A DNA stretch of 64,000 nt, taken from NCBI RefSeq assembly GCF_000378605.1, contig NZ_KB905157.1:124001-188000 (forward strand), given 5' to 3'. The DNA is from Thioalkalivibrio sp. ALJ21 (GTDB taxonomy: Bacteria; Pseudomonadota; Gammaproteobacteria; Ectothiorhodospirales; Ectothiorhodospiraceae). Position numbers and translations under genes: made by a program. Under the pieces are notes generated by a model that saw only the letters and a program-made list of their open reading frames with translations, did not search any database and had not been told where the DNA came from. Position 1 is the stretch's first letter. The number at the start of each line of letters is the position of its first letter. Shown piece after piece: positions 1 through 64,000 of the stretch.

Positions 1-20
1 TTGGAGGTTTCTTCAGCCAT
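1..20 (-). CDS. secB: SecB preprotein-export chaperone, first codons only (partial)
   Basis: A minus-strand ATG at position 20 opens a frame reading M-A-E-E-T-S before the window ends. This fits the start of SecB, the cytosolic export chaperone, which often lies directly downstream of grxC in gammaproteobacteria. Only six codons are visible, so the call rests on gene order plus this short N-terminus. The 109 bases between it and grxC show no other gene and no clear ribosome binding site. Confidence 0.4.
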
Positions 21-129
21 GATGTTGTTCCGAGTCGTGGAGAATGGGATTGGTGTGCGGGAATCGTAAAGGAATGTGGCGCCGGATAGGAGTCAAGAGG
101 CGGGTGAGTTTTCCCGTCGTCCTGGGGGT

Positions 130-408
130 TCAGGCGTCGCTGGTGCGCGCGATGCCGGCCGCTTCGGCCATCCGGTGCAGTTCACCGGAGCGATCCAGCG
201 CCTGCAGCTCGTCGTATCCGCCGATATGGGTGTCACCCAGGAAGATCTGTGGCACCGAGCTGCGACCGGCCCGCTGTTCCATGTCCGCACGCGCCCCGGG
301 TTCGCGATCCACCGGGTGGTCGTCGAAGGGGTAACCGTGGTGGATCAGCAGCCGGCGGGCCAGCAGGCAGAACGGGCAGCGGACCGTGCCATAGACCTCG
401 AAGCGCAT
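130..408 (-). CDS. grxC: Glutaredoxin 3 (GrxC family)
   Basis: A 92-residue cytosolic thiol-disulfide oxidoreductase that uses glutathione to reduce disulfides and mixed disulfides. It has the dithiol active site CPFC (C11, C14; the usual form is CPYC), the cis-proline motif SVPQIF (51-56) and the glutathione-binding GGYDEL motif. Its length is normal for the family. Its ATG overlaps the stop of the rhodanese gene (TAATG), so the two are translationally coupled. The neighbours (persulfide-type regulator, rhodanese) suggest a thiol/persulfide role besides general redox work; that part is inference. Confidence 0.9.
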   Translation of the reverse strand: MRFEVYGTVRCPFCLLARRLLIHHGYPFDDHPVDREPGARADMEQRAGRSSVPQIFLGDTHIGGYDELQALDRSGELHRMAEAAGIARTSDA

Positions 409-836
409 TACTTCTTCTTGATCGGCATGCCCGCGGATTGCCAGGCCTGGATGCCGCCCTGGAGGTTCACGACATCCTGGAAACCCGCGGCGGTCAGCTG
501 CGAGGCGGCCATCGCGGAGCGGTTGCCGCTACGGCAGTACACCACCACGGGCTTGTCCTTGTACTTGGCGATGTCGTCCATGCGCTTTTGCAGGCTGCCC
601 ACCGGGATGTGCTTGGCCCCACCAATGCGGCCGGAGGCGATCTCGTTGTCCTCGCGCACGTCCAGCACCAGGCTGTCGTCCTGATTGATCACGCGCACGG
701 CCTCGTTCGGCGAAAGGGTGCGGTACTTGCGGGTCAGTCGGCGGAACTCGGTGAACAGAATCATCCCGACAACCGCCAGCAGGGCACCGGTCAGGATCGG
801 GTGATTGGACAGGAATTCAGGGAGTCTTTCGAGCAT
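408..836 (-). CDS. Membrane-anchored rhodanese-like sulfurtransferase (YibN type)
   Basis: 142 residues with one N-terminal transmembrane helix (about 13-29) followed by a single rhodanese domain. The active-site loop CRSGNRS (101-107) carries the catalytic C101, which would hold a persulfide. Rhodaneses transfer sulfane sulfur between thiols; this one would do so at the inner face of the membrane. It is related to YibN, which usually sits beside grxC-secB. It lies 28 bp downstream of the ArsR-type regulator and overlaps grxC. The physiological acceptor cannot be read from the sequence. Confidence 0.85.
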   Translation of the reverse strand: MLERLPEFLSNHPILTGALLAVVGMILFTEFRRLTRKYRTLSPNEAVRVINQDDSLVLDVREDNEIASGRIGGAKHIPVGSLQKRMDDIAKYKDKPVVVYCRSGNRSAMAASQLTAAGFQDVVNLQGGIQAWQSAGMPIKKK

Positions 837-864
837 TCAGGCCGCCGCGTCGGTCAGGGAGATG

Positions 865-1200
865 TCAGGAGCTGCAGAAAACGTCCTGCATCATACCGAT
901 CAGGCGCAGCGTGCGGGAGTCCCCCACTCGGTAGTAGACACGGTTCGCATCCTTGCGGGTCGCCAGGATGCCCTTGTCGCGCAGGATGCCCAGGTGCTGC
1001 GAAATGTTGCTCTGCGAAGTCCCGACCTGATCGACGATTTCCTGTACGCTGATCTCGCGATCGCCGAGAATGCAGAGGATCTTGAGCCGCAGGGGGTGGG
1101 ACATGGCCTTGAGCGAGCGCGAGGCCCGCTCGATGTCCTCGTCCTGGGACATCAGTTCTTCTTCGACCATCTTTTCTTCTTCGACCGCTTCGTTGCTCAC
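865..1200 (-). CDS. ArsR-family regulator with BigR/SqrR-type cysteine pair (probable persulfide sensor)
   Basis: A 111-residue winged-helix repressor. I chose the GTG start at 1200 because AGAGG lies six bases upstream; the frame stays open far upstream, but that is antisense to envC. The recognition helix is around TSQSNISQHLGIL (61-73). The metal-binding ELCVCD motif of ArsR/SmtB is absent (EISVQEI here). Two cysteines remain: C43 in LKILCILGD and C109 in QDVFCSS, 66 residues apart. Those are the positions and spacing of the dithiol in the persulfide sensors SqrR and BigR (also E. coli YgaV). The downstream rhodanese fits: ygaV lies next to the rhodanese gene ygaP. Expected role: repress its own operon until sulfane sulfur links the two cysteines. 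Confidence 0.8.
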   Translation of the reverse strand: MSNEAVEEEKMVEEELMSQDEDIERASRSLKAMSHPLRLKILCILGDREISVQEIVDQVGTSQSNISQHLGILRDKGILATRKDANRVYYRVGDSRTLRLIGMMQDVFCSS

Positions 1201-1277
1201 GGCATGCCTCTTTATTGTTTTGCGAAACAGCAAGCCCGTAACCGGGTGAGAATATAAGTACCTAAACGTACCCCGAT

Positions 1278-2477
1278 ATGCGAATTTGCGCAATCTTGAC
1301 TTCCCGATACCCCTTACTGCTTGTTCTGGCGGCATTTTTGCTGGTACCCGCGGGCAGCCTCTCGGCGTTTGAGCCGGAGGCCGAGCTGGAGGAGACGCTG
1401 GAGGCGATCCGTGACCTGGAGCGCAGCCAGGAGGAGCGCCACGCGGCGCTCGAACGCCTGGAGGATGAGCTCGCGCGCGCGGCGCGAGGCAGCAGCGAGT
1501 CGCGGCGCGAATTGCGCGAGCTGGAGGCCCAGCGCGCGCAGCAGTCCGAGGTGATCGCCGAGCACGAGGCGCGCGTTGAACAGGAAGAAGAGCGGCTGCG
1601 CGAGGAACGCGTGCAGGCGGGGCGCCTGCTGCGCGACCAGTGGCAGCGCGACCGGCACCCGGGGCGCGTTCCGGGAACCGGGGGCGAGGGCGAGCTGAGC
1701 CGGTTGCACCCGGAGATCGCCGCGCGCCTGCGGGAGGCGCGGGCCGAGGCGCTGGTCGCCCTGGGGGAGCAGCTTGAAGTGCTGCGCGCCGCCCGCGACG
1801 ACCTGGAACGCGAGCAGGCGGTACTGGCCGAACAGGAGGCGGCGCTGCGCGAGGTGGTGGCGGATCTCGAACGCGAGGAGGAACGGCAGCGTGCGGCGAT
1901 GGAGGAACTGGAACGGGCGATCGAGGACGAGGCACTGGAGCTGGCACGGCTGGAACGTAACGCGGAGACCCTGGAGGATCTGATTCGCGAGGTGGAGCGC
2001 GATGCGGCGGAACGCGAAGAGCGTGCCGCGCGGGGCGATCCTCCACCCGAGCGTGCGCCGGTTCGTTCCGACGTCGACTTTGCCGACCTCCAGGGCGAGC
2101 TGCCCAGGCCGGCGGACGGCTCGGTCGTCCGGCGTTTCAACGAGCCGCGCGGCAGCCGTCTGCAGTCACGCTGGCGGGGGACCGTGCTGGAGGTCGACAA
2201 CGGCGAGTCCGTGCACGCCGTCCATTTTGGTCGTGTGGTCTATGCCGACTGGATGCAGGGCTACGGTTTTCTGGTGATTCTCGACCACGGGAACGGCTAC
2301 CTGACGCTGTACAGCAACCTGGAGGAGATCCTGGTCGCCGAGGGCGAGGAGGTCGAGGGCGGCACGCGGATGGCCCTGGCCGGCGCCGGGCGCGAAGCGA
2401 TCGCGCCGGGACTCTACTTCGAGATTCGGCGAAATGGCGATCCGTTGAACCCTGAGGACTGGTGGCTATCTCAATGA
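1278..2477 (+). CDS. envC: EnvC-like murein hydrolase activator
   Basis: 399 residues: signal peptide (about 1-30, cut near AFE), long charged coiled coils (about 35-255), then a C-terminal LytM/M23-like domain (about 285-395). The metal-binding site is degenerate: the final HxH strand reads LYFEIRRNG, as in EnvC, so it should be a non-catalytic activator of periplasmic amidases (AmiA/AmiB) at the division septum. It is followed by the carboxyl-terminal protease gene, the usual gammaproteobacterial order. A phosphoglycerate mutase gene often found upstream is not here; the ArsR regulator is divergent instead. A TATAAG hexamer at 1253-1258 could be a -10 box, but no -35 accompanies it. Confidence 0.85.
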   Translation: MRICAILTSRYPLLLVLAAFLLVPAGSLSAFEPEAELEETLEAIRDLERSQEERHAALERLEDELARAARGSSESRRELRELEAQRAQQSEVIAEHEARVEQEEERLREERVQAGRLLRDQWQRDRHPGRVPGTGGEGELSRLHPEIAARLREARAEALVALGEQLEVLRAARDDLEREQAVLAEQEAALREVVADLEREEERQRAAMEELERAIEDEALELARLERNAETLEDLIREVERDAAEREERAARGDPPPERAPVRSDVDFADLQGELPRPADGSVVRRFNEPRGSRLQSRWRGTVLEVDNGESVHAVHFGRVVYADWMQGYGFLVILDHGNGYLTLYSNLEEILVAEGEEVEGGTRMALAGAGREAIAPGLYFEIRRNGDPLNPEDWWLSQ

Positions 2478-2482
2478 CGAGC

Positions 2483-2501
2483 GTCACGAAATAATCGTGA
2501 C
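2483..2501. promoter_or_regulatory. 19-bp perfect inverted repeat between envC and ctpA
   Basis: GTCACGA-AATAA-TCGTGAC is a perfect 7-bp dyad with a five-base centre, six bases after the envC stop codon. It has no GC-rich stem or T-run, so it does not look like a terminator. It is more like an operator for a dimeric regulator acting on ctpA, or a small mRNA stem. No partner site was seen elsewhere in the window. Confidence 0.35.
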
Positions 2502-2618
2502 CATGTTTGAAGGATTTGTCGGGCGAAAACAGCAGACGCAGTCGGGCGTTCAGGCATGGGTCAGATTCCCGGTGCTACCATCGACACGGTAAATACCTCC
2601 GTTTCTAGAGGATCGGTA

Positions 2619-3905
2619 ATGAAGAAGTCTTGTCGCACCGGGTACGCCCTGGTGGTGGGTTTGGTGGTTGGTGTCATGCTCAGCGTGTCGGTGGCGGTGT
2701 ATGCCGATCGCGAGAATGGCGCACAGAATGCCTTGCCGGTGGAGGACCTGCAGCGGTTTACCGAGGTGTATATGCGCATCAAGCGCAATTACGTCACCGA
2801 GGTGGACGACAAGGAGCTGCTGGACAACGCCATCCAGGGGATGCTCTCCGGGCTGGACCCGCATTCGGCCTATCTCGACGAGCAGGACTTCGAGGACATG
2901 CAGGTCGGGACCTCCGGCGAGTTTGGTGGTCTGGGCATCGAGGTCGGCATGGAGGATGGCTTCGTCAAGGTCATTGCCCCGATCGATGACACCCCGGCGA
3001 GCAAGGCCGGCATCGAGGCGGGTGATCTGATCATTCGCCTGGACGGTGAATCCGTGCAGGGCATGACGCTGTCCGATGCCGTCTCCAAGATGCGCGGCGA
3101 GAAGGGCACCGACATTACCCTGACCATCGTCCGCGAGGGCGAGGACCAGCCGAAGGAGATCACGCTGACGCGCGACCGTATCCAGGTCCAGAGCGTGCGC
3201 TCCGAGATCCTCGAAGACGGGTATGGCTACCTGCGTATCAGCAACTTCCAGCAGCGCACCGCGCGTGACGTCGTGCGAGCCGTCGAAGAGCTGAAGGAAG
3301 AGGGTGATCTGCGCGGCCTGGTGCTGGATCTGCGCAACAACCCGGGCGGCATTCTGAATGGCGCGGTGGGTGTGTCCGATGCCTTCCTGGAGGAAGGGCT
3401 GATCGTTTATACCGAAGGTCGGCTGGAGGACTCGCAGTTCCGCTACCAGGCCTCGCCGGGTGATGTGCTTGGCGGCGCCCCGATGGTGGTACTGGTGAAC
3501 CGGGGTTCGGCCTCGGCCTCCGAGATCGTGGCTGGTGCCCTGCAGGATCACAAGCGTGCAGTGGTCATGGGCCAGAACACCTTTGGCAAGGGTTCGGTGC
3601 AGACGATCCTGCCGCTGACCGAGAACACCGGTATCAAGCTGACCACGGCGCGTTACTTCACGCCGGACGGCCGCAACATCGAGAAAGAGGGCGTCGAGCC
3701 CGATATCCGGCTGGAGAACCTGACGGTCTCGCGCGCCGATGACGGCAATGGGCGCGATGCCCAGGTGCGCATGCAGCAGGAGTTGCAGGGCGAGGACGTG
3801 CCGGAGGACGATGACGACAATGGCGAGAGCCTGGCCGAGCGCGATTACGGTCTGAGCGAGGCCCTGAATCTGCTCAAAGGGCTGAACATCTACAGTCAGC
3901 GCTGA
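2619..3905 (+). CDS. ctpA: Carboxyl-terminal processing protease (S41A)
   Basis: 428 residues. I chose the ATG at 2619, preceded by AGAGGA, over a frame-open codon 63 bases upstream; it gives a clean N-terminal hydrophobic export segment (about 8-28). A PDZ domain (about 100-185) is followed by the S41 catalytic domain. Nucleophile S299 (in GSASASEI) and general base K324 (in TFGKGSVQ) form the Ser-Lys dyad with the family's 25-residue spacing. CtpA proteases trim or degrade periplasmic proteins from their C-termini, and in several bacteria control cell-wall hydrolases, which suits the envC neighbour. The acidic C-terminal tail is low complexity. Confidence 0.93.
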   Translation: MKKSCRTGYALVVGLVVGVMLSVSVAVYADRENGAQNALPVEDLQRFTEVYMRIKRNYVTEVDDKELLDNAIQGMLSGLDPHSAYLDEQDFEDMQVGTSGEFGGLGIEVGMEDGFVKVIAPIDDTPASKAGIEAGDLIIRLDGESVQGMTLSDAVSKMRGEKGTDITLTIVREGEDQPKEITLTRDRIQVQSVRSEILEDGYGYLRISNFQQRTARDVVRAVEELKEEGDLRGLVLDLRNNPGGILNGAVGVSDAFLEEGLIVYTEGRLEDSQFRYQASPGDVLGGAPMVVLVNRGSASASEIVAGALQDHKRAVVMGQNTFGKGSVQTILPLTENTGIKLTTARYFTPDGRNIEKEGVEPDIRLENLTVSRADDGNGRDAQVRMQQELQGEDVPEDDDDNGESLAERDYGLSEALNLLKGLNIYSQR

Positions 3906-3919
3906 TTGGGGGTGTGGCC

Positions 3920-4474
3920 ATGACGGAGGAAACACCACGTGTCCTGGTGCCGCTGGCGGCCGGGGCCGAGGAACTGGAGGCCGTCACTATCATCGATCTG
4001 TTGCGCCGCGCGCGCTTCGAGGTCACGGTCGCGGGGCTCGAACAGGGCCCCGTGCGCTGTTCCCGCGGGACGGTGATCCAGCCCGATACCATGCTGGATG
4101 CAATTCAGGACGATGCCTTCGACCTGATCGTGTTGCCCGGTGGTCTGCCGGGGGCCGATCACCTGCGCGACGATCCACGTGTACAGGCAATGCTGCGGGC
4201 ACAGGCCGAGCGCGACGGCTGGCTGGGTGCGATCTGTGCCGGGCCCAAGGCTCTGGCACAGGCGGGGGTGCTGGAAGGTCGTCGGGTGACCTCGTTTACC
4301 GGGGCGCTGGACGAATCGGGCATCCCCTCTACCGGGGGGCTGGTCGAGGTCGACGGGCGCATCATCACCGGACGTGGTCCGGGGGCGGCGATGGACTTTG
4401 CCCTGGCCCTGATCGAGCAGCTGGCCGGGCGCGAGGCCCGCGAGGCCGTCGAGGGGCCGTTGCTGCGTCCTTAG
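3920..4474 (+). CDS. DJ-1/PfpI family protein (YajL-like)
   Basis: 184 residues in the DJ-1 fold. The nucleophile elbow AICAG carries C106, the same number as in human DJ-1, and the partner acid is E17 in GAEELE. Members act on oxidative or carbonyl stress, as chaperone or deglycase; the biochemical role is disputed in the literature and cannot be settled here. I chose ATG 3920 over GTG 3914 because the GGGGG ribosome-binding stretch is seven bases from the ATG but too close to the GTG. It starts 14 bases after ctpA and is probably co-transcribed with it. Confidence 0.85.
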   Translation: MTEETPRVLVPLAAGAEELEAVTIIDLLRRARFEVTVAGLEQGPVRCSRGTVIQPDTMLDAIQDDAFDLIVLPGGLPGADHLRDDPRVQAMLRAQAERDGWLGAICAGPKALAQAGVLEGRRVTSFTGALDESGIPSTGGLVEVDGRIITGRGPGAAMDFALALIEQLAGREAREAVEGPLLRP

Positions 4475-4634
4475 AAAGACAGACCTTTCCTGCTCCCGTG
4501 CAAGCCCTGCGCGGCTCCATCCAGCGTCACTTCGCATCCTGGCATGAACCCGACGGCCCCAGTCGATTAGACTGTGCGGGTCTCGCGGTCGCCTGGCCGC
4601 GCCCTACGAACCCAACCCAAGGAGTCGTGACCGA

Positions 4635-5372
4635 ATGGCAGGCCACAGCAAGTGGGCGAACATCCAGCATCGCAAGAACGCCCAGGACGCCAAGCGCGGC
4701 AAACTCTTTACCAAGCTGATCCGCGAGATCACCGTCGCTGCCCGGCAGGGCGGGTCCGACCCCGAGACCAATCCGCGCCTGCGCCTGGCGATCGACAAGG
4801 CACTCGGCGCCAACATGACACGGGATACCATCGAGCGCGCGGCCAAGCGCGGCGCTGGCGAGACCGACGGGGCCGCAATGGAGGAGATCCGCTACGAGGG
4901 CTATGGCCCGGGCGGCGCGGCGATCCTGGTCGACTGCATGACCGACAATCGCAACCGGACGGTGGCCGAGGTGCGTCACGCCTTCTCCAAGATGGGTGGC
5001 AACCTGGGGACCGATGGCTCGGTGGCCTACCTGTTCCAGAACAAGGGCGTGATTCGTTTTGCGCCGGGGCTGGACGACGAGACGGTCATGGAAGCCGCGC
5101 TGGAGGGTGGGGCCGAGGACGTGCAGGTCGAGGACGACGGCGCGATCGAGGTGATTACCGAGCCCGATACCTATCAGGACGTGCGCCAGGCCCTGCTGGA
5201 CCGGGGACTGGAGCCGGAGGGCTCGGAGGTCACCTGGCGCCCGGAGACCCTGTCGCCACTCGATGACGAGACCGCCGAGTCCGTGCTGAAACTCCTGGAG
5301 ATGCTGGACGACCTGGACGACGTGCAGAACGTTTTTACCAACGCCGATTTCCCGGAAGGCGTGGGGCAGTGA
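4635..5372 (+). CDS. yebC: YebC/PmpR family protein
   Basis: 245 residues, full length, with the family-typical N-terminus [20 protein letters not shown]. YebC proteins were first described as transcription regulators; members have more recently been linked to ribosome function at proline-rich stalls. They have three domains and no enzyme active site. AAGGAG lies ten bases upstream of the ATG. It precedes ruvC-ruvA, a very common arrangement. The 160 bp before it contain nothing else I can name. Confidence 0.93.
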
Positions 5373-5417
5373 TGCCACGCTTCTGCACGCTGTAATTCGA
5401 GCCTCCCTGGATAAGCG

Positions 5418-5933
5418 ATGCGGATCCTTGGTATCGACCCCGGTTCGCGGATCACTGGCTTTGCGGTGATCGAGTACGCCAAGGGCCAGGGCCGTTCCCG
5501 CGGCCATGGTGTGATCCGGCCCAGATCCAAGGGGTTTCCCGAGCGCCTGGGCGAGATCTTCGCCGGCGTGGTCGAGGTGATCGGCGAACTCAAGCCCGAC
5601 GTGCTGGCGATCGAAACGGTATTCGTCGCCCGCAATGCGCAGTCGGCGATCAAGCTGGGGCACGCCCGGGGGGCCGCCATCTGCGCGGCGACTCAGGCCG
5701 GGCTCCCGGTACATGAATATGCCCCGCGTGCGATCAAGATGGCCGTGGTCGGCGTGGGCAGCGCGGACAAGGAGCAGGTCCAGCACATGATGCAGCAACT
5801 GTTACGTCTGACCGAACCGGCCAGCAGCGATGCCGCCGATGCCCTGGCCGTCGCGCTGTGCCATGCCCATACCGCCCAGCACCAGGCGCGTCTGGCAGGC
5901 GCCGCCTCGGCCGTGATTGGGGGGCGCCCATGA
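5418..5933 (+). CDS. ruvC: Holliday junction resolvase RuvC
   Basis: 171 residues, typical length. The acidic residues of the RNase H-like active site are all present: D7 (GIDPGS), E66 (AIETVF), D138 and D141 (SSDAADAL). It cuts four-way junctions symmetrically as a dimer, in cooperation with RuvAB. Its stop overlaps the start of ruvA by four bases (ATGA). Confidence 0.95.
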   Translation: MRILGIDPGSRITGFAVIEYAKGQGRSRGHGVIRPRSKGFPERLGEIFAGVVEVIGELKPDVLAIETVFVARNAQSAIKLGHARGAAICAATQAGLPVHEYAPRAIKMAVVGVGSADKEQVQHMMQQLLRLTEPASSDAADALAVALCHAHTAQHQARLAGAASAVIGGRP

Positions 5934-6535
5934 TTGCCCGGCTGGAGGGGACGCTGATCAGCCGCGAGGTGAATGGCGTGGTGATCGATGCGGGGGGTGT
6001 GGGCTACGAGGTCGAGGTCCCGCTCTCCACGCTGGCGGCCCTGCCGGAGCCGGGCGCGACCGTGGTCCTGACCACGCACCTCGTGGTACGTGAGGATGCG
6101 CACCAGCTGTTCGGGTTCATGCACAAGCGCGACCGCGATCTGTTCCGGCGCCTGATCCGAGTCAACGGGATCGGGGCCAAACTCGCGCTGGCGATGCTCT
6201 CGACCTATGCAGGTGACGAACTGGCCGGCCTGATCAGCGGCGGTGACGTGACCGGGCTGGCCAAGGTCCCGGGGATCGGCAAGCGCACGGCTGAACGCGT
6301 GGTGCTGGAGCTGGGTGAGCGCCTGGCCGAGATGGGATTCGCGGCCACGCCGGGTGTCGCCGGTGCCGGGGCCGATGCCCCGGCCGCCGCGATGGACGGC
6401 GAGGCTCTGGCAGCGCTCGAGTCACTGGGTTATCCGCGCGCCAGCGCGGAGAAGATGGTCGCCGCCGTGCGCGATCAGGCCGATTCGGTGGAGACTCTGG
6501 TGCGCCTGGCACTGCGCGCGACTGTCAGGCGCTGA
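5930..6535 (+). CDS. ruvA: Holliday junction DNA helicase subunit RuvA
   Basis: 201 residues starting MIARLEGTL: an OB-fold N-terminal domain, paired helix-hairpin-helix motifs (one in AKVPGIGKRTAERV) and a C-terminal three-helix RuvB-binding domain after an Ala-rich linker. It binds the junction and loads RuvB. I chose ATG 5930 because it overlaps the ruvC stop (ATGA). In most gammaproteobacteria ruvB follows at once; here the next gene is an unrelated one on the opposite strand. Confidence 0.95.
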   Translation: MIARLEGTLISREVNGVVIDAGGVGYEVEVPLSTLAALPEPGATVVLTTHLVVREDAHQLFGFMHKRDRDLFRRLIRVNGIGAKLALAMLSTYAGDELAGLISGGDVTGLAKVPGIGKRTAERVVLELGERLAEMGFAATPGVAGAGADAPAAAMDGEALAALESLGYPRASAEKMVAAVRDQADSVETLVRLALRATVRR

Positions 6536-6541
6536 GAATCC

Positions 6542-6563
6542 CGGCCCGGTAGTACCCGGGCCG
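6542..6563. terminator. Hairpin between convergent ruvA and DUF3617 gene
   Basis: CGGCCCGG (6542-6549) pairs perfectly with CCGGGCCG (6556-6563) around a six-base loop. It lies seven bases after the ruvA stop and 26 bases beyond the end of the convergent gene, so it could end transcription from both sides. No T-run follows, so termination would be weak or factor-assisted. Confidence 0.5.
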
Positions 6564-6588
6564 TCGGATACTGCCGAGAGGCGTTTCC

Positions 6589-7029
6589 CTAGCAGTCGCC
6601 GATGCGTTGGCCTTCAACGGTGATCCGCACGGACATGGGGCCCATCGGCGAGTCGATCTCGCTGGTCATCTCGCCCTCTGCTCGATCCCCCATGAACTGC
6701 ATCGACCCCTGCATGTCCATGCTGGTGCCGTCGGGATCGGTGCAGGTCATGGTGTAGTCCACGCCGTCCGCGCGCATGTCCATGCTGTCCACGCTGCAGC
6801 CCTCCGGTGCCTCGATCATCTCCTCGCCGCGCGCGAGGTCGTCCTCGGTTACGCACTCGGTGTAGGTCTCGGTCTGCTCCGGCATCTGGTGTGCGCCTTC
6901 CATGGTGGTGGTGTTGGTGTACTCCCACTCGCCCGGCTGGATGTTCGGTGTTTCGGCCTGGGCCATCAGTGGCAGGAACGCGAATGGGACGGCGGCCAGC
7001 AGGCCGTAAAGGCTGGAACGAGGCATCAT
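6589..7029 (-). CDS. DUF3617 family exported protein
   Basis: 146 residues with a Sec signal peptide (about 1-25, cut after MAQA). The mature region begins TPNIQPGEWEY and matches the DUF3617 pattern: a lipocalin-like beta-rich periplasmic protein with paired cysteines and many Met/Thr repeats. Function unknown. AGGGAG precedes the start. It is divergent from the metalloprotease gene at 7148. Confidence 0.75.
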   Translation of the reverse strand: MMPRSSLYGLLAAVPFAFLPLMAQAETPNIQPGEWEYTNTTTMEGAHQMPEQTETYTECVTEDDLARGEEMIEAPEGCSVDSMDMRADGVDYTMTCTDPDGTSMDMQGSMQFMGDRAEGEMTSEIDSPMGPMSVRITVEGQRIGDC

Positions 7030-7147
7030 GATGGGCTCTCCCTGCGAAATGTGTGGCGTTCATGGTGCCTCGGCGCCTGCAGGGGAGCAAATTGGCGAAT
7101 GCCGCTGATTGGTGGCATGTTGCGGTTGGGGATCTCGGAGGGAATGC

Positions 7148-8107
7148 ATGGCCATACCGTTATGGGTGCTGGGCGGTGCGGGTGCCGTGGTGCTGGGCGG
7201 GGCCGTGCTGCTGGACGGCGATCCGCGCGATTTCCTGGTGGGCGGGGGGCATCCGGCCGCGCCCGGCTGTGCGATTCCGGTGGAAATGCATCTGGGCGAG
7301 ATCGACCCGCGTTTCGAGCTGGAGCCCGACGAAGTGCGCCGCGCACTCGATGCCGCGGTGGCGATGTGGGAGACCCATACCGAAGAACGACTGTTCACCG
7401 CGCGCGACGGTGAGGGGATGGCCGTGCGGCTGGTATTCGACGAGCGTCAGGCCGACGCCATGGCGCGGGACCGCTCCCGCGCGCAGCTGGATCAGGCGCA
7501 GGAGGATATCGACGATGCCCGGGAGCGCCTGGATCGCCATCGCTCGGCGCTGAACGCCGACGTCGAGCTGTACGAACGCAGCGTGCGCGGGTTCGACGAT
7601 CGCCGTCGTGCGCATGAAGGCCGGATCGCCGACTGGAATGCGGGTCGCGGGGAGCGCAGTGCGCAGGCCCGCGAGCGTCTGGAACGGGAAGCGCGAGAGC
7701 TGCGCGAGGAGCACGAACGACTGGAAGAGCGCCGCCGCGGGCTGGAGGATCGCCGGTCGGATCTGAACGCGGCCGGTCGCGAACTGGAACGCGAGATCGC
7801 CGCCTTCAATGAACAGGTCGAGCAGTACAACCGGGCAGCGGCCGCGGGCAGTGGTTTTGACATGGCGATCTACCATCAGCAGGGCAACCGTCGCAGCATC
7901 ACGGTCTACAAGGCGAGCGACTTTGACGAGTTGCGCCTGACGCTGGCACACGAGCTGGGCCATGCCCTGGGGATCGGGCACGTCGATGACCCCGCCGCGG
8001 TCATGCACGCGGAGCTGGGCCCGGCGAACGCGGGCCGCGAGGACCTGGCTGCGGCGGATCGAGCGGCGCTGGTGGAGTCGTGCGGGGTGGAGCTGGTGAC
8101 GCCGTGA
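7148..8107 (+). CDS. Matrixin-like zinc metalloprotease split by a coiled-coil insertion
   Basis: 319 residues. An N-terminal hydrophobic segment (about 3-22) should anchor or export it. Residues 40-105 resemble the first part of a matrixin domain (helix around DEVRRALDAAVAMW, then a strand MAVRLVF). Residues about 108-231 are a charged heptad-rich coiled coil. Residues 237-290 return to the matrixin fold with the metzincin zinc motif HELGHALGIGH (268-278) and a Met-turn candidate (AVMH, 284-287). The three His ligands and catalytic Glu are intact. I chose ATG 7148 because GGAGG lies six bases upstream. Substrate unknown. It is flanked by divergent and convergent genes, so it is probably monocistronic. 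Confidence 0.8.
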   Translation: MAIPLWVLGGAGAVVLGGAVLLDGDPRDFLVGGGHPAAPGCAIPVEMHLGEIDPRFELEPDEVRRALDAAVAMWETHTEERLFTARDGEGMAVRLVFDERQADAMARDRSRAQLDQAQEDIDDARERLDRHRSALNADVELYERSVRGFDDRRRAHEGRIADWNAGRGERSAQARERLEREARELREEHERLEERRRGLEDRRSDLNAAGRELEREIAAFNEQVEQYNRAAAAGSGFDMAIYHQQGNRRSITVYKASDFDELRLTLAHELGHALGIGHVDDPAAVMHAELGPANAGREDLAAADRAALVESCGVELVTP

Positions 8108-8110
8108 AGG

Positions 8111-8136
8111 GCCGGGGCGCGATCCCTCGCCCCGGC
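8111..8136. terminator. Hairpin between convergent metalloprotease gene and fadL
   Basis: GCCGGGGCG (8111-8119) and CGCCCCGGC (8128-8136) form a perfect 9-bp GC-rich stem with an eight-base loop, between two convergent stop codons. There is no T-run on either side. It is a likely bidirectional transcription barrier. Confidence 0.5.
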
Positions 8137-8141
8137 AGGCA

Positions 8142-9440
8142 TCAGAAGCGGTAGCGCAACCCGGCCGACAGGACGTGCACATCGCCGCGCGTGCGCCCGC
8201 GGGTCTCGGTGGTTACCCCGACATCCGCAAACTCCGATTCGAGCTCGATGGACTCGCTGCTGACGTCGATATAGGCATAGCCGAAGTCGAAGCTGAAGCG
8301 ATCACTGGCGCGGTAGCTGGCGCCGACCGTGTACCAGATGCGATCGCCATCCGGTGTGCGCGTGCTGCGAAAGCCGTCGCGGGTTGGCGTGCGGTCGTAC
8401 TGGATGCCGGCACGCAGCGTCCACTGCGGGTTGGCCTGGTATTCGGCGCCCAGCGCGATGGCATAGCTGTCGCGATAGTTCTGCTCCACCGTCTGGATGG
8501 AACTGCTACCGCTGCGTACATCGATCTCGTCGAAGTTCGACCAGCGAAACCAGGTGTACTGCACAAGCCCGGTCCAGCGCGCATCGAACTCGTGCGACAG
8601 GGCGACACTTGCGACATCCGGCAGTTTGAGCCGGGCCTGGGCGGACATCGTCGTGCTCTCGCCTAGCCCCTGCGGTGGGGTCACCGTCGCCGTACCACGC
8701 AGGTTCTGGCTCACTCCGTGGCGGTAGTGCAGGCCCAGCCGGGTCGCGTCGGTCAGGTCGGCCTGCAGGCCCAGGTTGAAACCGACATCCCAGCTGTCGC
8801 CCTCCAGCTTGAACTCGCCATCGGTGTCCGGATCGGGGCCCGCGGGCGAGGGGATGGCGCTGCGCAGCGTGGCGTTCGCGTAGTGGAGGTCCAGACCGCC
8901 GCCGATGGAGACACGCTCGCTCAGCTCGAAGGCGATCGAAGGGTGCAGATTGATCACCTTCAGATCGGTGTCGGTGGAGTCGTAGCGGCCAAAGAAGTCG
9001 TCGTCGTAGTCGTTGGCCAGGCCATAGGGTGCGGTCAGCCCCACGCCCAGCCACAGGCGCTCGCCGTAGCGCTCGGCCCAGTAGAGGTTCGGGATGGGGG
9101 TCGGATCGTACGGGTTGCCGCCGTTGCCACCGTCGGTGGGCTGTTCACCGAAGGCGCCGGTGGCCGATGAGCCCTGGTCGCTCATGCGTGTGCGCGGCAT
9201 CAGCAGGTGCACGTTGGCCTGAAACTCGCCGCTTTCCAGGCGCGTCATGCCGGCGGGGTTGAAGTAGATGGTGCTGGCATCATTGGCGGCGGCGGCCTCG
9301 CCGGCGTAGGCCCGGCCAAGGCCCGTGACGCCCTGTTCCTGGATGTAGAACCCCGCCGCGAGCAGGGTGGTCGGCGCGGCGAACATGGCGCCGGCGACGG
9401 CGACACAGAGCGCCAGTCGGCGCGTGGAATGGTGCGTCAT
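8142..9440 (-). CDS. FadL/TodX family outer-membrane transporter
   Basis: 432 residues: signal peptide (about 1-29, ending LLAA), then the FadL N-terminal hatch (GFYIQEQGVTGLGRAYAG and a DASTIYFNPAGM motif), then a 14-strand-type beta barrel ending in aromatic F (LRYRF). FadL proteins carry hydrophobic compounds such as long-chain fatty acids or aromatics across the outer membrane. The substrate cannot be read from the sequence. A strong AGGGGG ribosome site precedes the ATG. A candidate promoter and a dyad operator lie upstream. Confidence 0.88.
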   Translation of the reverse strand: MTHHSTRRLALCVAVAGAMFAAPTTLLAAGFYIQEQGVTGLGRAYAGEAAAANDASTIYFNPAGMTRLESGEFQANVHLLMPRTRMSDQGSSATGAFGEQPTDGGNGGNPYDPTPIPNLYWAERYGERLWLGVGLTAPYGLANDYDDDFFGRYDSTDTDLKVINLHPSIAFELSERVSIGGGLDLHYANATLRSAIPSPAGPDPDTDGEFKLEGDSWDVGFNLGLQADLTDATRLGLHYRHGVSQNLRGTATVTPPQGLGESTTMSAQARLKLPDVASVALSHEFDARWTGLVQYTWFRWSNFDEIDVRSGSSSIQTVEQNYRDSYAIALGAEYQANPQWTLRAGIQYDRTPTRDGFRSTRTPDGDRIWYTVGASYRASDRFSFDFGYAYIDVSSESIELESEFADVGVTTETRGRTRGDVHVLSAGLRYRF

Positions 9441-9516
9441 GCGGTCCCCCTGGTCTTGTTATGGGCGGGGCAGGGCCTGGCCCCTGTCCCGGGGTGACCG
9501 CCTGCTCCCGGTTCGG

Positions 9517-9545
9517 ACCCTACCGGGTCGGACGATATTCGCCAA
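9517..9545 (-). promoter_or_regulatory. Candidate sigma-70 promoter for fadL
   Basis: On the minus strand TTGGCG (9545-9540) and TAGGGT (9522-9517) are separated by exactly 17 bases. Each hexamer departs from consensus, so a basal level dependent on an activator would fit. The dyad at 9561-9584 lies just upstream of the -35. Transcription would start near 9510, about 70 bases before the ATG. Confidence 0.35.
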
Positions 9546-9560
9546 CCTTTTTGCCGTGTC

Positions 9561-9584
9561 CGAGAATGACAAATGTCATGCTCG
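9561..9584. promoter_or_regulatory. 24-bp dyad (ATGACA-AA-TGTCAT core) upstream of fadL
   Basis: CGAG-A-ATGACAAATGTCAT-G-CTCG is palindromic except for one base pair: a 14-bp perfect core extended by CGAG/CTCG arms. It begins about 15 bases upstream of the proposed fadL -35, the usual place for an activator. I do not recognise the cognate regulator, and none is encoded nearby. Confidence 0.5.
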
Positions 9585-9604
9585 GAGGGGTGACTGCGGG
9601 GGGA

Positions 9605-9793
9605 TCAGACCAGGAGGGCGAGCCCCACGACCGCGGCGGTGACGCCCCCGATCAGCAGGGCAAGCGTGCGCCGGGTGAAGCGGCCGAAGAACAGGCGGGC
9701 TGCCCGTTCACGCAGGCCAAAGCTGTCCTGCAGCCCGACGATGGCCGCGATCAGGCCACCGACCAGCAGGACAATGCCGAGGATCTGGATCAT
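9605..9793 (-). CDS. Small two-helix membrane protein
   Basis: 62 residues: two hydrophobic helices (about 3-21 and 45-61) joined by a basic loop (GLRERAARLFFGRFTRR). I took ATG 9793 rather than the frame-open ATG at 9808, because GGAGGGAG between them is the ribosome binding site. It resembles small uncharacterised inner-membrane proteins of the DUF3185 kind, but I am not certain of the family. It lies 24 bases downstream of the glsB-like gene, probably in one transcript; both small membrane proteins may be stress-related. Confidence 0.6.
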   Translation of the reverse strand: MIQILGIVLLVGGLIAAIVGLQDSFGLRERAARLFFGRFTRRTLALLIGGVTAAVVGLALLV

Positions 9794-9817
9794 CGCGTCT
9801 CCCTCCATGCGGTTTGT

Positions 9818-10075
9818 CTACCACTTGCGTGGTGCGATCAGGCGCAGTAGCGCCAGCAGCAGGATGGCCCCGACGGTGGCCGCCACCAGCGTGCCGATGA
9901 GGCCGGCCGTCGGGACTCCCAGCTGGGTGAACAGCCAGCCGCCCAGCACCGCCCCGATGACCCCGATCACGATGTTCAGCAGGATGCCCTGACCGGCGCC
10001 GTGGACCAGCAATCCCGCGAGCCAGCCGGCGATGCCGCCGATCAGCAGCAGCAATAACAGTGATTCAACGGGCAT
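9818..10075 (-). CDS. GlsB/YeaQ/YmgE family membrane protein
   Basis: 85 residues with three hydrophobic helices and the family's glycine pattern (GGIAGWLAG, NIVIGVIGAVLGGWLF). These proteins are annotated as transglycosylase-associated, but have no catalytic domain and are often induced by stress. AAGGAG lies upstream of the ATG. Confidence 0.85.
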   Translation of the reverse strand: MPVESLLLLLLIGGIAGWLAGLLVHGAGQGILLNIVIGVIGAVLGGWLFTQLGVPTAGLIGTLVAATVGAILLLALLRLIAPRKW

Positions 10076-10138
10076 TGAGTGCTCCTTTGCTCTCTTGTCT
10101 GATGGATGACCGGGGCGGGTGTTCCGTGCGGCCCTGAT

Positions 10139-12202
10139 TCAGCCGACGGTGGCATAGCGCGTGGCGCTGCCCAGCCAGCGCTCGATCAGGGCCGCGGCGC
10201 GCGGCGGATCCTCGCGCACGCGCAGGGCCAGCTCCGTGGCCTCCTCCAGCAGGTCCTGATCGCGTGACCAGTCGGCCACGCGGAAGCTGCGGTCGCCCGT
10301 CTGGCGTGTGCCCAGCAGCTCCCCGGGGCCGCGCAGCCGCAGGTCGACCTCCGCGATCTCGAAGCCATCGTCGGTGCGGCGCATCGCCTCCAGGCGTTCT
10401 CGGGCGGTTTCGCCCAGCGGCGGGCGGTAGAGCAGCACGCAGGCGGAGGCGGTGTTGCCGCGCCCGACACGGCCACGCAACTGGTGCAGCTGCGACAGCC
10501 CCATGCGTTCGGCATTCTCGATGATCATCAGGCTCGCATTGGGGACATCCACGCCGACCTCGATCACCGTGGTGGCGACCAGCAGATCGAGCGCGCCGGC
10601 ACGAAAGCGTTCCATCACCGTATCGCGTTCGGGCCCCTTCATGCGCCCGTGGGCCAGCCCGATGCTCAGCTCCGGCAGCGCCTCGCGCAGGCGCTCGGCG
10701 GTCGCCTCGGCAGACTCCGCCTCCAGTTGTTCGGATTCCTCCACCAGCGGGCAGACCCAGTAGGCCTGGGTGCCGGAGCCGCAGGCGGCACGGATGCGCT
10801 CGATCACCTCGTCGCGGCGCTCGTGGCTGATCAGTGCAGTGCGCACGGGTGTGCGCCCCGGCGGGCGTTCGTCGATGACCGAGCTGTCCAGGTCGGCGTA
10901 CAGGGCCATGGCCAGGGTGCGCGGGATCGGTGTCGCGGTCATGATCAGCTGATGCGGCATCTGCCCGTTGCCCTTGTCGCGCAGGGCCATGCGCTGGTGC
11001 ACGCCAAAGCGGTGCTGCTCGTCGATGATCGCCAGCCCCAGGCGGTGGAAGCGGACCTCCTCCTGGAACAGGGCGTGGGTGCCGATCGCGACCTGGCGCT
11101 GGCCACTGGCCAGTTCCGAAAGCAACTGGCCCCGCTCGCTGGCGCCCTGGCGTCCCCCCAGCCACGCCACCGACACACCCAGCGGTTCCAGCCACTGGGC
11201 GAGGTTGCGCCCGTGCTGACGGGCGAGCAGCTCGGTGGGGGCCATGAAGGCGACCTGATGGCCGGCCTCCACTGCTGCGAGGGCGGCCGCGACCGCGACC
11301 AGGGTCTTGCCGGAGCCGACGTCGCCCTGCACCAGCCGGTTCATCGGGATCGGGCGGGCCAGGTCGTCGCGCACCTCGTGGATCACGCGGTCCTGTGCGC
11401 CGGTGGGTTCGAACGGGAGTTGGTCGCGCAGTTGTTGCCACAGTGCGCCCTCGGGGCGGATGACCGGCGCGCGGCGCGTATCCTGCGGGGTGCGGCTTTG
11501 TTCCATGCGGGCGAGCTGGTGCGCGGTCAGCTCCTCCAGTGCCAGGCGGGTGCGCGCGGGCCCGCGCTGCTCGGCGGTGTCCAGTGCGTCCAGGGCCTCG
11601 GCCCGCGCCGGGGGGTGGTGCAACTGCTGCAGGGCCGTGTGCAGCCCGGGTAGCTGGCGTTCGTTCAGTTCCGGGAGCAGGTCGGGCAGTTGCCCGGTCG
11701 TCGGCAGGACCTCGGTGACCAGCTGACGCAGGAGCTTCTGCGAGATGCCCTCGGTGGTCGGGTAGATCGGGGTGAGGTGGGTTTCCAGGGTGGGCGGTTT
11801 CGTGCCCACCACCTGGAGTTCCGGGTGCACGCACTCCATTGCGCCGGGCATGCCGCGCGGTTCGCCAAAGGCGCGAATGCGCGTGCCCGGGCTCAGGCGG
11901 CGTTGCTGACCACTGCCGAAATGGAAGAATCGCAGCAGGATGGACGCGCCGTCCTCTTCCAGCGTGACCACCAGCATGCGTCGGCGGCGATGGACGACCT
12001 CGGCATGGGTAACCCGGCCCTCGAACAGGGCGGGGAGTCCCGGGCGCAGGGCGCGGATCGGGGTCAGCCGGGTGCGGTCCTCGAAGCGCAGCGGCAGGTG
12101 CAGGAGCAGGTCCCGCGCCTGTTCCAGGCCCAGGCGGGCCAGGCGCTCGGCCACCGCGGGGCCGACGCCCTTGAACCCCGTCAGCGGTGCCTGCAGGTCC
12201 AC
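10139..12202 (-). CDS. recG: ATP-dependent DNA helicase RecG
   Basis: 687 residues, close to the E. coli length. It has a wedge/OB domain (LLLHLPLRFEDRT near the start), helicase motif I QGDVGSGKT, motif II DEQH (IIDEQHRFG) and the C-terminal helicase domain with a QLHQLRGRVGRG motif. RecG remodels stalled forks and Holliday junctions. I chose the GTG at 12202: it begins just before the conserved TGFKGVGPAVAERL region, 19 bases after the ridA stop, and upstream codons in frame overlap ridA antisensibly. No clear ribosome site, so coupling to ridA is likely. Start uncertain. Confidence 0.93.
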   Translation of the reverse strand: MDLQAPLTGFKGVGPAVAERLARLGLEQARDLLLHLPLRFEDRTRLTPIRALRPGLPALFEGRVTHAEVVHRRRRMLVVTLEEDGASILLRFFHFGSGQQRRLSPGTRIRAFGEPRGMPGAMECVHPELQVVGTKPPTLETHLTPIYPTTEGISQKLLRQLVTEVLPTTGQLPDLLPELNERQLPGLHTALQQLHHPPARAEALDALDTAEQRGPARTRLALEELTAHQLARMEQSRTPQDTRRAPVIRPEGALWQQLRDQLPFEPTGAQDRVIHEVRDDLARPIPMNRLVQGDVGSGKTLVAVAAALAAVEAGHQVAFMAPTELLARQHGRNLAQWLEPLGVSVAWLGGRQGASERGQLLSELASGQRQVAIGTHALFQEEVRFHRLGLAIIDEQHRFGVHQRMALRDKGNGQMPHQLIMTATPIPRTLAMALYADLDSSVIDERPPGRTPVRTALISHERRDEVIERIRAACGSGTQAYWVCPLVEESEQLEAESAEATAERLREALPELSIGLAHGRMKGPERDTVMERFRAGALDLLVATTVIEVGVDVPNASLMIIENAERMGLSQLHQLRGRVGRGNTASACVLLYRPPLGETARERLEAMRRTDDGFEIAEVDLRLRGPGELLGTRQTGDRSFRVADWSRDQDLLEEATELALRVREDPPRAAALIERWLGSATRYATVG

Positions 12203-12221
12203 CGCGGTCGCCGCGCGCGGA

Positions 12222-12611
12222 TCAGCCGCGCGGGCACCAGGCGATGGCGTCCATCTCCACCTGGGCGCCCTTGGGCAGGGCGGCCACGCCGATCGCGGCG
12301 CGCGCCGGGTACGGCTCGGCAAAGACCTCGCTCATGATCTTGTTGACCAGCGGGAAGTGGGTCAGGTCGATCAGGAAGATGTTCAGCTTGGCGATGTCGG
12401 AGAAATCCGCATCGGCGGCCTCCAGCACGGCCTTCAGGTTGTCGAACACGCGGCGGATCTGGTCTTCGATGCCGCCGTCGACCAGCTCCATCGTGGCCGG
12501 GTCCAGCGGGATCTGGCCGGACAGGTACAGGGTGTCGCCGGCACGCACGGCCTGGGAGTAGGGGCCGATCGCGGCCGGGGCGTTTTCGGTCTGGATGATT
12601 TCGCGCGACAT
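12222..12611 (-). CDS. ridA: RidA family enamine/imine deaminase
   Basis: 129 residues starting [20 protein letters not shown], the normal RidA start. It hydrolyses reactive enamines and imines released by PLP enzymes such as threonine dehydratase, protecting other enzymes. The substrate-carboxylate Arg is in the [16 protein letters not shown] region. AAGGAG lies upstream of ATG 12611. In many genomes ridA follows spoT; here it precedes recG instead, while spoT lies near 18032 on the other strand. Confidence 0.92.
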
Positions 12612-12697
12612 GCGGGCTCCTTGGCTCGGGTCGGTGATTCGGGATGCGGGCACCTTACCTCATTGGTTCGGGTGGCGGGATCGCCGGGACGTTGCGC

Positions 12698-14961
<2,264 letters not shown>

Positions 14962-14980
14962 CTACCGGTGGCGTGTCCGC

Positions 14981-15241
14981 TTACTGCTGCGGCTGCACGC
15001 TCACGAAGCGCCGGTTGTTCGGGCCACCGACCTTGAACACGACTTCGCCGTCGACCTTCGCGAACAGCGTGTGGTCCTTGCCACAACCCACGTTCTCGCC
15101 GGGATGATACTGCGTCCCGCGCTGACGGACGAGGATGTTGCCGGCGCGCACGACCTGGCCGCCAAAGCGCTTCACGCCCAGGCGTTTGCTCTCGGAATCG
15201 CGCCCGTTGCGGGTACTCCCGCCTGCCTTTTTATGTGCCAT
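14981..15241 (-). CDS. rpmA: 50S ribosomal protein L27
   Basis: 86 residues with the characteristic N-terminus [16 protein letters not shown], which reaches the peptidyl-transferase centre. There is no N-terminal extension needing cleavage. It is co-transcribed with rplU, 33 bases upstream. Confidence 0.97.
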
Positions 15242-15274
15242 GGATTCGTTCTCCTGAAAAAATGCGCCTGCGCG

Positions 15275-15586
15275 TCAGCCGGCGATGCCGGTGATGCGCA
15301 CGGTGGTGTAGTGCTGGCGGTGCCCCATCTGCTTCTGCGAATGCTTGCGGCGCCGGAATTTCATGATGTGGACCTTCTTGGCCCGGCCGTGGTCTTCGAC
15401 CTTGGCGGTCACCTTGCCGCCGTCGACCAGCGGGGCCCCGACGCGAACATCGTCGCCCGAACCGACCATCAGCACCTGGTCGAACTCGACCTCGGAGCCG
15501 GCTTCGGCCTCAAGCTTTTCGATGCGGATCACGTCACCTTCGGCGACGCGGTACTGTTTACCACCTGTTGCGATGATCGCGTACAT
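15275..15586 (-). CDS. rplU: 50S ribosomal protein L21
   Basis: 103 residues, [14 protein letters not shown], standard length. I chose ATG 15586 because an AGGGAA site directly precedes it; the frame is open further upstream, but not as L21. L21 binds 23S rRNA in the large subunit. It is first gene of the rplU-rpmA operon, driven by the promoter at 15670-15698. Confidence 0.97.
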
Positions 15587-15669
15587 TTCCCTGGGACTCC
15601 GTTGCGATACCTGTGTGGACCGGCCCGTCAAGTCTGGAACTGAAAGACCGGTCTCGCGAAAGGGCGGAA

Positions 15670-15698
15670 ATGCTAGCAGCGAGTCGCCTTCGGGTCAA
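15670..15698 (-). promoter_or_regulatory. Sigma-70 promoter of rplU-rpmA
   Basis: On the minus strand TTGACC (15698-15693), a 17-base spacer and TAGCAT (15675-15670). Transcription would start near 15663, giving a leader of about 77 bases with an internal GACCGG-rich region that could fold. The -10 is identical to that of the divergent ispB promoter. Confidence 0.75.
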
Positions 15699-15718
15699 TG
15701 CCCGGCGGTGGTGCGCGC

Positions 15719-15747
15719 TTGACACCCCACCGGGGCCTTCCTAGCAT
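15719..15747 (+). promoter_or_regulatory. Sigma-70 promoter of ispB
   Basis: A perfect -35 TTGACA (15719-15724), a 17-base spacer and -10 TAGCAT (15742-15747). Transcription would start near 15754, about 36 bases before the ispB ATG. The two -35 boxes of this divergent pair are only about 20 bases apart. Confidence 0.8.
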
Positions 15748-15789
15748 GCCAGCGCCTACCAACTTCCTCATACTGGCGCGCCTACCCGC

Positions 15790-16758
15790 ATGTCCATCAA
15801 CGCAATCCGAGAGCTGGCTGCAGACGACATGCAGGCGGTCGACCAGTGCATCCGTGACCGGCTCAGTTCGCCGGTTGTGCTGATCAACCAGCTGGGCCAC
15901 TACATTATCCACTCCGGGGGGAAGCGCCTGCGGCCCCTGCTGGCGACCCTGTCGGCACGCGCCTGCGCGGTCGAGGGCGAGGAGCCGGTGGTGCTGGCCG
16001 CGGTGGTGGAGTTTATCCACACGGCGACCCTGCTGCATGACGACGTGGTCGATGCCTCCGAGATGCGCCGGGGCAACGAGACCGCGAACCACATCTTTGG
16101 TAACGAGGCCGCGGTGCTGGTCGGCGATTTTCTCTACTCGCGCGCGTTCGAGATGATGGTCGAGGTCGGCTCGATGCGGGTGATGGAGATCCTGGCCCAT
16201 GCGACCAACGTGATCGCCGAGGGCGAGGTGATGCAGTTGATGAACTGCCACGACGCCGATGTCGACGAGGCTCGCTACATGAACGTGATCCAGTCGAAGA
16301 CGGCCAAGCTGTTCGAGGCCGCCTGCCAGCTGGGCGCCATCCTTGGCGAGCGCCCGCGGGCCGAGGAAGAGTCGCTCGCGCGCTACGGCATGCATCTGGG
16401 CACCGCCTTCCAGCTGATCGACGATGTGCTCGACTACTCTTCCGACGATGCCGTGACCGGCAAGCGCATGGGCGATGACCTGGCCGAGGGCAAGCCGACC
16501 CTGCCGCTGATCCAGGCGATCCGGGTCGGTACGCCGGAGCAGCAGACCGTTGTGCGTCAGGCGATCGAAGACGGCGGGCGCGAGCAGGTGGATGCGGTAC
16601 TCGAGATCGTTCATGCCACCGGGGCCCTGGACTATGCCCGCGAACGCGCGGCCGCGGAGACCGAGGCGGCGATTGCCGCGGCGTCCGTGCTCCCGGAGTC
16701 GCCACACCGCCAGGCCCTGATCGACCTCGCACGCTTCGCGGTGGGTCGCGATCACTGA
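15790..16758 (+). CDS. ispB: Octaprenyl diphosphate synthase (long-chain trans-prenyl transferase)
   Basis: 322 residues. Both aspartate-rich Mg-binding motifs are present: DDVVD (in LLHDDVVD) and DDVLD (in QLIDDVLD). It adds IPP units to farnesyl diphosphate to make the ubiquinone side chain (C40, inferred from family). It has the usual divergent position to rplU-rpmA. Confidence 0.94.
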   Translation: MSINAIRELAADDMQAVDQCIRDRLSSPVVLINQLGHYIIHSGGKRLRPLLATLSARACAVEGEEPVVLAAVVEFIHTATLLHDDVVDASEMRRGNETANHIFGNEAAVLVGDFLYSRAFEMMVEVGSMRVMEILAHATNVIAEGEVMQLMNCHDADVDEARYMNVIQSKTAKLFEAACQLGAILGERPRAEEESLARYGMHLGTAFQLIDDVLDYSSDDAVTGKRMGDDLAEGKPTLPLIQAIRVGTPEQQTVVRQAIEDGGREQVDAVLEIVHATGALDYARERAAAETEAAIAAASVLPESPHRQALIDLARFAVGRDH

Positions 16759-16853
16759 CCGTTCGGGCCCGGTGCGCGGTGCATTATGCGGCCGCGCAGG
16801 CGCGTGACATTGCCCGGATCACCAGTTCCATTGATCAGTGTCTCCCTGGGGCA

Positions 16854-16882
16854 TGGACACGCCCGGATTGGCTCGGCATAAT
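16854..16882 (+). promoter_or_regulatory. Promoter of tRNA-Pro
   Basis: TGGACA (16854-16859), a 17-base spacer and CATAAT (16877-16882). The start would fall near 16889, about seven bases before the mature tRNA 5' end. A GCGGGC stretch follows the -10. Confidence 0.65.
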
Positions 16883-16895
16883 AGCGGGCTCGGTT

Positions 16896-16972
16896 CGGAG
16901 TGTAGCTCAGCTTGGTAGAGCACTGCCTTCGGGAGGCAGGGGTCGAAGGTTCGAATCCTTTCACTCCGACCA
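16896..16972 (+). tRNA. tRNA-Pro (anticodon CGG)
   Basis: 77 nt that fold as a full cloverleaf: acceptor CGGAGTG/CACTCCG, D arm GCTC/GAGC, anticodon stem CTGCC/GGCAG with loop TTCGGGA (anticodon CGG, reads CCG codons), T arm GAAGG/CCTTT with TTCGAAT, discriminator A and an encoded CCA. CCG is a frequent proline codon in this GC-rich DNA. It sits between ispB and gmk. tRNA genes can serve as integration sites, but nothing integrated is seen here. Confidence 0.96.
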
Positions 16973-17057
16973 ACTCTATTTCCCTGGTATGCCGGGTCGT
17001 TTCTGGCCGGCAGCCAGCCGATGATTCCATTCCTGTTCTGCTCCTGCGGACGCGTTC

Positions 17058-17708
17058 ATGACCGCCACTTCCCAGGCCGTTCGCGGCACCCTCTATATCG
17101 TTTCCGCGCCATCGGGCGCAGGCAAGACCAGCCTGGTCGCCGCTTTGCTCGAGCGCGTGGAGCAGGTCGAGGTCTCCGTCTCGCATACGACGCGCAAGCC
17201 GCGCGCCGGCGAGGTGAACGGCGAGCACTATCACTTCGTCTCGGCCGAGGAATTTCTCGGCATGATCGAGGACGGCCAGCTGCTGGAACACGCGAAGGTG
17301 TTCGACAACTTCTATGGCACCGCACGCGCCAGCGTCGAAGAGCGCCTGGATGCCGGCATGGACGTGATCCTGGAGATTGACTGGCAGGGTGCGCGCCAGG
17401 TGCGCGCGGCGGTGCCGGATGCGCATTCGATCTTCATCCTGCCGCCGTCGCGCGACGAGCTGGAGCGGCGCCTGCGCGGGCGGGGGCAGGACAGCGAAGA
17501 GGTCATCCAGCGGCGCCTGCGCGACGCGGAGTCCGATTGCACGCATTTCCGCGAATATGACTACACGGTCGTCAACTCGAATTTCGAGCGGGCGGTCAGT
17601 GACCTGGCCAGCATCTTCCGCTCCAACCGTCTGCGCACGGTGGAGCAGGAGATACGTTCCGCATCGACGATACGGAATCTGTTGGCGAGTACGCCGGGCA
17701 CGGCGTAA
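17058..17708 (+). CDS. gmk: Guanylate kinase
   Basis: 216 residues with P-loop SAPSGAGKTS and the GMP-binding region (SHTTRKPRAGEVNGEHYHF). It converts GMP to GDP with ATP, feeding GTP and hence (p)ppGpp synthesis. It is first of the gmk-rpoZ-spoT cluster, a standard order. Confidence 0.96.
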   Translation: MTATSQAVRGTLYIVSAPSGAGKTSLVAALLERVEQVEVSVSHTTRKPRAGEVNGEHYHFVSAEEFLGMIEDGQLLEHAKVFDNFYGTARASVEERLDAGMDVILEIDWQGARQVRAAVPDAHSIFILPPSRDELERRLRGRGQDSEEVIQRRLRDAESDCTHFREYDYTVVNSNFERAVSDLASIFRSNRLRTVEQEIRSASTIRNLLASTPGTA

Positions 17709-17742
17709 CATGCAGTATTAACGACTCATAACCGGAGTACCC

Positions 17743-18018
17743 ATGGCACGCGTCACCGTCGAGGACTGCCTCGAAAAAGTGGACAATCGCTTCGAACTGG
17801 TGCTGATGGCGGCCCGCCGGGCCCGTCATATCGCACACGGCAAGGAGCCCCGTGTATCCGAGGACAACGACAAGCCCACGGTTATCGCCCTGCGCGAGAT
17901 CGCCGAGGGGCTGGTCGGCACCGAGGTGTTCGACGAACACGATGAACGGCCCCAGAACCAGATGCTGGACTTCAGCACGATCCGCCATCTGGAGCAGCTG
18001 GAAGCCGACGAACGCTAG
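17743..18018 (+). CDS. rpoZ: RNA polymerase omega subunit
   Basis: 91 residues, [20 protein letters not shown], typical omega. It helps assemble the beta-prime subunit and forms part of a ppGpp-binding site on RNA polymerase. ACCGGAG lies upstream of the ATG. It is followed by spoT after 13 bases. Confidence 0.96.
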
Positions 18019-18031
18019 GGATCGATAACTC

Positions 18032-20203
18032 ATGGCCGCTGGGCAGCCAGCCGCGCCCGGGGCCGCATCGCCGGTTCCCGGTGACTCGACCCGATTCCTG
18101 ATCAGCGATCTGTGTTCCGAGCTTGAGTCCTATCTCGAGCCGGACGAAGTCGAGGAGGTCTATCGCGCCTATCTCCTGGGCGCGGAGGCCCACGAAGGCC
18201 AGACCCGCAAGACCGGCGAGCCGTATATCTACCACCCCCTGGCCGTGGCCCGGACCATGGCCGAGATGCGGATGGACCACAAGGCCATCTGCGCCGCGAT
18301 CCTCCATGACGTCATGGAGGATACCGCCACCAGCAAGGACCGCATCCACGCCGAGTTCGGCGAGGAAGTGGCCGAGCTGGTCGATGGTGTCTCCAAGCTG
18401 ACCCACCTGCAGTTCCAGTCCAAGGCCGAGGCGCAGGCGGAGAATTTCCGCAAGATGATGCTGGCGATCACCCGCGATATCCGGGTGATCCTGATCAAGC
18501 TGGCCGACCGCCTGCACAACATGCGCACCCTGGGCGTGATGCGCCCGGACAAGCGCCGCCGCATCGCCAAGGAAACCCTGGAGATCTACGCGCCGATCGC
18601 CCAGCGCCTGGGGATGAATGCGATCCGTCGCGAGCTGGAGCAACTCGGGTTTTCCGCCAAGCACCCCTGGCGCGCCGCGGTACTGGAACGCGCTGTGCAG
18701 CGGGCCGGGGGCAACCGGCGCGAGCCGATGAAGAACATCGAACAGGCGATCTGTTCGCGCATGGAGGCGGCCGGGATCGTCGGGCGCATCTCCGGGCGCG
18801 AAAAGAGCCTGTACAGCATCTATCGCAAGATGCGCGACAAGCACCACTCGTTCGAGGAGGTGTTCGACGTCTTCGCCATCCGCATCATTGTCGACGACGT
18901 CGACACCTGCTATCGCTCGCTGGGCGTGGTGCACAACCTCTACAAGCCGGTGCCGGGGCGCTTCAAGGACTACATCGCGATCCCGAAGTCGAACGGCTAC
19001 CAGTCGCTGCATACCATCCTGTTCGGCCCGCAGGCCATCCCGATCGAGGTGCAGATCCGTTCCACCGAGATGGATCGCGTGGCCGAGAGCGGGATCGCCG
19101 CGCACTGGCAGTACAAGGCCGGGGGCGAGTCCGCACGCACCGCGCAGAGCCGGGCCCGCGAGTGGCTGAAGGATGTACTGGAGATCCAGAACAGCGTCGG
19201 CAACTCCATCGAGTTCCTGGAAAACGTGAAGGTCGACCTGTTCCCGGACGAGGTCTACACCTTCACCCCCGAGGGCGACATCCTGGTTCTCCCGCGCGAT
19301 GCGACGCCGATCGATTTTGCCTACGCGGTGCACTCCGACGTCGGCAACCGCTGCGTGGCGGCGAAGATCGATCGCCAGCTGGCACCGCTTTCGGTGCGCC
19401 TGCAAAGCGGACAGACGGTAGAGATCGTCACCGCTCCGGGCGCGCGCCCGAACCCTGCCTGGCTGTCCTTCGTTGTCACCGGCAAGGCCCGCTCCGGCAT
19501 CCGGCATTGCCTGAAGTCGATGCAGTCGGACGAGGCCCGTGCCCTTGGCGAGCGTCTGCTGGAGAAGGCCCTCAGCGCGCTGGATACCTCGCTCAAGCAG
19601 ATCTCGCCGGCGCGCCTGGATCAGCTGCTCGACGCGATGCAGCTACAGGACCTGGACAGCCTGCTGGTGGATATCGGGCTGGGCAACCGCATGGCCTCGC
19701 TGGTCGCACGCCAGATGGTGGGCAAGGAGAGCGCGGACACCGACAACACCACCCAGACCACGCTGGCGGTCAAGGGTACCGAGGGGCTGGTGCTGAACTA
19801 TGCCCGCTGTTGCCACCCGATCCCCGGCGACCCGATTATCGGCCAGCTGAGCGCGGGGCGCGGGCTGGTCGTGCATCGGGAGAGCTGTCGTAACGTGCTG
19901 CACGAGAGCCGTGACCGGGCGGACAAGACAATCGCGCTCGAATGGTCGCACGAGCCGGAGCTGCAGTTCACCGCGGCGGTGCGCACCCGTACCGCCAATC
20001 GGCGTGGTGCGCTGGCCGACATGGCGGCCGTGATCGCCGATCACGGCTCGAATATCGAGCACATCTCGTTCAACGAGCAGGACGGCCACTCCACCGCGAT
20101 GACCTTCCTGCTGACCGTCAGCGATCGCCAGCACCTGGCCCAGATCATGCGAGGCCTGCGGCGTCTGCCGGATGTGCTGCGGATCGCGCGTCAGCGCGGG
20201 TAG
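18032..20203 (+). CDS. spoT: Bifunctional (p)ppGpp synthetase/hydrolase SpoT
   Basis: 723 residues. HD hydrolase domain intact (YIYHPLAVA and ILHDVMEDT), then synthetase domain (REKSLYSIYRKM, IPKSNGYQSLH, EVQIRS), TGS domain (VYTFTPEGDILVLPRDATPI), conserved-cysteine region (YARCCHPIPGD) and C-terminal ACT domain (about 645-720). Both active sites look intact, so it should make and degrade the alarmone. It is co-located with gmk and rpoZ, both tied to guanine nucleotides or ppGpp. Confidence 0.95.
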   Translation: MAAGQPAAPGAASPVPGDSTRFLISDLCSELESYLEPDEVEEVYRAYLLGAEAHEGQTRKTGEPYIYHPLAVARTMAEMRMDHKAICAAILHDVMEDTATSKDRIHAEFGEEVAELVDGVSKLTHLQFQSKAEAQAENFRKMMLAITRDIRVILIKLADRLHNMRTLGVMRPDKRRRIAKETLEIYAPIAQRLGMNAIRRELEQLGFSAKHPWRAAVLERAVQRAGGNRREPMKNIEQAICSRMEAAGIVGRISGREKSLYSIYRKMRDKHHSFEEVFDVFAIRIIVDDVDTCYRSLGVVHNLYKPVPGRFKDYIAIPKSNGYQSLHTILFGPQAIPIEVQIRSTEMDRVAESGIAAHWQYKAGGESARTAQSRAREWLKDVLEIQNSVGNSIEFLENVKVDLFPDEVYTFTPEGDILVLPRDATPIDFAYAVHSDVGNRCVAAKIDRQLAPLSVRLQSGQTVEIVTAPGARPNPAWLSFVVTGKARSGIRHCLKSMQSDEARALGERLLEKALSALDTSLKQISPARLDQLLDAMQLQDLDSLLVDIGLGNRMASLVARQMVGKESADTDNTTQTTLAVKGTEGLVLNYARCCHPIPGDPIIGQLSAGRGLVVHRESCRNVLHESRDRADKTIALEWSHEPELQFTAAVRTRTANRRGALADMAAVIADHGSNIEHISFNEQDGHSTAMTFLLTVSDRQHLAQIMRGLRRLPDVLRIARQRG

Positions 20204-20241
20204 CAGCGTTTTCCAGGCGATGCCCGTGCGTGCGCGGCTCG

Positions 20242-21057
20242 CTACCGTTGGCAGGTCGGGCAGTACGCCGAGGCGCGCTGCCCGATACGTCGGTTGCGCA
20301 GCGGCGTCGCACACTCCAGGCACGGCTCTCCGGCGCGTCCGTAGACCCGCAGTGACTGGCGAAAATACCCGTGGGTCCCGTCCTCGCGCAGGAAGTCGCG
20401 CAGGGTCGTACCGCCTTGTTCGATCGCCGCGCCCAGCACCGTGCGGATGAATCCGGCCAGTCGTCCATATTCCGCCCGGGTCACGCGCCCGGCGGCCCGC
20501 CCCGGACGGATCCCGGCCAGGAACAGCGCCTCGGTCGCATAGATGTTGCCCACGCCGACCACGATATCCTGATCCATGATGAAGGCCTTGACCGGGCCAC
20601 GTCGCCCGCGGCTGCGGCGGAACAGGTAGTCGCCGTCAAATATGGCGTCCAGGGGTTCCGGCCCCAGGGCGGCCAGCAGGGAGTGTGCCTCGCCGGTCTC
20701 CGGCAGCGGCAGGCAGCACCCGAAGCGGCGTGGATCATGAAAGCGCACCTGCGAGCGATTCGTCAGATGCAGGATCAGGTGGTCGTGTGTGCGCAGCGGG
20801 ACATCAGGTGTGCAGTGGCGTAGCGAGCCGGACATCCCGAGATGAAGCAGCGCCCCACCACGATCTGTGGTCAGCAGCAGGTATTTGGCGCGGCGCGTCA
20901 ATGCGGTAATACGGGCCCCGGCCAGGCGCTCGGGCAGATCTTCCGGCACCGGCCAGCGCAGGCGTCCGTTGCGTACCTCGAGCCGGTTGATCGTCTGGCC
21001 CTCTAACAAGGGTGCCAGGCCTCGCCGGGTGGTCTCGACCTCGGGGAGCTCAGGCAT
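20242..21057 (-). CDS. mutM: Formamidopyrimidine-DNA glycosylase MutM
   Basis: 271 residues. N-terminal PELPEVET gives the catalytic Pro2 and Glu3 after Met removal; the conserved Lys is in RRAKYLLL. A C-terminal zinc finger (CLEC...YCPTC) is complete. It excises 8-oxoguanine and cleaves the strand. Its start overlaps the stop of the upstream chorismatase-like gene by eight bases. Convergent with spoT. Confidence 0.95.
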   Translation of the reverse strand: MPELPEVETTRRGLAPLLEGQTINRLEVRNGRLRWPVPEDLPERLAGARITALTRRAKYLLLTTDRGGALLHLGMSGSLRHCTPDVPLRTHDHLILHLTNRSQVRFHDPRRFGCCLPLPETGEAHSLLAALGPEPLDAIFDGDYLFRRSRGRRGPVKAFIMDQDIVVGVGNIYATEALFLAGIRPGRAAGRVTRAEYGRLAGFIRTVLGAAIEQGGTTLRDFLREDGTHGYFRQSLRVYGRAGEPCLECATPLRNRRIGQRASAYCPTCQR

Positions 21058-21994
21058 GCACGCCCTCGATCTCGAGCAGGAGTTCTGGCCGGCAGATGTC
21101 GCCTCGGGCCCACTGGATTACAGGGCCCGGCTTCATCGCCTTGTAATGTTCGGCGATCACCCCCGCGACGGCGGCGCGATCTTTGGGGCGCCGCAGGTAG
21201 ACCCGCAACCACGAAGGACCGGGGAGCTCGCGCCCCGCCGTGTCGTGCAGGGCCTGGAGGTTGGTCACCGTCTCGCGCGCCTGGGCCACCACATCGTCGG
21301 GATGGCGGCTTTCGTGACCGACGATACTGGCCGTGCCGGAGACCATCAGCATGGGTCCGGTCGCGGTCAGCAGCAGCGTGGCGCGGGCAAAGGCCGGGCT
21401 TCTCGGGCTGTAGCGTTCCGGGTAGTGGTAGGCACTGACCTGGCGCGGATTCTCGATCGCACGGGCAGGGGCGCGGGTGGCAATCAGGTAGACGAACAGA
21501 CCCGGTTGCCGGGTGCCGACTGCGGTGGCCGCAGGCATGCTGCCCAGCGGGACCTCGAGCGCCTCCAGCGCCTCGGCGCGCCCGATACAGAAGGCCTGGT
21601 AGCGTTCCTGGCCCTGTTCGTCACCGTGGATGTCGGAGAAATAGTTCCAGATGCGCGCCGGATGCTCGAAACCCCGTTGCCGGCAGGCATTCAGGAGCTG
21701 ACGGTAGGCATGCTCGGTTTGTTCGCGCAGGGGACAGTCCGGGCCCTGCCAGGCGGCGAGCAGTACGTCGTCGAACTCCAGCAGATGCAGGGGGCCGGCG
21801 CTGGCAGGCCGCGCAGGGCCGTCTCCCCACCAGTGCTCGATATAGAGATCCGGAGGCAGGGCCTCGAGACCCGGGACGACCTCGATCCGACCGCCCCCGG
21901 CATGGACGCCCGCGCTTGCGTCCAGCCGCACGTGGAGGCCGTCCGGGAGCGTCGTCCCGGGCGAGACGAGCCGGTTGTGCAGGTGGGGTGCCAT
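21050..21994 (-). CDS. Chorismatase-like protein (FkbO/Hyg5/XanB2 family)
   Basis: 314 residues resembling the chorismatase family, a RidA-like fold that hydrolyses chorismate. I recognise conserved stretches: RIWNYFSDIH followed by G..ERY..FC.GRAEAL, then PAATAVG, then ENPRQVSAYHYP and SPAFARA, then SGTASIVGHESRH and a terminal hydrophobic strand (LLLEIEG). Family members make 3-hydroxybenzoate or 4-hydroxybenzoate (XanB2, Hyg5) or a dihydroxycyclohexadiene carboxylate (FkbO); which product applies here cannot be told by eye. 4-Hydroxybenzoate would feed ubiquinone, 3-hydroxybenzoate an aryl-polyene pigment. It lies three bases after the EAL-HDOD gene and overlaps mutM, so it is in one operon. 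Confidence 0.7.
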   Translation of the reverse strand: MAPHLHNRLVSPGTTLPDGLHVRLDASAGVHAGGGRIEVVPGLEALPPDLYIEHWWGDGPARPASAGPLHLLEFDDVLLAAWQGPDCPLREQTEHAYRQLLNACRQRGFEHPARIWNYFSDIHGDEQGQERYQAFCIGRAEALEALEVPLGSMPAATAVGTRQPGLFVYLIATRAPARAIENPRQVSAYHYPERYSPRSPAFARATLLLTATGPMLMVSGTASIVGHESRHPDDVVAQARETVTNLQALHDTAGRELPGPSWLRVYLRRPKDRAAVAGVIAEHYKAMKPGPVIQWARGDICRPELLLEIEGVHA

Positions 21995-21997
21995 CAG

Positions 21998-23212
21998 TCA
22001 GGTCCTGGACAGCGAATCGAGTATGTCCTCGGTCCAGCGTACCGATTCCAGATAGAGCCGGCTGGCAACCTGCGGTGCTACCGGGGATTCTCCGGCGGGG
22101 GGCGGGTTTGCGGGCCCCTCGAATGCCTCGATGGTCGCCAGCCATGGGGCCAGCAGGCCTTTGTGTTCAATCAGCGCCTGTTCCACCTCCGGCGCCAGGC
22201 GCAGTTCGTTCAGGATGCGACGCAGCGGGATGCCCAGCACGCGGTCCAGTCCGGAGAGCATCCCCAGCGAAAAGTGACACTCGCACTCCGAGGCCGTCAG
22301 ATTGCACGCCCGGGCCAGAAGCATCCCCATGCGGGCTCGAATCATGACCTGCTCGACCGCAGCCGAGGGTCCGGCCGCATTGTTGAGAACCAGCAGCATC
22401 CCGATGCGGCGGATGCGCCCCTGCCCCAGACGATCGATCGCCGAAGCCAGGTCCTCCGCGGGCTGTTCGCCGCGGTAAGCGGGACTGTTGGCGATGCGCA
22501 GGATCTGCGCGGCCAGATCGGGTTCGGCGCCAATAAGGCGTTCCAGTTCCGATGGTTCGGGATCGGAGTCCTGCAGCGTCTTCAGCAGCTTCAGTAGCGC
22601 GACTTCCAGGCTCTCCAGGCGCTGGCCTTCGATTACGTGCGGGTGCGACAGGTGGTAGCCCTGGAAGTAGCGAAAACCCAGTTGCTGGCAGTGGTGGTAG
22701 CACTCGGCGGTTTCGACCTTCTCTGCCAGCAGCTCCACGCCGAACGTGCGCAGCGTCTCGACCTCGCGTGCCAGTGCCTCGGTGGAAAGGGCCAGTACAT
22801 CGAGTTTGACGATGTCCGCCAGCGCCACCAGCGGCGAGTGGTGGACCTGAAACTGGTAGTCATCCAGGGCGATGCGAAAACCTCGCTGCTTCAGCCTTTG
22901 CACCGCGGCGACGACCTCGGAATCGATCTCGATATCCTCGAGGATTTCCAGGACCACCTGATTGGGGGGCAGGCCGGTGATGATGTCGTCGTCGAGAAAG
23001 GACCGTGTCAGGTTGACGAAGGCCAGGTGCGGACCGACCAGATGGGGCAGGCCGATATCCACGAACGCGCTTCGCAGCAGGTCCGAGGTGGCTTCGTCGC
23101 CATTGGTCACCGAGGCTTCGCTACGATGTCCGGCGCGAAAGAGGAGTTCGAAACCGACCAGGCGCTCGTGCGCATCGAAGATGGGTTGCCGGCCGACAAA
23201 AATAGGGTGCAT
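21998..23212 (-). CDS. EAL-HDOD signalling protein
   Basis: 404 residues: an EAL domain (about 1-200) then an HDOD domain (about 205-380). The EAL site is degraded: FELLFR replaces EALLR, and DDYQFQ replaces DDFGTG, so it probably does not cleave cyclic-di-GMP and may only bind ligands or partners. The architecture matches YuxH-like proteins. HDOD proteins are non-catalytic HD relatives involved in signalling. It is divergent from the 69-residue gene at 23287. Confidence 0.85.
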   Translation of the reverse strand: MHPIFVGRQPIFDAHERLVGFELLFRAGHRSEASVTNGDEATSDLLRSAFVDIGLPHLVGPHLAFVNLTRSFLDDDIITGLPPNQVVLEILEDIEIDSEVVAAVQRLKQRGFRIALDDYQFQVHHSPLVALADIVKLDVLALSTEALAREVETLRTFGVELLAEKVETAECYHHCQQLGFRYFQGYHLSHPHVIEGQRLESLEVALLKLLKTLQDSDPEPSELERLIGAEPDLAAQILRIANSPAYRGEQPAEDLASAIDRLGQGRIRRIGMLLVLNNAAGPSAAVEQVMIRARMGMLLARACNLTASECECHFSLGMLSGLDRVLGIPLRRILNELRLAPEVEQALIEHKGLLAPWLATIEAFEGPANPPPAGESPVAPQVASRLYLESVRWTEDILDSLSRT

Positions 23213-23286
23213 GCTTGCGCTTTGCCAGTTGATGAAAGAGGCGGCCCGATCTGCGTGTGGCCGGCCCGGGAGAGAGCGTACACATC

Positions 23287-23496
23287 ATGGAGTCCATTGA
23301 TGCGCCGTTTGGTGAGGTCGTGGAGTTGCGGCAGATCCTGCACGACTCGGGAATCCCTCTCCTGAGGGTCATTATCCGCGATGGCGGCCGCTACACCAAG
23401 ATAGAACTGGACCCGTCTACTGCCCATCAGTGGGGCCGCATGATGGTGCGCTGGGCCGAGACGGCGTCGCAACAGGAAGGTGCTGGAGAAGGATAG
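23287..23496 (+). CDS. Small conserved-looking protein of unknown function
   Basis: 69 residues, MESIDAPFGEVVELRQI. I chose ATG 23287, with GGAGAG about nine bases upstream. The protein is compact and looks foldable (alternating hydrophobic strand LLRVIIRDGGRYTKIELD, then a helix with HQWGRMMVRWAE). No enzyme motif, signal or membrane helix. A strong terminator follows after about 55 bases, which supports a real transcript. Family not recognised with confidence. Confidence 0.6.
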   Translation: MESIDAPFGEVVELRQILHDSGIPLLRVIIRDGGRYTKIELDPSTAHQWGRMMVRWAETASQQEGAGEG

Positions 23497-23551
23497 GGTT
23501 CCGACTGAGTGGTGTCCGTGATGGTTTGCCCACTCGAGACTACAAGCAATA

Positions 23552-23578
23552 AAAAAGCCCGGCCAAGCCGGGCTTTTT
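23552..23578. terminator. Bidirectional intrinsic terminator
   Basis: AAAAAGCCCGGC (23552-23563) pairs perfectly with GCCGGGCTTTTT (23567-23578) around a CAA loop. T-runs follow on both strands (TTTTT on plus; TTTTTTATT on minus). It would end both the 69-residue gene and the rpmB-rpmG operon. Confidence 0.92.
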
Positions 23579-23613
23579 GATCTGCCATCAGGCGCTCTCG
23601 CGCCGGGCAGGCA

Positions 23614-23784
23614 TTACTTGATCTTGGCTTCCTTGTACATCACGTGCTTGCGGATGACCGGATCAAACTTCTTGATCTCCATCTTTTCGGGCATGTTCCG
23701 CTTGTTCTTCGACGTGGTGTAGAAGTGGCCGGTGCCGGCGGAGGACACCAGGCGGATCTTGTCGCGTGCGCTCTTCGCTGCCAT
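23614..23784 (-). CDS. rpmG: 50S ribosomal protein L33
   Basis: 56 residues beginning [20 protein letters not shown]. It is the cysteine-free form, lacking the zinc-binding Cys pairs of the alternative L33 type. AAGGAG precedes ATG 23784. Ten bases downstream of rpmB. Confidence 0.96.
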
Positions 23785-23794
23785 GGGTAGCTCC

Positions 23795-24031
23795 TTACAC
23801 CTTTTCGCCGCGGGCGCGGCAGTCCGCGAGCACCGCATCGATGCCCAGCTTGTCGATGATCCGCATGCCCTTGCTGCTCACGCGCAGCCGCACGAAGCGG
23901 TTCTCGCTCTCCACCCAGAAGCGGTGGGTGTGCAGATTAGGCAGGAAACGCCGCCGCGTCTTGCGGTGGGCGTGGGATACGTTGTTACCAGTCGCCGGGC
24001 GCTTGCCGGTCACCTGACATACTCGGGCCAT
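23795..24031 (-). CDS. rpmB: 50S ribosomal protein L28
   Basis: 78 residues, [20 protein letters not shown], standard length and start. First gene of rpmB-rpmG, ending at the bidirectional terminator. Confidence 0.97.
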
Positions 24032-24105
24032 CTCGGGGACTCCGGAAATTGGGTCTAGCAAAAGACGGCGGATCTTAGCCTAGTCGGCGGCTCGGCGCAA
24101 GATCA

Positions 24106-25842
24106 TCACGGATCGTCCTGTTCCAGTGCGCACTCGCGCTGCAACGAGGGCTCGATCGTCTGATGGCGTGCCCATTGCAGTGTCTCGTTGAAGGGCATGG
24201 GGCGGGCGACCCCGAAGCCCTGGACGGCGTCGCAGCCCAGTTCGCGCAGCATGGCGAGGGTCTGGCTGTCTTCCGCGCCTTCGGCCACCACCTTCAGGCC
24301 AAGGTCGTGCGCGAGGCCCACAGCCGCGCGGGTGATCTGCTCGTCCACCCTCTGTGTGGCCATGTGGGACACGAAGGTCTGGTCGACTTTGAGGGTCGTC
24401 ACCGGGAGTCGCCTAAGGTAGGCAAGAGAGGAATATCCAGTGCCGAAGTCGTCGATGGAGAGCGCCAGCCCGCGCTCGGTCAGACGCCGCAGGGCCTCGA
24501 TGACTTGATCGGGGTCGGCCATCAGGGCCGTCTCGGTGAATTCGATCTCCAGCGCGCAGGCCGGGAGACCAGCGGCTTCTATGCGCTCGATAATGGTTTG
24601 GGCAAAGTCGGGATCGAGGAAATTGCGCGCCGAGACATTGATGCTGACCGGGGCCTGGATGCCTTGTTCGCGCAGCACAAGGAGGTCGGCGATCGCCAGG
24701 TCCAGCACCTTGAGCGTCAGGGCATGAATGAGGCCGGTGCGCTCGGTTTGTGCAATGAATCGGTCCGGCGGTACCTGTCCCCGATGCGGGTGTTGCCAGC
24801 GCAACAGGGCCTCGAAGCCACACAGTTCGCCATGCCGCAGGGTCACCTTGGGCTGGTAGTGCAACTGGAACTGGTCGTCCTCCAGGGCGCTTTGGAGTTC
24901 CCCCAGCAGCTCCACGGTCTGGCGCCCGGCGTCGTTGCTGCGCCGGTCGTAGGTGCGGTAGCGCCGGCCCGACTGACTGGCTTCGTGCATCGCCATCCAG
25001 GCCTTGGTCAGCAGGCTTTGCGGGTCGTCTTGTTCGTGGAACGGAAACGAGGACACCCCGGCGTGGGCCCCGACGTAGACCGGCAGCCCGAGTACCTCGA
25101 ACGGCGCCTGCAACTCTTCCACGGCCTCCTGTGTGGTGGCCAGGCACTCCTGGCGGCTGCGGTGAGGCAGCAGCAAGGCGAAGTGATCGTCGTGGATATG
25201 GTAGACGAGGGTGTCCGGGCTCCCGGCGACTGCCTGCAGGCGTTCGGCAATCCCCATCAGCAGGGGTCTCTCCGCGGCGAAGCCCAGGGCGCTGATCGTG
25301 TCCGCATAGTTATCCATTTGCAGGCTGATCACGAATACCCGGGTCGCGGGCTGCTCCGAGCCCTCCGCCTGGGCCATCAAATGGCGGATATGCTGTTCCA
25401 ATGACTCGCGGTTGGGCAGGCCGGTCACAGGGTTGTGGTAGGCCTGATCGAGCAGCCGCGCCGCGTGCTGGCGCAGCTGGGAGAAAAGCCACCCGCTGAA
25501 CCCGCCCAGCACCAGATAGATCCCGGCACGGGTCAGCCAGTTGAGGGTCGGCTGGGCGATCCCCTCGTCCACATTCAGGGGCATGAACGGCCCCAGCAGT
25601 AGCCCGGCCAGCAGGCCGAAGGCCAGCCCGCCCCACAGGCCCATCAGGGCGGCGCCCAGCAGTACCGGGATCAGGACGAAGTTGAGATAGGCGGTGCTGG
25701 TGCCGCCGGTCTGATAGACCAGTAGTGTGACGCCGGCCATCAGGATCAGGACCAGCCCCACGCCGGTCAGGCGCCAGGCGCCGGTCACCCCCAACCAGGA
25801 TTCGGGACGCCAGGGTCGGTCAAACTCCGAAAGCCGCTCCAT
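24106..25842 (-). CDS. Membrane GGDEF/EAL protein, probable c-di-GMP phosphodiesterase
   Basis: 578 residues. Three or four N-terminal membrane helices (about 25-130), then a degenerate GGDEF domain (about 138-300) whose signature reads HIHDDHFAL, so it should not make c-di-GMP. The C-terminal EAL domain (about 315-565) is intact: EALLRW, INVSARN, EFTETALM, DDFGTGYSSLAYL, LKVDQTFV, VAEGAE and QGF. Likely an inner-membrane phosphodiesterase with a regulatory GGDEF. AAGGAA lies upstream of the ATG. Divergent from the LysR gene. Confidence 0.88.
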   Translation of the reverse strand: MERLSEFDRPWRPESWLGVTGAWRLTGVGLVLILMAGVTLLVYQTGGTSTAYLNFVLIPVLLGAALMGLWGGLAFGLLAGLLLGPFMPLNVDEGIAQPTLNWLTRAGIYLVLGGFSGWLFSQLRQHAARLLDQAYHNPVTGLPNRESLEQHIRHLMAQAEGSEQPATRVFVISLQMDNYADTISALGFAAERPLLMGIAERLQAVAGSPDTLVYHIHDDHFALLLPHRSRQECLATTQEAVEELQAPFEVLGLPVYVGAHAGVSSFPFHEQDDPQSLLTKAWMAMHEASQSGRRYRTYDRRSNDAGRQTVELLGELQSALEDDQFQLHYQPKVTLRHGELCGFEALLRWQHPHRGQVPPDRFIAQTERTGLIHALTLKVLDLAIADLLVLREQGIQAPVSINVSARNFLDPDFAQTIIERIEAAGLPACALEIEFTETALMADPDQVIEALRRLTERGLALSIDDFGTGYSSLAYLRRLPVTTLKVDQTFVSHMATQRVDEQITRAAVGLAHDLGLKVVAEGAEDSQTLAMLRELGCDAVQGFGVARPMPFNETLQWARHQTIEPSLQRECALEQDDP

Positions 25843-26024
25843 GCGCGTTCCTTGGTGGAATGAGTTTTGCCAGCTTGTCCCTCTTTATAGATTGATTCCC
25901 GCGAGACTGGTGAGTTCATTCCTCGGTCGCTGGTTGGTGCCAGTCGTTCATCGGCGTGCCTCTGGCTGTCCCCCTTGCGAGTGGCTTGGTAGCATGCCGA
26001 ATCGTACGGGTTGCGGAGTGGTGC

Positions 26025-26984
26025 ATGGCCGATCGACGCTTGCAGGTCTTTCTTACGGTGGCGCGCCTGCTGTCCTTCACCAGGGCGGCCGAGGTCCTGC
26101 ACATGACCCAGCCGGCGGTCACCTTCCAGGTGCGCCAGCTGGAGGAGCAGCTGGAGACACGGCTGTTCGACCGTAACCACAATCGGGTGACCCTGACCGA
26201 GGCCGGGCGTCTGGTGCAGCGCTATGCCGAGCGCATCTTCGATACCTACGGCGAACTCGAGGCCGCGCTGCGCGAGCTCAAGGGCGCCGACGGCGGGGCG
26301 ATCGTGATCGGCGCGAGCATGACGGTGGCCGAGTACATGCTGCCGGCCTTGCTCGGGGCCTTCCGGCGGGCACACCCGGATATCGGTATCCGGCTGCGTG
26401 TCGGCAACACCGAGAATGTCGTCGCGATGGTTGAAGAGGGCAGTGTCGATCTGGGGATTGTCGAGGCGCCGGTGAGCCATCGCACCCTGCTGGTACAGCC
26501 CTGCACGGTGGACCAGTTGCGCCTGATTGTGCCGCCGGAGCACGAACTGGCCAGCCGCAAGAGTGTGCGGGTGGCGGAGTTCGTCGAGCAGCCATTCATA
26601 TGCCGCGAGGAGGGTTCCGGGACCCGCGAGGTCATCATGGAGTACCTTGGGCGGTCCGGTTACGACCGCAATACCCTGCGCGGGTGTATGGAACTCGGCA
26701 GCCCCGAGGCCATCAAGGGCGCCGTGGCGGCGGGCATGGGCGTGTCGGTACTGTCCGAGGCCGTGGTCGCCAAGGAACTGACGCTGGGCGAGCTGGCGGC
26801 GATCCCGCTGGACCCGCCGCTGGAACGCCCGATCTCGCTGGTGCATGCGCGCCAGCAGTTCCGTGTCCCGACGCTGGAGGTGCTGATGCAGTTCCTGCGT
26901 GGTTACTGCACGGGCCTGGGGCCCGGCGCGGCCGAGGGTGCCCCCGCGAACACAGAATCCAATCGAATAGAAGACGCGACATGA
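26025..26984 (+). CDS. LysR-family transcriptional regulator
   Basis: 319 residues. N-terminal winged helix-turn-helix (LSFTRAAEVLHMTQPAVTFQ; residues about 16-36), then a LysR effector domain of periplasmic-binding fold (about 90-295). ATG 26025 follows GGAG. The effector cannot be deduced. It heads a four-gene operon, overlapping the next gene by ATGA; a LysR gene co-directional with its neighbours, rather than divergent, is less usual. Confidence 0.88.
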   Translation: MADRRLQVFLTVARLLSFTRAAEVLHMTQPAVTFQVRQLEEQLETRLFDRNHNRVTLTEAGRLVQRYAERIFDTYGELEAALRELKGADGGAIVIGASMTVAEYMLPALLGAFRRAHPDIGIRLRVGNTENVVAMVEEGSVDLGIVEAPVSHRTLLVQPCTVDQLRLIVPPEHELASRKSVRVAEFVEQPFICREEGSGTREVIMEYLGRSGYDRNTLRGCMELGSPEAIKGAVAAGMGVSVLSEAVVAKELTLGELAAIPLDPPLERPISLVHARQQFRVPTLEVLMQFLRGYCTGLGPGAAEGAPANTESNRIEDAT

Positions 26985-27724
26985 AGAATTACTGCGTAGT
27001 GCAGCATAGTTATTCCGAGTTTCTCGGCCTGATCGAATCGCAGCTCGAGAAGCGCGATATCGGCTTTTCCTACTACCGGCCCTTTGTCGGCCAGGACCTC
27101 CCCGGGTCGGCGGCCCAGTTCGACGGCCTGTGGCTGCTGGGTGGCGCCTGGCCGACCGCGGACCACGAAGAAAACCCGCAGGTCCCCGACGAGCTGGCGC
27201 TGATTGATATCTTCCGCCGGTCGCAGCGCCCGGTGGTCGGGCTGGGCATGGGCGGGCTGCTGGTGGCCGAACAGGCCGGTGGCACCGCGCATGAGGACCC
27301 GATGTACCGGGCCCGTTTCGTGACCGCGCACAAGACCGCGGCCGGCGAGGGCGACGATCTGGCCGAGGCCCTGGACGGGCGCCGCGTACTGCAGCTGGTC
27401 AACGGCCGCGTGGATCTGCCGGAGGGGCTGGAGCCAGTCCTGGTGGACGACGACGGTGACTGGTTGGCAATCCGGCCGGACAAGCTGACCTACGGCCTGC
27501 TGTTCCGTCCGGAAATGAAGCCGGGCATGCTCGAAGACATCATCATGGAGGCCAAGCACAATCCGCCGCCGAACATGGGCGAGTTGCTGGGCGAGGCGCG
27601 CATGGAGTGGGGTGACATGCAGAAGGTCACCGAGGACGTGATCGTTGCCCTGGTCAAGGAGCTCGGCCTGATGCAGGAGCGGCGCAAGATGCCCGTGTTC
27701 AGCCTCAAGATCGAGAACGAATAG
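26981..27724 (+). CDS. Class I glutamine-amidotransferase-like protein lacking the nucleophilic Cys
   Basis: 247 residues with the GATase1 flavodoxin-like pattern (DGLWLLGG, RPVVGLGMGGLLVAEQAGG). In active enzymes the elbow reads G-x-C-x-G; here residues 87-91 are G-L-G-M-G, so the Cys position is Gly89. Glutamine hydrolysis by the usual thiol mechanism should be impossible. The C-terminal third (about 170-247) is an extra helical region ending near KMPVFSLKIENE. Role unknown: it may bind a ligand or act as a scaffold for its operon partners. Coupled to the LysR gene by a four-base overlap. Confidence 0.7.
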   Translation: MKNYCVVQHSYSEFLGLIESQLEKRDIGFSYYRPFVGQDLPGSAAQFDGLWLLGGAWPTADHEENPQVPDELALIDIFRRSQRPVVGLGMGGLLVAEQAGGTAHEDPMYRARFVTAHKTAAGEGDDLAEALDGRRVLQLVNGRVDLPEGLEPVLVDDDGDWLAIRPDKLTYGLLFRPEMKPGMLEDIIMEAKHNPPPNMGELLGEARMEWGDMQKVTEDVIVALVKELGLMQERRKMPVFSLKIENE

Positions 27725-27726
27725 GC

Positions 27727-28215
27727 ATGCTCCCTCCGATGGGCAGTCCGGGCGGGCTGGGCGGGGGCGACGTCGCCTCCGCCCTGACCCGTGGCAAGAA
27801 GAAAAAGGACGACCCGGCGCGCGAGCTGGCCGAGATCGCGTCACGCCTGTCGCCCGAGGATCAGGCCAGCCTGCTGAAGTTCGCGCGTTTCCTCGAGCAG
27901 GAGTCGCCGGCCCCGGCGCCGGAACCGGTGCCCGAGCCGGAGCCGATCCCGCGCCCGGAGAACGAATCGGTGATCAAGGCGATGCGCCGGCTGTCGGCGA
28001 CCTATCACATGCTGGATCGCTCCAAGCTGCTCAACGAGACCTCGGCGCTGATGGCCCAGCATGTGATGCAGGGGCGTTCGGCGGTGGAGGTGATCGACGA
28101 GCTGGAGGTCGTGTTCCAGACCCACTACGAAAAGGTGGTGGCCGAAGACCCGACGCGTAAGGATGGGTCCTCCCAGGCGTCCGCAGACGCGACAAACGGG
28201 GATGCCAGTCGATGA
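27727..28215 (+). CDS. Uncharacterised soluble protein with Pro-Glu linker
   Basis: 162 residues. A Gly-rich and Lys-rich start (ALTRGKKKK), a short helix (LAEIASRLSPEDQASLLKFARFLE; residues about 37-60 in two parts), a Pro/Glu linker (APAPEPVPEPEPIPRPE), then a helical domain (about 80-140) with LSATYHMLDRSKLLNETSAL. No signal, membrane segment or catalytic motif. It sits between the amidotransferase-like and transporter genes with a four-base overlap into the latter, so it probably works with them. I do not recognise the family. Confidence 0.6.
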   Translation: MLPPMGSPGGLGGGDVASALTRGKKKKDDPARELAEIASRLSPEDQASLLKFARFLEQESPAPAPEPVPEPEPIPRPENESVIKAMRRLSATYHMLDRSKLLNETSALMAQHVMQGRSAVEVIDELEVVFQTHYEKVVAEDPTRKDGSSQASADATNGDASR

Positions 28216-29330
28216 TCGACGTCCTGCGCGAGTGGTACCGGCGGCACTTCACCGACCCCCAGGTGGTGATCCTGGCGTTCCTGCTGCTGGCGGGGTTCCT
28301 CATCATCGTCTTCGCCGGACGCATTCTTGCCCCGCTGCTGGCCTCGCTGATCATCGCCTACCTGCTGGAGGGGGCGGTGCAGAAGCTGATACGCCTGCAT
28401 GTTCCACGCCTGCTGGCGGTCACGATCGTGCTGATCGCTTTCCTGGCGCTGACGGTGGCTGCCCTCTTTAGTGTCGTGCCGCTGATGTCGGCCCAGGTGA
28501 CGCAGCTGGTGCGCGAACTGCCGGGCATGATCCGCGAGGGGCAGGCGCTGCTCCTGCAGCTGCCCGAGCGATATCCGCAACTGATTACGGACGAGCAGGT
28601 GCGCGACCTGATGGGCGCCATCCAGGCCGAGGCCACCATGCTGGGACAACGCGTCGTCTCGTTCTCGCTGGCCAGCGCCCGGCATCTGGTGGATGTCGTG
28701 ATCTACCTGATCGTGGTGCCGCTGATGGTCTTTTTCATGCTGAAGGACCGCGACCTGATCCTCGACTGGGTGCGCAGCTTCATGCCGCGCGACTCGCATC
28801 TGGCCAGCGAGGTGTGGCGCGAGGTCAACGTGAAGATCGCCAGCTACGTGCGCGGCAAGTTCATCGAGATCCTGATCGTCTGGGCGGTGAGCTTCCTGAC
28901 CTTCAACTGGTTCGGGCTGGAGTACGCCGTGCTGTTGTCGTTCATGGTCGGCATCTCGGTGATCATCCCGTATATCGGGGCAGCGGTGGTGACGATCCCG
29001 GTGGCCGCGGTGGCCTACTTCCAGTTCGGGTTGTCCAGCGAGTTTGCGTGGTTGCTGATCGCCTACGGGGTGATCCAGTTCCTGGACGGCAATGTCCTCG
29101 TCCCGCTGCTGTTCTCCGAGGTGGTCAATCTGCACCCGGTCGCGATCATCGCGGCGGTATTCGTGTTCGGTGGCATCTGGGGGCTGTGGGGGGTGTTCTT
29201 TGCGATCCCGCTGGCGACTCTGGTGCATGCGGTGATCAAGTCCTGGCCGCGCACCGACAAGCTCGAGGCCAGGCGCGAGGCGGAGCAGCAGGCCGCAACG
29301 CCCGAGCCCGCCGAAGCCGACTCCAAGTAG
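28212..29330 (+). CDS. AI-2E family transporter (PerM-like permease)
   Basis: 372 residues with about eight membrane helices in the AI-2E/PerM pattern: pair near the N-terminus (17-55), long amphipathic stretch (85-150), then the conserved C-terminal set with GISVIIPYIGAAVVTIP and FLDGNVLVPLLFSE. Members export diverse solutes (AI-2, ions or small molecules); the substrate is unknown. Start overlaps the previous stop as ATGA. Ends in a charged Ala/Glu tail. Confidence 0.85.
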   Translation: MIDVLREWYRRHFTDPQVVILAFLLLAGFLIIVFAGRILAPLLASLIIAYLLEGAVQKLIRLHVPRLLAVTIVLIAFLALTVAALFSVVPLMSAQVTQLVRELPGMIREGQALLLQLPERYPQLITDEQVRDLMGAIQAEATMLGQRVVSFSLASARHLVDVVIYLIVVPLMVFFMLKDRDLILDWVRSFMPRDSHLASEVWREVNVKIASYVRGKFIEILIVWAVSFLTFNWFGLEYAVLLSFMVGISVIIPYIGAAVVTIPVAAVAYFQFGLSSEFAWLLIAYGVIQFLDGNVLVPLLFSEVVNLHPVAIIAAVFVFGGIWGLWGVFFAIPLATLVHAVIKSWPRTDKLEARREAEQQAATPEPAEADSK

Positions 29331-29411
29331 CCCCGTCGCGCCGGCGTCCCACGCCTGCGCGGGAGGTCGGCGCGATCTGTACATTCACAACAACAAGAAG
29401 AAAAACCCAGC

Positions 29412-30938
29412 ATGACCGGTACCGAAATCCTGATGAACGTCACTCCCCAGGAAAGCCGCGTGGCCCTGGTCGACAACGGCGTTCTGACCGAACTGCATCT
29501 GGAACGAACCCGTCGGCGCGGCATCGTCGGCAATATCTACAAGGGTCGTGTCGTGCGCGTGCTCCCGGGCATGGATGCGGCCTTCGTGGACATCGGCCTG
29601 GATCGGACGGCCTTCCTGCATGCCTCCGACGTGGCACCGGTGGAGCGTGAAGAGCTTAATGGCCCAGGGTCGAGCAATGGGTCGGGCAATGGGTCGGGAA
29701 ACGGCGGCGGCAATGGTTCCGGCCGTGCCGAGACCATCCGCGAGTTGCTGCGCGAAGGCCAGGATGTGCTGGTGCAGGTGATCAAGGACCCGCTGGGCTC
29801 CAAGGGTGCCCGGCTGACGACTTACATCACCGTGCCGTCCCGCCATCTGGTACTGATGCCGAATCAGAGCAATGTCGGCGTATCCACGCGCATCGAGGAC
29901 GAGGGCTCGCGCAGCCGTCTGCGCGAGAAGGTGGAGGCCCTGCGCGACGAGATCGCCCCGCAGCATGGCTTCATTGTGCGCACCGCGGCGGAGCTGGTGG
30001 ACGACGAGGCCCTGGAAAACGACACGGCCTTCCTTAAAAAGGTCTGGGACAGCATCCAGATCGCCGCTGCCGAGGCCAGCGCGGGGGAGGAGGTCTACGC
30101 CGACCTGCCGCTGGTGCTGCGCATCCTGCGTGACATGGTCGGGGTCGAGATCGAGCGCATCCGCATCGATTCGCGCGAGACCTATCAGAAGGTCTGCGAG
30201 TTCGTCGCACAGTACCTCCCGGAGCTGGTGGGGCGGATCGAGCATTACCCCGGCGAGCGCCCGATCTTCGATCTGTTCAATGTCGAGGAGGAGATCCAGC
30301 GGGCGCTGGAGCGCAAGGTCGAGCTGAAGTCCGGGGGCTACCTGATCTTCGACCAGACCGAGGCGATGACCACGGTGGATATCAACACTGGCGGCTTCGT
30401 TGGGCATCGCAAGCTGGAAGAGACGATCTTCAAGACGAATCTCGAGGCGGCCCAGGCGATCGGGCGCCAGCTGCGCCTGCGCAATCTCGGCGGGATCATC
30501 ATCATCGATTTCATCGACATGCAGGACGACGAGCACAAGCGCCAGGTGATCCGCGCGCTGGAGAAGGCGCTCGAACGCGATCACGTGAAGACGCAGATCT
30601 GCGATGTCTCGCCACTGGGGCTGGTGGAGATGACGCGCAAGCGAACGCGCGAGAGCCTGGAACACCAGCTCTGCGAACCGTGTCCAACCTGTGCGGGGCG
30701 TGGCTATCTGAAGTCGGCCGAGACCGTTTGCTACGAGCTGTTTCGCGAGATCCTGCGCGAGGTACGTCAGTACGACGCGCGCGAACTGCGCGTGCTCGCC
30801 TCGCAGAACGTGATCGACCTGCTTCTGGACGAGGAATCGGCGAGCCTGGCGGAGCTCCAGAGCTTTGTCGGTATCCCGATCCGTTTCCAGGTGGAGACGC
30901 TATATACCCAGGAGCAGTTCGACGTGGTTTTCATCTAG
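29412..30938 (+). CDS. rng: Ribonuclease G
   Basis: 508 residues. S1 RNA-binding domain (about 38-128), catalytic DNase I-like core with Mg ligands D323 (TTVDINTGGF) and D366 (IIIDFIDM), and Zn-link cysteines in CEPCPTC (C424, C427). It matures 16S rRNA 5' ends and degrades mRNA; the C-terminal scaffold of RNase E is missing. Unusually, residues 83-104 are a Gly/Asn/Ser-only stretch inside the S1 domain, encoded by short DNA repeats at 29658-29723. Upstream of yhdP as in other gammaproteobacteria. Confidence 0.94.
   Translation: MTGTEILMNVTPQESRVALVDNGVLTELHLERTRRRGIVGNIYKGRVVRVLPGMDAAFVDIGLDRTAFLHASDVAPVEREELNGPGSSNGSGNGSGNGGGNGSGRAETIRELLREGQDVLVQVIKDPLGSKGARLTTYITVPSRHLVLMPNQSNVGVSTRIEDEGSRSRLREKVEALRDEIAPQHGFIVRTAAELVDDEALENDTAFLKKVWDSIQIAAAEASAGEEVYADLPLVLRILRDMVGVEIERIRIDSRETYQKVCEFVAQYLPELVGRIEHYPGERPIFDLFNVEEEIQRALERKVELKSGGYLIFDQTEAMTTVDINTGGFVGHRKLEETIFKTNLEAAQAIGRQLRLRNLGGIIIIDFIDMQDDEHKRQVIRALEKALERDHVKTQICDVSPLGLVEMTRKRTRESLEHQLCEPCPTCAGRGYLKSAETVCYELFREILREVRQYDARELRVLASQNVIDLLLDEESASLAELQSFVGIPIRFQVETLYTQEQFDVVFI
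29658..29723 (+). repeat. Simple repeat encoding a Gly/Asn/Ser loop inside rng
   Basis: Tandem units of the type AAT-GGG-TCG-GGC (Asn-Gly-Ser-Gly), twice nearly exact and then degenerate. It encodes a 22-residue flexible insertion in the S1 domain of RNase G. In-frame repeat units could change in number by slippage without a frameshift. Confidence 0.75.
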
Positions 30939-31091
30939 GTGGTTTTGTTCTAGCCAGGGAAACGCTGGGTAAACGAGCCCCCAGCCAGGAACGGAGGAGG
31001 AAACGGACGGCGTGACAACGATGCACGGGCCCAGACAGCGCAGGGGTCCCGGCACACCGGGCCGGCGGTGTTGCGGCCGGTCGGGGCTGAA

Positions 31092-34000
31092 ATGAGAGCC
31101 CTGTCACACTCCGTTCGTATCGTTGTTGGCGTCCTCCTGCTGCTGATTGCGGTGACCGCGGTTGCCTTGCTGGCCCTGCGCCTGACGGTGGCCCACTGGG
31201 ACGGGCTGGACGAGTGGGTGGAGACCACTGCCAGCACGCAGCTGGGCTATCCCGTTCGCACGGACGAGATCGATCTGGGCTGGTCCGGCTGGTCGCCGGC
31301 GCTGGTTGCCCGGGGCGTGAGTGTTGACCTGTCTGGCGAGGAACCGCTGCATCTCGAACGTCTGCGCCTGTCACTCAGCGCCGGTGCGACGCTGCGAAGT
31401 CGTTTTCCGTCGATGCAGGTCGAAGTGTCCGGCACCGAGGTCCGGGTGGTCCGCGAGGCTGATGGCGCGATTCATGTGCACGGCTACGACGTGGGGCTGG
31501 GCGATGGCGCCTTGCTGGAGGTCCCGGTGGAGCGCTGGCCGGACCTCGAAGCGAGTGAGGTGCGCATTACCTGGGAGGACCGCGGGGCGGGGCTGGAGTC
31601 GGTCCTGGATGTGCGCCGACTGGCCGTGCGGACGGATGCCCGGAGCCGGCTGCGCGTTTTTCTCGACGGCGCCATGCAGGGGGCGGCCGACGGTGACTTC
31701 ATCCTGGGGGTGGAGGTGCCGGACGCGACCGCCCGCGACGCGCGTTTCTTCCTCGATACCCAACCGGTGGCACTGGGGGCCTGGTCTCCCTGGCTGGTGC
31801 GTCTGGGCTGGGAGCCACCCCCCGGCACGACCGCCCTGCGTCTTTGGGGCGAGATCGACGATGGCCGTGTGGTCGCGCTGCGCGGCGAGCACGACACCCA
31901 GCTGGACGGAGCCGGGGGCGAACCGGGGGGCGCCTTTGGTCATCGCTTCGACTGGCGGGTGCGTGGCGCCGCCCATGAATCCAACTGGACCGCCACGCGC
32001 CCGGGGTCGGGCGATCTGCGCCTGCGCTATACCCTCGGGGGGGAACCCGAGGCGGTGATTGTCGAGGCGCTGGAACTCGCGGCGCGGGACCTGGAGGTGG
32101 AACCCTATGCACCTCTGCTGTTCCTGGTGGAGCAGCGCGCGCCCGAGCTGGCCGACCCCCTGCGCGAGGTGCGCCCGCGCGGACGGCTCGGCGATGCCTG
32201 GGTGCGGGCACGGCATGACGGGGAACGTCTGGAGCCGGTAGAGGGGCTGGCGCAACTGCGCGATCTGCAATGGCATGCGGGCGATTACGGGCCGGGCGTG
32301 CAGGGGGTCGACGGGGAGGTCTCCTGGCGCGAGGGCGGGTTGGAGCTCGACCTCGCCAGCCGCAATGTGCGCTTCGAGATGCCCACCCTGTTTGACGACC
32401 CCCTGTGGATCGAGACGGTGCGCGGGCGGCTGCGGGCCGAGCGCAACGAGGCCGGTGACTGGCGCATCGCCGGGGAAGGGCTCGATGTCGCGAACGAGCA
32501 CGCGGCTGCCCGTGGCCGCATGCGGCTGTTGTTCGACGGGCACGAGTCGGGCCCGCGCGTGGACCTGGCGCTGGATATCCTGCGTGCCGACGGAGACTAC
32601 ACCCAGCGTTATCTGCCCATTCATTTGTTGCCGTCCAATACCTACCAGTGGCTGGCGGAGAGCATCCAGACGGGGGTCTCCGACGGGGGCGGTATGGTCT
32701 ATCGCGGCCGCGGCCGCGACTTCCCGTTCACGGATCAGTCGGGTGTGTTCGACCTGTGGGCGGATATCGAGGAAGGCCTGCTCGATTACGAGCCCGGCTG
32801 GCCGGTGGCGGAGGACCTGCGCGGGCGGTTGCTGTTCCACAACGCGAGTTTCCGCGCGACCGATGTCTCGGGACTCATCCTCGATACGGCGGTCCACGGC
32901 ACCGAGGTGTGGATCGACGACATGATGGACACCCCGGTCCTGGAGATCGAAGGGACGGCCGACGGCACCGCACAGGACCTGATGCTGTATCTGCGGCAGG
33001 CCGGGTTGCTGGAAGACGCCGCCGAGATCCGCGATGCGGCAACACTGGAGGGACCCACGCGTCTGGCCCTGGGCATCACCCTGCCGCTCGACGAGGACCG
33101 CCTGCAGGACGTCCGTGTGCAGGGGCGGCTGGACCTGCTGCGAACGCGGGCCGAGGTCGCCGGCTGGCCGACCGGCTTCGAGGCCGTGGAGGGTGCGGTG
33201 CATTTTGATACCCACGACCGGGTATGGGCCGATGATGTACAGGCACGAGTCCATGGGGAGTGGATCAATATCAGCGCCGACTGGCCGCTGAACGGCGAGG
33301 AGGCCACGATTCGCGCCCATGGCCCCCAGCCGCTGGAACCGTGGCTGGAGGAGATACCCGCCCTGCAGCCGTATCTGGACGGCCGCGCGACCTGGGATGC
33401 GACCCTGAGGCTGGGGGATGCCATCGATGGTGTGCGTCTCGATCTGAGCTCGGATCTGGTCGGCGTCGGGATCGACTGGCCCAGCCCGATTGGCAAGGAC
33501 CCCGATGAGAGGCGCCCATTGGAGGTAACGCTCCCGTTCGGTCACAGCCGGGCGGGCATCGGGCATGTACGGCTGGGCGAGACATTGCGGGCCCACTTGC
33601 GCCTGAGCCCAAGCCAGGCACCGGACGACCCGGCTGCGCGCGGGGTGGATCCACAGACCGCCGCCGCGGGAATGGGCGTGCAGGCCATGGCGTTGGAGAT
33701 TGGCATCCCGGCCGCAACCCTGCTCTCGCTTCCGGGCGAAGGCCTTTCGGTGCGGGCACGGCTGCCGGAGCTGGGCGTCCAGCCCTGGCTGGAGGCGTTG
33801 GCCGAGGCGCCTTGGGCGCGGGATGTGGACCTGGGTGATATTGAAGCCGCCGATGGCAGCGGCGGCCTCAGTCTGCAGCGGATCGAGCTGGACGTGCGCG
33901 ATCGTATCCGCTGGGGCGAGCTGGAGATCCCGGGTACGCGTCTGCAGGGACAGCGGCGCGAGGATGGCTGGGACCTGGAGGCCCAGTCTGCCTGGCTGGC

Positions 34001-34994
34001 GGGAAGCGCCACCTGGCGTGCGTCTGGCGATGGTCGTGACCGTTGGCAGGCGCGCCTGCGTCATTTGATCCTCGAGGACGTGGATTTCGATGGCGAGCCG
34101 GACAGCGATACGACCGTGCGGGCTGTCGAAGGAGGGGGGCTGGAGGACCCGCGGGAGTGGCCGGGGGTGGATCTGGTCCTGGACCGGCTGCACGTCGGCG
34201 AGTACCGCCTGGCCGATGTTCACCTGGCGCTGGAGCCGGTGGACCAGGGGCTGCGGGTAGAGAACCTGCGGGCCCGCGGTCCGGACGGCGATTTGCGGGC
34301 GCAAGGGACTGGCCACTGGCATGTCCTGGCCGACGGGTGGCCCGACACCCGTCTGAATGTCCGGCTGTCCGGTGATGACTGGGGAGGGGCCCTGTCATCG
34401 GCGCGGCTCTCCCGCGCAATGGCGGGGGGCGAGGGCGAGGGTCGACTGGATCTGTCCTGGCCAGGCCCGCTGTATGCGCCGCGCCTGGCGCTACTGGGCG
34501 GAACGATGGAACTGGAACTGGAGGACGGTCGCCTGGCGGATGTCGAGCCGGGGGCAGGGCGCCTGCTGGGGCTGGTGAGTCTGGATGTGCTGCCACGGCG
34601 TCTGCGGCTCGATTTCCGCGATGTGTTCACGGAAGGGTTTTCCTTCGACCGCCTGGAGGCGACGGCGACGCTGCAAGATGGCAATCTGCACGTCCCCGAT
34701 CTGGAGATGCGGGGTCCGTCCGCTCGCGTACGCCTGAGTGGCCGCACCGGCCTGGTCGCGCGCGATTACGATCACCACATCGTGGTGGTGCCGAGTCTGC
34801 GTACCGCGCTGCCGATCGTCGGGGCCCTGGTCGGCGGCCCGGTAACCGGGGTGGTGGTACTGTTGGCGGAACGAGTGCTGGGGATTGGGGATCAAATCGA
34901 AGAGGCCGCGCGCGTGGAATATCGCGTGACCGGTCCGTGGGACGACCCGGAGGTGCAAACCCTGGTTCAGCCCGCCACAGACAACGACGACTAG
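31092..34994 (+). CDS. yhdP: YhdP-family AsmA-like envelope lipid-transport protein
   Basis: 1300 residues. N-terminal membrane anchor (about 9-30), then a very long periplasmic region of AsmA/DUF3971 type rich in beta strands, then the conserved C-terminus (LDVLPRRLRLDFRDVFTEGF, DYDHHIVVVPSL and a hydrophobic GALVGGPVTGVVVLL segment). Such bridge-like proteins carry phospholipids from inner to outer membrane. Position between rng and tldD matches yhdP. I chose ATG 31092 over a codon 24 bases upstream because it begins directly before the anchor. Confidence 0.92.
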   Translation: MRALSHSVRIVVGVLLLLIAVTAVALLALRLTVAHWDGLDEWVETTASTQLGYPVRTDEIDLGWSGWSPALVARGVSVDLSGEEPLHLERLRLSLSAGATLRSRFPSMQVEVSGTEVRVVREADGAIHVHGYDVGLGDGALLEVPVERWPDLEASEVRITWEDRGAGLESVLDVRRLAVRTDARSRLRVFLDGAMQGAADGDFILGVEVPDATARDARFFLDTQPVALGAWSPWLVRLGWEPPPGTTALRLWGEIDDGRVVALRGEHDTQLDGAGGEPGGAFGHRFDWRVRGAAHESNWTATRPGSGDLRLRYTLGGEPEAVIVEALELAARDLEVEPYAPLLFLVEQRAPELADPLREVRPRGRLGDAWVRARHDGERLEPVEGLAQLRDLQWHAGDYGPGVQGVDGEVSWREGGLELDLASRNVRFEMPTLFDDPLWIETVRGRLRAERNEAGDWRIAGEGLDVANEHAAARGRMRLLFDGHESGPRVDLALDILRADGDYTQRYLPIHLLPSNTYQWLAESIQTGVSDGGGMVYRGRGRDFPFTDQSGVFDLWADIEEGLLDYEPGWPVAEDLRGRLLFHNASFRATDVSGLILDTAVHGTEVWIDDMMDTPVLEIEGTADGTAQDLMLYLRQAGLLEDAAEIRDAATLEGPTRLALGITLPLDEDRLQDVRVQGRLDLLRTRAEVAGWPTGFEAVEGAVHFDTHDRVWADDVQARVHGEWINISADWPLNGEEATIRAHGPQPLEPWLEEIPALQPYLDGRATWDATLRLGDAIDGVRLDLSSDLVGVGIDWPSPIGKDPDERRPLEVTLPFGHSRAGIGHVRLGETLRAHLRLSPSQAPDDPAARGVDPQTAAAGMGVQAMALEIGIPAATLLSLPGEGLSVRARLPELGVQPWLEALAEAPWARDVDLGDIEAADGSGGLSLQRIELDVRDRIRWGELEIPGTRLQGQRREDGWDLEAQSAWLAGSATWRASGDGRDRWQARLRHLILEDVDFDGEPDSDTTVRAVEGGGLEDPREWPGVDLVLDRLHVGEYRLADVHLALEPVDQGLRVENLRARGPDGDLRAQGTGHWHVLADGWPDTRLNVRLSGDDWGGALSSARLSRAMAGGEGEGRLDLSWPGPLYAPRLALLGGTMELELEDGRLADVEPGAGRLLGLVSLDVLPRRLRLDFRDVFTEGFSFDRLEATATLQDGNLHVPDLEMRGPSARVRLSGRTGLVARDYDHHIVVVPSLRTALPIVGALVGGPVTGVVVLLAERVLGIGDQIEEAARVEYRVTGPWDDPEVQTLVQPATDNDD

Positions 34995-35005
34995 CGGATG
35001 TACCG

Positions 35006-35836
35006 ATGACACAGGTAGCGGCAATACAGATGGCCTCCGGGCCTCAGCCCCAGGCAAACTTGCTGGAGGCCAAGCGCCTGCTGCAGGAGGCCGCGGACAA
35101 GGGGGCCCGCCTGGCGGTGCTGCCGGAGAATTTTGCGTTCATGGGGATGCAGGAGTCGGACATCCTGGGCATCGCCGAGGTCGCCGACGGGGCGGGGCCG
35201 CTGCAGGCCTTCCTCGCCGAGCAGGCCCGTCGCCTGGGGTTGTGGATTGTCGGTGGTACCGTGCCGCTGCAGACCGGAGGCGGGGAACGCGTGCGTTCCG
35301 CCTGCCTGGTGTTCGACGACCAGGGTCAGCAGGTCGCGCGTTACGACAAGATTCACCTGTTCGACGTGCAACTGCCGGACAGCAGCGAGGCCTACACCGA
35401 GTCGAAGGTGTTCGAGCGGGGCGACCAGGTGGTGGTGGTCGATACCCCGGTCGGGCGCATGGGGCTCGCGATCTGCTATGACCTGCGCTTCCCGGAACTG
35501 TTTCGGGCCTTGCTGGACCAGGGGGCCGACTGGGTGGCGCTGCCGGCGGCATTCACCGCGCAGACCGGCCAGGCCCACTGGGATGTGCTGCTGCGCGCCC
35601 GCGCGATAGAGAACCAGTACTACATGCTCTCGTCGGCCCAGGGCGGATTCCATGTGAACGGTCGCGAGACCCATGGCCACAGTGCCCTGGTCGACCCCTG
35701 GGGCCGGGTCGTGAATCAGTTGCAGCGTAATCCGGGCGTGCTGCTGGCCGATCTGGATCATGCCCAGGTCGAGCGCATCCGCACGGTGTTTCCGACCATC
35801 GAACACCGGCAGCTGGCCTGCCCGGGAACGGTCTGA
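35006..35836 (+). CDS. Carbon-nitrogen hydrolase (Nit1/Nit2-like amidase)
   Basis: 276 residues with the nitrilase-superfamily triad: E41 (LPENFAF), K115 (RYDKIHLFD) and C157 (AICYDLRFPELFR). The pattern resembles Nit1/NitB, which hydrolyses deaminated glutathione formed by transaminase side reactions; that substrate is inferred from similarity only. It starts 11 bases after yhdP and precedes tldD, a frequent arrangement. Confidence 0.88.
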   Translation: MTQVAAIQMASGPQPQANLLEAKRLLQEAADKGARLAVLPENFAFMGMQESDILGIAEVADGAGPLQAFLAEQARRLGLWIVGGTVPLQTGGGERVRSACLVFDDQGQQVARYDKIHLFDVQLPDSSEAYTESKVFERGDQVVVVDTPVGRMGLAICYDLRFPELFRALLDQGADWVALPAAFTAQTGQAHWDVLLRARAIENQYYMLSSAQGGFHVNGRETHGHSALVDPWGRVVNQLQRNPGVLLADLDHAQVERIRTVFPTIEHRQLACPGTV

Positions 35837-35939
35837 CCCGAACGTCCGGGGCCGGCATAACCGCGTGGCGCGCGGGCTTGAAAGCCTGGCGCGGACCCCA
35901 AGCTCCATACTGAAAGCATTCCTGAACCCCGAGGATTCC

Positions 35940-37382
35940 ATGATCGACAGCCTTGCCCAACAAACCCTGCTCGACCCGGCCGGCCTGGGCGACCACGAGT
36001 TGACCACCCTGCTCGGCACGACCTTTGGCCGCGGCGTGGACGGGGGCGACTGCTATTTCCAGTTTGCCTGCCAGGAGGGCTGGTCGCTGGAGGACGGCAT
36101 CGTCAAGTCGGCCAGCTTCAATATCGAGCGCGGGGTGGGCATACGCGTGGTGCGCGGCGAACAGACCGGGTTTGCCTACTCCGACGATATCGCGATGCCG
36201 GCGCTGCTGGATGCGGCGCGGACCGCGCGCAGCATCGCCGATGCTGGACAGAGCGGCCGGATCGCGGTGGCGAGCCGCGCGCCCTCGCGGCCGGCGCTGT
36301 ACGCCCCGGAGAACCCGATGGACTCGCTGGACGAGCAGTCCAAGATCGACCTGCTCAAGGAAGTGGACGCCGCGGCGCGTGCCGCCGACCCGCGCGTGAC
36401 CCAGGTGATGTGCTCCCTCGCCGGAGTGCACGAGGTGGTCCTCGTGCTGAACGCTCGTGGCGAGCTGACCACCGATGTACGTCCGCTGGTCCGCCTGAGC
36501 GTTCAGGTGATCGCCCAGCAGGGCGATCGTCGCGAGTCGGGTACCTCCGGGGGCGGTGGTCGCTTCGGTTATCGCTACTTCCTCGAGAACGATCGCGCGG
36601 CCGGCTATGCCCGCGAGGCGGTGCGCCAGGCCCTGGTGAACCTGGAGGCGCGCGACGCGCCCGCCGGCACGATGAAGGTCGTGCTGGGGCCCGGCTGGCC
36701 CGGTGTGCTGCTGCACGAGGCGATTGGCCACGGCCTGGAGGGCGATTTCAACCGCAAGGGGACCTCGGCCTTCTCCGGGCGTATCGGCGAGCGGGTGGCT
36801 GCAAAGGGCATCACCATCGTTGACGATGGCACGCTGGAAGGGCGTCGCGGTTCGCTGAACGTGGACGACGAGGGCACTGCGACGCAGCAGACCGTGCTGA
36901 TCGAGGACGGCATCCTGCGTGGCTACATGCAGGACGAGATGAACGCCCGGCTGACGGGAGTCCAGTCGACTGGCAACGGCCGTCGCGAGTCCTACGCCCA
37001 TCTGCCGATGCCGCGCATGACCAATACCTACATGCTGGCGGGCGAGGCCGACCCGGAGGAGATCCTCGCCTCGGTGGAGGACGGCCTGTATGCGGTCAAT
37101 TTCGGCGGCGGACAGGTGGACATCACCTCCGGCAAGTTTGTCTTCTCCGCTTCCGAGGCCTATCGCGTCGAGAAGGGCAAGGTGACCTACCCGGTCAAGG
37201 GCGCGACCCTGATCGGCAACGGCCCGGACGTTCTGACCCGCGTCTCGATGGTGGGCAACGACATGCGCCTGGACCCCGGTGTGGGGACCTGTGGCAAGGA
37301 AGGGCAAGGCGTGCCGGTAGGCGTGGGGCAGCCCACCCTGCGTATCGACGGCATGACCGTGGGGGGCACCCAGGCGGCCTGA
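35940..37382 (+). CDS. tldD: Metalloprotease subunit TldD
   Basis: 480 residues. The zinc motif H259-E-x-x-x-H263 (LLHEAIGHGLEGD) characteristic of TldD is intact. With PmbA/TldE it forms a heterodimer that degrades unfolded or small peptides and matures modified peptides such as microcin B17. ATG 35940 is preceded by GAGG. A small 87-residue gene lies between it and pmbA. Confidence 0.95.
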   Translation: MIDSLAQQTLLDPAGLGDHELTTLLGTTFGRGVDGGDCYFQFACQEGWSLEDGIVKSASFNIERGVGIRVVRGEQTGFAYSDDIAMPALLDAARTARSIADAGQSGRIAVASRAPSRPALYAPENPMDSLDEQSKIDLLKEVDAAARAADPRVTQVMCSLAGVHEVVLVLNARGELTTDVRPLVRLSVQVIAQQGDRRESGTSGGGGRFGYRYFLENDRAAGYAREAVRQALVNLEARDAPAGTMKVVLGPGWPGVLLHEAIGHGLEGDFNRKGTSAFSGRIGERVAAKGITIVDDGTLEGRRGSLNVDDEGTATQQTVLIEDGILRGYMQDEMNARLTGVQSTGNGRRESYAHLPMPRMTNTYMLAGEADPEEILASVEDGLYAVNFGGGQVDITSGKFVFSASEAYRVEKGKVTYPVKGATLIGNGPDVLTRVSMVGNDMRLDPGVGTCGKEGQGVPVGVGQPTLRIDGMTVGGTQAA

Positions 37383-37428
37383 CGCCGGCCCGGAGTGCCC
37401 GCGGACGAGCAGCGACAAGGAGGCTTAG

Positions 37429-37692
37429 ATGAAGCTGGATTTTCTGGATCAGGAACATTCCCTGCCGGAGGGGCACGGCCACGACAAGATCGTGCAGTGG
37501 CATGTCTTCCGCGACCGCGAACGTGCCGAGCATTTCGCCGATCACGTCGAGCTGGGCGAGGGCCAGGAACTGGTTGGTGGCTGGACCCGTGACAGCGTCG
37601 GCAAGCTTTACTGGGTCGGCGTGCACGTCGAGGACCTGGAACGCTGGGGCAACGTTGGCGCCGTACACAAGCACACGGGCCGCCCCTCCTGA
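37429..37692 (+). CDS. Small His-rich protein between tldD and pmbA
   Basis: 87 residues starting MKLDFLDQEHSLPEGHGHDK, with nine histidines and several tryptophans. AAGGAG precedes the ATG at good spacing and base use matches the neighbours, so it is probably a real gene. The middle (VQWHVFRDRERAEHFADHVE) looks like a strand-helix unit of a ferredoxin-like fold. No signal peptide, no cysteines. Location between the two halves of the TldD/TldE protease suggests a link to it, as partner or substrate; this is inference. Not a yjgA homologue, which often occupies this slot. Confidence 0.65.
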   Translation: MKLDFLDQEHSLPEGHGHDKIVQWHVFRDRERAEHFADHVELGEGQELVGGWTRDSVGKLYWVGVHVEDLERWGNVGAVHKHTGRPS

Positions 37693-37708
37693 AGCCCCGC
37701 GGGGCTTC
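37691..37708 (+). terminator. Palindrome at the end of the 87-aa gene
   Basis: GAAGCCCCGCGGGGCTTC is a perfect 18-bp palindrome starting on the last bases of the stop codon of the 87-residue gene. It can form a tight stem in RNA and is followed at once by a second GC hairpin; together they may attenuate read-through into pmbA. Confidence 0.45.
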
Positions 37709-37717
37709 GCACACCAC

Positions 37718-37744
37718 GGCGGGCCGGGATAAACCCGGCCCGCC
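37718..37744 (+). terminator. Strong GC hairpin before pmbA
   Basis: GGCGGGCCGGG (37718-37728) pairs perfectly with CCCGGCCCGCC (37734-37744) around ATAAA. It is followed by GATTCTGTTG, only a weak T-run. It lies about 35 bases before the pmbA start. Probable terminator or attenuator separating tldD from pmbA expression. Confidence 0.6.
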
Positions 37745-37778
37745 GATTCTGTTGATCTGAAGGCAAACGGACGTCTGT

Positions 37779-39152
37779 ATGAGCACATCCCCCGAACGCA
37801 TGGCGCCGGATCTCGAGATCCAGGCCCTGTCCCATTCCGCCGACTCCCTGCAGGATCGCGTCCAGCGGACCCTGGACGCGGCCCGTGCGAAGGGAGCCTC
37901 GGATGTGCAGGCGGTGGTCAGCCACAGCGTCGGGCTGGAACTCTCCGTGCGCAAGGGCGAGATCGAGACGCTGGAATACGAGCGCGACCAGAGTCTGTCG
38001 CTGATTGCCTATTTTGGCCAGTCGAAGGGGGCTGCCTCGACCACCGATTTCGGCGAGCAGGCCCTGCTGGATACGGTCGAGGCCGCCTGCCGCATCGCGC
38101 GCTACACCGAGCCGGACCCCCATGCCGGGATGCCCGATCCCGCGCTCAAGGCCGGGGAGTGGGATGACCTGGACCTGGATCACCCCTGGGACTGCGATGC
38201 GGAACAGGCGACCGAACTCGCGCGTGCGATCGAGGCCGCGGGCTTTGCCGCCGATTCGCGGATCGAGAATTCCGAAGGTGCGAGCGTCAGCACCCGCCGT
38301 GCGATCGCTTTTCTCGGCGACTCGCAGGGCTTCATGGGCGGGTATCGCAGCACGCGTCATTCGATGTCCTGTGCCCTGGTGGCGCGCGACGATGCCGGCA
38401 TGCAGCGTGATTATGCCTACACCGTGGCCCGCCGCGCGGCGGACCTCGACGCCTGCGAGGCCATCGGGCGTCAGGCCGCCGAGCGCACCGTGCGGCGACT
38501 GGGCGGGCGCAAACTCTCCACGCGCAGCTGCCCAGTGCTGTTTGCCCCGGAGATGGCGCGCACGCTGATCGGCAGCTTTACCCGCGCGATCTCCGGCCCC
38601 GCACAGTATCGACACAGCTCGTTCCTGCTGAATGCGGTCGGGGAGTCCGTATTCCCCGACTGGATGCAGATCGAGGAACGCCCGCTGACACCGCGCGCGC
38701 TCGGCAGTGCCCCGTTCGACGGCGAGGGCGTGCGTACGCGCAACCGTCCTCTGGTGTCTGACGGCGTACTGCAGAGCTATACCCTGGACAGCTATGCCGC
38801 CCGGCGCCTGGGGCTGGAGAGCACTGGCAACGCAGGCGGCGCGCGCAACGTGACCGTACAGCCGGGCCAGCGGGACTTTGCCGCCCTGCTGACCGAGATG
38901 GACACGGGCTTTCTGGTGACCGAACTGATCGGCCAGGGTGTGAACGCGGTCACCGGCGACTACTCGCGCGGGGCCGCCGGCTTCTGGGTGGAGAATGGCG
39001 AGATCCAGTACCCGGTGGAAGAGATCACCATCGCCGGCAATCTCAAGGACATCTACCAGCGCATCGTCGCGGTGGGGACCGACGTCGACCGCCGGGGCAA
39101 CATCCACACCGGCTCGATCCTGGTTGAATCGATGACCGTCGCCGGCGAATGA
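37779..39152 (+). CDS. pmbA: Metalloprotease subunit PmbA/TldE
   Basis: 457 residues of the TldE type. It has the TldD/PmbA fold but no HExxxH, as expected for the non-zinc partner; a C-terminal GYFWVENG-like stretch reads AAGFWVENGEIQYPVEEITIA in two adjoining parts. It completes the TldD/E heterodimer. Convergent with apaH, with only 19 bases between stops. Confidence 0.94.
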   Translation: MSTSPERMAPDLEIQALSHSADSLQDRVQRTLDAARAKGASDVQAVVSHSVGLELSVRKGEIETLEYERDQSLSLIAYFGQSKGAASTTDFGEQALLDTVEAACRIARYTEPDPHAGMPDPALKAGEWDDLDLDHPWDCDAEQATELARAIEAAGFAADSRIENSEGASVSTRRAIAFLGDSQGFMGGYRSTRHSMSCALVARDDAGMQRDYAYTVARRAADLDACEAIGRQAAERTVRRLGGRKLSTRSCPVLFAPEMARTLIGSFTRAISGPAQYRHSSFLLNAVGESVFPDWMQIEERPLTPRALGSAPFDGEGVRTRNRPLVSDGVLQSYTLDSYAARRLGLESTGNAGGARNVTVQPGQRDFAALLTEMDTGFLVTELIGQGVNAVTGDYSRGAAGFWVENGEIQYPVEEITIAGNLKDIYQRIVAVGTDVDRRGNIHTGSILVESMTVAGE

Positions 39153-39171
39153 GCTCCTGGGAGCCTTCTTC

Positions 39172-39999
39172 CTAGCCGCACGCTGCCTGCCAGATACGTA
39201 TCTGATAGGGGTCGCGGGTCTCGTCGAGGCGCGCGATCGTCATCTCTCGGCCCCAGACACAGCCGCTGTCCAGTGACAGCCAGTCGGGTCCTCGGCGGTG
39301 TCCGAGGGCGGCCCAGTGACCGAATACCAGGGACAAACCTCTGCTCGGGCGGCCCGGCCAGGCAAACCACGGCGTCAGGGTGGCCGGGGCGTCTTCCGGT
39401 GGCCCGTTTCCCGAGAATTCCAGACCGCCATCGGGCATCAGATAGCGCATGCGGGTAAAGGAGTTGATCGTATAGCGCAGGCGATCATACCCGGCCAGCT
39501 CCGGGTCCCAGTGGGTGGGCTCGTCGCCGTACATCACTTCGAACAGGGCATGGCGTCGCGCGGGATCGCGCAGCTCGGCCTCCACCCGCCGGGCTTCGAT
39601 CTGTGCGGTTTCGAGATCCCAGTCGGGCGGGATGCCAGCATGCACCAGGGTCCAGCCAGCCGCGGGATCGGTGTGCAGCAGGGGGCGCTGTGCCAGCCAC
39701 TCCAGCAGCTCGGCGGCATCCGGGGCGTCCAGCACGGGGCGCAGGGTATCCTTGTTGCCGGGGGTGCGTACCCCCTCGGCGGTGGCCAGCAGATGCAGGT
39801 CGTGATTGCCCAGCACGGTGGTCGCGGCATCGCCCAGGGCGCGTACGCGGCGCAGACACCCAAGCGAGTCCGGCCCGCGGTTGACCAGGTCGCCCACCAG
39901 CCACAGGTGGTCCGTGGCGGGGTCGAAACGGACCTGCTCCAGCAGGCGTTCCAGCGGGTCCAGGCAGCCCTGGAGGTCGCCGACGGCGTAAAGGGCCAT
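39172..39999 (-). CDS. apaH: Symmetrical Ap4A hydrolase (ApaH)
   Basis: 275 residues with metallophosphoesterase motifs GDLQGC, GDLVNRGPDS and GNHD. It cleaves Ap4A to two ADP and also removes Np4 caps from RNA. Last gene of the lptD-apaH operon, 10 bases after apaG. Confidence 0.95.
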   Translation of the reverse strand: MALYAVGDLQGCLDPLERLLEQVRFDPATDHLWLVGDLVNRGPDSLGCLRRVRALGDAATTVLGNHDLHLLATAEGVRTPGNKDTLRPVLDAPDAAELLEWLAQRPLLHTDPAAGWTLVHAGIPPDWDLETAQIEARRVEAELRDPARRHALFEVMYGDEPTHWDPELAGYDRLRYTINSFTRMRYLMPDGGLEFSGNGPPEDAPATLTPWFAWPGRPSRGLSLVFGHWAALGHRRGPDWLSLDSGCVWGREMTIARLDETRDPYQIRIWQAACG

Positions 40000-40009
40000 A
40001 GCGACTGGC

Positions 40010-40402
40010 TTAGTGCAGCGTGCGGGGTACGGAGAGGGTGAAGGGCGGGATCGGCGCCTCGAAGGTGTTGCCGCGTTCGTCCTGCATGCCGTAGCTGCCC
40101 TCCATGGTGCCGACCGGCGTCTCGATCACCGTGCCGCTGGTGTACTCGAAGCTGTCACCGGGCTCGATGCGCGGCTGCTCGCCCACCACGCCCTCGCCGC
40201 GCACCTCCTGCGTCTGGTCGCGGCCATCGCGGATGATCCAGTGGCGATTCAGCAACTGCACGGTCAGCGCGCCGGAGTTGCGGATCGTGATGTGGTAGGC
40301 GAACACGTAGCGGTCGTCATCGGGCTCCGACTGGTCCTCGACATAGGCCGTGGCGACCTCGATCTCGATGGCGTGTTCTTCGGTTTCGCGAGGCGAATTC
40401 AT
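40010..40402 (-). CDS. apaG: ApaG protein
   Basis: 130 residues of the fibronectin-III-like ApaG fold (ITIRNSGALTVQLLNRHWII in part, then GEQPRIEPGDSFEYTSG). Its function in bacteria is not settled. ATG 40402 overlaps the glk stop by four bases (ATGA), so it is coupled to the inserted kinase gene. Confidence 0.94.
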   Translation of the reverse strand: MNSPRETEEHAIEIEVATAYVEDQSEPDDDRYVFAYHITIRNSGALTVQLLNRHWIIRDGRDQTQEVRGEGVVGEQPRIEPGDSFEYTSGTVIETPVGTMEGSYGMQDERGNTFEAPIPPFTLSVPRTLH

Positions 40403-41385
40403 TCGGTTGCAGCTCCTGTCTGGAACCAGGCGCTGACGGCAGCGCCCAGCAGGCCGGGTTCAGGGTGCATGATAAGGGACACGGGCAGTCGCTCAAGCAA
40501 GTGGGTCATCGGTGGGCGATTATGCAGGGCCCGCAGAAACGTCGTGTCCTGGAAGTAATCGGCCCAGCGCGGGGCGATCCCGCCAGCCAGATACAGCCCG
40601 CCGGTGGGCAGGGCGGTCAGGGCCATGTCGGCCAGTTGTCCCGCATAGATCGTTACAAAACGCTGGACGACCGCGAGGGCCGCCGCGTGGCCGGCATCGG
40701 CCAGGTCACTGATTGCGGCGGCCGGGTCGGCAGCGGCCAGGGCCCGCGCCAGTGCGGTATCGTCCCGGCGTGCCAGCTCGAAGCGTGCAATGCGTGCAAT
40801 GCCGCGGCCACTGAGCAGATGCTCGCGGGTGCAAAGCCCTTCCTCGGCGCTGACGAATGCCGCGAGCGCCGCCTCGTCTGCGTCGGCCGGGGAAAAGCGT
40901 GCGTGCCCCCCTTCGCCGGGGTGGATGACGAGCTGCTGCGGCGGGCCGACCAGGCAGGTCCCGAGACCGGTCCCGGCCCCGACTACCAGGCGCAAACCCT
41001 CCGGATCGGCCGCTGCGTTCTGCAGGGTGAGCCGGTCTCCGGGTTCCAGGGCATCCAGGCAGGCGCCGACAGCGGCGAAATCGTTGATCAGGGCGACGGG
41101 GATGCCCAGTGTCTGCTCGAGGGCACGCGCATCCAGTTCGGGCCAGTCGAGGTTGGTCGCGCGGGCCCGACTGCCCTGAACGGGGCCGGCCAGGGCCAGA
41201 CCGGCAGAGGCCAGCGGCTCGGCCGGTTCGACCTCGTTGCGCCAGGCCTCGAGGATGTGGTCCAGGTCCGGAAAGTCGCGGCTGGGGTAGCGGCGGATGT
41301 CGTGCAGCGACCAGTGCGCGCCGCTGCGGCGCGCACGTGCGACCCGGGTGCGGGTACCTCCGATGTCGGCCACCATGAAGTCCAT
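40399..41385 (-). CDS. glk: Glucokinase (Glk family), inserted in the ksgA-apaG interval
   Basis: 328 residues. Start region MDFMVADIGGTRTRVA carries the phosphate-binding loop; VGAGTGLGTCLV and a late LYLAGGIAPR motif match bacterial glucokinases (Pfam Glucokinase type rather than ROK). It phosphorylates glucose with ATP. In most gammaproteobacteria ksgA is followed directly by apaG; here glk intervenes and is coupled to apaG by ATGA. I chose ATG 41385; MVADIGG three codons later is possible. Confidence 0.88.
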   Translation of the reverse strand: MDFMVADIGGTRTRVARARRSGAHWSLHDIRRYPSRDFPDLDHILEAWRNEVEPAEPLASAGLALAGPVQGSRARATNLDWPELDARALEQTLGIPVALINDFAAVGACLDALEPGDRLTLQNAAADPEGLRLVVGAGTGLGTCLVGPPQQLVIHPGEGGHARFSPADADEAALAAFVSAEEGLCTREHLLSGRGIARIARFELARRDDTALARALAAADPAAAISDLADAGHAAALAVVQRFVTIYAGQLADMALTALPTGGLYLAGGIAPRWADYFQDTTFLRALHNRPPMTHLLERLPVSLIMHPEPGLLGAAVSAWFQTGAATE

Positions 41386-41425
41386 GGGCTCATCATAGCG
41401 GATCACGCTCTGCTGGCGGGGCTGG

Positions 41426-42217
41426 TCAGGCGGGGGCGACCAGTCGCGCCAGCGCCGCGAAGCCGTGGACGTCCACGGTCTCCGGGCGGGCGCCCGGGTC
41501 CAGGTCGGCGGCCTCGATCCGGGCGGCATCCACCAGTCCGGACAGCCCCCGTCGCAGCGTCTTGCGGCGGTTGGAGAAGGCCTGGTTCACGACCTTTGCG
41601 AACGCCGGATACAGTGCGCTGTCCACCAGCGGCGCCTCCAGTGGTGTGATGCGCACGACCGCCGAGTGGACCTTGGGCGGCGGGTGGAAGGCACCGGGGG
41701 GGAGCCCGAACAGCGACTGGGCCCGGGCGCGCGCCGCGAGCATGACCGTCAGCCGGCCATAGGTCTTGCTGCCGGGGACGGCGGTCATGCGCTCGACCAC
41801 CTCGCGCTGCAGGAGGAAATGCATGTCGCGGATGGCCTCCATCTGATCGAGCAGGTGGAACAGCAGGGGGGTCGAGATGTTGTAGGGCAGGTTGCCCACG
41901 ACCCGCCAGCCACCCTCCGGTGGCGGGCCGAGGCTTGCCAGGTCCAGATCCAGGGCGTCGCCCACATGGAGCTCCAGGCGTTCCGGGGCAAAGGCGGCAC
42001 GCAGGCCGGCCGCCAGGTCACGGTCGATCTCCACTGCGACCAGACGATTCAGGCGTTCCAGCAGGGCGCCCGTCAGGGCCCCTCGGCCAGGGCCGATCTC
42101 CAGCACCGGGTCGTCGGGGTGCGGGGCGATCGCGCCGACGATGCGCGCGAGCACGGCCTGATCATGCAGGAAGTTCTGGCCGAACCGCTTGCGGATCGGC
42201 GGCAACGCGCTACCCAT
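41426..42217 (-). CDS. rsmA: 16S rRNA dimethyladenosine transferase (KsgA/RsmA)
   Basis: 263 residues. KRFGQNFLHD start, SAM site EIGPGRGALTGALL, and the adenine-binding NLPYNIST motif. It dimethylates A1518 and A1519 of 16S rRNA. I took ATG 42217 (GGGTGA eight bases upstream); an alternative GTG four codons upstream overlaps the pdxA stop as GTGA. Confidence 0.95.
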   Translation of the reverse strand: MGSALPPIRKRFGQNFLHDQAVLARIVGAIAPHPDDPVLEIGPGRGALTGALLERLNRLVAVEIDRDLAAGLRAAFAPERLELHVGDALDLDLASLGPPPEGGWRVVGNLPYNISTPLLFHLLDQMEAIRDMHFLLQREVVERMTAVPGSKTYGRLTVMLAARARAQSLFGLPPGAFHPPPKVHSAVVRITPLEAPLVDSALYPAFAKVVNQAFSNRRKTLRRGLSGLVDAARIEAADLDPGARPETVDVHGFAALARLVAPA

Positions 42218-42225
42218 ATGCGGCG

Positions 42226-43290
42226 TCACCCATGGGCGTTCGCGGCCTGTGCCTGCAGGCGATGGCGGGCCAGTTCCCGCGCCAGGCCCTCGGCCGCGAG
42301 GAAGCTGCCGACCTCCGCGCGACCACTGCCGGCCAGGTCGAGGGCCGTGCCGTGGTCGACCGAGGTGCGCACGAAGGGCAGCCCGAGGGTCACGTTGACC
42401 GCATGCCCGAATCCCGCATGTTTCAACACCGGGAGCCCCTGGTCGTGATACATCGCCAGTACCGCGTCGACCTCGGCAAGGGCGCGCGGTGTGAATGCGG
42501 TGTCGGCGGGCAGTGGCCCGCGCAGGTCCAGGCCTTCGGCCCGCAGACGGTCGAGCGTCGGGGTGATGACCTCGATCTCCTCGCGACCCAGCACACCGTC
42601 TTCGCCGGCGTGGGGGTTCAGCCCGCACACGCCAATGCGCGGCTGCTCGATCCCGAAATCCTCGACCAGGTCGTGGTGGAGTACCTGGGTGACCGCCTCG
42701 ATGCGCTCCGGTGTGATCGCGTCGGGGACGTCGCGCAGGGACAGGTGCGTAGTCACCAGTGCGACCCGCAGGGATTCGGTGGCCAGCATCATCACGGGCA
42801 TGGGCGCGCCGGCGCGTTCGGCCAGCCACTCGGTATGACCACTGAAGGGGATGCCGGCACGGTTGATCACGCCCTTGTGCACCGGACCGGTGACCATCGC
42901 ATCGAAGGTGCCATCGAGGCAGCCATCGGCGGCGGCGGCGAGCATTGCCAGCACGCCTCCGGCGTGCCGGGGGTCGAGGATGCCGGTTTGTACGGGGCTC
43001 CCGGCCGGGGCCGCAACGATCTCGAGGGTCCCGCGCGGTGTAGCAGTGCGCGGTCGTGCGGGGTCGAAGGGAATCAGGTGGATCGACTGGCCCAGCTGCT
43101 GCGCCCGTTGCTCGAGGACATCCGGATCGCCGATGGCGACGCGCTGGGCGCCACCGCCAGGCTCGTGGGCCAGGGCAATCAGCAGATCCGGCCCGATCCC
43201 GGCCGGCTCGCCAGCGGTCAGTGCCAGACGCGGGATTGCACCCGGCGTCCGGGCGTCAGGAGCCGAAGCCGTCAACGCGGTACTCGACAT
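42226..43290 (-). CDS. pdxA: 4-hydroxythreonine-4-phosphate dehydrogenase PdxA
   Basis: 354 residues. Metal-ligand histidines in TGPVHKGVINRAG, FSGHTEWLA and MYHDQGLPVLK. It oxidises 4-phosphohydroxy-threonine in pyridoxal phosphate synthesis. The start at 43290 (GAGG just upstream) makes the gene overlap the 3' end of surA by 35 bases; no later ATG or GTG precedes the conserved RLALTAGEPAGIGPD region. Confidence 0.94.
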   Translation of the reverse strand: MSSTALTASAPDARTPGAIPRLALTAGEPAGIGPDLLIALAHEPGGGAQRVAIGDPDVLEQRAQQLGQSIHLIPFDPARPRTATPRGTLEIVAAPAGSPVQTGILDPRHAGGVLAMLAAAADGCLDGTFDAMVTGPVHKGVINRAGIPFSGHTEWLAERAGAPMPVMMLATESLRVALVTTHLSLRDVPDAITPERIEAVTQVLHHDLVEDFGIEQPRIGVCGLNPHAGEDGVLGREEIEVITPTLDRLRAEGLDLRGPLPADTAFTPRALAEVDAVLAMYHDQGLPVLKHAGFGHAVNVTLGLPFVRTSVDHGTALDLAGSGRAEVGSFLAAEGLARELARHRLQAQAANAHG

Positions 43291-44683
43291 AGGCCTCGTC
43301 GCGCAGACGCCGCATCCACAGCTCGATCTCTTCCTCGCGCTTGCGGTTTTGCAGGATCTCGCGGGCACGGGCTCGGATCTGCTCGCGCGAGGTGTCGACC
43401 TCGCGGTGGTCGAGGACCTCGATGATGTGCCAGCCAAACTGGCTCTCCACCGGCTCGCTGATCTCGCCCGGCTGCAGGGCGTTCATCGCCTCCTCGAACT
43501 CGGGCACCAGCTCGCCGGGGCTGATCCAGCCGAGCTGGCCGCCCTGGGCTGCGGACCCGGGATCGTCCGAGTTCGCGCGGGCCAGGGCCTCGAAGTCGCT
43601 GCCCTCGCGGATACGGTTGTACAGGGACTCGGCCTGGCGGCGGGCCTCTTCGTCGCTGCGGACCTGGTCCGGGCTGATCAGGATGTGGCGGACCTGCGTC
43701 TGCCGGACGCGGGTCTGGTCGCCCCCTTCGCGGTCGACCAGCTTCATGATGTGGAAGCCGTTCGGCGAGCGCAGCACGTCGCTGATCTCGCCGGTGCGCA
43801 TCAGCACGGCCTCGCGGGCGAATACGGAGGGGATCTCGCCAGCGGTGCGCCAGCCGAGGTCGCCGCCTTCCAGGGCATCCGGGGCGTCGGATTCGGAGAT
43901 AGCCACGCTGGCGAAGTCCTCGCCCTCGCGCACCCGCTGGCGCAGTTCGCGGGCCTTTTCGCGGGCGGTGGCGATCTGGCCGGAATCCGCGCCGCGCGGC
44001 AGCGAGACCTGGATATGCGCGATGCGATAGCGCACGCCGCGGTCGATGGCGCCGCTCTCGGAGGCGATCAGATCCGCGATCTCCTGGTCGCTGACGCGAA
44101 TCTGGTTGTCGACCTGGCGGCGCTGCAGCTGGTTGACGGTCAGTTCGTTGCGGATCTGTTCGCGGAAGGCGTTGAAATCGACACCGTCCTGCAGCAGGGC
44201 CTGGCGCAGTTGCGGCAGGGTCATGCGGTTCTCGCGCGCGATGTTCTCCATCGCGCGGTTCAGGGTCATCTCGTCGATGTTGATGCCGACCCGCTCGGCC
44301 TCCTGCAGCTGAACGCGCTCGACGATCAGCCGCTCCATGACCTGGCGCGCGAGGGTGTCACGATCCGGTGGGCGGGTCCCGCGCTCCATCATCTGCTGGG
44401 CGACCAGGTTCATGCGCTCGACCAGCTCGCGCTGGGTTACCACGTCGTCGCCGACGACCGCGAGGATGCGATCGGTGAACTGATCCCCCTCCGGTGGCGT
44501 AATCGGCGCGGCGGGGGCTCCGGCCTCGGAGGCGGCCCCCGGGGTGACCGGGGCCTCGACGGCGTCCTCGGGTTGTTCGCTGCCGGGGACCTGCGCCTGT
44601 GCGGACAGGCCGAGGCTCATGAGCACGGCGCCCAGTAGCGGGAGCCAGAAGGCCCGGCGGTGGTGGTCAGGGGAGTGCGTCAT
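43256..44683 (-). CDS. surA: Periplasmic chaperone/peptidyl-prolyl isomerase SurA
   Basis: 475 residues: signal peptide (about 1-30), a Pro/Ala-rich spacer, SurA N-domain (about 60-200), two parvulin domains (about 210-310 and 322-420) and a C-terminal helix. It guides outer-membrane proteins, notably LptD encoded just upstream, to the BAM complex. Its start overlaps the lptD stop by 17 bases. The acidic spacer after the signal is longer than in E. coli. Confidence 0.95.
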   Translation of the reverse strand: MTHSPDHHRRAFWLPLLGAVLMSLGLSAQAQVPGSEQPEDAVEAPVTPGAASEAGAPAAPITPPEGDQFTDRILAVVGDDVVTQRELVERMNLVAQQMMERGTRPPDRDTLARQVMERLIVERVQLQEAERVGINIDEMTLNRAMENIARENRMTLPQLRQALLQDGVDFNAFREQIRNELTVNQLQRRQVDNQIRVSDQEIADLIASESGAIDRGVRYRIAHIQVSLPRGADSGQIATAREKARELRQRVREGEDFASVAISESDAPDALEGGDLGWRTAGEIPSVFAREAVLMRTGEISDVLRSPNGFHIMKLVDREGGDQTRVRQTQVRHILISPDQVRSDEEARRQAESLYNRIREGSDFEALARANSDDPGSAAQGGQLGWISPGELVPEFEEAMNALQPGEISEPVESQFGWHIIEVLDHREVDTSREQIRARAREILQNRKREEEIELWMRRLRDEAYVEYRVDGFGS

Positions 44684-46922
44684 ATCCGGCTATACCCTCG
44701 CTCAAAAGCGAATCCACGCCGGAGTCGAAGCGTCCGAGCCCGTCCAGCGTGAGTTGGAAATAAATCGAGTTGTCGTAGGTCTCGTCGAAGTCGTAGGCGC
44801 GGCGGGCGACCACTCGGATGCCATAGCAACAACTACGATACTGAAGGCCGGCCAGAAGTTCGAGATCACGTTCCTCCTGCAGGCTGTAATTCCAGCGCCC
44901 GATCGCATCGATGCGCGGGGTCACCGGCCACAGCACGGAGACATCGGTCTGGTCGATGGAGCGGGCGCCGGCCTCGCGCTGACGATATCCCACATTGATG
45001 CGGGCACGCGCGCCCGGGCTGTAGCTGACCGACAGCGCTGTGAGGGTGGTCTCGCCTTCGTCCTGGTTGTAGAGGATGGAGCCGCGGCCGCTCCAGGCAT
45101 CGCCGATGCGCACGCGGCCCTCAAGGGCGAGGTCCGAACGGGATTCCGTCAGTGGGTCGCCGTCCGGATCGCGGCGAACCTCGCGGTCCTCGAAGTAGCG
45201 AATCTGGCCGGCCGACAGGCTCATCCGTTCCTGCCCGGTCTGCTCGTCGAAGATGCGCGTGGTCAGCGCGGTGGTCAGCTGGTGGGTGTCGCCGACCCGG
45301 TCGGCGCCGACGAAGCGGTCGAGGCTGAACAGGTTGTCGAAGCTGAAGTCCGCCTCGCCGGTGTCGAAGATCGGGATATCGCTCTGGTCGACGAACGGGA
45401 CATAGCCATAGAAGATCCGGGGTTCCAGCGTCTGCAGGCGACGCCCGTCCTGGATCGGACGTTCGAAGACCAGGCCGGTGTCGATCGAGGCCCGCGGCAC
45501 GGTGCGGCTGATCGACTCGGGCCCCGGCTCGCCCCGGCGGTCCAGTTCGTAATGCGTATAGCGCACTCCGGCGCTGGGCTCGAAGAAAAAGCCCCCGGTA
45601 TCGAAGCGCCAGGAGGCCGTGGGGTTGAGGTCGAAGCGCGTGCCCAGGGGTTCCAGCGAGTCGCTCTCGCTGCGCTCGAAGCGCACCAGTTCAGTGTCCA
45701 GGTCCCAGGCCAGGCCGCGCCCCAGATACTCGCCCGCCTCCAGGGTGATCTGCGGCAGGCGCTGGTAGGGCTCGCGCTGGGCCCGCAGCTCGGGGTCGAT
45801 GATCTGGTAGTCCTCGATACGGGTGCGTAGGCGGTAGGCGGGCTGGTTGTAGGTCAGGTCCGCTCGACGGCGCAGATAGGGCGTGCTTCCGGAGTAGCGG
45901 TCCGCGCCACCGAAGTCGCGGAAATACTCGCTGTCGGAGGCATCGGCGGCGTCCAGGCGAAAGCGCAGGTCCGAGGTCAGGCGGCTCTGGTGGAACCACT
46001 GTACGTAGTGCCGGTCGTCGCCGAATACGCGGTCGCTCGGCAGGTAGCGGATATCGGCCACGCCCTCGTGGCGGGGCTGCAGGTAGCGGAACTCGGTGCC
46101 GAGCTTCACCCCGCGATCCGTCATGACGCGCGGGGTGAAAGTCGCGTCGTAGTTCGGTGCGATGTTCCAGTACCACGGCGTGCTGATGTCGACCCCGTGT
46201 CTTGAGCTGACCCCGGCGCTGGGTAGCAGGAAGCCGCTCTGGCGACGGTCGTCCAGCGGGAAGTGGATGTACGGCGTGTAGGCGATGGGCACGCCCTTGA
46301 AATCAATGCGGGCGTTGCGGGCAACACCGATGCCGCGTTCGCGGTCCAGTTCCAGATCACGTGTGCGCAGCCACCAGCTGTCGTTGTCGATCGGGCAGGT
46401 GGTGTACTCGGCGTTCTCGAATTCGTGCAGGTGAGGCGCGAGCTGGATGCCCACCCCGGCGCTTCCGCGTGCCGGCACGGACTGCACCAGGTAGTCGATG
46501 CGCCGGAACTCCCCGGTCTCCTCGTCCAGGCGGTATTCGCCCCCGTCGGTGTGCAGCAGAAGGTCGCCGTCGAACAACCGGGTATTGCCCTCGGTGCGGG
46601 CGAGGCCCGTGGCCCGGTCGTATTCAAGGAACTCGGTGTCCAGGCGGCGCCCTTGTTCGAAGAGCTGGACGTTGCCGCGGGCGCTGATCATCTCCCCCTC
46701 GCGGCGTACGTAATCGGCGTCGATATCGGTGATCTCGGCCGCGAGCTCGCGCATCTCGGGCCACTCCATGCCGGGGGCGAATTCGCAGCCCGGGGGGCGC
46801 TCCAGCCGCTCGAGTTCGGCCTGCGCCGTCGTGGCGGTGACGCCGAGCACGCAGGCAATGATGGCCCGCGCCGTGGCCCGGCGGTGCAGTGGGCGTGCGT
46901 AGCCGGCTGGCGCTGGCGTCAT
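44667..46922 (-). CDS. lptD: LPS-assembly protein LptD
   Basis: 751 residues: signal peptide (about 1-34, ending TAQA), OstA-type N-terminal jellyroll (about 60-190) and a large 26-strand-type barrel. Cysteines occur at CEFAPG (N-domain), CPIDND, and a CC pair near the C-terminus (YRSCCYG), matching the disulfide pattern that locks LptD. It inserts LPS in the outer leaflet with LptE. I chose ATG 46922; a GTG 24 bases upstream is possible. Adk lies 37 bases upstream. Confidence 0.95.
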   Translation of the reverse strand: MTPAPAGYARPLHRRATARAIIACVLGVTATTAQAELERLERPPGCEFAPGMEWPEMRELAAEITDIDADYVRREGEMISARGNVQLFEQGRRLDTEFLEYDRATGLARTEGNTRLFDGDLLLHTDGGEYRLDEETGEFRRIDYLVQSVPARGSAGVGIQLAPHLHEFENAEYTTCPIDNDSWWLRTRDLELDRERGIGVARNARIDFKGVPIAYTPYIHFPLDDRRQSGFLLPSAGVSSRHGVDISTPWYWNIAPNYDATFTPRVMTDRGVKLGTEFRYLQPRHEGVADIRYLPSDRVFGDDRHYVQWFHQSRLTSDLRFRLDAADASDSEYFRDFGGADRYSGSTPYLRRRADLTYNQPAYRLRTRIEDYQIIDPELRAQREPYQRLPQITLEAGEYLGRGLAWDLDTELVRFERSESDSLEPLGTRFDLNPTASWRFDTGGFFFEPSAGVRYTHYELDRRGEPGPESISRTVPRASIDTGLVFERPIQDGRRLQTLEPRIFYGYVPFVDQSDIPIFDTGEADFSFDNLFSLDRFVGADRVGDTHQLTTALTTRIFDEQTGQERMSLSAGQIRYFEDREVRRDPDGDPLTESRSDLALEGRVRIGDAWSGRGSILYNQDEGETTLTALSVSYSPGARARINVGYRQREAGARSIDQTDVSVLWPVTPRIDAIGRWNYSLQEERDLELLAGLQYRSCCYGIRVVARRAYDFDETYDNSIYFQLTLDGLGRFDSGVDSLLSEGIAGYDALP

Positions 46923-46959
46923 GCGGGATTCAGCCTGGGGAAACACGGATCATGTTGGG

Positions 46960-47607
46960 TCAGTGTTTTCCTAGCAGCTGGCGGATCTCGTCAAAGATCA
47001 GAGCGATGTCGCGGGTGCCATTCACATGCTTGAGCAGATCGCGGCGGGCGTAGTATTCGATCAGCGGCTGAGTCTGTTCTTCGTAGACCTTCAGACGATT
47101 GATGACCGTCTTTTCGGTGTCATCGGCGCGGTGGACGAGTTCGCCACCGCACAGATCACAAACCCCTTCCTGCTGGGGCGGGAAGGTATGGGAGTTGAAT
47201 ACCGCGCCGCAGTCGCCGCAGGAGACGCGCCCGGTCAGGCGCTGTTTCAGCTCCTCGAACGGCACGTCGATCTGGATCGCCTGATCCAGTGGTGCCCCGA
47301 GTTCCTCGAGCATGGTATCCAGGGTCTCGGCCTGGGCGACGTTGCGTGGAAAGCCGTCCAGGATAAAGCCGTTTTGTGCGTCCGGCTCCTGCAGCCGGTC
47401 GCGGATCAGCCCCAGGACCAGGTCGTCCGGTACCAGCTGGCCTGCGTTCATCGCGCTTTCGACCTGCTTCCCCAGGTCGGTCTGAGCGGCCATTGCGGCG
47501 CGCAGCAGGTCGCCGGTAGAGATCTGGGGGATGCCGAAGGTGGCGACCATCTTCTTGGCCTGGGTGCCCTTGCCGGACCCCGGGGCGCCCATCAGGACGA
47601 TACGCAT
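46960..47607 (-). CDS. adk: Adenylate kinase with zinc-type LID
   Basis: 215 residues. P-loop GAPGSGKGT and DGFPRN motif. The LID holds four cysteines (C130, C133, C150, C153) in CGDC...CDLC, the zinc-binding form common in Gram-positives, whereas E. coli Adk uses a hydrogen-bond network. It interconverts AMP, ADP and ATP. ATG 47607 follows GGAG. Divergent from ppa and directly upstream of the lptD operon. Confidence 0.95.
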   Translation of the reverse strand: MRIVLMGAPGSGKGTQAKKMVATFGIPQISTGDLLRAAMAAQTDLGKQVESAMNAGQLVPDDLVLGLIRDRLQEPDAQNGFILDGFPRNVAQAETLDTMLEELGAPLDQAIQIDVPFEELKQRLTGRVSCGDCGAVFNSHTFPPQQEGVCDLCGGELVHRADDTEKTVINRLKVYEEQTQPLIEYYARRDLLKHVNGTRDIALIFDEIRQLLGKH

Positions 47608-47730
47608 GGCTGACTCCTGCTGCCGGGTGCGGCGCCGAACCGCAGCACAAGCCGGGTACGAGGCGGCACGGTAAATGGCCATCGTGAAAGGGTTGCGGCG
47701 GTGCGGCGCAAACCGTTTCCCGAGCGCGGT

Positions 47731-47760
47731 CTTATACCGCCTGAGGGTGATCGGCCGCAA
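47731..47760 (-). promoter_or_regulatory. Candidate sigma-70 promoter of adk
   Basis: On the minus strand TTGCGG (47760-47755), an 18-base spacer and TATAAG (47736-47731). Transcription would start near 47724, giving a leader of about 117 bases before the adk ATG. Confidence 0.5.
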
Positions 47761-47827
47761 CCGCTCACTACAGCCCGTGGCTCCCTGGCCTGACGGCGAC
47801 GGGTGCCATTGCGGGGGCTCTCCCCTG

Positions 47828-47833
47828 TATAAT
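47828..47833 (+). promoter_or_regulatory. -10 box of ppa
   Basis: A perfect TATAAT preceded by TG. No good -35 is found at 16-18 bases. Transcription would start near 47840, about 30 bases before the ppa ATG, in the otherwise AT-poor divergent region. Confidence 0.55.
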
Positions 47834-47869
47834 CCCCCGCTCTTCAAAACAATCGGAATATAACCAAGC

Positions 47870-48406
47870 ATGGACCTCAACCAGATCGAAGCCGGCAAGG
47901 ATCTCCCCAACGACATCAACGTGGTGATCGAGATCCCCACCCAGGGCCAGCCCGTCAAGTACGAGATGGACAAGGACAGCGGGGCTCTGGTGGTCGATCG
48001 CTTTATGGCGGTCGCGATGTTCTATCCGTGCAACTACGGATTCATCCCGAATACGGAGTCGGAAGACAATGACCCGGTGGACGTGCTGGTGATCACCCCG
48101 GTGCCGCTGCTGCCGGGTTCGGTCGTGCGCTCGCGCCCGATTGGTATGCTGAAGATGACCGACGAGGCCGGTGTGGATGCGAAGATTCTCGCGGTTCCGG
48201 TGAGCAAGCTGTGCACGCAGTCCGGGCGGTTCCAGGGGCCGGAAGATGTGCCGAAGGAGCTGCTGGATTCGATCAAGCACTTCTTCGAGCGCTACAAGGA
48301 GCTGGAGAAGGGCAAGTGGGTCAAGGTCGAAGGCTGGGTCGGCGCCGAAGAGGCCAAGGCGGAGATTGTTGCCAGCTACAAGCGTTACCAGAAGAGCAAG
48401 ATCTGA
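47870..48406 (+). CDS. ppa: Inorganic pyrophosphatase (family I)
   Basis: 178 residues with the metal-binding core [10 protein letters not shown] and [16 protein letters not shown] motifs. It hydrolyses pyrophosphate to drive biosynthesis. A hairpin at 48470-48485 follows before mrdA. Confidence 0.95.
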
Positions 48407-48469
48407 GCCGGTAGCGGCCCGGCGTCTGCACGTGGCGTGGATCGTCCCCGCATCCCCGGGGCCGGGGTT

Positions 48470-48485
48470 CGCCGCGTGCGCGGCG
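48470..48485 (+). terminator. Probable terminator after ppa
   Basis: CGCCGC-GTGC-GCGGCG stem followed by TTCGTTGTTGT, 63 bases after the ppa stop and 25 bases before mrdA. A second potential pairing (CCCCG/CGGGG) lies just upstream. Moderate T-content only. Confidence 0.45.
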
Positions 48486-48510
48486 TTCGTTGTTGTGGCG
48501 GTCCGCTGAA

Positions 48511-50391
48511 ATGGCCGGGCGCGATGACTACGGACAGGAACAACAGGACCAGCAGCGGTTTGTCGTCCGTATTCTGCTGGCGCTGCTCCTGCTTGCCGCC
48601 GTTCTGCTCCTGATTGGCTGGCGCCTGTCGGGGCTTCAGGTCGGCGCGCATACCCATTTCACCACGCTGTCGGAGAATAATCGGCTGCGGGTGGAGCCGA
48701 TTGCGCCCAGTCGTGGCGTGATCCGGGATCGCAATGGCCAGTTGCTGGCGGGCAACCGTGCCTCCTATCAGTTGGAGGTGACGGTCGAGCAGGCCGGCAA
48801 TCTGGACGACCTCCTGGAACGACTGCATGACTTTGTCGAGCTCTCCGACGCGGATATCGAACGTTTCCGCCGCGGCGTGCGTCAGCGCCGACCCTTCCAG
48901 CCGGTGCTGCTCAAGGCGGGCCTGGACGACACCACGGTGGCCAGGATCGCGGTCTCGCGGCACGAGTTGCCAGGCGTGGAGATCGAGGCTCGTCCGATGC
49001 GCTTCTATCCGCTCGGCGACAAGTTCTCGCATGTGGTCGGGTACGTGGGCCGGATCAACGAGCAGGACCTGGCGCGGGTGGACCCGCGTGCCTATGCCGG
49101 TAGCTCGCATATCGGCAAGATCGGCATCGAGCGCTACTACGAGGATCTGTTGCATGGCCGCCCGGGTTACCGCCAGGTAGAGGTCAATGCCCAGGGGCGG
49201 GTGATCCGCGAGCTGTCGGTAACGCCACCGGAGGCCGGTACCGACATTACCCTCACCATTGACGCGGACCTGCAGCGTGCCGCTTACCGGTCGCTGGCGG
49301 GCCGGCGGGGGGCGATTGTCGCGCTGGATCCGAACAACGGCGAGGTGCTGGCGCTGGTCAGTGCCCCGGGCTTCGATCCCGAGATGTTCGTGCACGGCAT
49401 CTCCCAGGCCGCCTTTTCCGATCTGCAATCCGACCCTGCGCGGCCGTTGTTCAATCGCGCCCTGACCGGGCAGTATCCGCCGGGCTCCACGGTCAAGCCC
49501 CTGGTGGGGCTGGCCGCGCTGGACGAGGGGATTACCACCGCGGATCGCCGGATGTTTGCCCGTGGCTATTTTCAGATCCCCGGCCATGAGCGTCGCTATC
49601 GTGACTGGCGCCGGGAAGGGCATGGCTGGGTCGACATGTCGCGCGCCATCGCCGTGTCTTCCGACGTCTACTTCTACGACCTTGCGCATACGATGGGGAT
49701 CGACCGCATGGTGCCGATGCTGGGGGCATTCGGGCTTGGGCAGCGCGTCGGTATCGATGCCACGGGCGAGCGCGCAGGTATCCTGCCCAGCCGTGACTGG
49801 AAGCGGGCCACACATGACCAGGTCTGGTTCCCCGGCGAGACCCTGATTACCGCGATTGGCCAGGGCTACATGCTGTCAACGCCGTTGCAGATGGCGGACT
49901 TCACGGCGACCCTGGCCGGGCGCGGACAGCGTATCCAGCCTCGCCTGCTGCAATCGATGGATAATGGCAACGGCGAACTCGAACGGTTGCTGCCGCAGCC
50001 TCGCGAGCCGGTGCAGGCGGCCCCGGAGCACTGGGACACGATTCACGAGTCGCTGATCGAGGCCGTGCATGCGCGCCACGGCACTGCCTGGGGGTCGATT
50101 GGCAGCCGCCCGCCGACGAACTACCGCATCGCGGGCAAGACCGGCACTTCGCAGGTCTTCGGGCTTGGCCAGGACGAGGAGTACGACGAGGACGAGCTGC
50201 CCCGGCATCTGTGGGATCATGCCCTGTTCGTGGGCTATGCGCCCGCGGACGATCCGCAGATCGCGGTGGCCGTGCTGGTCGAGCACGGCGGCTCGGGCGG
50301 TCGTGTGGCGGCCCCGGTGGCCCGCGAGGTGATGGACGCCTTCCTGAAAGGCGACGCCGGAATGACGCTCGACGTGGCGGAGGACGAATGA
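48511..50391 (+). CDS. mrdA: Peptidoglycan DD-transpeptidase PBP2 (elongation)
   Basis: 626 residues: short cytosolic tail, one membrane helix (about 20-40), PBP dimerisation domain (about 65-235) and transpeptidase domain with S326-x-x-K329 (GSTVKPL), SSD as the SxN motif and KTGT. It crosslinks lateral-wall peptidoglycan with RodA. I chose ATG 48511. The mreBCD genes are not adjacent. Coupled to mrdB by ATGA. Confidence 0.95.
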   Translation: MAGRDDYGQEQQDQQRFVVRILLALLLLAAVLLLIGWRLSGLQVGAHTHFTTLSENNRLRVEPIAPSRGVIRDRNGQLLAGNRASYQLEVTVEQAGNLDDLLERLHDFVELSDADIERFRRGVRQRRPFQPVLLKAGLDDTTVARIAVSRHELPGVEIEARPMRFYPLGDKFSHVVGYVGRINEQDLARVDPRAYAGSSHIGKIGIERYYEDLLHGRPGYRQVEVNAQGRVIRELSVTPPEAGTDITLTIDADLQRAAYRSLAGRRGAIVALDPNNGEVLALVSAPGFDPEMFVHGISQAAFSDLQSDPARPLFNRALTGQYPPGSTVKPLVGLAALDEGITTADRRMFARGYFQIPGHERRYRDWRREGHGWVDMSRAIAVSSDVYFYDLAHTMGIDRMVPMLGAFGLGQRVGIDATGERAGILPSRDWKRATHDQVWFPGETLITAIGQGYMLSTPLQMADFTATLAGRGQRIQPRLLQSMDNGNGELERLLPQPREPVQAAPEHWDTIHESLIEAVHARHGTAWGSIGSRPPTNYRIAGKTGTSQVFGLGQDEEYDEDELPRHLWDHALFVGYAPADDPQIAVAVLVEHGGSGGRVAAPVAREVMDAFLKGDAGMTLDVAEDE

Positions 50392-51506
50392 TCAGCGTGA
50401 CGGGTCGCGAGATGCCGCTAGGGCAGTGGGTGCTGGGGCGCCTGCGTCTGGATGGCGTGCTGCTGGTGCTGATCGGCGTCCTGCTGCTGGTGGGTCTGGC
50501 GGTGCTGTTCAGTGCCTCCGGCGAGAGCATGATTGCCCTGGAGCGACAGACCATGCGCATCGGACTCGGCGTGGCCGCGATGGTGCTGGCCGCGCAGATC
50601 CCGGTGCGTACCCTGCGGTCCCTGGCACCATGGCTATTTGTGGCCGGTGTCGCGCTACTGTTGGCGGTCATGGTTGCCGGTGAGGTCGGCAAGGGGGCGC
50701 GGCGCTGGCTGGATCTCGGCTTCATGCGCTTCCAGCCCTCCGAGATCATGAAGCTGGCGGTGCCGATGATGGTCGCCTGGTACCTGTCCACTCGCAACGA
50801 CCGCCCGCGTTTTCGCGACCTGCTGGTGACGGTGCCACTGATCCTGGTTCCAGTGTTTCTGATCATGCGCCAGCCGGACTTGGGGACTGCGATGCTGGTG
50901 GGTGCGGCCGGTTTCCTGGTGGTCTTCCTGGCGGGGCTGAGCTGGCGCTGGTTTGTCGGATTGGGTCTGGCCGCGGCTGCCGCGATCCCGGCGTTGTGGT
51001 TGCAGATGCATGATTACCAGCGCCAGCGGGTGCTGACCCTGTTCAATCCGGAGTCGGACCCGCTGGGGACCGGTTATCACATTATTCAGTCGAAGATCGC
51101 GATCGGATCCGGCGGGCTGTACGGCAAGGGCTGGCTGAACGGCACGCAGTCGCACCTCGACTTTCTGCCCGAGCGTTCCACGGATTTCATTTTTGCGGTA
51201 TACGCCGAGGAATTCGGGTTTATCGGTGTCGCGCTCCTGTTGTTGCTGTATTTTGCGATCGTGGCGCGCGGGCTGTGGATCTCGGCCCTCGCTCAGGATC
51301 GCTTCGCCCGTTTGCTGGGTGGCAGTCTGGCGCTGACTTTCGCCGTCTACATGGTGGTCAATATCGCCATGGTGACAGGGCTTCTGCCCGTGGTCGGTGT
51401 GCCGCTTCCGCTGGTGAGCTACGGCGGTACATCATTGGTGACGCTTATGGTCGCCTTCGGTATTCTCATGAGCATCGCGTCGCAAAAGCGCCTGGTGAAT
51501 CGATGA
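50388..51506 (+). CDS. mrdB: SEDS glycosyltransferase RodA
   Basis: 372 residues, ten-helix SEDS membrane protein with KGARRWLDLG, QPSEIMKLA, RQPDLGTAM and SYGGTSLVTLM motifs; the latter two flank the catalytic region. It polymerises lipid II during elongation with PBP2. Start and stop overlap both neighbours by four bases. Confidence 0.96.
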   Translation: MISVTGREMPLGQWVLGRLRLDGVLLVLIGVLLLVGLAVLFSASGESMIALERQTMRIGLGVAAMVLAAQIPVRTLRSLAPWLFVAGVALLLAVMVAGEVGKGARRWLDLGFMRFQPSEIMKLAVPMMVAWYLSTRNDRPRFRDLLVTVPLILVPVFLIMRQPDLGTAMLVGAAGFLVVFLAGLSWRWFVGLGLAAAAAIPALWLQMHDYQRQRVLTLFNPESDPLGTGYHIIQSKIAIGSGGLYGKGWLNGTQSHLDFLPERSTDFIFAVYAEEFGFIGVALLLLLYFAIVARGLWISALAQDRFARLLGGSLALTFAVYMVVNIAMVTGLLPVVGVPLPLVSYGGTSLVTLMVAFGILMSIASQKRLVNR

Positions 51507-52528
51507 CCCTGAACCTCCGCCCGCTGGGCACCCTTCGTTCCGTCCTTCTGCAGGCCGGGTTGATCCTGTCACTGGGGGCCTGCTCCCTGTCGAATGTTTC
51601 GGGGTCCGAGTTTCGTGCCGGCGACCCGCCCTACCTCGAGCGCGAGGAGGTCCAGGCCTTTATCGACGAACAGGTCGAGGCGGGCATGGATCGCGATGAG
51701 CTGGAGAGTATGTTCGCCGAGGCCGATCCCCAGCAACGCATCCTGGATCTGATCTCGGCCCCCGCCGAGGCGCGTCCCTGGAAGGATTATCGCCCGATCT
51801 TCGTGAACGACCTGCGTATCGAGCGCGGCGAGCGTTTCATGGAAGAGCAGGCCGAGACGCTCGCGCGCGCCGAGGAAACCTTCGGCGTCGAACAGGCGAT
51901 GATCACGGCGATCATCGGCGTGGAGACCAACTACGGTCGCAACACCGGGGGCTTCCGCGTGTTCGACGCGCTGGTCACGCTGGGTTTTGACTACCCGCCG
52001 CGGGCGGACTTCTTCCGCCGCGAACTGGGCGAGTTCCTGACCCTGGTGCAGGAGGAGGACCTGGATGTCCGCGAGACGCGGGGCTCCTACGCCGGCGCGA
52101 TGGGACGCGGACAGTTCATCTCCTCCAGCTACCGTCACTACGCGGTGGACTTCGACGGCAGTGGCCGCCGGGACCTGCTGAATTCCTGGCCGGATGCCAT
52201 CGGCAGTGTCGCCAACTACTTCCGCGAGCATGGCTGGCAGACCGGCGAGCCGGTGGTGGCACGCGCCCGGGTCGAGGGCGATGCCCACGAGGAGCTGATC
52301 AGTCGCAATTACCAGGCCCGCTTTGACCTCGACGAGCTCGCCGAGCACGGCATTTATCCCGACGAGTCCGTGGCCGAGGACGGGAAGTACTCGTTCATTC
52401 GCCTCGAGGGCGAGGACGGGTATGAATACTATCTCGGGTATCCCAATTTCTATGTGATCACCCGCTACAACCGGAGCCCGCTGTATGCGATGGCCGTCCA
52501 CCAGCTGGCCGAGGCCTTTGCCGAGTAA
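51503..52528 (+). CDS. mltB: Membrane-bound lytic transglycosylase B
   Basis: 341 residues. Lipoprotein signal with lipobox LGAC (C27). Catalytic Glu is E141 in IGVETNYGRNTG. It cleaves glycan strands with formation of 1,6-anhydro-muramic ends. Coupled to mrdB; the 3' end overlaps rlpA by 44 bases. Confidence 0.94.
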   Translation: MTLNLRPLGTLRSVLLQAGLILSLGACSLSNVSGSEFRAGDPPYLEREEVQAFIDEQVEAGMDRDELESMFAEADPQQRILDLISAPAEARPWKDYRPIFVNDLRIERGERFMEEQAETLARAEETFGVEQAMITAIIGVETNYGRNTGGFRVFDALVTLGFDYPPRADFFRRELGEFLTLVQEEDLDVRETRGSYAGAMGRGQFISSSYRHYAVDFDGSGRRDLLNSWPDAIGSVANYFREHGWQTGEPVVARARVEGDAHEELISRNYQARFDLDELAEHGIYPDESVAEDGKYSFIRLEGEDGYEYYLGYPNFYVITRYNRSPLYAMAVHQLAEAFAE

Positions 52529-53489
52529 ACGGTGTCGCCCTGGGGCGGCCGCCGCCGCGCTGGCGGTGTTGTTCGCGCTGGTGCTGGCGGGGTGCTCGTC
52601 GACCCCCGACCGCGAGGCAGACCCGGACCGCCCGCTGGGCGATGCGGCCTATGACGCCTATCCGGACCCGGATGATATCCCGCAGGATCTGGCACTGATC
52701 CCCGATGCGGTGCCGACCGACGAACCCCCGAGTCGCTATGGGAACCCGCCCGAGTACGAGGTCTTCGGGCAGCGTTACCGTACCCTGCGTACCAGCACCG
52801 GGTTTGAGGAAGAGGGTCTGGCCTCCTGGTACGGAACCAAGTTCCACGGCCGGCGCACCTCCAGCGGGGAGCCCTACGACATGTACGCGATGACGGCGGC
52901 CCACAAGACGCTGCCGCTGCCGACCTATGTCGAGGTCGTGAACCTGGAAAACGACCGCCGCGTGATTGTGCGGGTCAATGATCGCGGGCCCTTTGTGGAC
53001 GAACGTATCATCGACCTCTCCTATGCCGCGGCGCATCGGCTGGACATGACCGATGCCGGTGTGGCCCCGGTGCGCATTCGTGCCGTGGGGCCGGAAGACG
53101 TCGATTCGCCGCGTGTGGCGGAATCGCGCCCGCCGGTGCCGGAACCGATCGAGCTGGCCGAGGCCAGCCAGGGGGGCGGCAGCAGCCCAGTCGCGGCATC
53201 CTCCGATGACGCGCGCTCTTCTACCGAAGCAAACGCCCCAGCGGCCGCCGCGAACAACGGCCGCTGGGTGCAGATCGGGGCCTTTTCCGAACGCCGAACG
53301 GCGGAGGAGATCCAGCGTGACCTGGAGGCCCTCGGATTCGAGTCGGTCGCGATCTCGACGCTGGAACGCGACGAGCAGGCGGATCTGCATCGGGTACGTA
53401 TCGGGCCGTTGGAAGAGGCCGAGCTGCAGGAGGCGACCGAGCGCCTGCAGGAGGCCGCCCACGTCGACTACCGCATCGTCGACGACTGA
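52485..53489 (+). CDS. rlpA: RlpA septal-ring lytic transglycosylase with SPOR domain
   Basis: 334 residues: lipoprotein signal with lipobox LAGC (C37), RlpA double-psi beta barrel (about 108-195, GLASWYGTKFHGRRTSSGE and the catalytic Asp region VNDRGPF) and C-terminal SPOR domain (about 260-330) that binds denuded glycans at the septum. I chose ATG 52485 with CGGAG upstream; a TTG at 52518 would give a shorter n-region and avoid most of the overlap with mltB. Confidence 0.93.
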   Translation: MRWPSTSWPRPLPSKRCRPGAAAAALAVLFALVLAGCSSTPDREADPDRPLGDAAYDAYPDPDDIPQDLALIPDAVPTDEPPSRYGNPPEYEVFGQRYRTLRTSTGFEEEGLASWYGTKFHGRRTSSGEPYDMYAMTAAHKTLPLPTYVEVVNLENDRRVIVRVNDRGPFVDERIIDLSYAAAHRLDMTDAGVAPVRIRAVGPEDVDSPRVAESRPPVPEPIELAEASQGGGSSPVAASSDDARSSTEANAPAAAANNGRWVQIGAFSERRTAEEIQRDLEALGFESVAISTLERDEQADLHRVRIGPLEEAELQEATERLQEAAHVDYRIVDD

Positions 53490-53553
53490 CGCCGCGTATC
53501 GCTCAGTTTTTGTACCGCCGGTTCCGTTTGCGTTCATCTGCGCGGACCCGGTC

Positions 53554-53562
53554 TGCTATCGT
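53554..53562 (+). promoter_or_regulatory. Possible extended -10 promoter of dacA
   Basis: TGC-TATCGT matches an extended -10. No convincing -35 is present. Transcription would start near 53568, about 25 bases before the ATG, only just ahead of the AGGAGG at 53575-53580. Confidence 0.3.
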
Positions 53563-53593
53563 TAGCCATCTCTACAGGAGGCCTCGAACCACC

Positions 53594-54841
53594 ATGATCC
53601 CCCCGCTCCATTCTGTCGCCCGCCGCGCCCTGATGACCCTCTCCCTGGCCGTGTGCGTGGCCGCCATGCCGGCGATGGCGGATGAGCCCCTGCCGGTTCC
53701 GGGCAGTGGTGGGGCCATGCCGAGCGGGATCCCCAGCCCGCCCTCTGATGTGACGGCGAAGAGCTATGCATTGATGGACTTTGACTCGGGTCTGATGCTG
53801 GCCTCGCGCGAGGCGGATGTTGATCGCGAACCGGCCAGCCTGACCAAGCTGATGACGGCCTATGTCGTGTTCGGCGAGATTCGTGACGGGCGGCTGGGGC
53901 TCGAGGACACGGTGACGATCAGTGAGCGGGCCTGGCGCACGGGCATGCGGGGTGCGTCGCGCATGTTCATCGAGGTCGGCGACGAGGTGAAGGTCGAGGA
54001 CCTGCTGCGCGGGATGATTATCCAGTCCGGCAACGATGCCTCCACTGCGCTGGCCGAGGCCGTGGCCGGTTCCGAAGGGGCGTTCGTCGACATGATGAAC
54101 AACCAGGCGCGTGAACTCGGGATGACGCGCTCGTATTTCACCAACTCGCACGGGCTGCCGTCCGACGAGCCACAGTCCACCTCCGCTCAGGACATGGCGC
54201 TGCTGGCGCGGGCGTTGATTCGCGAGTTCCCCGATCTTTACGGCTATTACAGCGAGCGCTCGTTCGAGTTCAACGATATCTCGCAGAGCAATCGGAACAT
54301 GCTCCTGTGGCGTGACGCCGGTTTCGATGGCCTGAAGACGGGCTGGACCTCCGCGGCCGGGTACAACCTGGTCTCGTCGGCGAAACGCAGCGATCGCCGG
54401 CTGATCGCCGTGGTGCTGGGAATCGAGGCCTCCAATCACCAGGAGGGTGGCACGCGCCGGGCCAACGAGTCGCAGGCCCTGGTCAACTGGGGCATGCGTT
54501 TTACCGAACCGCAGCGGCTGTTCGAGGCGGGCACGCAGCTGGGCAGCCCGCGCGTCTATCGTGGTGCGGATAGCGAGGTGTCCGTCGGGCTAGCCGAGGA
54601 CTTCTGGGTGATCGTGCCCCCGGGTCGCGGTGACAACCTTGAAGCCACGATGGAGCTGAACCAGCCGCTGGAAGCGCCGCTGGCCGCAGGGGCCGCTGTG
54701 GGTGAGGTGCAGGCTCGCCTGAATGGCGAGTTGATCGGGCAGCAGCCGGTCGTCGCCCTTGAAGAGGTCGAGGAGGGCGGACTGATGCGGCGCCTGTGGG
54801 ATGGTGCTGCCTTGTCGTTGCGCTCGGTCTGGCCGTTCTGA
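53594..54841 (+). CDS. dacA: D-alanyl-D-alanine carboxypeptidase (PBP5/6 family)
   Basis: 415 residues: signal peptide (about 1-29, ending AMA), serine peptidase S11 domain with S82-L-T-K85, SGN and KTG (GLKTGWT), then a beta-rich domain and a C-terminal amphipathic helix (GGLMRRLWDGAALSLRSVWPF, in two parts) that anchors it to the inner membrane. It trims terminal D-Ala from pentapeptides. Confidence 0.95.
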   Translation: MIPPLHSVARRALMTLSLAVCVAAMPAMADEPLPVPGSGGAMPSGIPSPPSDVTAKSYALMDFDSGLMLASREADVDREPASLTKLMTAYVVFGEIRDGRLGLEDTVTISERAWRTGMRGASRMFIEVGDEVKVEDLLRGMIIQSGNDASTALAEAVAGSEGAFVDMMNNQARELGMTRSYFTNSHGLPSDEPQSTSAQDMALLARALIREFPDLYGYYSERSFEFNDISQSNRNMLLWRDAGFDGLKTGWTSAAGYNLVSSAKRSDRRLIAVVLGIEASNHQEGGTRRANESQALVNWGMRFTEPQRLFEAGTQLGSPRVYRGADSEVSVGLAEDFWVIVPPGRGDNLEATMELNQPLEAPLAAGAAVGEVQARLNGELIGQQPVVALEEVEEGGLMRRLWDGAALSLRSVWPF

Positions 54842-54853
54842 TTCGGAGCGAGT

Positions 54854-55738
54854 GTGAGCGTTGCGTATTTCAATGGCGAGTTTATGCCGCTCGAATCCGT
54901 GCGGATCTCGCCGCTGGATCGCGGGTTTCTGTTCGGGGACTCGGTCTACGAGGTGATTCCCAGCTACGCCGGCCAGTTGTTTCTGCTGACGCAACACCTG
55001 GAGCGACTGCAGCGCTCGCTGGGCGCCATCCGCCTCGAATCGCCGCTGTCGCTCGACCAGTGGCGGGCCATGCTGGAAGAGCTCGTCCGGCGCAACGAGG
55101 GGGATGAGCCCACCGATCTCGGCCTGTACCTGCAGGTCACGCGCGGGGTTGCCCCGCGCGACCACGCCTTTCCCGCCGCCGGACCACCCACGGTCTTTGC
55201 GATGGCGAACCCGATCGCGCCACTGCCGGACACGATCCGCCAGGCCGGGGTCGCTGCGGTCACGGGGCCCGACACGCGCTGGTCCCGCTGTGACATCAAG
55301 GCCACTACGCTGCTGGCCAACGTGCTCGCGCGTCAGGAGGCCCGCGAACAGGATGCAGTCGAGGCCATCCTGTTGCGTGATGGGCAGGTGACGGAGGGTG
55401 CGGCCAGCAATGTGTTCGCCCTGGTCGATGGCACGCTGGTCACGCCTCCGCTGGCAGCATCGCTGCTTCCGGGGGTGACCAGGGCCCTGGTCCTGCGCCT
55501 GGCCGTTCAGTGTGGTCTCGATGTCGTGGAGCGTGATCTGTCCGAGTCCGAGTTGCGTGCGGCCGACGAGATCTGGCTGACCAGTTCAACCAAGGAGCTC
55601 CTGCCGGTTTGTCGGCTCGACGGCCATCCGGTGGGAGCCGGGGTCCCGGGTCAGGCCTGGCAGGCCGTTCATGCCGCGTATCAGCAGGCAAAGTGCGACG
55701 CTCACCAGTCCCGGACGGCGGTCGAGGGGTGCGCATGA
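54854..55738 (+). CDS. dat: D-amino-acid transaminase (class IV PLP enzyme)
   Basis: 294 residues. Fold type IV PLP enzyme, catalytic Lys149 in CDIKATTLL, FNGEF and LDRGFLFGDSVYEV near the start. The family includes branched-chain aminotransferase and aminodeoxychorismate lyase, but the closest pattern is D-alanine transaminase, which links D-Ala and D-Glu pools. That suits its place beside a D-Ala carboxypeptidase gene. GTG start at 54854. Coupled to ybeD by ATGA. Confidence 0.82.
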   Translation: MSVAYFNGEFMPLESVRISPLDRGFLFGDSVYEVIPSYAGQLFLLTQHLERLQRSLGAIRLESPLSLDQWRAMLEELVRRNEGDEPTDLGLYLQVTRGVAPRDHAFPAAGPPTVFAMANPIAPLPDTIRQAGVAAVTGPDTRWSRCDIKATTLLANVLARQEAREQDAVEAILLRDGQVTEGAASNVFALVDGTLVTPPLAASLLPGVTRALVLRLAVQCGLDVVERDLSESELRAADEIWLTSSTKELLPVCRLDGHPVGAGVPGQAWQAVHAAYQQAKCDAHQSRTAVEGCA

Positions 55739-56004
55739 CAGACGAACGCGAAAGCCTGATCGAGTTTCCCTGTCGTTTTCCGATCAAGGTCATGGGGGAC
55801 TCGCACCCGGAACTCCTGGAGGCCGTGGAGGCTTGCGTGGCAGAGCATGTGCCGGACCCGGACGATGCCGTGATCCAGCAGCGCGCCTCCAGTGGCGGGC
55901 GCTTCGTCGGCATCACCATCACCTTTACCGCGACCAGTCAGGCCCAGCTCGATGACCTTTACCGGGCCCTGGGGCGCTGCGACCGGGTCCGCATGATCCT
56001 GTGA
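55735..56004 (+). CDS. ybeD: YbeD-like DUF493 protein
   Basis: 89 residues with the DUF493 ferredoxin-like pattern: [14 protein letters not shown] at the start and [15 protein letters not shown] at the end. Function unknown; conserved between dacA and lipB, and often linked to lipoate metabolism by position. Overlaps both neighbours by four bases. Confidence 0.92.
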
Positions 56005-56714
56005 CCGGCCCGCTCGTTCCCGGCGGGCCCGTGGTCCGTCTGCTGGGTGTGCAGCCCTATGTGCCCGTCTGGCAGGCGATGCAGCTCCAGGCCCGAGAGC
56101 GGGATGCGACGCGTCCGGACGCGTTCTGGTGCGTCGAGCATCCCCCCGTCTTCACCCAGGGCCGTAATGGCCGCCCCGAGCATCTGCTGGACCCCGGCGC
56201 GACGCCGGTGGTGGCGATCGATCGCGGGGGGCAGGTGACCTGGCACGGCCCCGGGCAACTGGTCGTCTACACGCTGGTGGACCTGCCGCGTCTGGGGATC
56301 GGGGTTCGGCGGCTGGTCCAGGGCCTGGAGCAGGCGGTGATCGATACGCTCGCGCAATGGGGTATCGGCGCGCAGCGCCGGGAGAAGGCGCCGGGGGTGT
56401 ATGTAGGCGGGGCCAAGATTGCGGCGCTGGGCCTGCGCATCCGGCACGGGCGCAGCATCCACGGGCTGGCGTTGAACATCGCCCCGAGTCTGGCACCGTT
56501 TCAGCGCATGAATCCCTGTGGCTATCCCGGCCTCGCCGCGACCTCCATGCAGCAACTGCTCGGCCCGCTGGACGCCACCCGCGTCCGCGAGCAGCTGCTC
56601 GCCCATCTAGCCGAACAGCTGTTTCCCGCCGAGGCTTCGAGCATCCGGCATGAGCCCGCTTTGCCGCCCGAGCTTGTCCGGGTTCTGGCGCTGGGGCGTT
56701 GTCCTGCGTCCTGA
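56001..56714 (+). CDS. lipB: Octanoyl-ACP:protein octanoyltransferase LipB
   Basis: 237 residues with catalytic C173 (NPCGYPGL) and K139 ([12 protein letters not shown]). It moves octanoate from ACP to lipoyl domains; LipA then adds sulfur. Start is GTG overlapping ybeD as GTGA. The last seven codons and the stop (LGRCPAS) lie within the left terminal repeat of the downstream island, so the C-terminus was supplied or altered by that element. Confidence 0.94.
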
Positions 56715-56796
56715 GGCTGGACCTGGTTCGTCCTCTGGAGTTTACGGTGGCTTCGTCCGGCCGCCTGCCAAGCGCTGTCTCGGCAGCGCGCCCCGA
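56691..56796 (+). repeat. Left terminal repeat of the island
   Basis: Begins CTGGGGCGTTGTCC and contains GGAGTTTACGGTG and CGCCTGCCAAGCGCTGT. It includes the last seven codons and stop of lipB. Inverted copy at 57337-57443, also with an in-frame TGA after the LGRCPA-type codons. Confidence 0.88.
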
Positions 56797-56826
56797 GTTA
56801 CTTCTTTGCTCGTGCAAAGAAGTAAC
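56797..56826. repeat. Perfect 13-bp hairpin (left copy)
   Basis: GTTACTTCTTTGC (56797-56809), loop TCGT, GCAAAGAAGTAAC (56814-56826). The equivalent hairpin at the right end has a different stem sequence that is still perfectly paired. Confidence 0.85.
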
Positions 56827-56851
56827 CAAGAAACACGCCCGACTGCCGCGA

Positions 56852-56876
56852 CCCCGGCCCGCTATGCGGGCCGGGG
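56852..56876. repeat. GC-rich 11-bp hairpin in the island
   Basis: CCCCGGCCCGC, loop TAT, GCGGGCCGGGG, followed by TTT. It could act as a transcription terminator for lipB. Confidence 0.7.
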
Positions 56877-56889
56877 TTTCCCTCGCTCC

Positions 56890-56973
56890 GAGGGTTTTCG
56901 CGGGCGGCGCTGAAACTCGCTGCGCTGTCGCTCCGCTCAGACAGTCAGCGCCTCTCTTCCCGCGAAAACCCTC
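56890..56973. repeat. Long inverted repeat (cruciform-type) in the island
   Basis: GAGGGTTTTCGCGGG (56890-56904) pairs perfectly with CCCGCGAAAACCCTC (56959-56973). A second stem nested inside, GGCGCTGA (56906-56913) with TCAGCGCC (56945-56952), is almost continuous with it. The apex is a Cys/Leu-codon-like GCTGCGCTGTCGCTCC stretch. Confidence 0.8.
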
Positions 56974-57068
56974 TCCACTCGGCGCGACGACAACGGGGGT
57001 GAAGGTCCAAACAACGGCTGTCCCAGCGACGTAGCACATGGATGGAGGCTGGGTCTTCCGACATTTTA

Positions 57069-57098
57069 GGCACGCTCGGCCTTCGGCCATGGCGTGCC
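57069..57098. repeat. Hairpin GGCACGC/GCGTGCC in the island
   Basis: A 7-bp perfect stem (57069-57075 with 57092-57098), with an inner GGCC-TTC-GGCC stem inside it. Confidence 0.65.
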
Positions 57099-57125
57099 GC
57101 GCCCGCGAGCGGGCACCAAGGGGTG

Positions 57126-57213
57126 GGTAGGATGCCGATGAGCGTAGCGAATCGCATCAGGGTTAGCCCCGGTGTCGGGATGGTGCGTTTCGCTGCGCTC
57201 AACCGCACCCTAC
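57126..57213. repeat. Inverted pair of REP-like units
   Basis: Unit 1 (57126-57164) contains GATGCCGATGAGCGTAGCG; unit 2 (57178-57213) contains GGTGCGTTTCGCTGCGCTC. The reverse complement of unit 1 matches unit 2 at roughly three quarters of 35 positions by hand count. Each unit is itself an imperfect palindrome (GATGC/GCATC; GGTGCG/CGCACC) sharing the TTCGCTnCGCTCA core. Confidence 0.7.
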
Positions 57214-57308
57214 GGCGTTGGAGTTGGCTGCAGGCATGGGGATACTTTTGTTTTGACCTTCATCCCCCCGTATGAAGCCCCTTGCGGAATCCGGGTGCAC
57301 TTCTTTGG

Positions 57309-57336
57309 GTACTTTCTTGGGCAAGCAAGAAAGTAC
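57309..57336. repeat. Perfect 11-bp hairpin (right copy)
   Basis: GTACTTTCTTG (57309-57319), loop GGCAAG, CAAGAAAGTAC (57326-57336). It occupies the same place in the right arm as the hairpin at 56797-56826 does in the left, with different but fully compensated pairs. Confidence 0.85.
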
Positions 57337-57443
57337 CTCGGGGTGCGCTGCCGAAACAGCGCTTGGCAGGCGGCGGACCGAAGGCACCGTAAACTCCAGA
57401 TGCCGAACCAGGCCCAGCCTCAGGGCGCGGGACAACGCCCCAG
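57337..57443 (-). repeat. Right terminal repeat of the island
   Basis: Inverted copy of 56691-56796. Read on the minus strand it begins CTGGGGCGTTGTCCCGCG and carries GGAGTTTACGGTG and CGCCTGCCAAGCGCTGT. It ends 21 bases from the lipA stop codon. Confidence 0.88.
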
Positions 57444-57464
57444 TGAGAGGGGATGGCGGGCGGG

Positions 57465-58421
57465 TCAGGCGGTTTCGAGGCCCTGGGCCTGGAGGTCGGC
57501 GTGGTAGGACGAACGGACCATCGGGCCGCTCGCCACCTGCTTGAAGCCCATTTCGCGCGCGGCCTCGCCGAGGTCGTCGAACTCCTCTGGTGCCAGGAAG
57601 CGCGTGACCGGCAGATGATGGCGCGAGGGCTGCAGGTACTGGCCGAGGGTCAGCATGTCGCAGCCGTGCTCGCGCAGGTCCGCCAGGACCTCCAGAAGCT
57701 CCTCGCGGGTCTCGCCCAGCCCCAGCATCAGGCCGGACTTGGTCGGTACTCCGGGATGCTGCTCGCGGAAGCGCTTTAGCAGCTCCAGCGACCACTGATA
57801 GTCGGCGCCGGGACGCGCCTCGCGGTAAAGCCGCGGGATCGTCTCGAGGTTGTGGTTGAAGACGTCCGGCGGGGCCTGGTGCATGATCTCCAGCGCCCGG
57901 TCCATGCGGCCGCGGAAGTCGGGCACCAGGATCTCGATCTTCGTGGTCGGATTCAGCTTGCGGACCTCGCGGATGCAGTCCACGAAGTGGCCGGCGCCAC
58001 CGTCACGCAGGTCGTCGCGATCCACCGAGGTGATGACCACGTACTTCAGGCCCAGCGCCTGGATGGTCTCCGCCAGGTGACGGGGCTCATCCGGGTCGAG
58101 GGCCTCGGGGCGGCCGTGGGCGACGTCGCAGAACGGGCAGCGGCGAGTGCAGATGTCGCCCATGATCATGAAGGTAGCGGTGCCGTGGGCGAAGCATTCG
58201 CCCAGGTTCGGGCAGCTCGCCTCTTCGCAGACGGTGTGCAGCTTCTGGTCGCGCAGGATGCGCTTGATGCGCTGCACCTCGGGCCGGGCCTGGCTCTGGG
58301 CACGGATCCACTTCGGCTTGCGCTGCGGCTGCTCGGTCGGGCGGATCTTGACCGGGATGCGCGCGACCTTGTCGGCGGCGCGTTGTTTTTCGCCAGGTTG
58401 GGGGCGGGTTCGAGTATCCAT
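57465..58421 (-). CDS. lipA: Lipoyl synthase LipA
   Basis: 318 residues. Auxiliary cluster cysteines C65, C70, C76 ([12 protein letters not shown]) and radical-SAM cluster C91, C95, C98 (CTRRCPFC), plus the C-terminal RSSYHAD serine ligand. It inserts two sulfur atoms in protein-bound octanoate. Here it converges on lipB, whereas the two genes are often co-directional. Basic N-terminal extension of about 55 residues. Confidence 0.96.
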
Positions 58422-58485
58422 ATGTCTTCCCTGAGTGGGTTGCGGTCGCCCCGCCAGTGCCGGGGTGATAGCAGCGCGATCGGGG

Positions 58486-59685
58486 TCAGGCGACCTCGCG
58501 GATCAGCGCGTCGATTTCGCGGCGGGCCGTGTCGATTGCGGGCAGCTGCCCGTCGTTGTCGAGCACGAAGCCGAATCGGGTCACGGCGTTTAACTCGGCG
58601 AGTGGCGTGCGGTCCGCCAGGGCATCGTCGCCGTCGCGCGTGCAGGCGCTGCGAGCGATGCGCACGATGTCCGTCAGCGGTGCTGCCGTGGCCGTTTCCG
58701 GACCGCCGGATTCGCGAATGGCCTCCATGATATCGGATGCCAGACCCCATTGTTGGGCAACCAGTTCGCCGATCAGGCCTTCCAGGCGATAGAGGATGCG
58801 TTCGATATCCTCGGCACTGCGGTCGGGGTGGCTGCGGGCGACCTCGCCAATGATGGGTAATGCGCCGACGCGATGCAGCAGGCCGGCCAGCAGGGCCTTT
58901 TGGGGGTCGACTGCCTCGCTCTGGTCAGCCAGCACGCAGCTGATCGCCGCGATTCGGGCCGAACGGCGCCACAGGCGTTCCAGCAGGCCGTGGTAGGGGC
59001 TGTCGCGCTGGATGAAGACCTGGTGTGCGGCGAGCGCCATCACCAGTTGGCGGGTCCGTTCCAGGCCGAGGCGGGAGACCGCATCGGCCAGCCGCGAGAC
59101 CTCGCGCTGACTCCCCATGGCCGGGCTGTTGGCCACCGACAGCAGGCGCGCGGCGACACTGGGGTCTTCCTCGATGATGCGGGTGACCCGCTCGATATCG
59201 ACGTCCGGGTCCTTCAGTGCCGCCTGCAGGTGCAGCGCCACTTCCGGCAACTGCGGCAGTTGCAGTTCGCCGGAGAAGGCGCGGGTGTAGATGCTGGTGA
59301 ACAGCTCCCCTTCGAGGTCGGACAGCTCGATCTCGCTGACCTCTACGCCTTCGCGTGCACCGTCGATCAGGTTCTCGTAGACCTTGCGGTCGAACAGGGC
59401 GATACGCCCGCTACTCGCCGCGATCGCGTGGCTGTGGTAGTCGCGTTCATTGAACAGCGGGTTCAGGGATTCCGGGCTGCCGCCCTTGAGGATGACCGAC
59501 TGGCCGTCGTCAGACAGGATTACCCGGCCTTCAAGTAGAAAGATCAGATGGCGCCATTCGTCACGCGCATGCAGTTTCAGACCGGGCTTGATATCCAGGG
59601 TGCTGGCGTGCTGGAGGAGTTTGTGGTGCGCGCGCTCGCCGAGGTCGGCGAACGGGACCAGTTGTGGAAGACGTTCCTCGAGCAC
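58486..59685 (-). CDS. HDOD protein with cNMP-binding-like N-domain (copy 1)
   Basis: 399 residues. Residues about 5-110 resemble a cyclic-nucleotide-binding beta barrel ([20 protein letters not shown]) but lack a clear phosphate-binding cassette, so ligand binding is doubtful. Residues about 135-330 are an HDOD domain ([35 protein letters not shown]). GTG start with GAGG upstream. Eight bases after its paralogue. Confidence 0.78.
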
Positions 59686-59693
59686 CAGCGCCT

Positions 59694-60905
59694 CTACATG
59701 TCAAAGAGTTTTTGCAATTCCGCCAGGTCGGCGGATCGGGCCTCCAGGAATGCGATCGGTTCCCCGGGAGCGGGGGCATCGATGCCCAGGAGTTCGAAAG
59801 CCTTGACCTCGGACGGGGGCGGCAGTTCCTTGCCCTCGGCCTGCAGCGCGGCGTACTGGGCGACCAGCGCGATACTGGCATAGTCGGGCTCCGCCGGCCG
59901 GTAGCCCCAGTCGCTGCTGTGTTCTGCGACGTTGACCAGGTCTCCACCCAGATCCCAGTAGTTGATAACCAGCACGCCGGCCAGATTGCGCAGGCGGCGA
60001 ATCAGACGGGCGACACGCTCGGGCTCCGGGTGATCCTCGCGTACCTCGATGAACTGGATGATCGGGACGGCCCCGATGCCGGCCACCAGGCCGGCGAGCA
60101 ATGCGCGCTCACGGTCCAGCAGCTTCAGGGAGTCGGCCACGAGATAGGCATAGGCCGATTGCAGGACCCCGTGTTGCCAGACCGCCTCCATGGCTTCACG
60201 CGTGGTGGCGTGGCGCGCCTTGAAGGCCTGCCGCATGGCCATGTTCATGGCCAGCATGCGGGTATTGCGAAAGCCCAGACGCGTCACCGCGTCACGTACC
60301 GACTGGATCTGTTGCGCACCGCGGAACAGTGGGCTGTTCGTGGCGTGCAGCAGGGCCCCGGCGATGGTCCCGTCGCGCTGGATGACATCGGTCAGCTTGT
60401 CGATGTCCGCGTCTGGGTCCTTGGTCAGCTCCTGGATGCGCAGGGCGACCTCGGGCATGGTTGGCAACTCCAGGCGATTGCTGGTGATCAGGTCGTACAG
60501 TTCGCCGAAAAAGGCGCCTTCCGTGTCATCGAGTTCGGTGTCGTGCATCACCAGCGAGGCACTGTGGGCCTGCTCCAGCGCCCCTGTGGGCACCTCCAGC
60601 ATGCGGCAGGGCTTTTCGGTGATGATGAAATCGTGCTGGCCGGCCCCGCCGTCGAACATCTGTAGTGGTGGCTCGCCGTCGCCATCGTCCACGGTAATGC
60701 GCGAAGGGGTGCCGCCGCTGACGCGTACCAGTTGCCCGCTCAGCAGAAACAGGTGCCGGTCCGCGACGTCCTGCGGACGCAGGCGCTTGCCGGCGGGCAG
60801 CTCCGGGCTGGCGCATGCCTGGGCCAGTTCCGCACGGGCGGACTCCGACAGGTGTGCGGTGAGGTCCATTTCCTGGAGCAGACTGTCGATGGTCGTCGTG
60901 TCCAT
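59694..60905 (-). CDS. HDOD protein with cNMP-binding-like N-domain (copy 2)
   Basis: 403 residues, same layout as the next gene: a barrel domain (about 10-110, LFLLSGQLVRVSGG) and HDOD domain (about 145-340, MPEVALRIQELTKDPDADID, GALLHATNSPLFRG). I chose ATG 60905 (GGAA seven bases upstream); alternatives are ATG 60935 and a GTG at 61004 that overlaps the upstream stop as GTGA. The two are diverged tandem duplicates, probably signalling proteins. Confidence 0.75.
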   Translation of the reverse strand: MDTTTIDSLLQEMDLTAHLSESARAELAQACASPELPAGKRLRPQDVADRHLFLLSGQLVRVSGGTPSRITVDDGDGEPPLQMFDGGAGQHDFIITEKPCRMLEVPTGALEQAHSASLVMHDTELDDTEGAFFGELYDLITSNRLELPTMPEVALRIQELTKDPDADIDKLTDVIQRDGTIAGALLHATNSPLFRGAQQIQSVRDAVTRLGFRNTRMLAMNMAMRQAFKARHATTREAMEAVWQHGVLQSAYAYLVADSLKLLDRERALLAGLVAGIGAVPIIQFIEVREDHPEPERVARLIRRLRNLAGVLVINYWDLGGDLVNVAEHSSDWGYRPAEPDYASIALVAQYAALQAEGKELPPPSEVKAFELLGIDAPAPGEPIAFLEARSADLAELQKLFDM

Positions 60906-61000
60906 GAGCGATTCCGTTGCCTGTGTTTCGATCATTCCCTGGTCCGGGCGGGGCGCCAGTGGGTTCGTGTCTCCCCGGATCGCTGTGCCCGGCCGCGCAA

Positions 61001-61585
61001 TCACCGCAATGGATCTTGCCGGGTATTTTGCGGGGGAGTCGCGTCTTGTGACGTGGATCTCAGTGTAGCATCCCGTGCTGGTTCAAGGCCCCCGCGACAG
61101 GCGAAGGAGGGGCGCTCGTGCGAGTCAACCAGGCCTTCGACACGCAGGAAGGCCCGCGCATCGTCGGCGTCCTCGTCAAACCAGCGTGCGGTTGATCCCA
61201 GGCGGAAGCTGTAGCCCCAGGTGTCCATGTCCCGCATCAGGCGTTCGCGACCCACTCCGGGCAGGGCATCGGCGAGCAGGATCTGCAGATAGCACACCCC
61301 GCATTCCTCCAGATCATCGCCGCCGGCATTGGTGTGCAGAGTCGCGCGGCGCTCGGGTTCCATGCAGATCAGGTGTGCGGCCTCGTGCAGAGCCGAGTGC
61401 AGCGGGGTGTCCGGGCGCACATGCACGGCCAGCCCGATGATCCCGGCCTCGGGCTCGCCCCACCAGGTCCCGGGCAGTGCGGCACCGGGCGGATGCATTA
61501 CCAGTTGTAGCCCGTAGCGTTCGAGCAGGTCGCGTAGCGGGGTTTCGATGGTGGCATCGCCGCATTCGAGAACGGTTGAGGTCAT
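61001..61585 (-). CDS. HExxH putative metallopeptidase, uncharacterised
   Basis: 194 residues. HEAAH at 67-71 (LHSALHEAAHLICM) suggests a zinc site; a Glu pair about 22 residues later (DDLEECGVCYLQ, E93/E94) could be the third ligand, as in gluzincins. The following region (RLMRDMDTWGYSFRLGS) looks conserved. No signal peptide, so cytosolic. The C-terminal 35 residues are polar and likely disordered. Substrate unknown. ATG 61585 overlaps the stop of the upstream gene. Confidence 0.6.
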   Translation of the reverse strand: MTSTVLECGDATIETPLRDLLERYGLQLVMHPPGAALPGTWWGEPEAGIIGLAVHVRPDTPLHSALHEAAHLICMEPERRATLHTNAGGDDLEECGVCYLQILLADALPGVGRERLMRDMDTWGYSFRLGSTARWFDEDADDARAFLRVEGLVDSHERPSFACRGGLEPARDATLRSTSQDATPPQNTRQDPLR

Positions 61586-61986
61586 GGGTCGGAGTTGCCG
61601 GGCAGGGCCTGGGTCTGGGCGCGGCTGCGGCGCGGGCATTCCTCCGGGTGCTCGCGGCACCAGTCATCCACCCGTTCGGCAAGGTCGTCCTGAAAGCACA
61701 GGAGGTAGAAGCGGGCCTGCTCGCGGTTCGCGATGGCCGGTCGCCCGAGGGCGTCGACCACGCCGGTGCGCAATGCGGCGATGATTGCGTTGGCGGCCTT
61801 TTTCTGCGGCCAGGCAGTGATTTGTTCCCAGGCCGCGGGGCTGAAATACAGCCGGAGCAGGTCCGGGCGCGTGGTCAGCAGCATGCGCGTGACATTGCGC
61901 AGGGTCGTCTCGGCCTCGCCCCAGTCGTGAACCAGGCCGCCCTCCAGCAGGCGTTCAATCTCCTCGCGGCCCTTGGGCGAGAGCAT
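61582..61986 (-). CDS. Uncharacterised helical protein
   Basis: 134 residues, helix-rich (EEIERLLEGGLVHDWGEAE, TLRNVTRMLLTTRPDLLRLYF), no signal or membrane segment, three cysteines late in the chain. Six bases after ibaG and overlapping the HExxH gene by ATGA, so the two are co-translated and may work together. Family not recognised. Confidence 0.6.
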   Translation of the reverse strand: MLSPKGREEIERLLEGGLVHDWGEAETTLRNVTRMLLTTRPDLLRLYFSPAAWEQITAWPQKKAANAIIAALRTGVVDALGRPAIANREQARFYLLCFQDDLAERVDDWCREHPEECPRRSRAQTQALPGNSDP

Positions 61987-61992
61987 TGCGTG

Positions 61993-62232
61993 CTAGGCGC
62001 CCGCGGCTTCTTCCGGCGTCAGGGCGCGGATGGACAGCGCATGGACCTCGCCGGAGTCGATCTGGTCGCGCACCGTCGCGTAGACGGTCTGGTGCTTCTT
62101 GACCTTGTTCATCCCGGCGAACTGCGGGCTGACGACCAGGGCCTCGAACTTGCCTTCGCCCCCGGTCACTTCGACCTTCTCGGCCTCCGGCAGGCCGGCG
62201 CGGATGAGTTCGGCCACTTGATTGGCTTCCAT
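61993..62232 (-). CDS. ibaG: BolA family protein (IbaG/YrbA type)
   Basis: 79 residues, MEANQVAELIRAGLPEAEKV, BolA class II-like fold with a His in KKHQTVYATV and a VHALSI motif. IbaG binds monothiol glutaredoxin/Fe-S clusters. AAGGAC precedes the ATG. It heads a minus-strand operon. Divergent from the persulfide dioxygenase gene. Confidence 0.88.
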   Translation of the reverse strand: MEANQVAELIRAGLPEAEKVEVTGGEGKFEALVVSPQFAGMNKVKKHQTVYATVRDQIDSGEVHALSIRALTPEEAAGA

Positions 62233-62344
62233 GGTGAGTCCTTGATGTCGATGTGTATGTCGGCAGAGGCCGCATGATAGCCAGTGGCGTGTCACGACAG
62301 AAGGGTGGGGCGGGCAGGGCGCGGGAACTCGTGGTCGCCGCGAG

Positions 62345-62359
62345 GTTCCGAATCGGAAC
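62345..62359. promoter_or_regulatory. 15-bp palindrome upstream of the persulfide dioxygenase promoter
   Basis: GTTCCG-AAT-CGGAAC, a perfect 6-bp dyad, about 26 bases upstream of the proposed -35 and in the divergent ibaG/dioxygenase region. Operator candidate; regulator unknown. The same site was not seen near the ArsR-type regulator gene. Confidence 0.45.
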
Positions 62360-62384
62360 AATGGCGCACGCCACATGTGCCCGG

Positions 62385-62414
62385 TTGGTGCGTGAACCGG
62401 CCGCCGGTTAGCAT
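62385..62414 (+). promoter_or_regulatory. Candidate promoter of the persulfide dioxygenase gene
   Basis: TTGGTG (62385-62390), an 18-base spacer, TAGCAT (62409-62414). Transcription would start near 62421, about 44 bases before the ATG. The -10 matches the two rplU/ispB promoters. Confidence 0.5.
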
Positions 62415-62464
62415 CGAACCATGTACCCCAATGGACCGGCCCTTGTGGCCACGGAGGACACCGC

Positions 62465-63217
62465 ATGATTTTCAAGCAGCTGTTCGAGGATGAATCGTCC
62501 ACCTACACCTATCTGTTGAGCTGCCCGGATACGGGCAAGACCGCACTGATCGATCCGGTCATCGAGACCGTGGACCGCGACCTGCGTGTGTTGCAGGAGA
62601 TGGGGCTGAGCCTCGACTACGCGATCGAGACGCACATCCACGCCGACCACATCACCGGCGGCAAGATGCTGCGCGAGCGGACGGGCTGCCAGCTGGCCGG
62701 CCCGGCGCTGGACGAGCTGCCCTGCCGTGACGTCGACCTGCGCGAGGGCGAGCCCTTCCAGGTGGGGAATCTGGTGATTAACCCGCTGTTTACGCCAGGG
62801 CATACCGATACCCATCACGCCTACCTGATGGATCACGTCGGCCTGAAGATGCTGTTCTCGGGCGATGCCCTGCTGATCGAGGCCTGCGGCCGCACCGATT
62901 TCCAGTCGGGTGACGCCAAGACCCTGTACCGGTCGATCCACGACAAGTTCTTCACCCTGCCGGACGAGACGCTGGTGTATCCGTGCCACGACTACGAGGA
63001 GCGTCAGATCACCACCATCGGGCAGGAGAAGATGCGCAACCCGCGCCTGGGCAAGAACAAGCCCGAGGCCGAGTTCATCAAGATCATGGAGGAGATGGAC
63101 CTGCCGTATCCGAAGAAGATCGACTGGGCGCTGCCCGGCAACGAGGGCTGCGGGATCTGCCCGGACAACCTGCCGGACGAGAAAAAGCGCCTCTGCGAGC
63201 CGGATCAGCAGGGCTGA
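62465..63217 (+). CDS. Persulfide dioxygenase (ETHE1-like metallo-beta-lactamase fold)
   Basis: 250 residues. THIHADHITGG carries H57, with PGHTD (H113) and D134 (FSGDAL); the 57-to-113 spacing equals that of the iron ligands H79/H135 in human ETHE1. The family marker CGRTDFQSGD and YPCHDYEER are present. It oxidises glutathione persulfide to sulfite with O2, in cytosolic sulfane sulfur detoxification or sulfur oxidation. A C-terminal extension has a CGIC motif and a late Cys. GGAGG precedes the ATG. Confidence 0.88.
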   Translation: MIFKQLFEDESSTYTYLLSCPDTGKTALIDPVIETVDRDLRVLQEMGLSLDYAIETHIHADHITGGKMLRERTGCQLAGPALDELPCRDVDLREGEPFQVGNLVINPLFTPGHTDTHHAYLMDHVGLKMLFSGDALLIEACGRTDFQSGDAKTLYRSIHDKFFTLPDETLVYPCHDYEERQITTIGQEKMRNPRLGKNKPEAEFIKIMEEMDLPYPKKIDWALPGNEGCGICPDNLPDEKKRLCEPDQQG

Positions 63218-63267
63218 CCGAGGGTGGCGGGGCCGATTGCACGGCCCTGACACTGGCACCGGGGTGT

Positions 63268-63291
63268 GGTGGGCGGTTTTGCCTGCCCACC
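63268..63291 (+). terminator. Hairpin between the dioxygenase gene and mazG
   Basis: GGTGGGC (63268-63274) and GCCCACC (63285-63291) form a 7-bp stem. No T-run follows. Weak terminator or attenuator candidate, about 50 bases after the dioxygenase stop. Confidence 0.3.
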
Positions 63292-63313
63292 GGACCCCTT
63301 AGACTCCACCCTC

Positions 63314-64000
63314 ATGAGGAATACCAATCCCGTGGAGCGCCTGCGCGCGATCATGGCGCGCCTGCGTGATCCCGAGCAGGGCTGTGCCTGGGACCGGGCG
63401 CAGACTGCCCAGACCATCGTGCCTCACACGCTGGAGGAGGCCTTCGAGCTGGCCGATGCGATCGCTCGCGACGATGGCCGCGAGGCGGCTAGTCGCGAGC
63501 TGCGCGACGAACTGGGCGATCTTCTCTTTCAGGTGGTCTTCCAGGCGCGGATCGCGGAGGAGGCGGGGCGCTTTGACCTCGATGACATCGCCCGTGCGAT
63601 CGGCGACAAGCTGGTGCGGCGCCACCCGCATGTTTTCGCCGATGCCGAATACTCGGACGATGCCGCCCGCGAGGCGGCCTGGGAGTCGGCCAAGGCCGAG
63701 GAGCGCGCCGCGCGCGACCACCACAGCGCGATGGACGATATCCCGCTGGCGATGCCGGCCCTGGCCCGTGCCGCCAAGACCCAGCGCCGCGCCGCCCGGC
63801 TGGGCTTCGACTGGGACGATCCGGCCCCGGTGCTGGAGAAGATCCACGAGGAACTGGACGAGGTCCGCGAGGAGTTGGCCGGCGACGCCGATCCCGAGCG
63901 TGTGGCCGAGGAGATCGGCGATCTGCTGTTTGCCGTGACCAACTGGGCGCGTCATCTGGGGGTGGAGCCGGAGGGTGCGCTGCGCGGGACCACGCGCAAG
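63314..64000 (+). CDS. mazG: Nucleoside triphosphate pyrophosphohydrolase MazG (3' truncated by window end)
   Basis: 229 codons open to the last base, no stop. Starts MRNTNPVERLRAIMARLRDP, with CAWDRAQT, and the first MazG helix-acid motif HTLEEAFELADAI and DELGDLLFQVVF; the second MazG repeat (LEKIHEELDEVREEL, EEIGDLLFAVTNWARHLG) is also present. It hydrolyses NTPs and dNTPs to monophosphates and can lower ppGpp. The full protein should be 30-50 residues longer. Confidence 0.9.
   Translation, partial: MRNTNPVERLRAIMARLRDPEQGCAWDRAQTAQTIVPHTLEEAFELADAIARDDGREAASRELRDELGDLLFQVVFQARIAEEAGRFDLDDIARAIGDKLVRRHPHVFADAEYSDDAAREAAWESAKAEERAARDHHSAMDDIPLAMPALARAAKTQRRAARLGFDWDDPAPVLEKIHEELDEVREELAGDADPERVAEEIGDLLFAVTNWARHLGVEPEGALRGTTRK

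Follow-up and report, generated by a model that had tools for sequence, protein, structure and literature searches.

Fixed addresses and differing contents in a hairpin-armed, non-coding repeat family of Thioalkalivibrio

Results

The 711-bp stretch between lipB and lipA in Thioalkalivibrio sp. ALJ21 is one copy of a non-coding family that occupies orthologous 3'-end spacers, mostly convergent ones, in several related Thioalkalivibrio species from soda lakes. Across these species the addresses of the elements persist, whereas their contents do not. All coordinates given here refer to the window, i.e., the whole 64,000-nt stretch that was analysed (contig NZ_KB905157.1, positions 124,001-188,000).

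The initial annotation had described an inverted-repeat island spanning 56691-57443 and framed by arms of ~107 bp. An element is indeed present there, but boundary conservation and the comparison of copies place it at 56712-57422, with the lipB stop codon supplying its first three bases. Likewise, paired arms do exist (56691-56829 with 57305-57443, 139 nt at 86%), yet their outer 21 nt form a palindrome of the flanks, outside the element. This flank palindrome scores 32 at the window site versus 10-20 at the remaining 14 sites of the genome, and cross-site flank pairings (n=210) reach at most 24. Insertion into terminator hairpins was accordingly rejected as a general rule, a clear flank palindrome being found at the window site only.

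The stretch is, as annotated, the only long gene-free one in the window: the sole bigger gap left by the gene caller (23212-24106) contains the ribosomal L28 gene, and the next-largest, of 299 bp, contains a tRNA. Its predicted fold is much more stable than expected by chance (-456.9 kcal/mol versus a mean of -306.5 for 20 shuffles, z -17), and both the nested dyads and the REP-like pair were recovered, the latter as two GTAG-tagged palindromes (Table 1). The symmetry ascribed to these dyads held only in part; the dyads are real, but most of the right inner module, kept in the other eight long copies of this genome, is missing from the window copy. Among copies, the centre points either way with respect to the arms.

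Table 1. Parts of the element between lipB and lipA and of its immediate flanks
Feature	Position	Strand	Basis and remarks
Whole element	56712-57422	.	711 bp, most of right inner module missing; boundary conservation, copy comparison
Left arm, type X	56712-56842	+	Arm typing; alignments A1, A2
X-arm hairpin 1 (GCGCTG..CAGCGC)	56772-56789	+	Pair counts
X-arm hairpin 2 (GTTACTTCTTTG..CAAAGAAGTAAC)	56797-56826	+	Inverted-repeat listing; pair counts; class-wide model matches
Left inner hairpin (ACCCCGGCCCGC..GCGGGCCGGGGT)	56851-56877	+	Inverted-repeat listing
Left inner module, 15-bp stem enclosing the GGCGCTGA..TCAGCGCC hairpin (56906-56952)	56890-56973	+	Inverted-repeat listing, copy comparison; inner coordinates read from sequence
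Centre, with AAGGTC / TTTGACCTT inverted motifs at its borders	57002-57270	.	Sequence, copy comparison, orientation counts
Centre hairpin (GGCACGC..GGCGTGCC)	57069-57098	+	Read from sequence; conserved in copies
GTAG-tagged REP, first of pair	57127-57158	+	Read from sequence; armless REP copies elsewhere in genome
GTAG-tagged REP, second of pair, inverted	57182-57213	-	Read from sequence; armless REP copies elsewhere in genome
Right arm, type Y	57292-57422	-	Arm typing; alignment A2
Y-arm hairpin 2 (GGTACTTTCTTG..CAAGAAAGTACC)	57308-57337	-	Inverted-repeat listing; pair counts
Y-arm hairpin 1	57345-57362	-	Alignment A2; pair counts
Flank palindrome, left half, 3' end of lipB, partner 57423-57443	56691-56711	+	Inverted-repeat listing, flank scores; stands out at window site only
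Flank palindrome, right half	57423-57443	-	Inverted-repeat listing, flank scores

That the stretch might belong to a repeat family was borne out, as it is not single-copy and its arms recur together in nine long copies within the same genome. Counting six short ones, this genome holds at least 15 arm-bearing copies (40 of the 53 first-look candidates were scored, with six REP-only places left unfetched; a further candidate scan scored 40 of 66), and elements of the family measure ~0.7-0.9 kb. Using our own gene caller, no gene was called in the nine long copies, consistent with the annotated lack of a transposase or other gene inside, and 13 of the 15 copies were found in convergent-gene spacers, as had been noted for lipB and lipA, versus a background of 13 of 169 adjacent pairs (P ~3e-13). 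Nearly all edges of these copies fall 8-80 bp from the flanking stops, and two of the 15 sites lie ~120 bp before the next gene. The REP pair is absent from one long copy of this genome (L114), another palindrome takes its place in the diverged forms L022 and L023, and REPs without arms are present elsewhere in the genome.

For 14 of the 15 copies, an element lies between the same two flanks in at least one of five relatives; for the other (L127), no same-site element was found among them. Long elements were compared in a set of 49 chosen for fetching from six genomes, a subset of all copies in which L149, L162 and L164 have only one flank in common with their group. Flanks of the same site are on average 90.6% identical (60 pairs), and elements of the same site show an identity of 0.792 (50 pairs) versus 0.781 for elements within one genome (187 pairs), with 0.762 for between-genome element pairs (939 pairs). 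Of the 43 elements whose same-site copy is also in the set, 10 have that copy as their nearest neighbour, and the residual same-site identity excess inside the element is small (0.00-0.07 per window of the comparison). Moreover, half of the same-site pairs (25 of 50) have opposite orientations relative to their flanks, one such pair being the window copy and its counterpart in G029, which are 94% identical. Some copies are stubs at sites where relatives carry long elements, and elements mark the breakpoints of a ~1.04-Mb reciprocal inversion (junctions L145/L146 versus L109/L118). Since contents are exchanged and flipped at fixed gene borders, the elements are likely an engine of chromosome rearrangement.

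The two arms of an element are unlike: 43 of the 45 long Thioalkalivibrio elements with both arms typed carry one X and one Y arm, in either order relative to the centre (19 versus 17). Two Thioalkalivibrio elements, L149 and L150, are X/X, the former ending at a contig end. Of the 98 arms in the set of 49, simple patterns detected hairpin 1 in 92 arms and the second hairpin in 89. For the pair counts, five arms were dropped after failing a pattern (four incomplete, and the right arm of L134 with an altered hairpin 1); alignment A1 holds 62 of the remaining 93, and alignment A2 holds 34 arms picked by a pattern that requires intact hairpins. Within these 34 arms, chosen for intact hairpins, pairing holds in 99.7% of 612 cells, 52 of which are doubly changed. 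As the arms are unlike and each keeps its own hairpins, the local hairpins are indicated as the candidate functional unit.

With no coding capacity (by the same gene caller) and terminal inverted repeats, the element shares two features with MITEs. Target duplications, which the initial annotation had suggested looking for, were not consistent among the 15 copies of this genome, whose edges share words of 3-7 nt with nothing in common. The lipB-lipA spacers of two outgroup species, read by eye, are devoid of the element and measure ~36 and 43 nt. The one near-empty site found in the genome itself is a deletion remnant rather than a clean empty site. Among 18 distinct proteins scanned from other bacteria's loci (12 from between inward arms), no candidate autonomous parent was seen; they gave miscellaneous families or none, and no transposase. 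The two RAYT genes (PF01797) found in the genome were discarded as movers, having no arms or centre repeat beside them; a blastn comparison of the element with the two loci (L128 and L129) returned chance matches only (best E 0.30), and no cognate RAYT flanked by the same REPs was found in this genome. No tyrosine transposase, as in TIRtrons, lies between the repeats of the nine long copies. Carriage by plasmids or viruses was set aside too, the whole element giving no plasmid match and two exact arm patterns no viral contig.

No GC-rich stem followed by a T-tract was found on either strand of 56600-57500, and thus the proposal of a bidirectional terminator rests on the convergent position and the hairpins. 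At gathering score, Rfam 15 yields a single tRNA in the window and no match at eight loci of other bacteria.

Across the class, the arm hairpin core matches at least 33 of the 274 genomes and at least 29 of the 221 genera sampled, with up to 18 candidates scored per genome. Class-wide, hairpin pairing holds in 98.2% of 856 cells and 16 of 18 pairs are doubly changed, in an alignment fitted to the model. Among the listed, unselected matches outside the genus, neighbours less than 3 kb apart face inward in 11 cases, in line in 6 and outward in none. In the fetched loci, whose non-genus members were picked partly for neighbouring matches and some for wide spacing, 27 of 37 arm pairs are inward and one is outward; this count used 92 of 101 matches, after removal of eight that overlap a stronger opposite-strand match and of one duplicate, and Thioalkalivibrio itself contributes three of the inward pairs (L022, L023 and L182). 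Y-type loops occur on one arm only in 10 of these 27 pairs, on both in 3 and on none in 14. Strict pairing of X with Y is thus established in Thioalkalivibrio alone, although just two of the 27 pairs carry the same hairpin 2 at both ends. Fixed sites with shuffled and flipped content, unlike arms, inversion breakpoints and a class-wide hairpin core are all additions to the initial annotation.

Convergent position is not the rule in these other bacteria. A Pasteurella arm match lies between two same-strand genes and a Burkholderia one between aceF and lpdA, and of 14 further-afield loci judged by ORFs alone, several are same-strand or unclear. Model R1 had no match around lipB in 74 other named records, and a 49-nt Y-arm query had none in an E. 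coli collection. Inward pairs more than 700 bp apart that enclose ORFs of at least 80 aa make up 12 of the 27, some loci having been fetched for wide spacing, and the inner genes include a GIY-YIG-type T5orf172 domain (L202), a methyltransferase (L203) and an ion-channel domain (L186).

Discussion

We favour, with a probability of roughly 0.55, the reading that this is an old non-coding family of 3'-end spacers, reshaped by recombination between its copies and with a putative role at transcript ends. Exchange and flipping would be the work of homologous recombination and gene conversion, acting between copies by way of their arms and inner modules, and selection would maintain the arm hairpins. 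We are least sure of the remaining steps, namely that each arm might offer its two hairpins to the transcript arriving from its own neighbouring gene, that the element, though it has no classical T-tract terminator, might end, protect or insulate the two converging transcripts, and that the arms might stay unlike because a full palindrome would be unstable. Counting against this explanation are the missing T-tract, the two non-convergent sites, the lack of a same-site element for L127 and the looser placement of arm matches outside Thioalkalivibrio; the short copies and the near-empty site also show that an element may lose the greater part of its length. Moreover, the convergent spacer may merely be the least harmful location, as Silby et al. 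argued for Pseudomonas repeats (PMC2718517).

Possible, if doubtful, is a purely selfish MITE- or REP-like family, non-autonomous and moved by a hypothetical enzyme; its hairpins would be recognition ends, its X and Y arms would be left and right ends, and its copies in this clade would be old fossils that remain where they do least harm. The inward-facing arms (in both tallies), the REPs in the centre and alone elsewhere, and the short element-free outgroup spacers are consistent with it; however, no transposase was seen among the inner genes scanned, target duplications are inconsistent, no new insertions were seen within the clade, and both PF01797 genes found in the genome are flanked by other repeats. 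Such a family alone also leaves the swapped and flipped same-site copies unexplained. We consider it rather doubtful that the element is a purpose-built device for terminating transcription in both directions or for stabilising mRNA 3' ends, its sequence selected by the host at each site and recombination being a by-product. The convergent sites with edges close to stops, the compensatory change in local hairpins and the very stable predicted fold speak for such a device, whereas the missing T-tract, the six short copies out of 15, the two sites ahead of a next gene and the occurrence beyond convergent spacers in other bacteria speak against it.

The enclosed ORFs and the cargo domains listed above would suit a cassette system, in which unlike inward arms bound exchangeable genes and elements without genes would be cassettes that are empty or have decayed; yet family matches are lacking for most inner ORFs, some of which may be spurious, no gene was called in any of the long Thioalkalivibrio copies examined, and a gene between two neighbouring elements would give the same picture, which makes this reading improbable. 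More improbable by far is that same-site copies are unlike through saturation of variable positions under consensus constraint, with no exchange. Intergenic flanks are strongly diverged (same-site ~0.58 versus a background of 0.28 in the alignment), as saturation would have it, but many elements exceed 0.90 identity with a copy from a different site while reaching ~0.75 with the copy from their own (e.g., L109), and both modules and orientation vary at one site. Returning to recombination between copies, it is conceivable, though unlikely, that a widespread X/Y, hairpin-tipped, inward-ended element acts as a recombination boundary, allowing cassette exchange and chromosome inversion at fixed addresses with no enzyme of its own; single genes would then possibly be swapped or inverted in other bacteria too.

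Intergenic repeats are usually judged on copy number and mobility, and here the addresses are fixed while the contents circulate and flip. The family is a natural record of inter-copy recombination and of the persistence of near-palindromes. Given the number of genera with the hairpin core and the Rfam result for the window and the eight loci, a common piece of bacterial DNA may stand without a name or a function.

Comparison with known repeats

The whole structure is not described in the literature searched, which was mostly open-access in coverage, while its central GTAG REP pair is of a known kind. TRIP1 repeats of E. coli measure 146-273 bp, comprise five types and cause chromosome rearrangements, and two placements are found 31 and 41 bp past the terminator or stop of a gene (PMC10888264). 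As described there, they resemble the present family in being long GC-rich intergenic repeats with very stable predicted folds and rearrangements, each type occupying a specific locus and a partial form also lacking an internal stretch; unlike TRIP1 by that description, our family has X/Y arms, a REP centre, probable between-site exchange and a class-wide hairpin core (PMC10888264).

The TIR repeats of TIRtrons and TIRYTs, as presented in PMC3733652, are likewise long, partly self-complementary inverted repeats, and also exist as gene-free families of moderate copy number; theirs flank tyrosine transposase genes, whereas none was found between the arms here. The R0, R2, R178, R200 and other families of P. 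fluorescens share the intergenic placement and the convergent-gene bias, and some have inverted repeats, but those tabulated are 50-352 bp long (PMC2718517; compared by description only).

REPs are described as 20-40 bp long (PMC3733652, PMC3116915), a size, whether single or paired, exceeded by the 711 bp found here and up to ~0.9 kb elsewhere. Unlike in the REPs and REPINs of these accounts, the REPs here are merely the apex of a 0.7-0.9 kb structure. As in the GTAG REPs, BIMEs and REPINs they portray, the centre, and only the centre, consists of two GTAG palindromes in opposite orientation, and armless REPs occur in the same genome; K90mix has itself been reported with GTAG-1 repeats (PMC3733652, PMC3116915).

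The lipB-lipA island is one copy of a repeat family

Between lipB and lipA, the initial annotation had marked 56691-57443 as a composite island of inverted repeats. Both neighbouring genes were borne out by NCBIfam, and an inverted-repeat search recovered arms of 139 nt with 86% complementarity and several nested dyads. The element strand folds at -456.9 kcal/mol, as compared with a mean of -306.5 in 20 shuffles. Comparison of copies shifted the edges (see the table): the first three bases of the element are the lipB stop codon, and its right edge lies 42 nt from the lipA stop. Of the arms as initially drawn, the outer 21 nt are part of a flank palindrome conspicuous only at this site.

In line with the proposal that the island is repetitive, a search of the strain's whole genome returned at least 85 matches at E ≤0.001 (40 of the 53 first-look candidates scored). 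Among 20 fetched loci and the window copy, we found 15 arm-bearing copies, nine long (711-875 bp) and six short (89-329 bp); the remaining six fetched loci match only through the REP pair of the element's centre, one of them (L117) including more of the centre, and six additional REP-only places were left out of the fetched set. These copies have diverged, the other long ones being 70-90% identical to the window query. The strain is a Thioalkalivibrio (its closest named lipB relatives, at 93% protein identity, are T. sp. ALJ3, T. thiocyanoxidans ARh2 and ALJ16), and the element was matched in 21 of 58 genomes searched, i.e., 17 of 30 within the genus (including the strain's own) and four of the 28 from beyond the genus. 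The contigs of ARh2, ALJ16 and ALE31 stop inside the lipB-lipA element (L029, L030 and L032); these repeats can thus fragment draft assemblies, in which copies may be undercounted. Most likely, the element is an old non-coding family of 3'-end spacers, reshaped through recombination among its copies.

Copies occupy fixed sites, mostly between convergent genes

We compared the flanks of these copies, with elements masked, to those of 40 more loci from five relatives. An element between the same two flanks was seen in one or more relatives for 14 of the 15 own copies; for L127, this comparison did not establish a same-site element in the five relatives. Relatives hold elements of 616-881 bp at five of the six sites where the own copy is short, and the short own copies are thus best read as putative deletion products. 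Four of them consist of two arms joined at an 18-nt hairpin, GCGCTG..CAGCGC, the outcome expected of deletion between that palindrome's two copies. One more site is filled in relatives G029, G025, G004 and G020, and the strain's own genome keeps a remnant there (~6 bp of the left and ~16 bp of the right arm end). Two outgroup species, T. halophilus and ALJ24, have element-free lipB-lipA spacers that measure, as read by eye, ~36 and ~43 nt.

A gene caller written for this work, based on codon usage and with 26 long ORFs of the window as its training set, placed 13 of the 15 own sites between convergent genes and none between divergent ones; L111 and L114 lie behind one gene and ~120 bp ahead of the next. 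Given a background of 169 adjacent gene pairs, of which 13 are convergent, 26 are divergent and 130 share a strand, the probability of at least 13 convergent sites in 15 is ~3e-13. For 27 of the 30 element edges, the distance to the flanking gene is 8-80 bp.

Two arm types frame an inverted architecture

From its edges inwards, a full copy has an arm and then an inner module on each side of a centre. The two modules lie in inverted orientation around this centre, which holds a hairpin and, in eight of the nine long own copies, a GTAG REP pair (L114 is without REPs). The window copy is without most of its right inner module. Arms are of type X or Y, with two hairpins termed 1 and 2. Both arms were typed in 45 of 49 elements, giving 43 X/Y, two X/X (one of them truncated by its contig end) and no Y/Y; relative to the centre, the orders Y-X and X-Y are seen in 19 and 17 elements, respectively. 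Arm-to-arm copying within an element would yield like arms, and their near absence suggests that the arms must differ, perhaps since a perfect palindrome would be unstable. We infer that the unit kept is the local hairpins and not one giant cruciform. Two diverged forms, L022 (genome G006) and L023 (G012), share the inner grammar and have different outer arms, with another palindrome (GTGGGAGGCGAGCCCTC..) where the GTAG REP pair would be.

Arm types and coordinates of the element and of related loci
Feature	Position	Description
X arm		CTTCTTTG-CTCGTG-CAAAGAAG, then GAAACACGCCCG
Y arm		CTTTCTTG-CTTGCC-CAAGAAAG, then GAAGGGCACCCG
Window element	56712-57422	Sharp conservation onset at TGAGGCTGG
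Inversion in relative G004	own C1:138 k to C1:1174 k	~1.04 Mb
Segment of relative G029 (2.74-Mb contig)	C1:884000-1845000	Of 66 candidates, 40 were scored, and no long element was listed across ~0.96 Mb; the matches listed include a short arm copy at about 1093.5 kb; falls inside the segment that G004 has inverted
L128	G000 (own genome) C1:1011737-1011967	PF01797 (Y1 transposase) gene
L129	G000 C1:494639-494959	PF01797 (Y1 transposase) gene
L210	3309-7431	Three in-line arms ~2 kb apart, two HTH_37 genes in between
L211	2025-5537	Tandem duplication, period 2357 bp, including an arm and a cupredoxin-type domain gene; third arm copy 8.3 kb further
L212	2964-3396	Tandem 117-bp units adjoining an arm; arm region again 1.5 kb downstream
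L224	2473-2545	Y-type arm core on an Ilyobacter polytropus megaplasmid (Fusobacteriota)

Elements vary in content and orientation and lie at rearrangement breakpoints

Among 49 long elements from six genomes, with unaligned query positions counted as mismatches and the better orientation kept, mean identity was 0.792 for same-site pairs, i.e., elements at one site in different genomes (50 pairs), 0.781 for different sites in one genome (187) and 0.762 for different sites between genomes (939). The nearest neighbour was the same-site copy for 10 of the 43 elements with such a copy in the set. Same-site flanks align locally at a mean of 90.6% (60 pairs). Over the 40 bp that adjoin the edge on the outside, the same-site signal is 0.58 vs 0.28; it is lost ~30 bp inside the element, and deeper inside, same-site differences of 0.01-0.07 persist.

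When oriented by their flanks, 25 same-site pairs of the 50 agree better with one copy flipped and the other 25 without a flip. At lipB-lipA, the G029 counterpart is 94% identical to the window copy and flipped, the ALJ3 element has its centre reversed with respect to the window copy, and the ALJ7 and ALJT elements have additional tandem arm units. In G004, elements L145 and L146 have their flanks swapped relative to own sites L109 and L118, with L118-left joined to reversed L109-left and reversed L109-right to L118-right, and the junction alignments stop within ~60 bp of the element edges. The swap is an inversion (see the table); in G029, the L109 and L118 sites are 1.05 Mb apart. In a further relative, G001, L161 joins L118-left to reversed L112-left. 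From the breakpoints, we infer that the L145/L146 and L161 junctions would be homologous events between elements.

Arm hairpins are conserved within and beyond the genus

Pair counts indicate that the arm hairpins are conserved via compensation. In 34 arms of 71 nt, selected by a pattern requiring intact hairpins, 99.7% of 612 cells are paired and double changes occur in 52 cells at four pairs, vs 18.8 cells in shuffles; doubly changed pairs were no more numerous than shuffling gives (4 vs 3.5). A looser pattern caught 82 of 93 arms, in which the hairpin 1 inner pair is G-C (50), C-G (31) or C-C (one). When simple patterns were run over all 98 arms, hairpin 1 was recognised in 92 and hairpin 2 in 89.

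At E ≤1e-4, a covariance model (R1) built on both arm hairpins hit 33 genomes among 274 from the class, covering 29 of 221 genera; two of the 33 are Thioalkalivibrio. Across 58 matches from 34 loci (49 distinct rows, four from Thioalkalivibrio), 98.2% of 856 cells are paired and 16 of 18 pairs are doubly changed, vs 10.9 in shuffles, in an alignment that, being fitted to the model, leans to structure; slid controls reached only 43-52% pairing. By a hand tally of printed rows, neighbouring R1 hits <3 kb apart outside the genus are inward in 11 cases, in line in six and outward in none. A second arm-hairpin model (R2), run over 54 loci partly picked for having neighbouring hits, gave 37 adjacent pairs within 3 kb: 27 inward, one outward and nine in line. 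In only two of the 27 inward pairs do the arms share an identical hairpin 2, and a Y-type loop is present on just one arm in 10, both in three and neither in 14.

Blastn matches of ~40-57 nt around hairpin 2 were found in named records of Pseudoalteromonas, Aeromonas, Pasteurella, Burkholderia and Caballeronia and, outside the phylum, of Ilyobacter; model scans covered five of these, the weakest being Aeromonas (R1 E 0.038; R2 E 2e-5). A Y-arm query had no match in E. coli genomes. The Ilyobacter core (L224) is 100% identical over 48 nt to a typed 49-nt Y query, partly by construction as this query was assembled after L224 was seen; its R1 hit (E 1.8e-6) is independent of that, and seven places in the record match the query. 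This core suggests transfer between phyla.

A possible use at transcript ends

As far as can be told from sequence, any use of the family to the cell would most likely be at transcript ends. A transcript entering from either neighbouring gene would meet hairpin 1, then hairpin 2, in the same orientation. The window element has no T-tract terminator; the family may serve termination or protection, or may merely be tolerated. Outside Thioalkalivibrio, arms are not always in convergent positions, which weakens a pure terminator reading; tolerance was proposed by Silby et al. (PMC2718517) for like position biases in Pseudomonas.

The whole element has no apparent description in the literature searched, which largely excluded subscription papers. 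Its central REP pair belongs to an already known kind, the GTAG repeats reported in Thioalkalivibrio K90mix (PMC3733652). Compared by description, the nearest concepts are the long TIR repeats of TIRtrons, which lie beside tyrosine transposases (PMC3733652), and TRIP1 of E. coli, repeats that occupy specific loci and cause rearrangements (PMC10888264).

Genes near or between arms

In 12 of the 27 inward pairs, the arms are separated by >700 bp and enclose ORFs; these genes may be cassettes, or may simply lie between two neighbouring elements. Pfam identified a GIY-YIG-type T5orf172 (L202), a methyltransferase (L203) and an ion-channel domain (L186), with nothing above cut-off for most other inter-arm proteins, and PADLOC gave partial matches at L202 and L203 and weak ones at L209 and L210. 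No transposase was present among the 18 distinct proteins scanned. Neither of the two Y1 transposase genes found in the strain's own genome bears the element's arms; as read by eye, L128 is flanked by other GTAGGAGGCC-type palindromes and L129 by an inverted AACGGGGTCGGACC-like motif.
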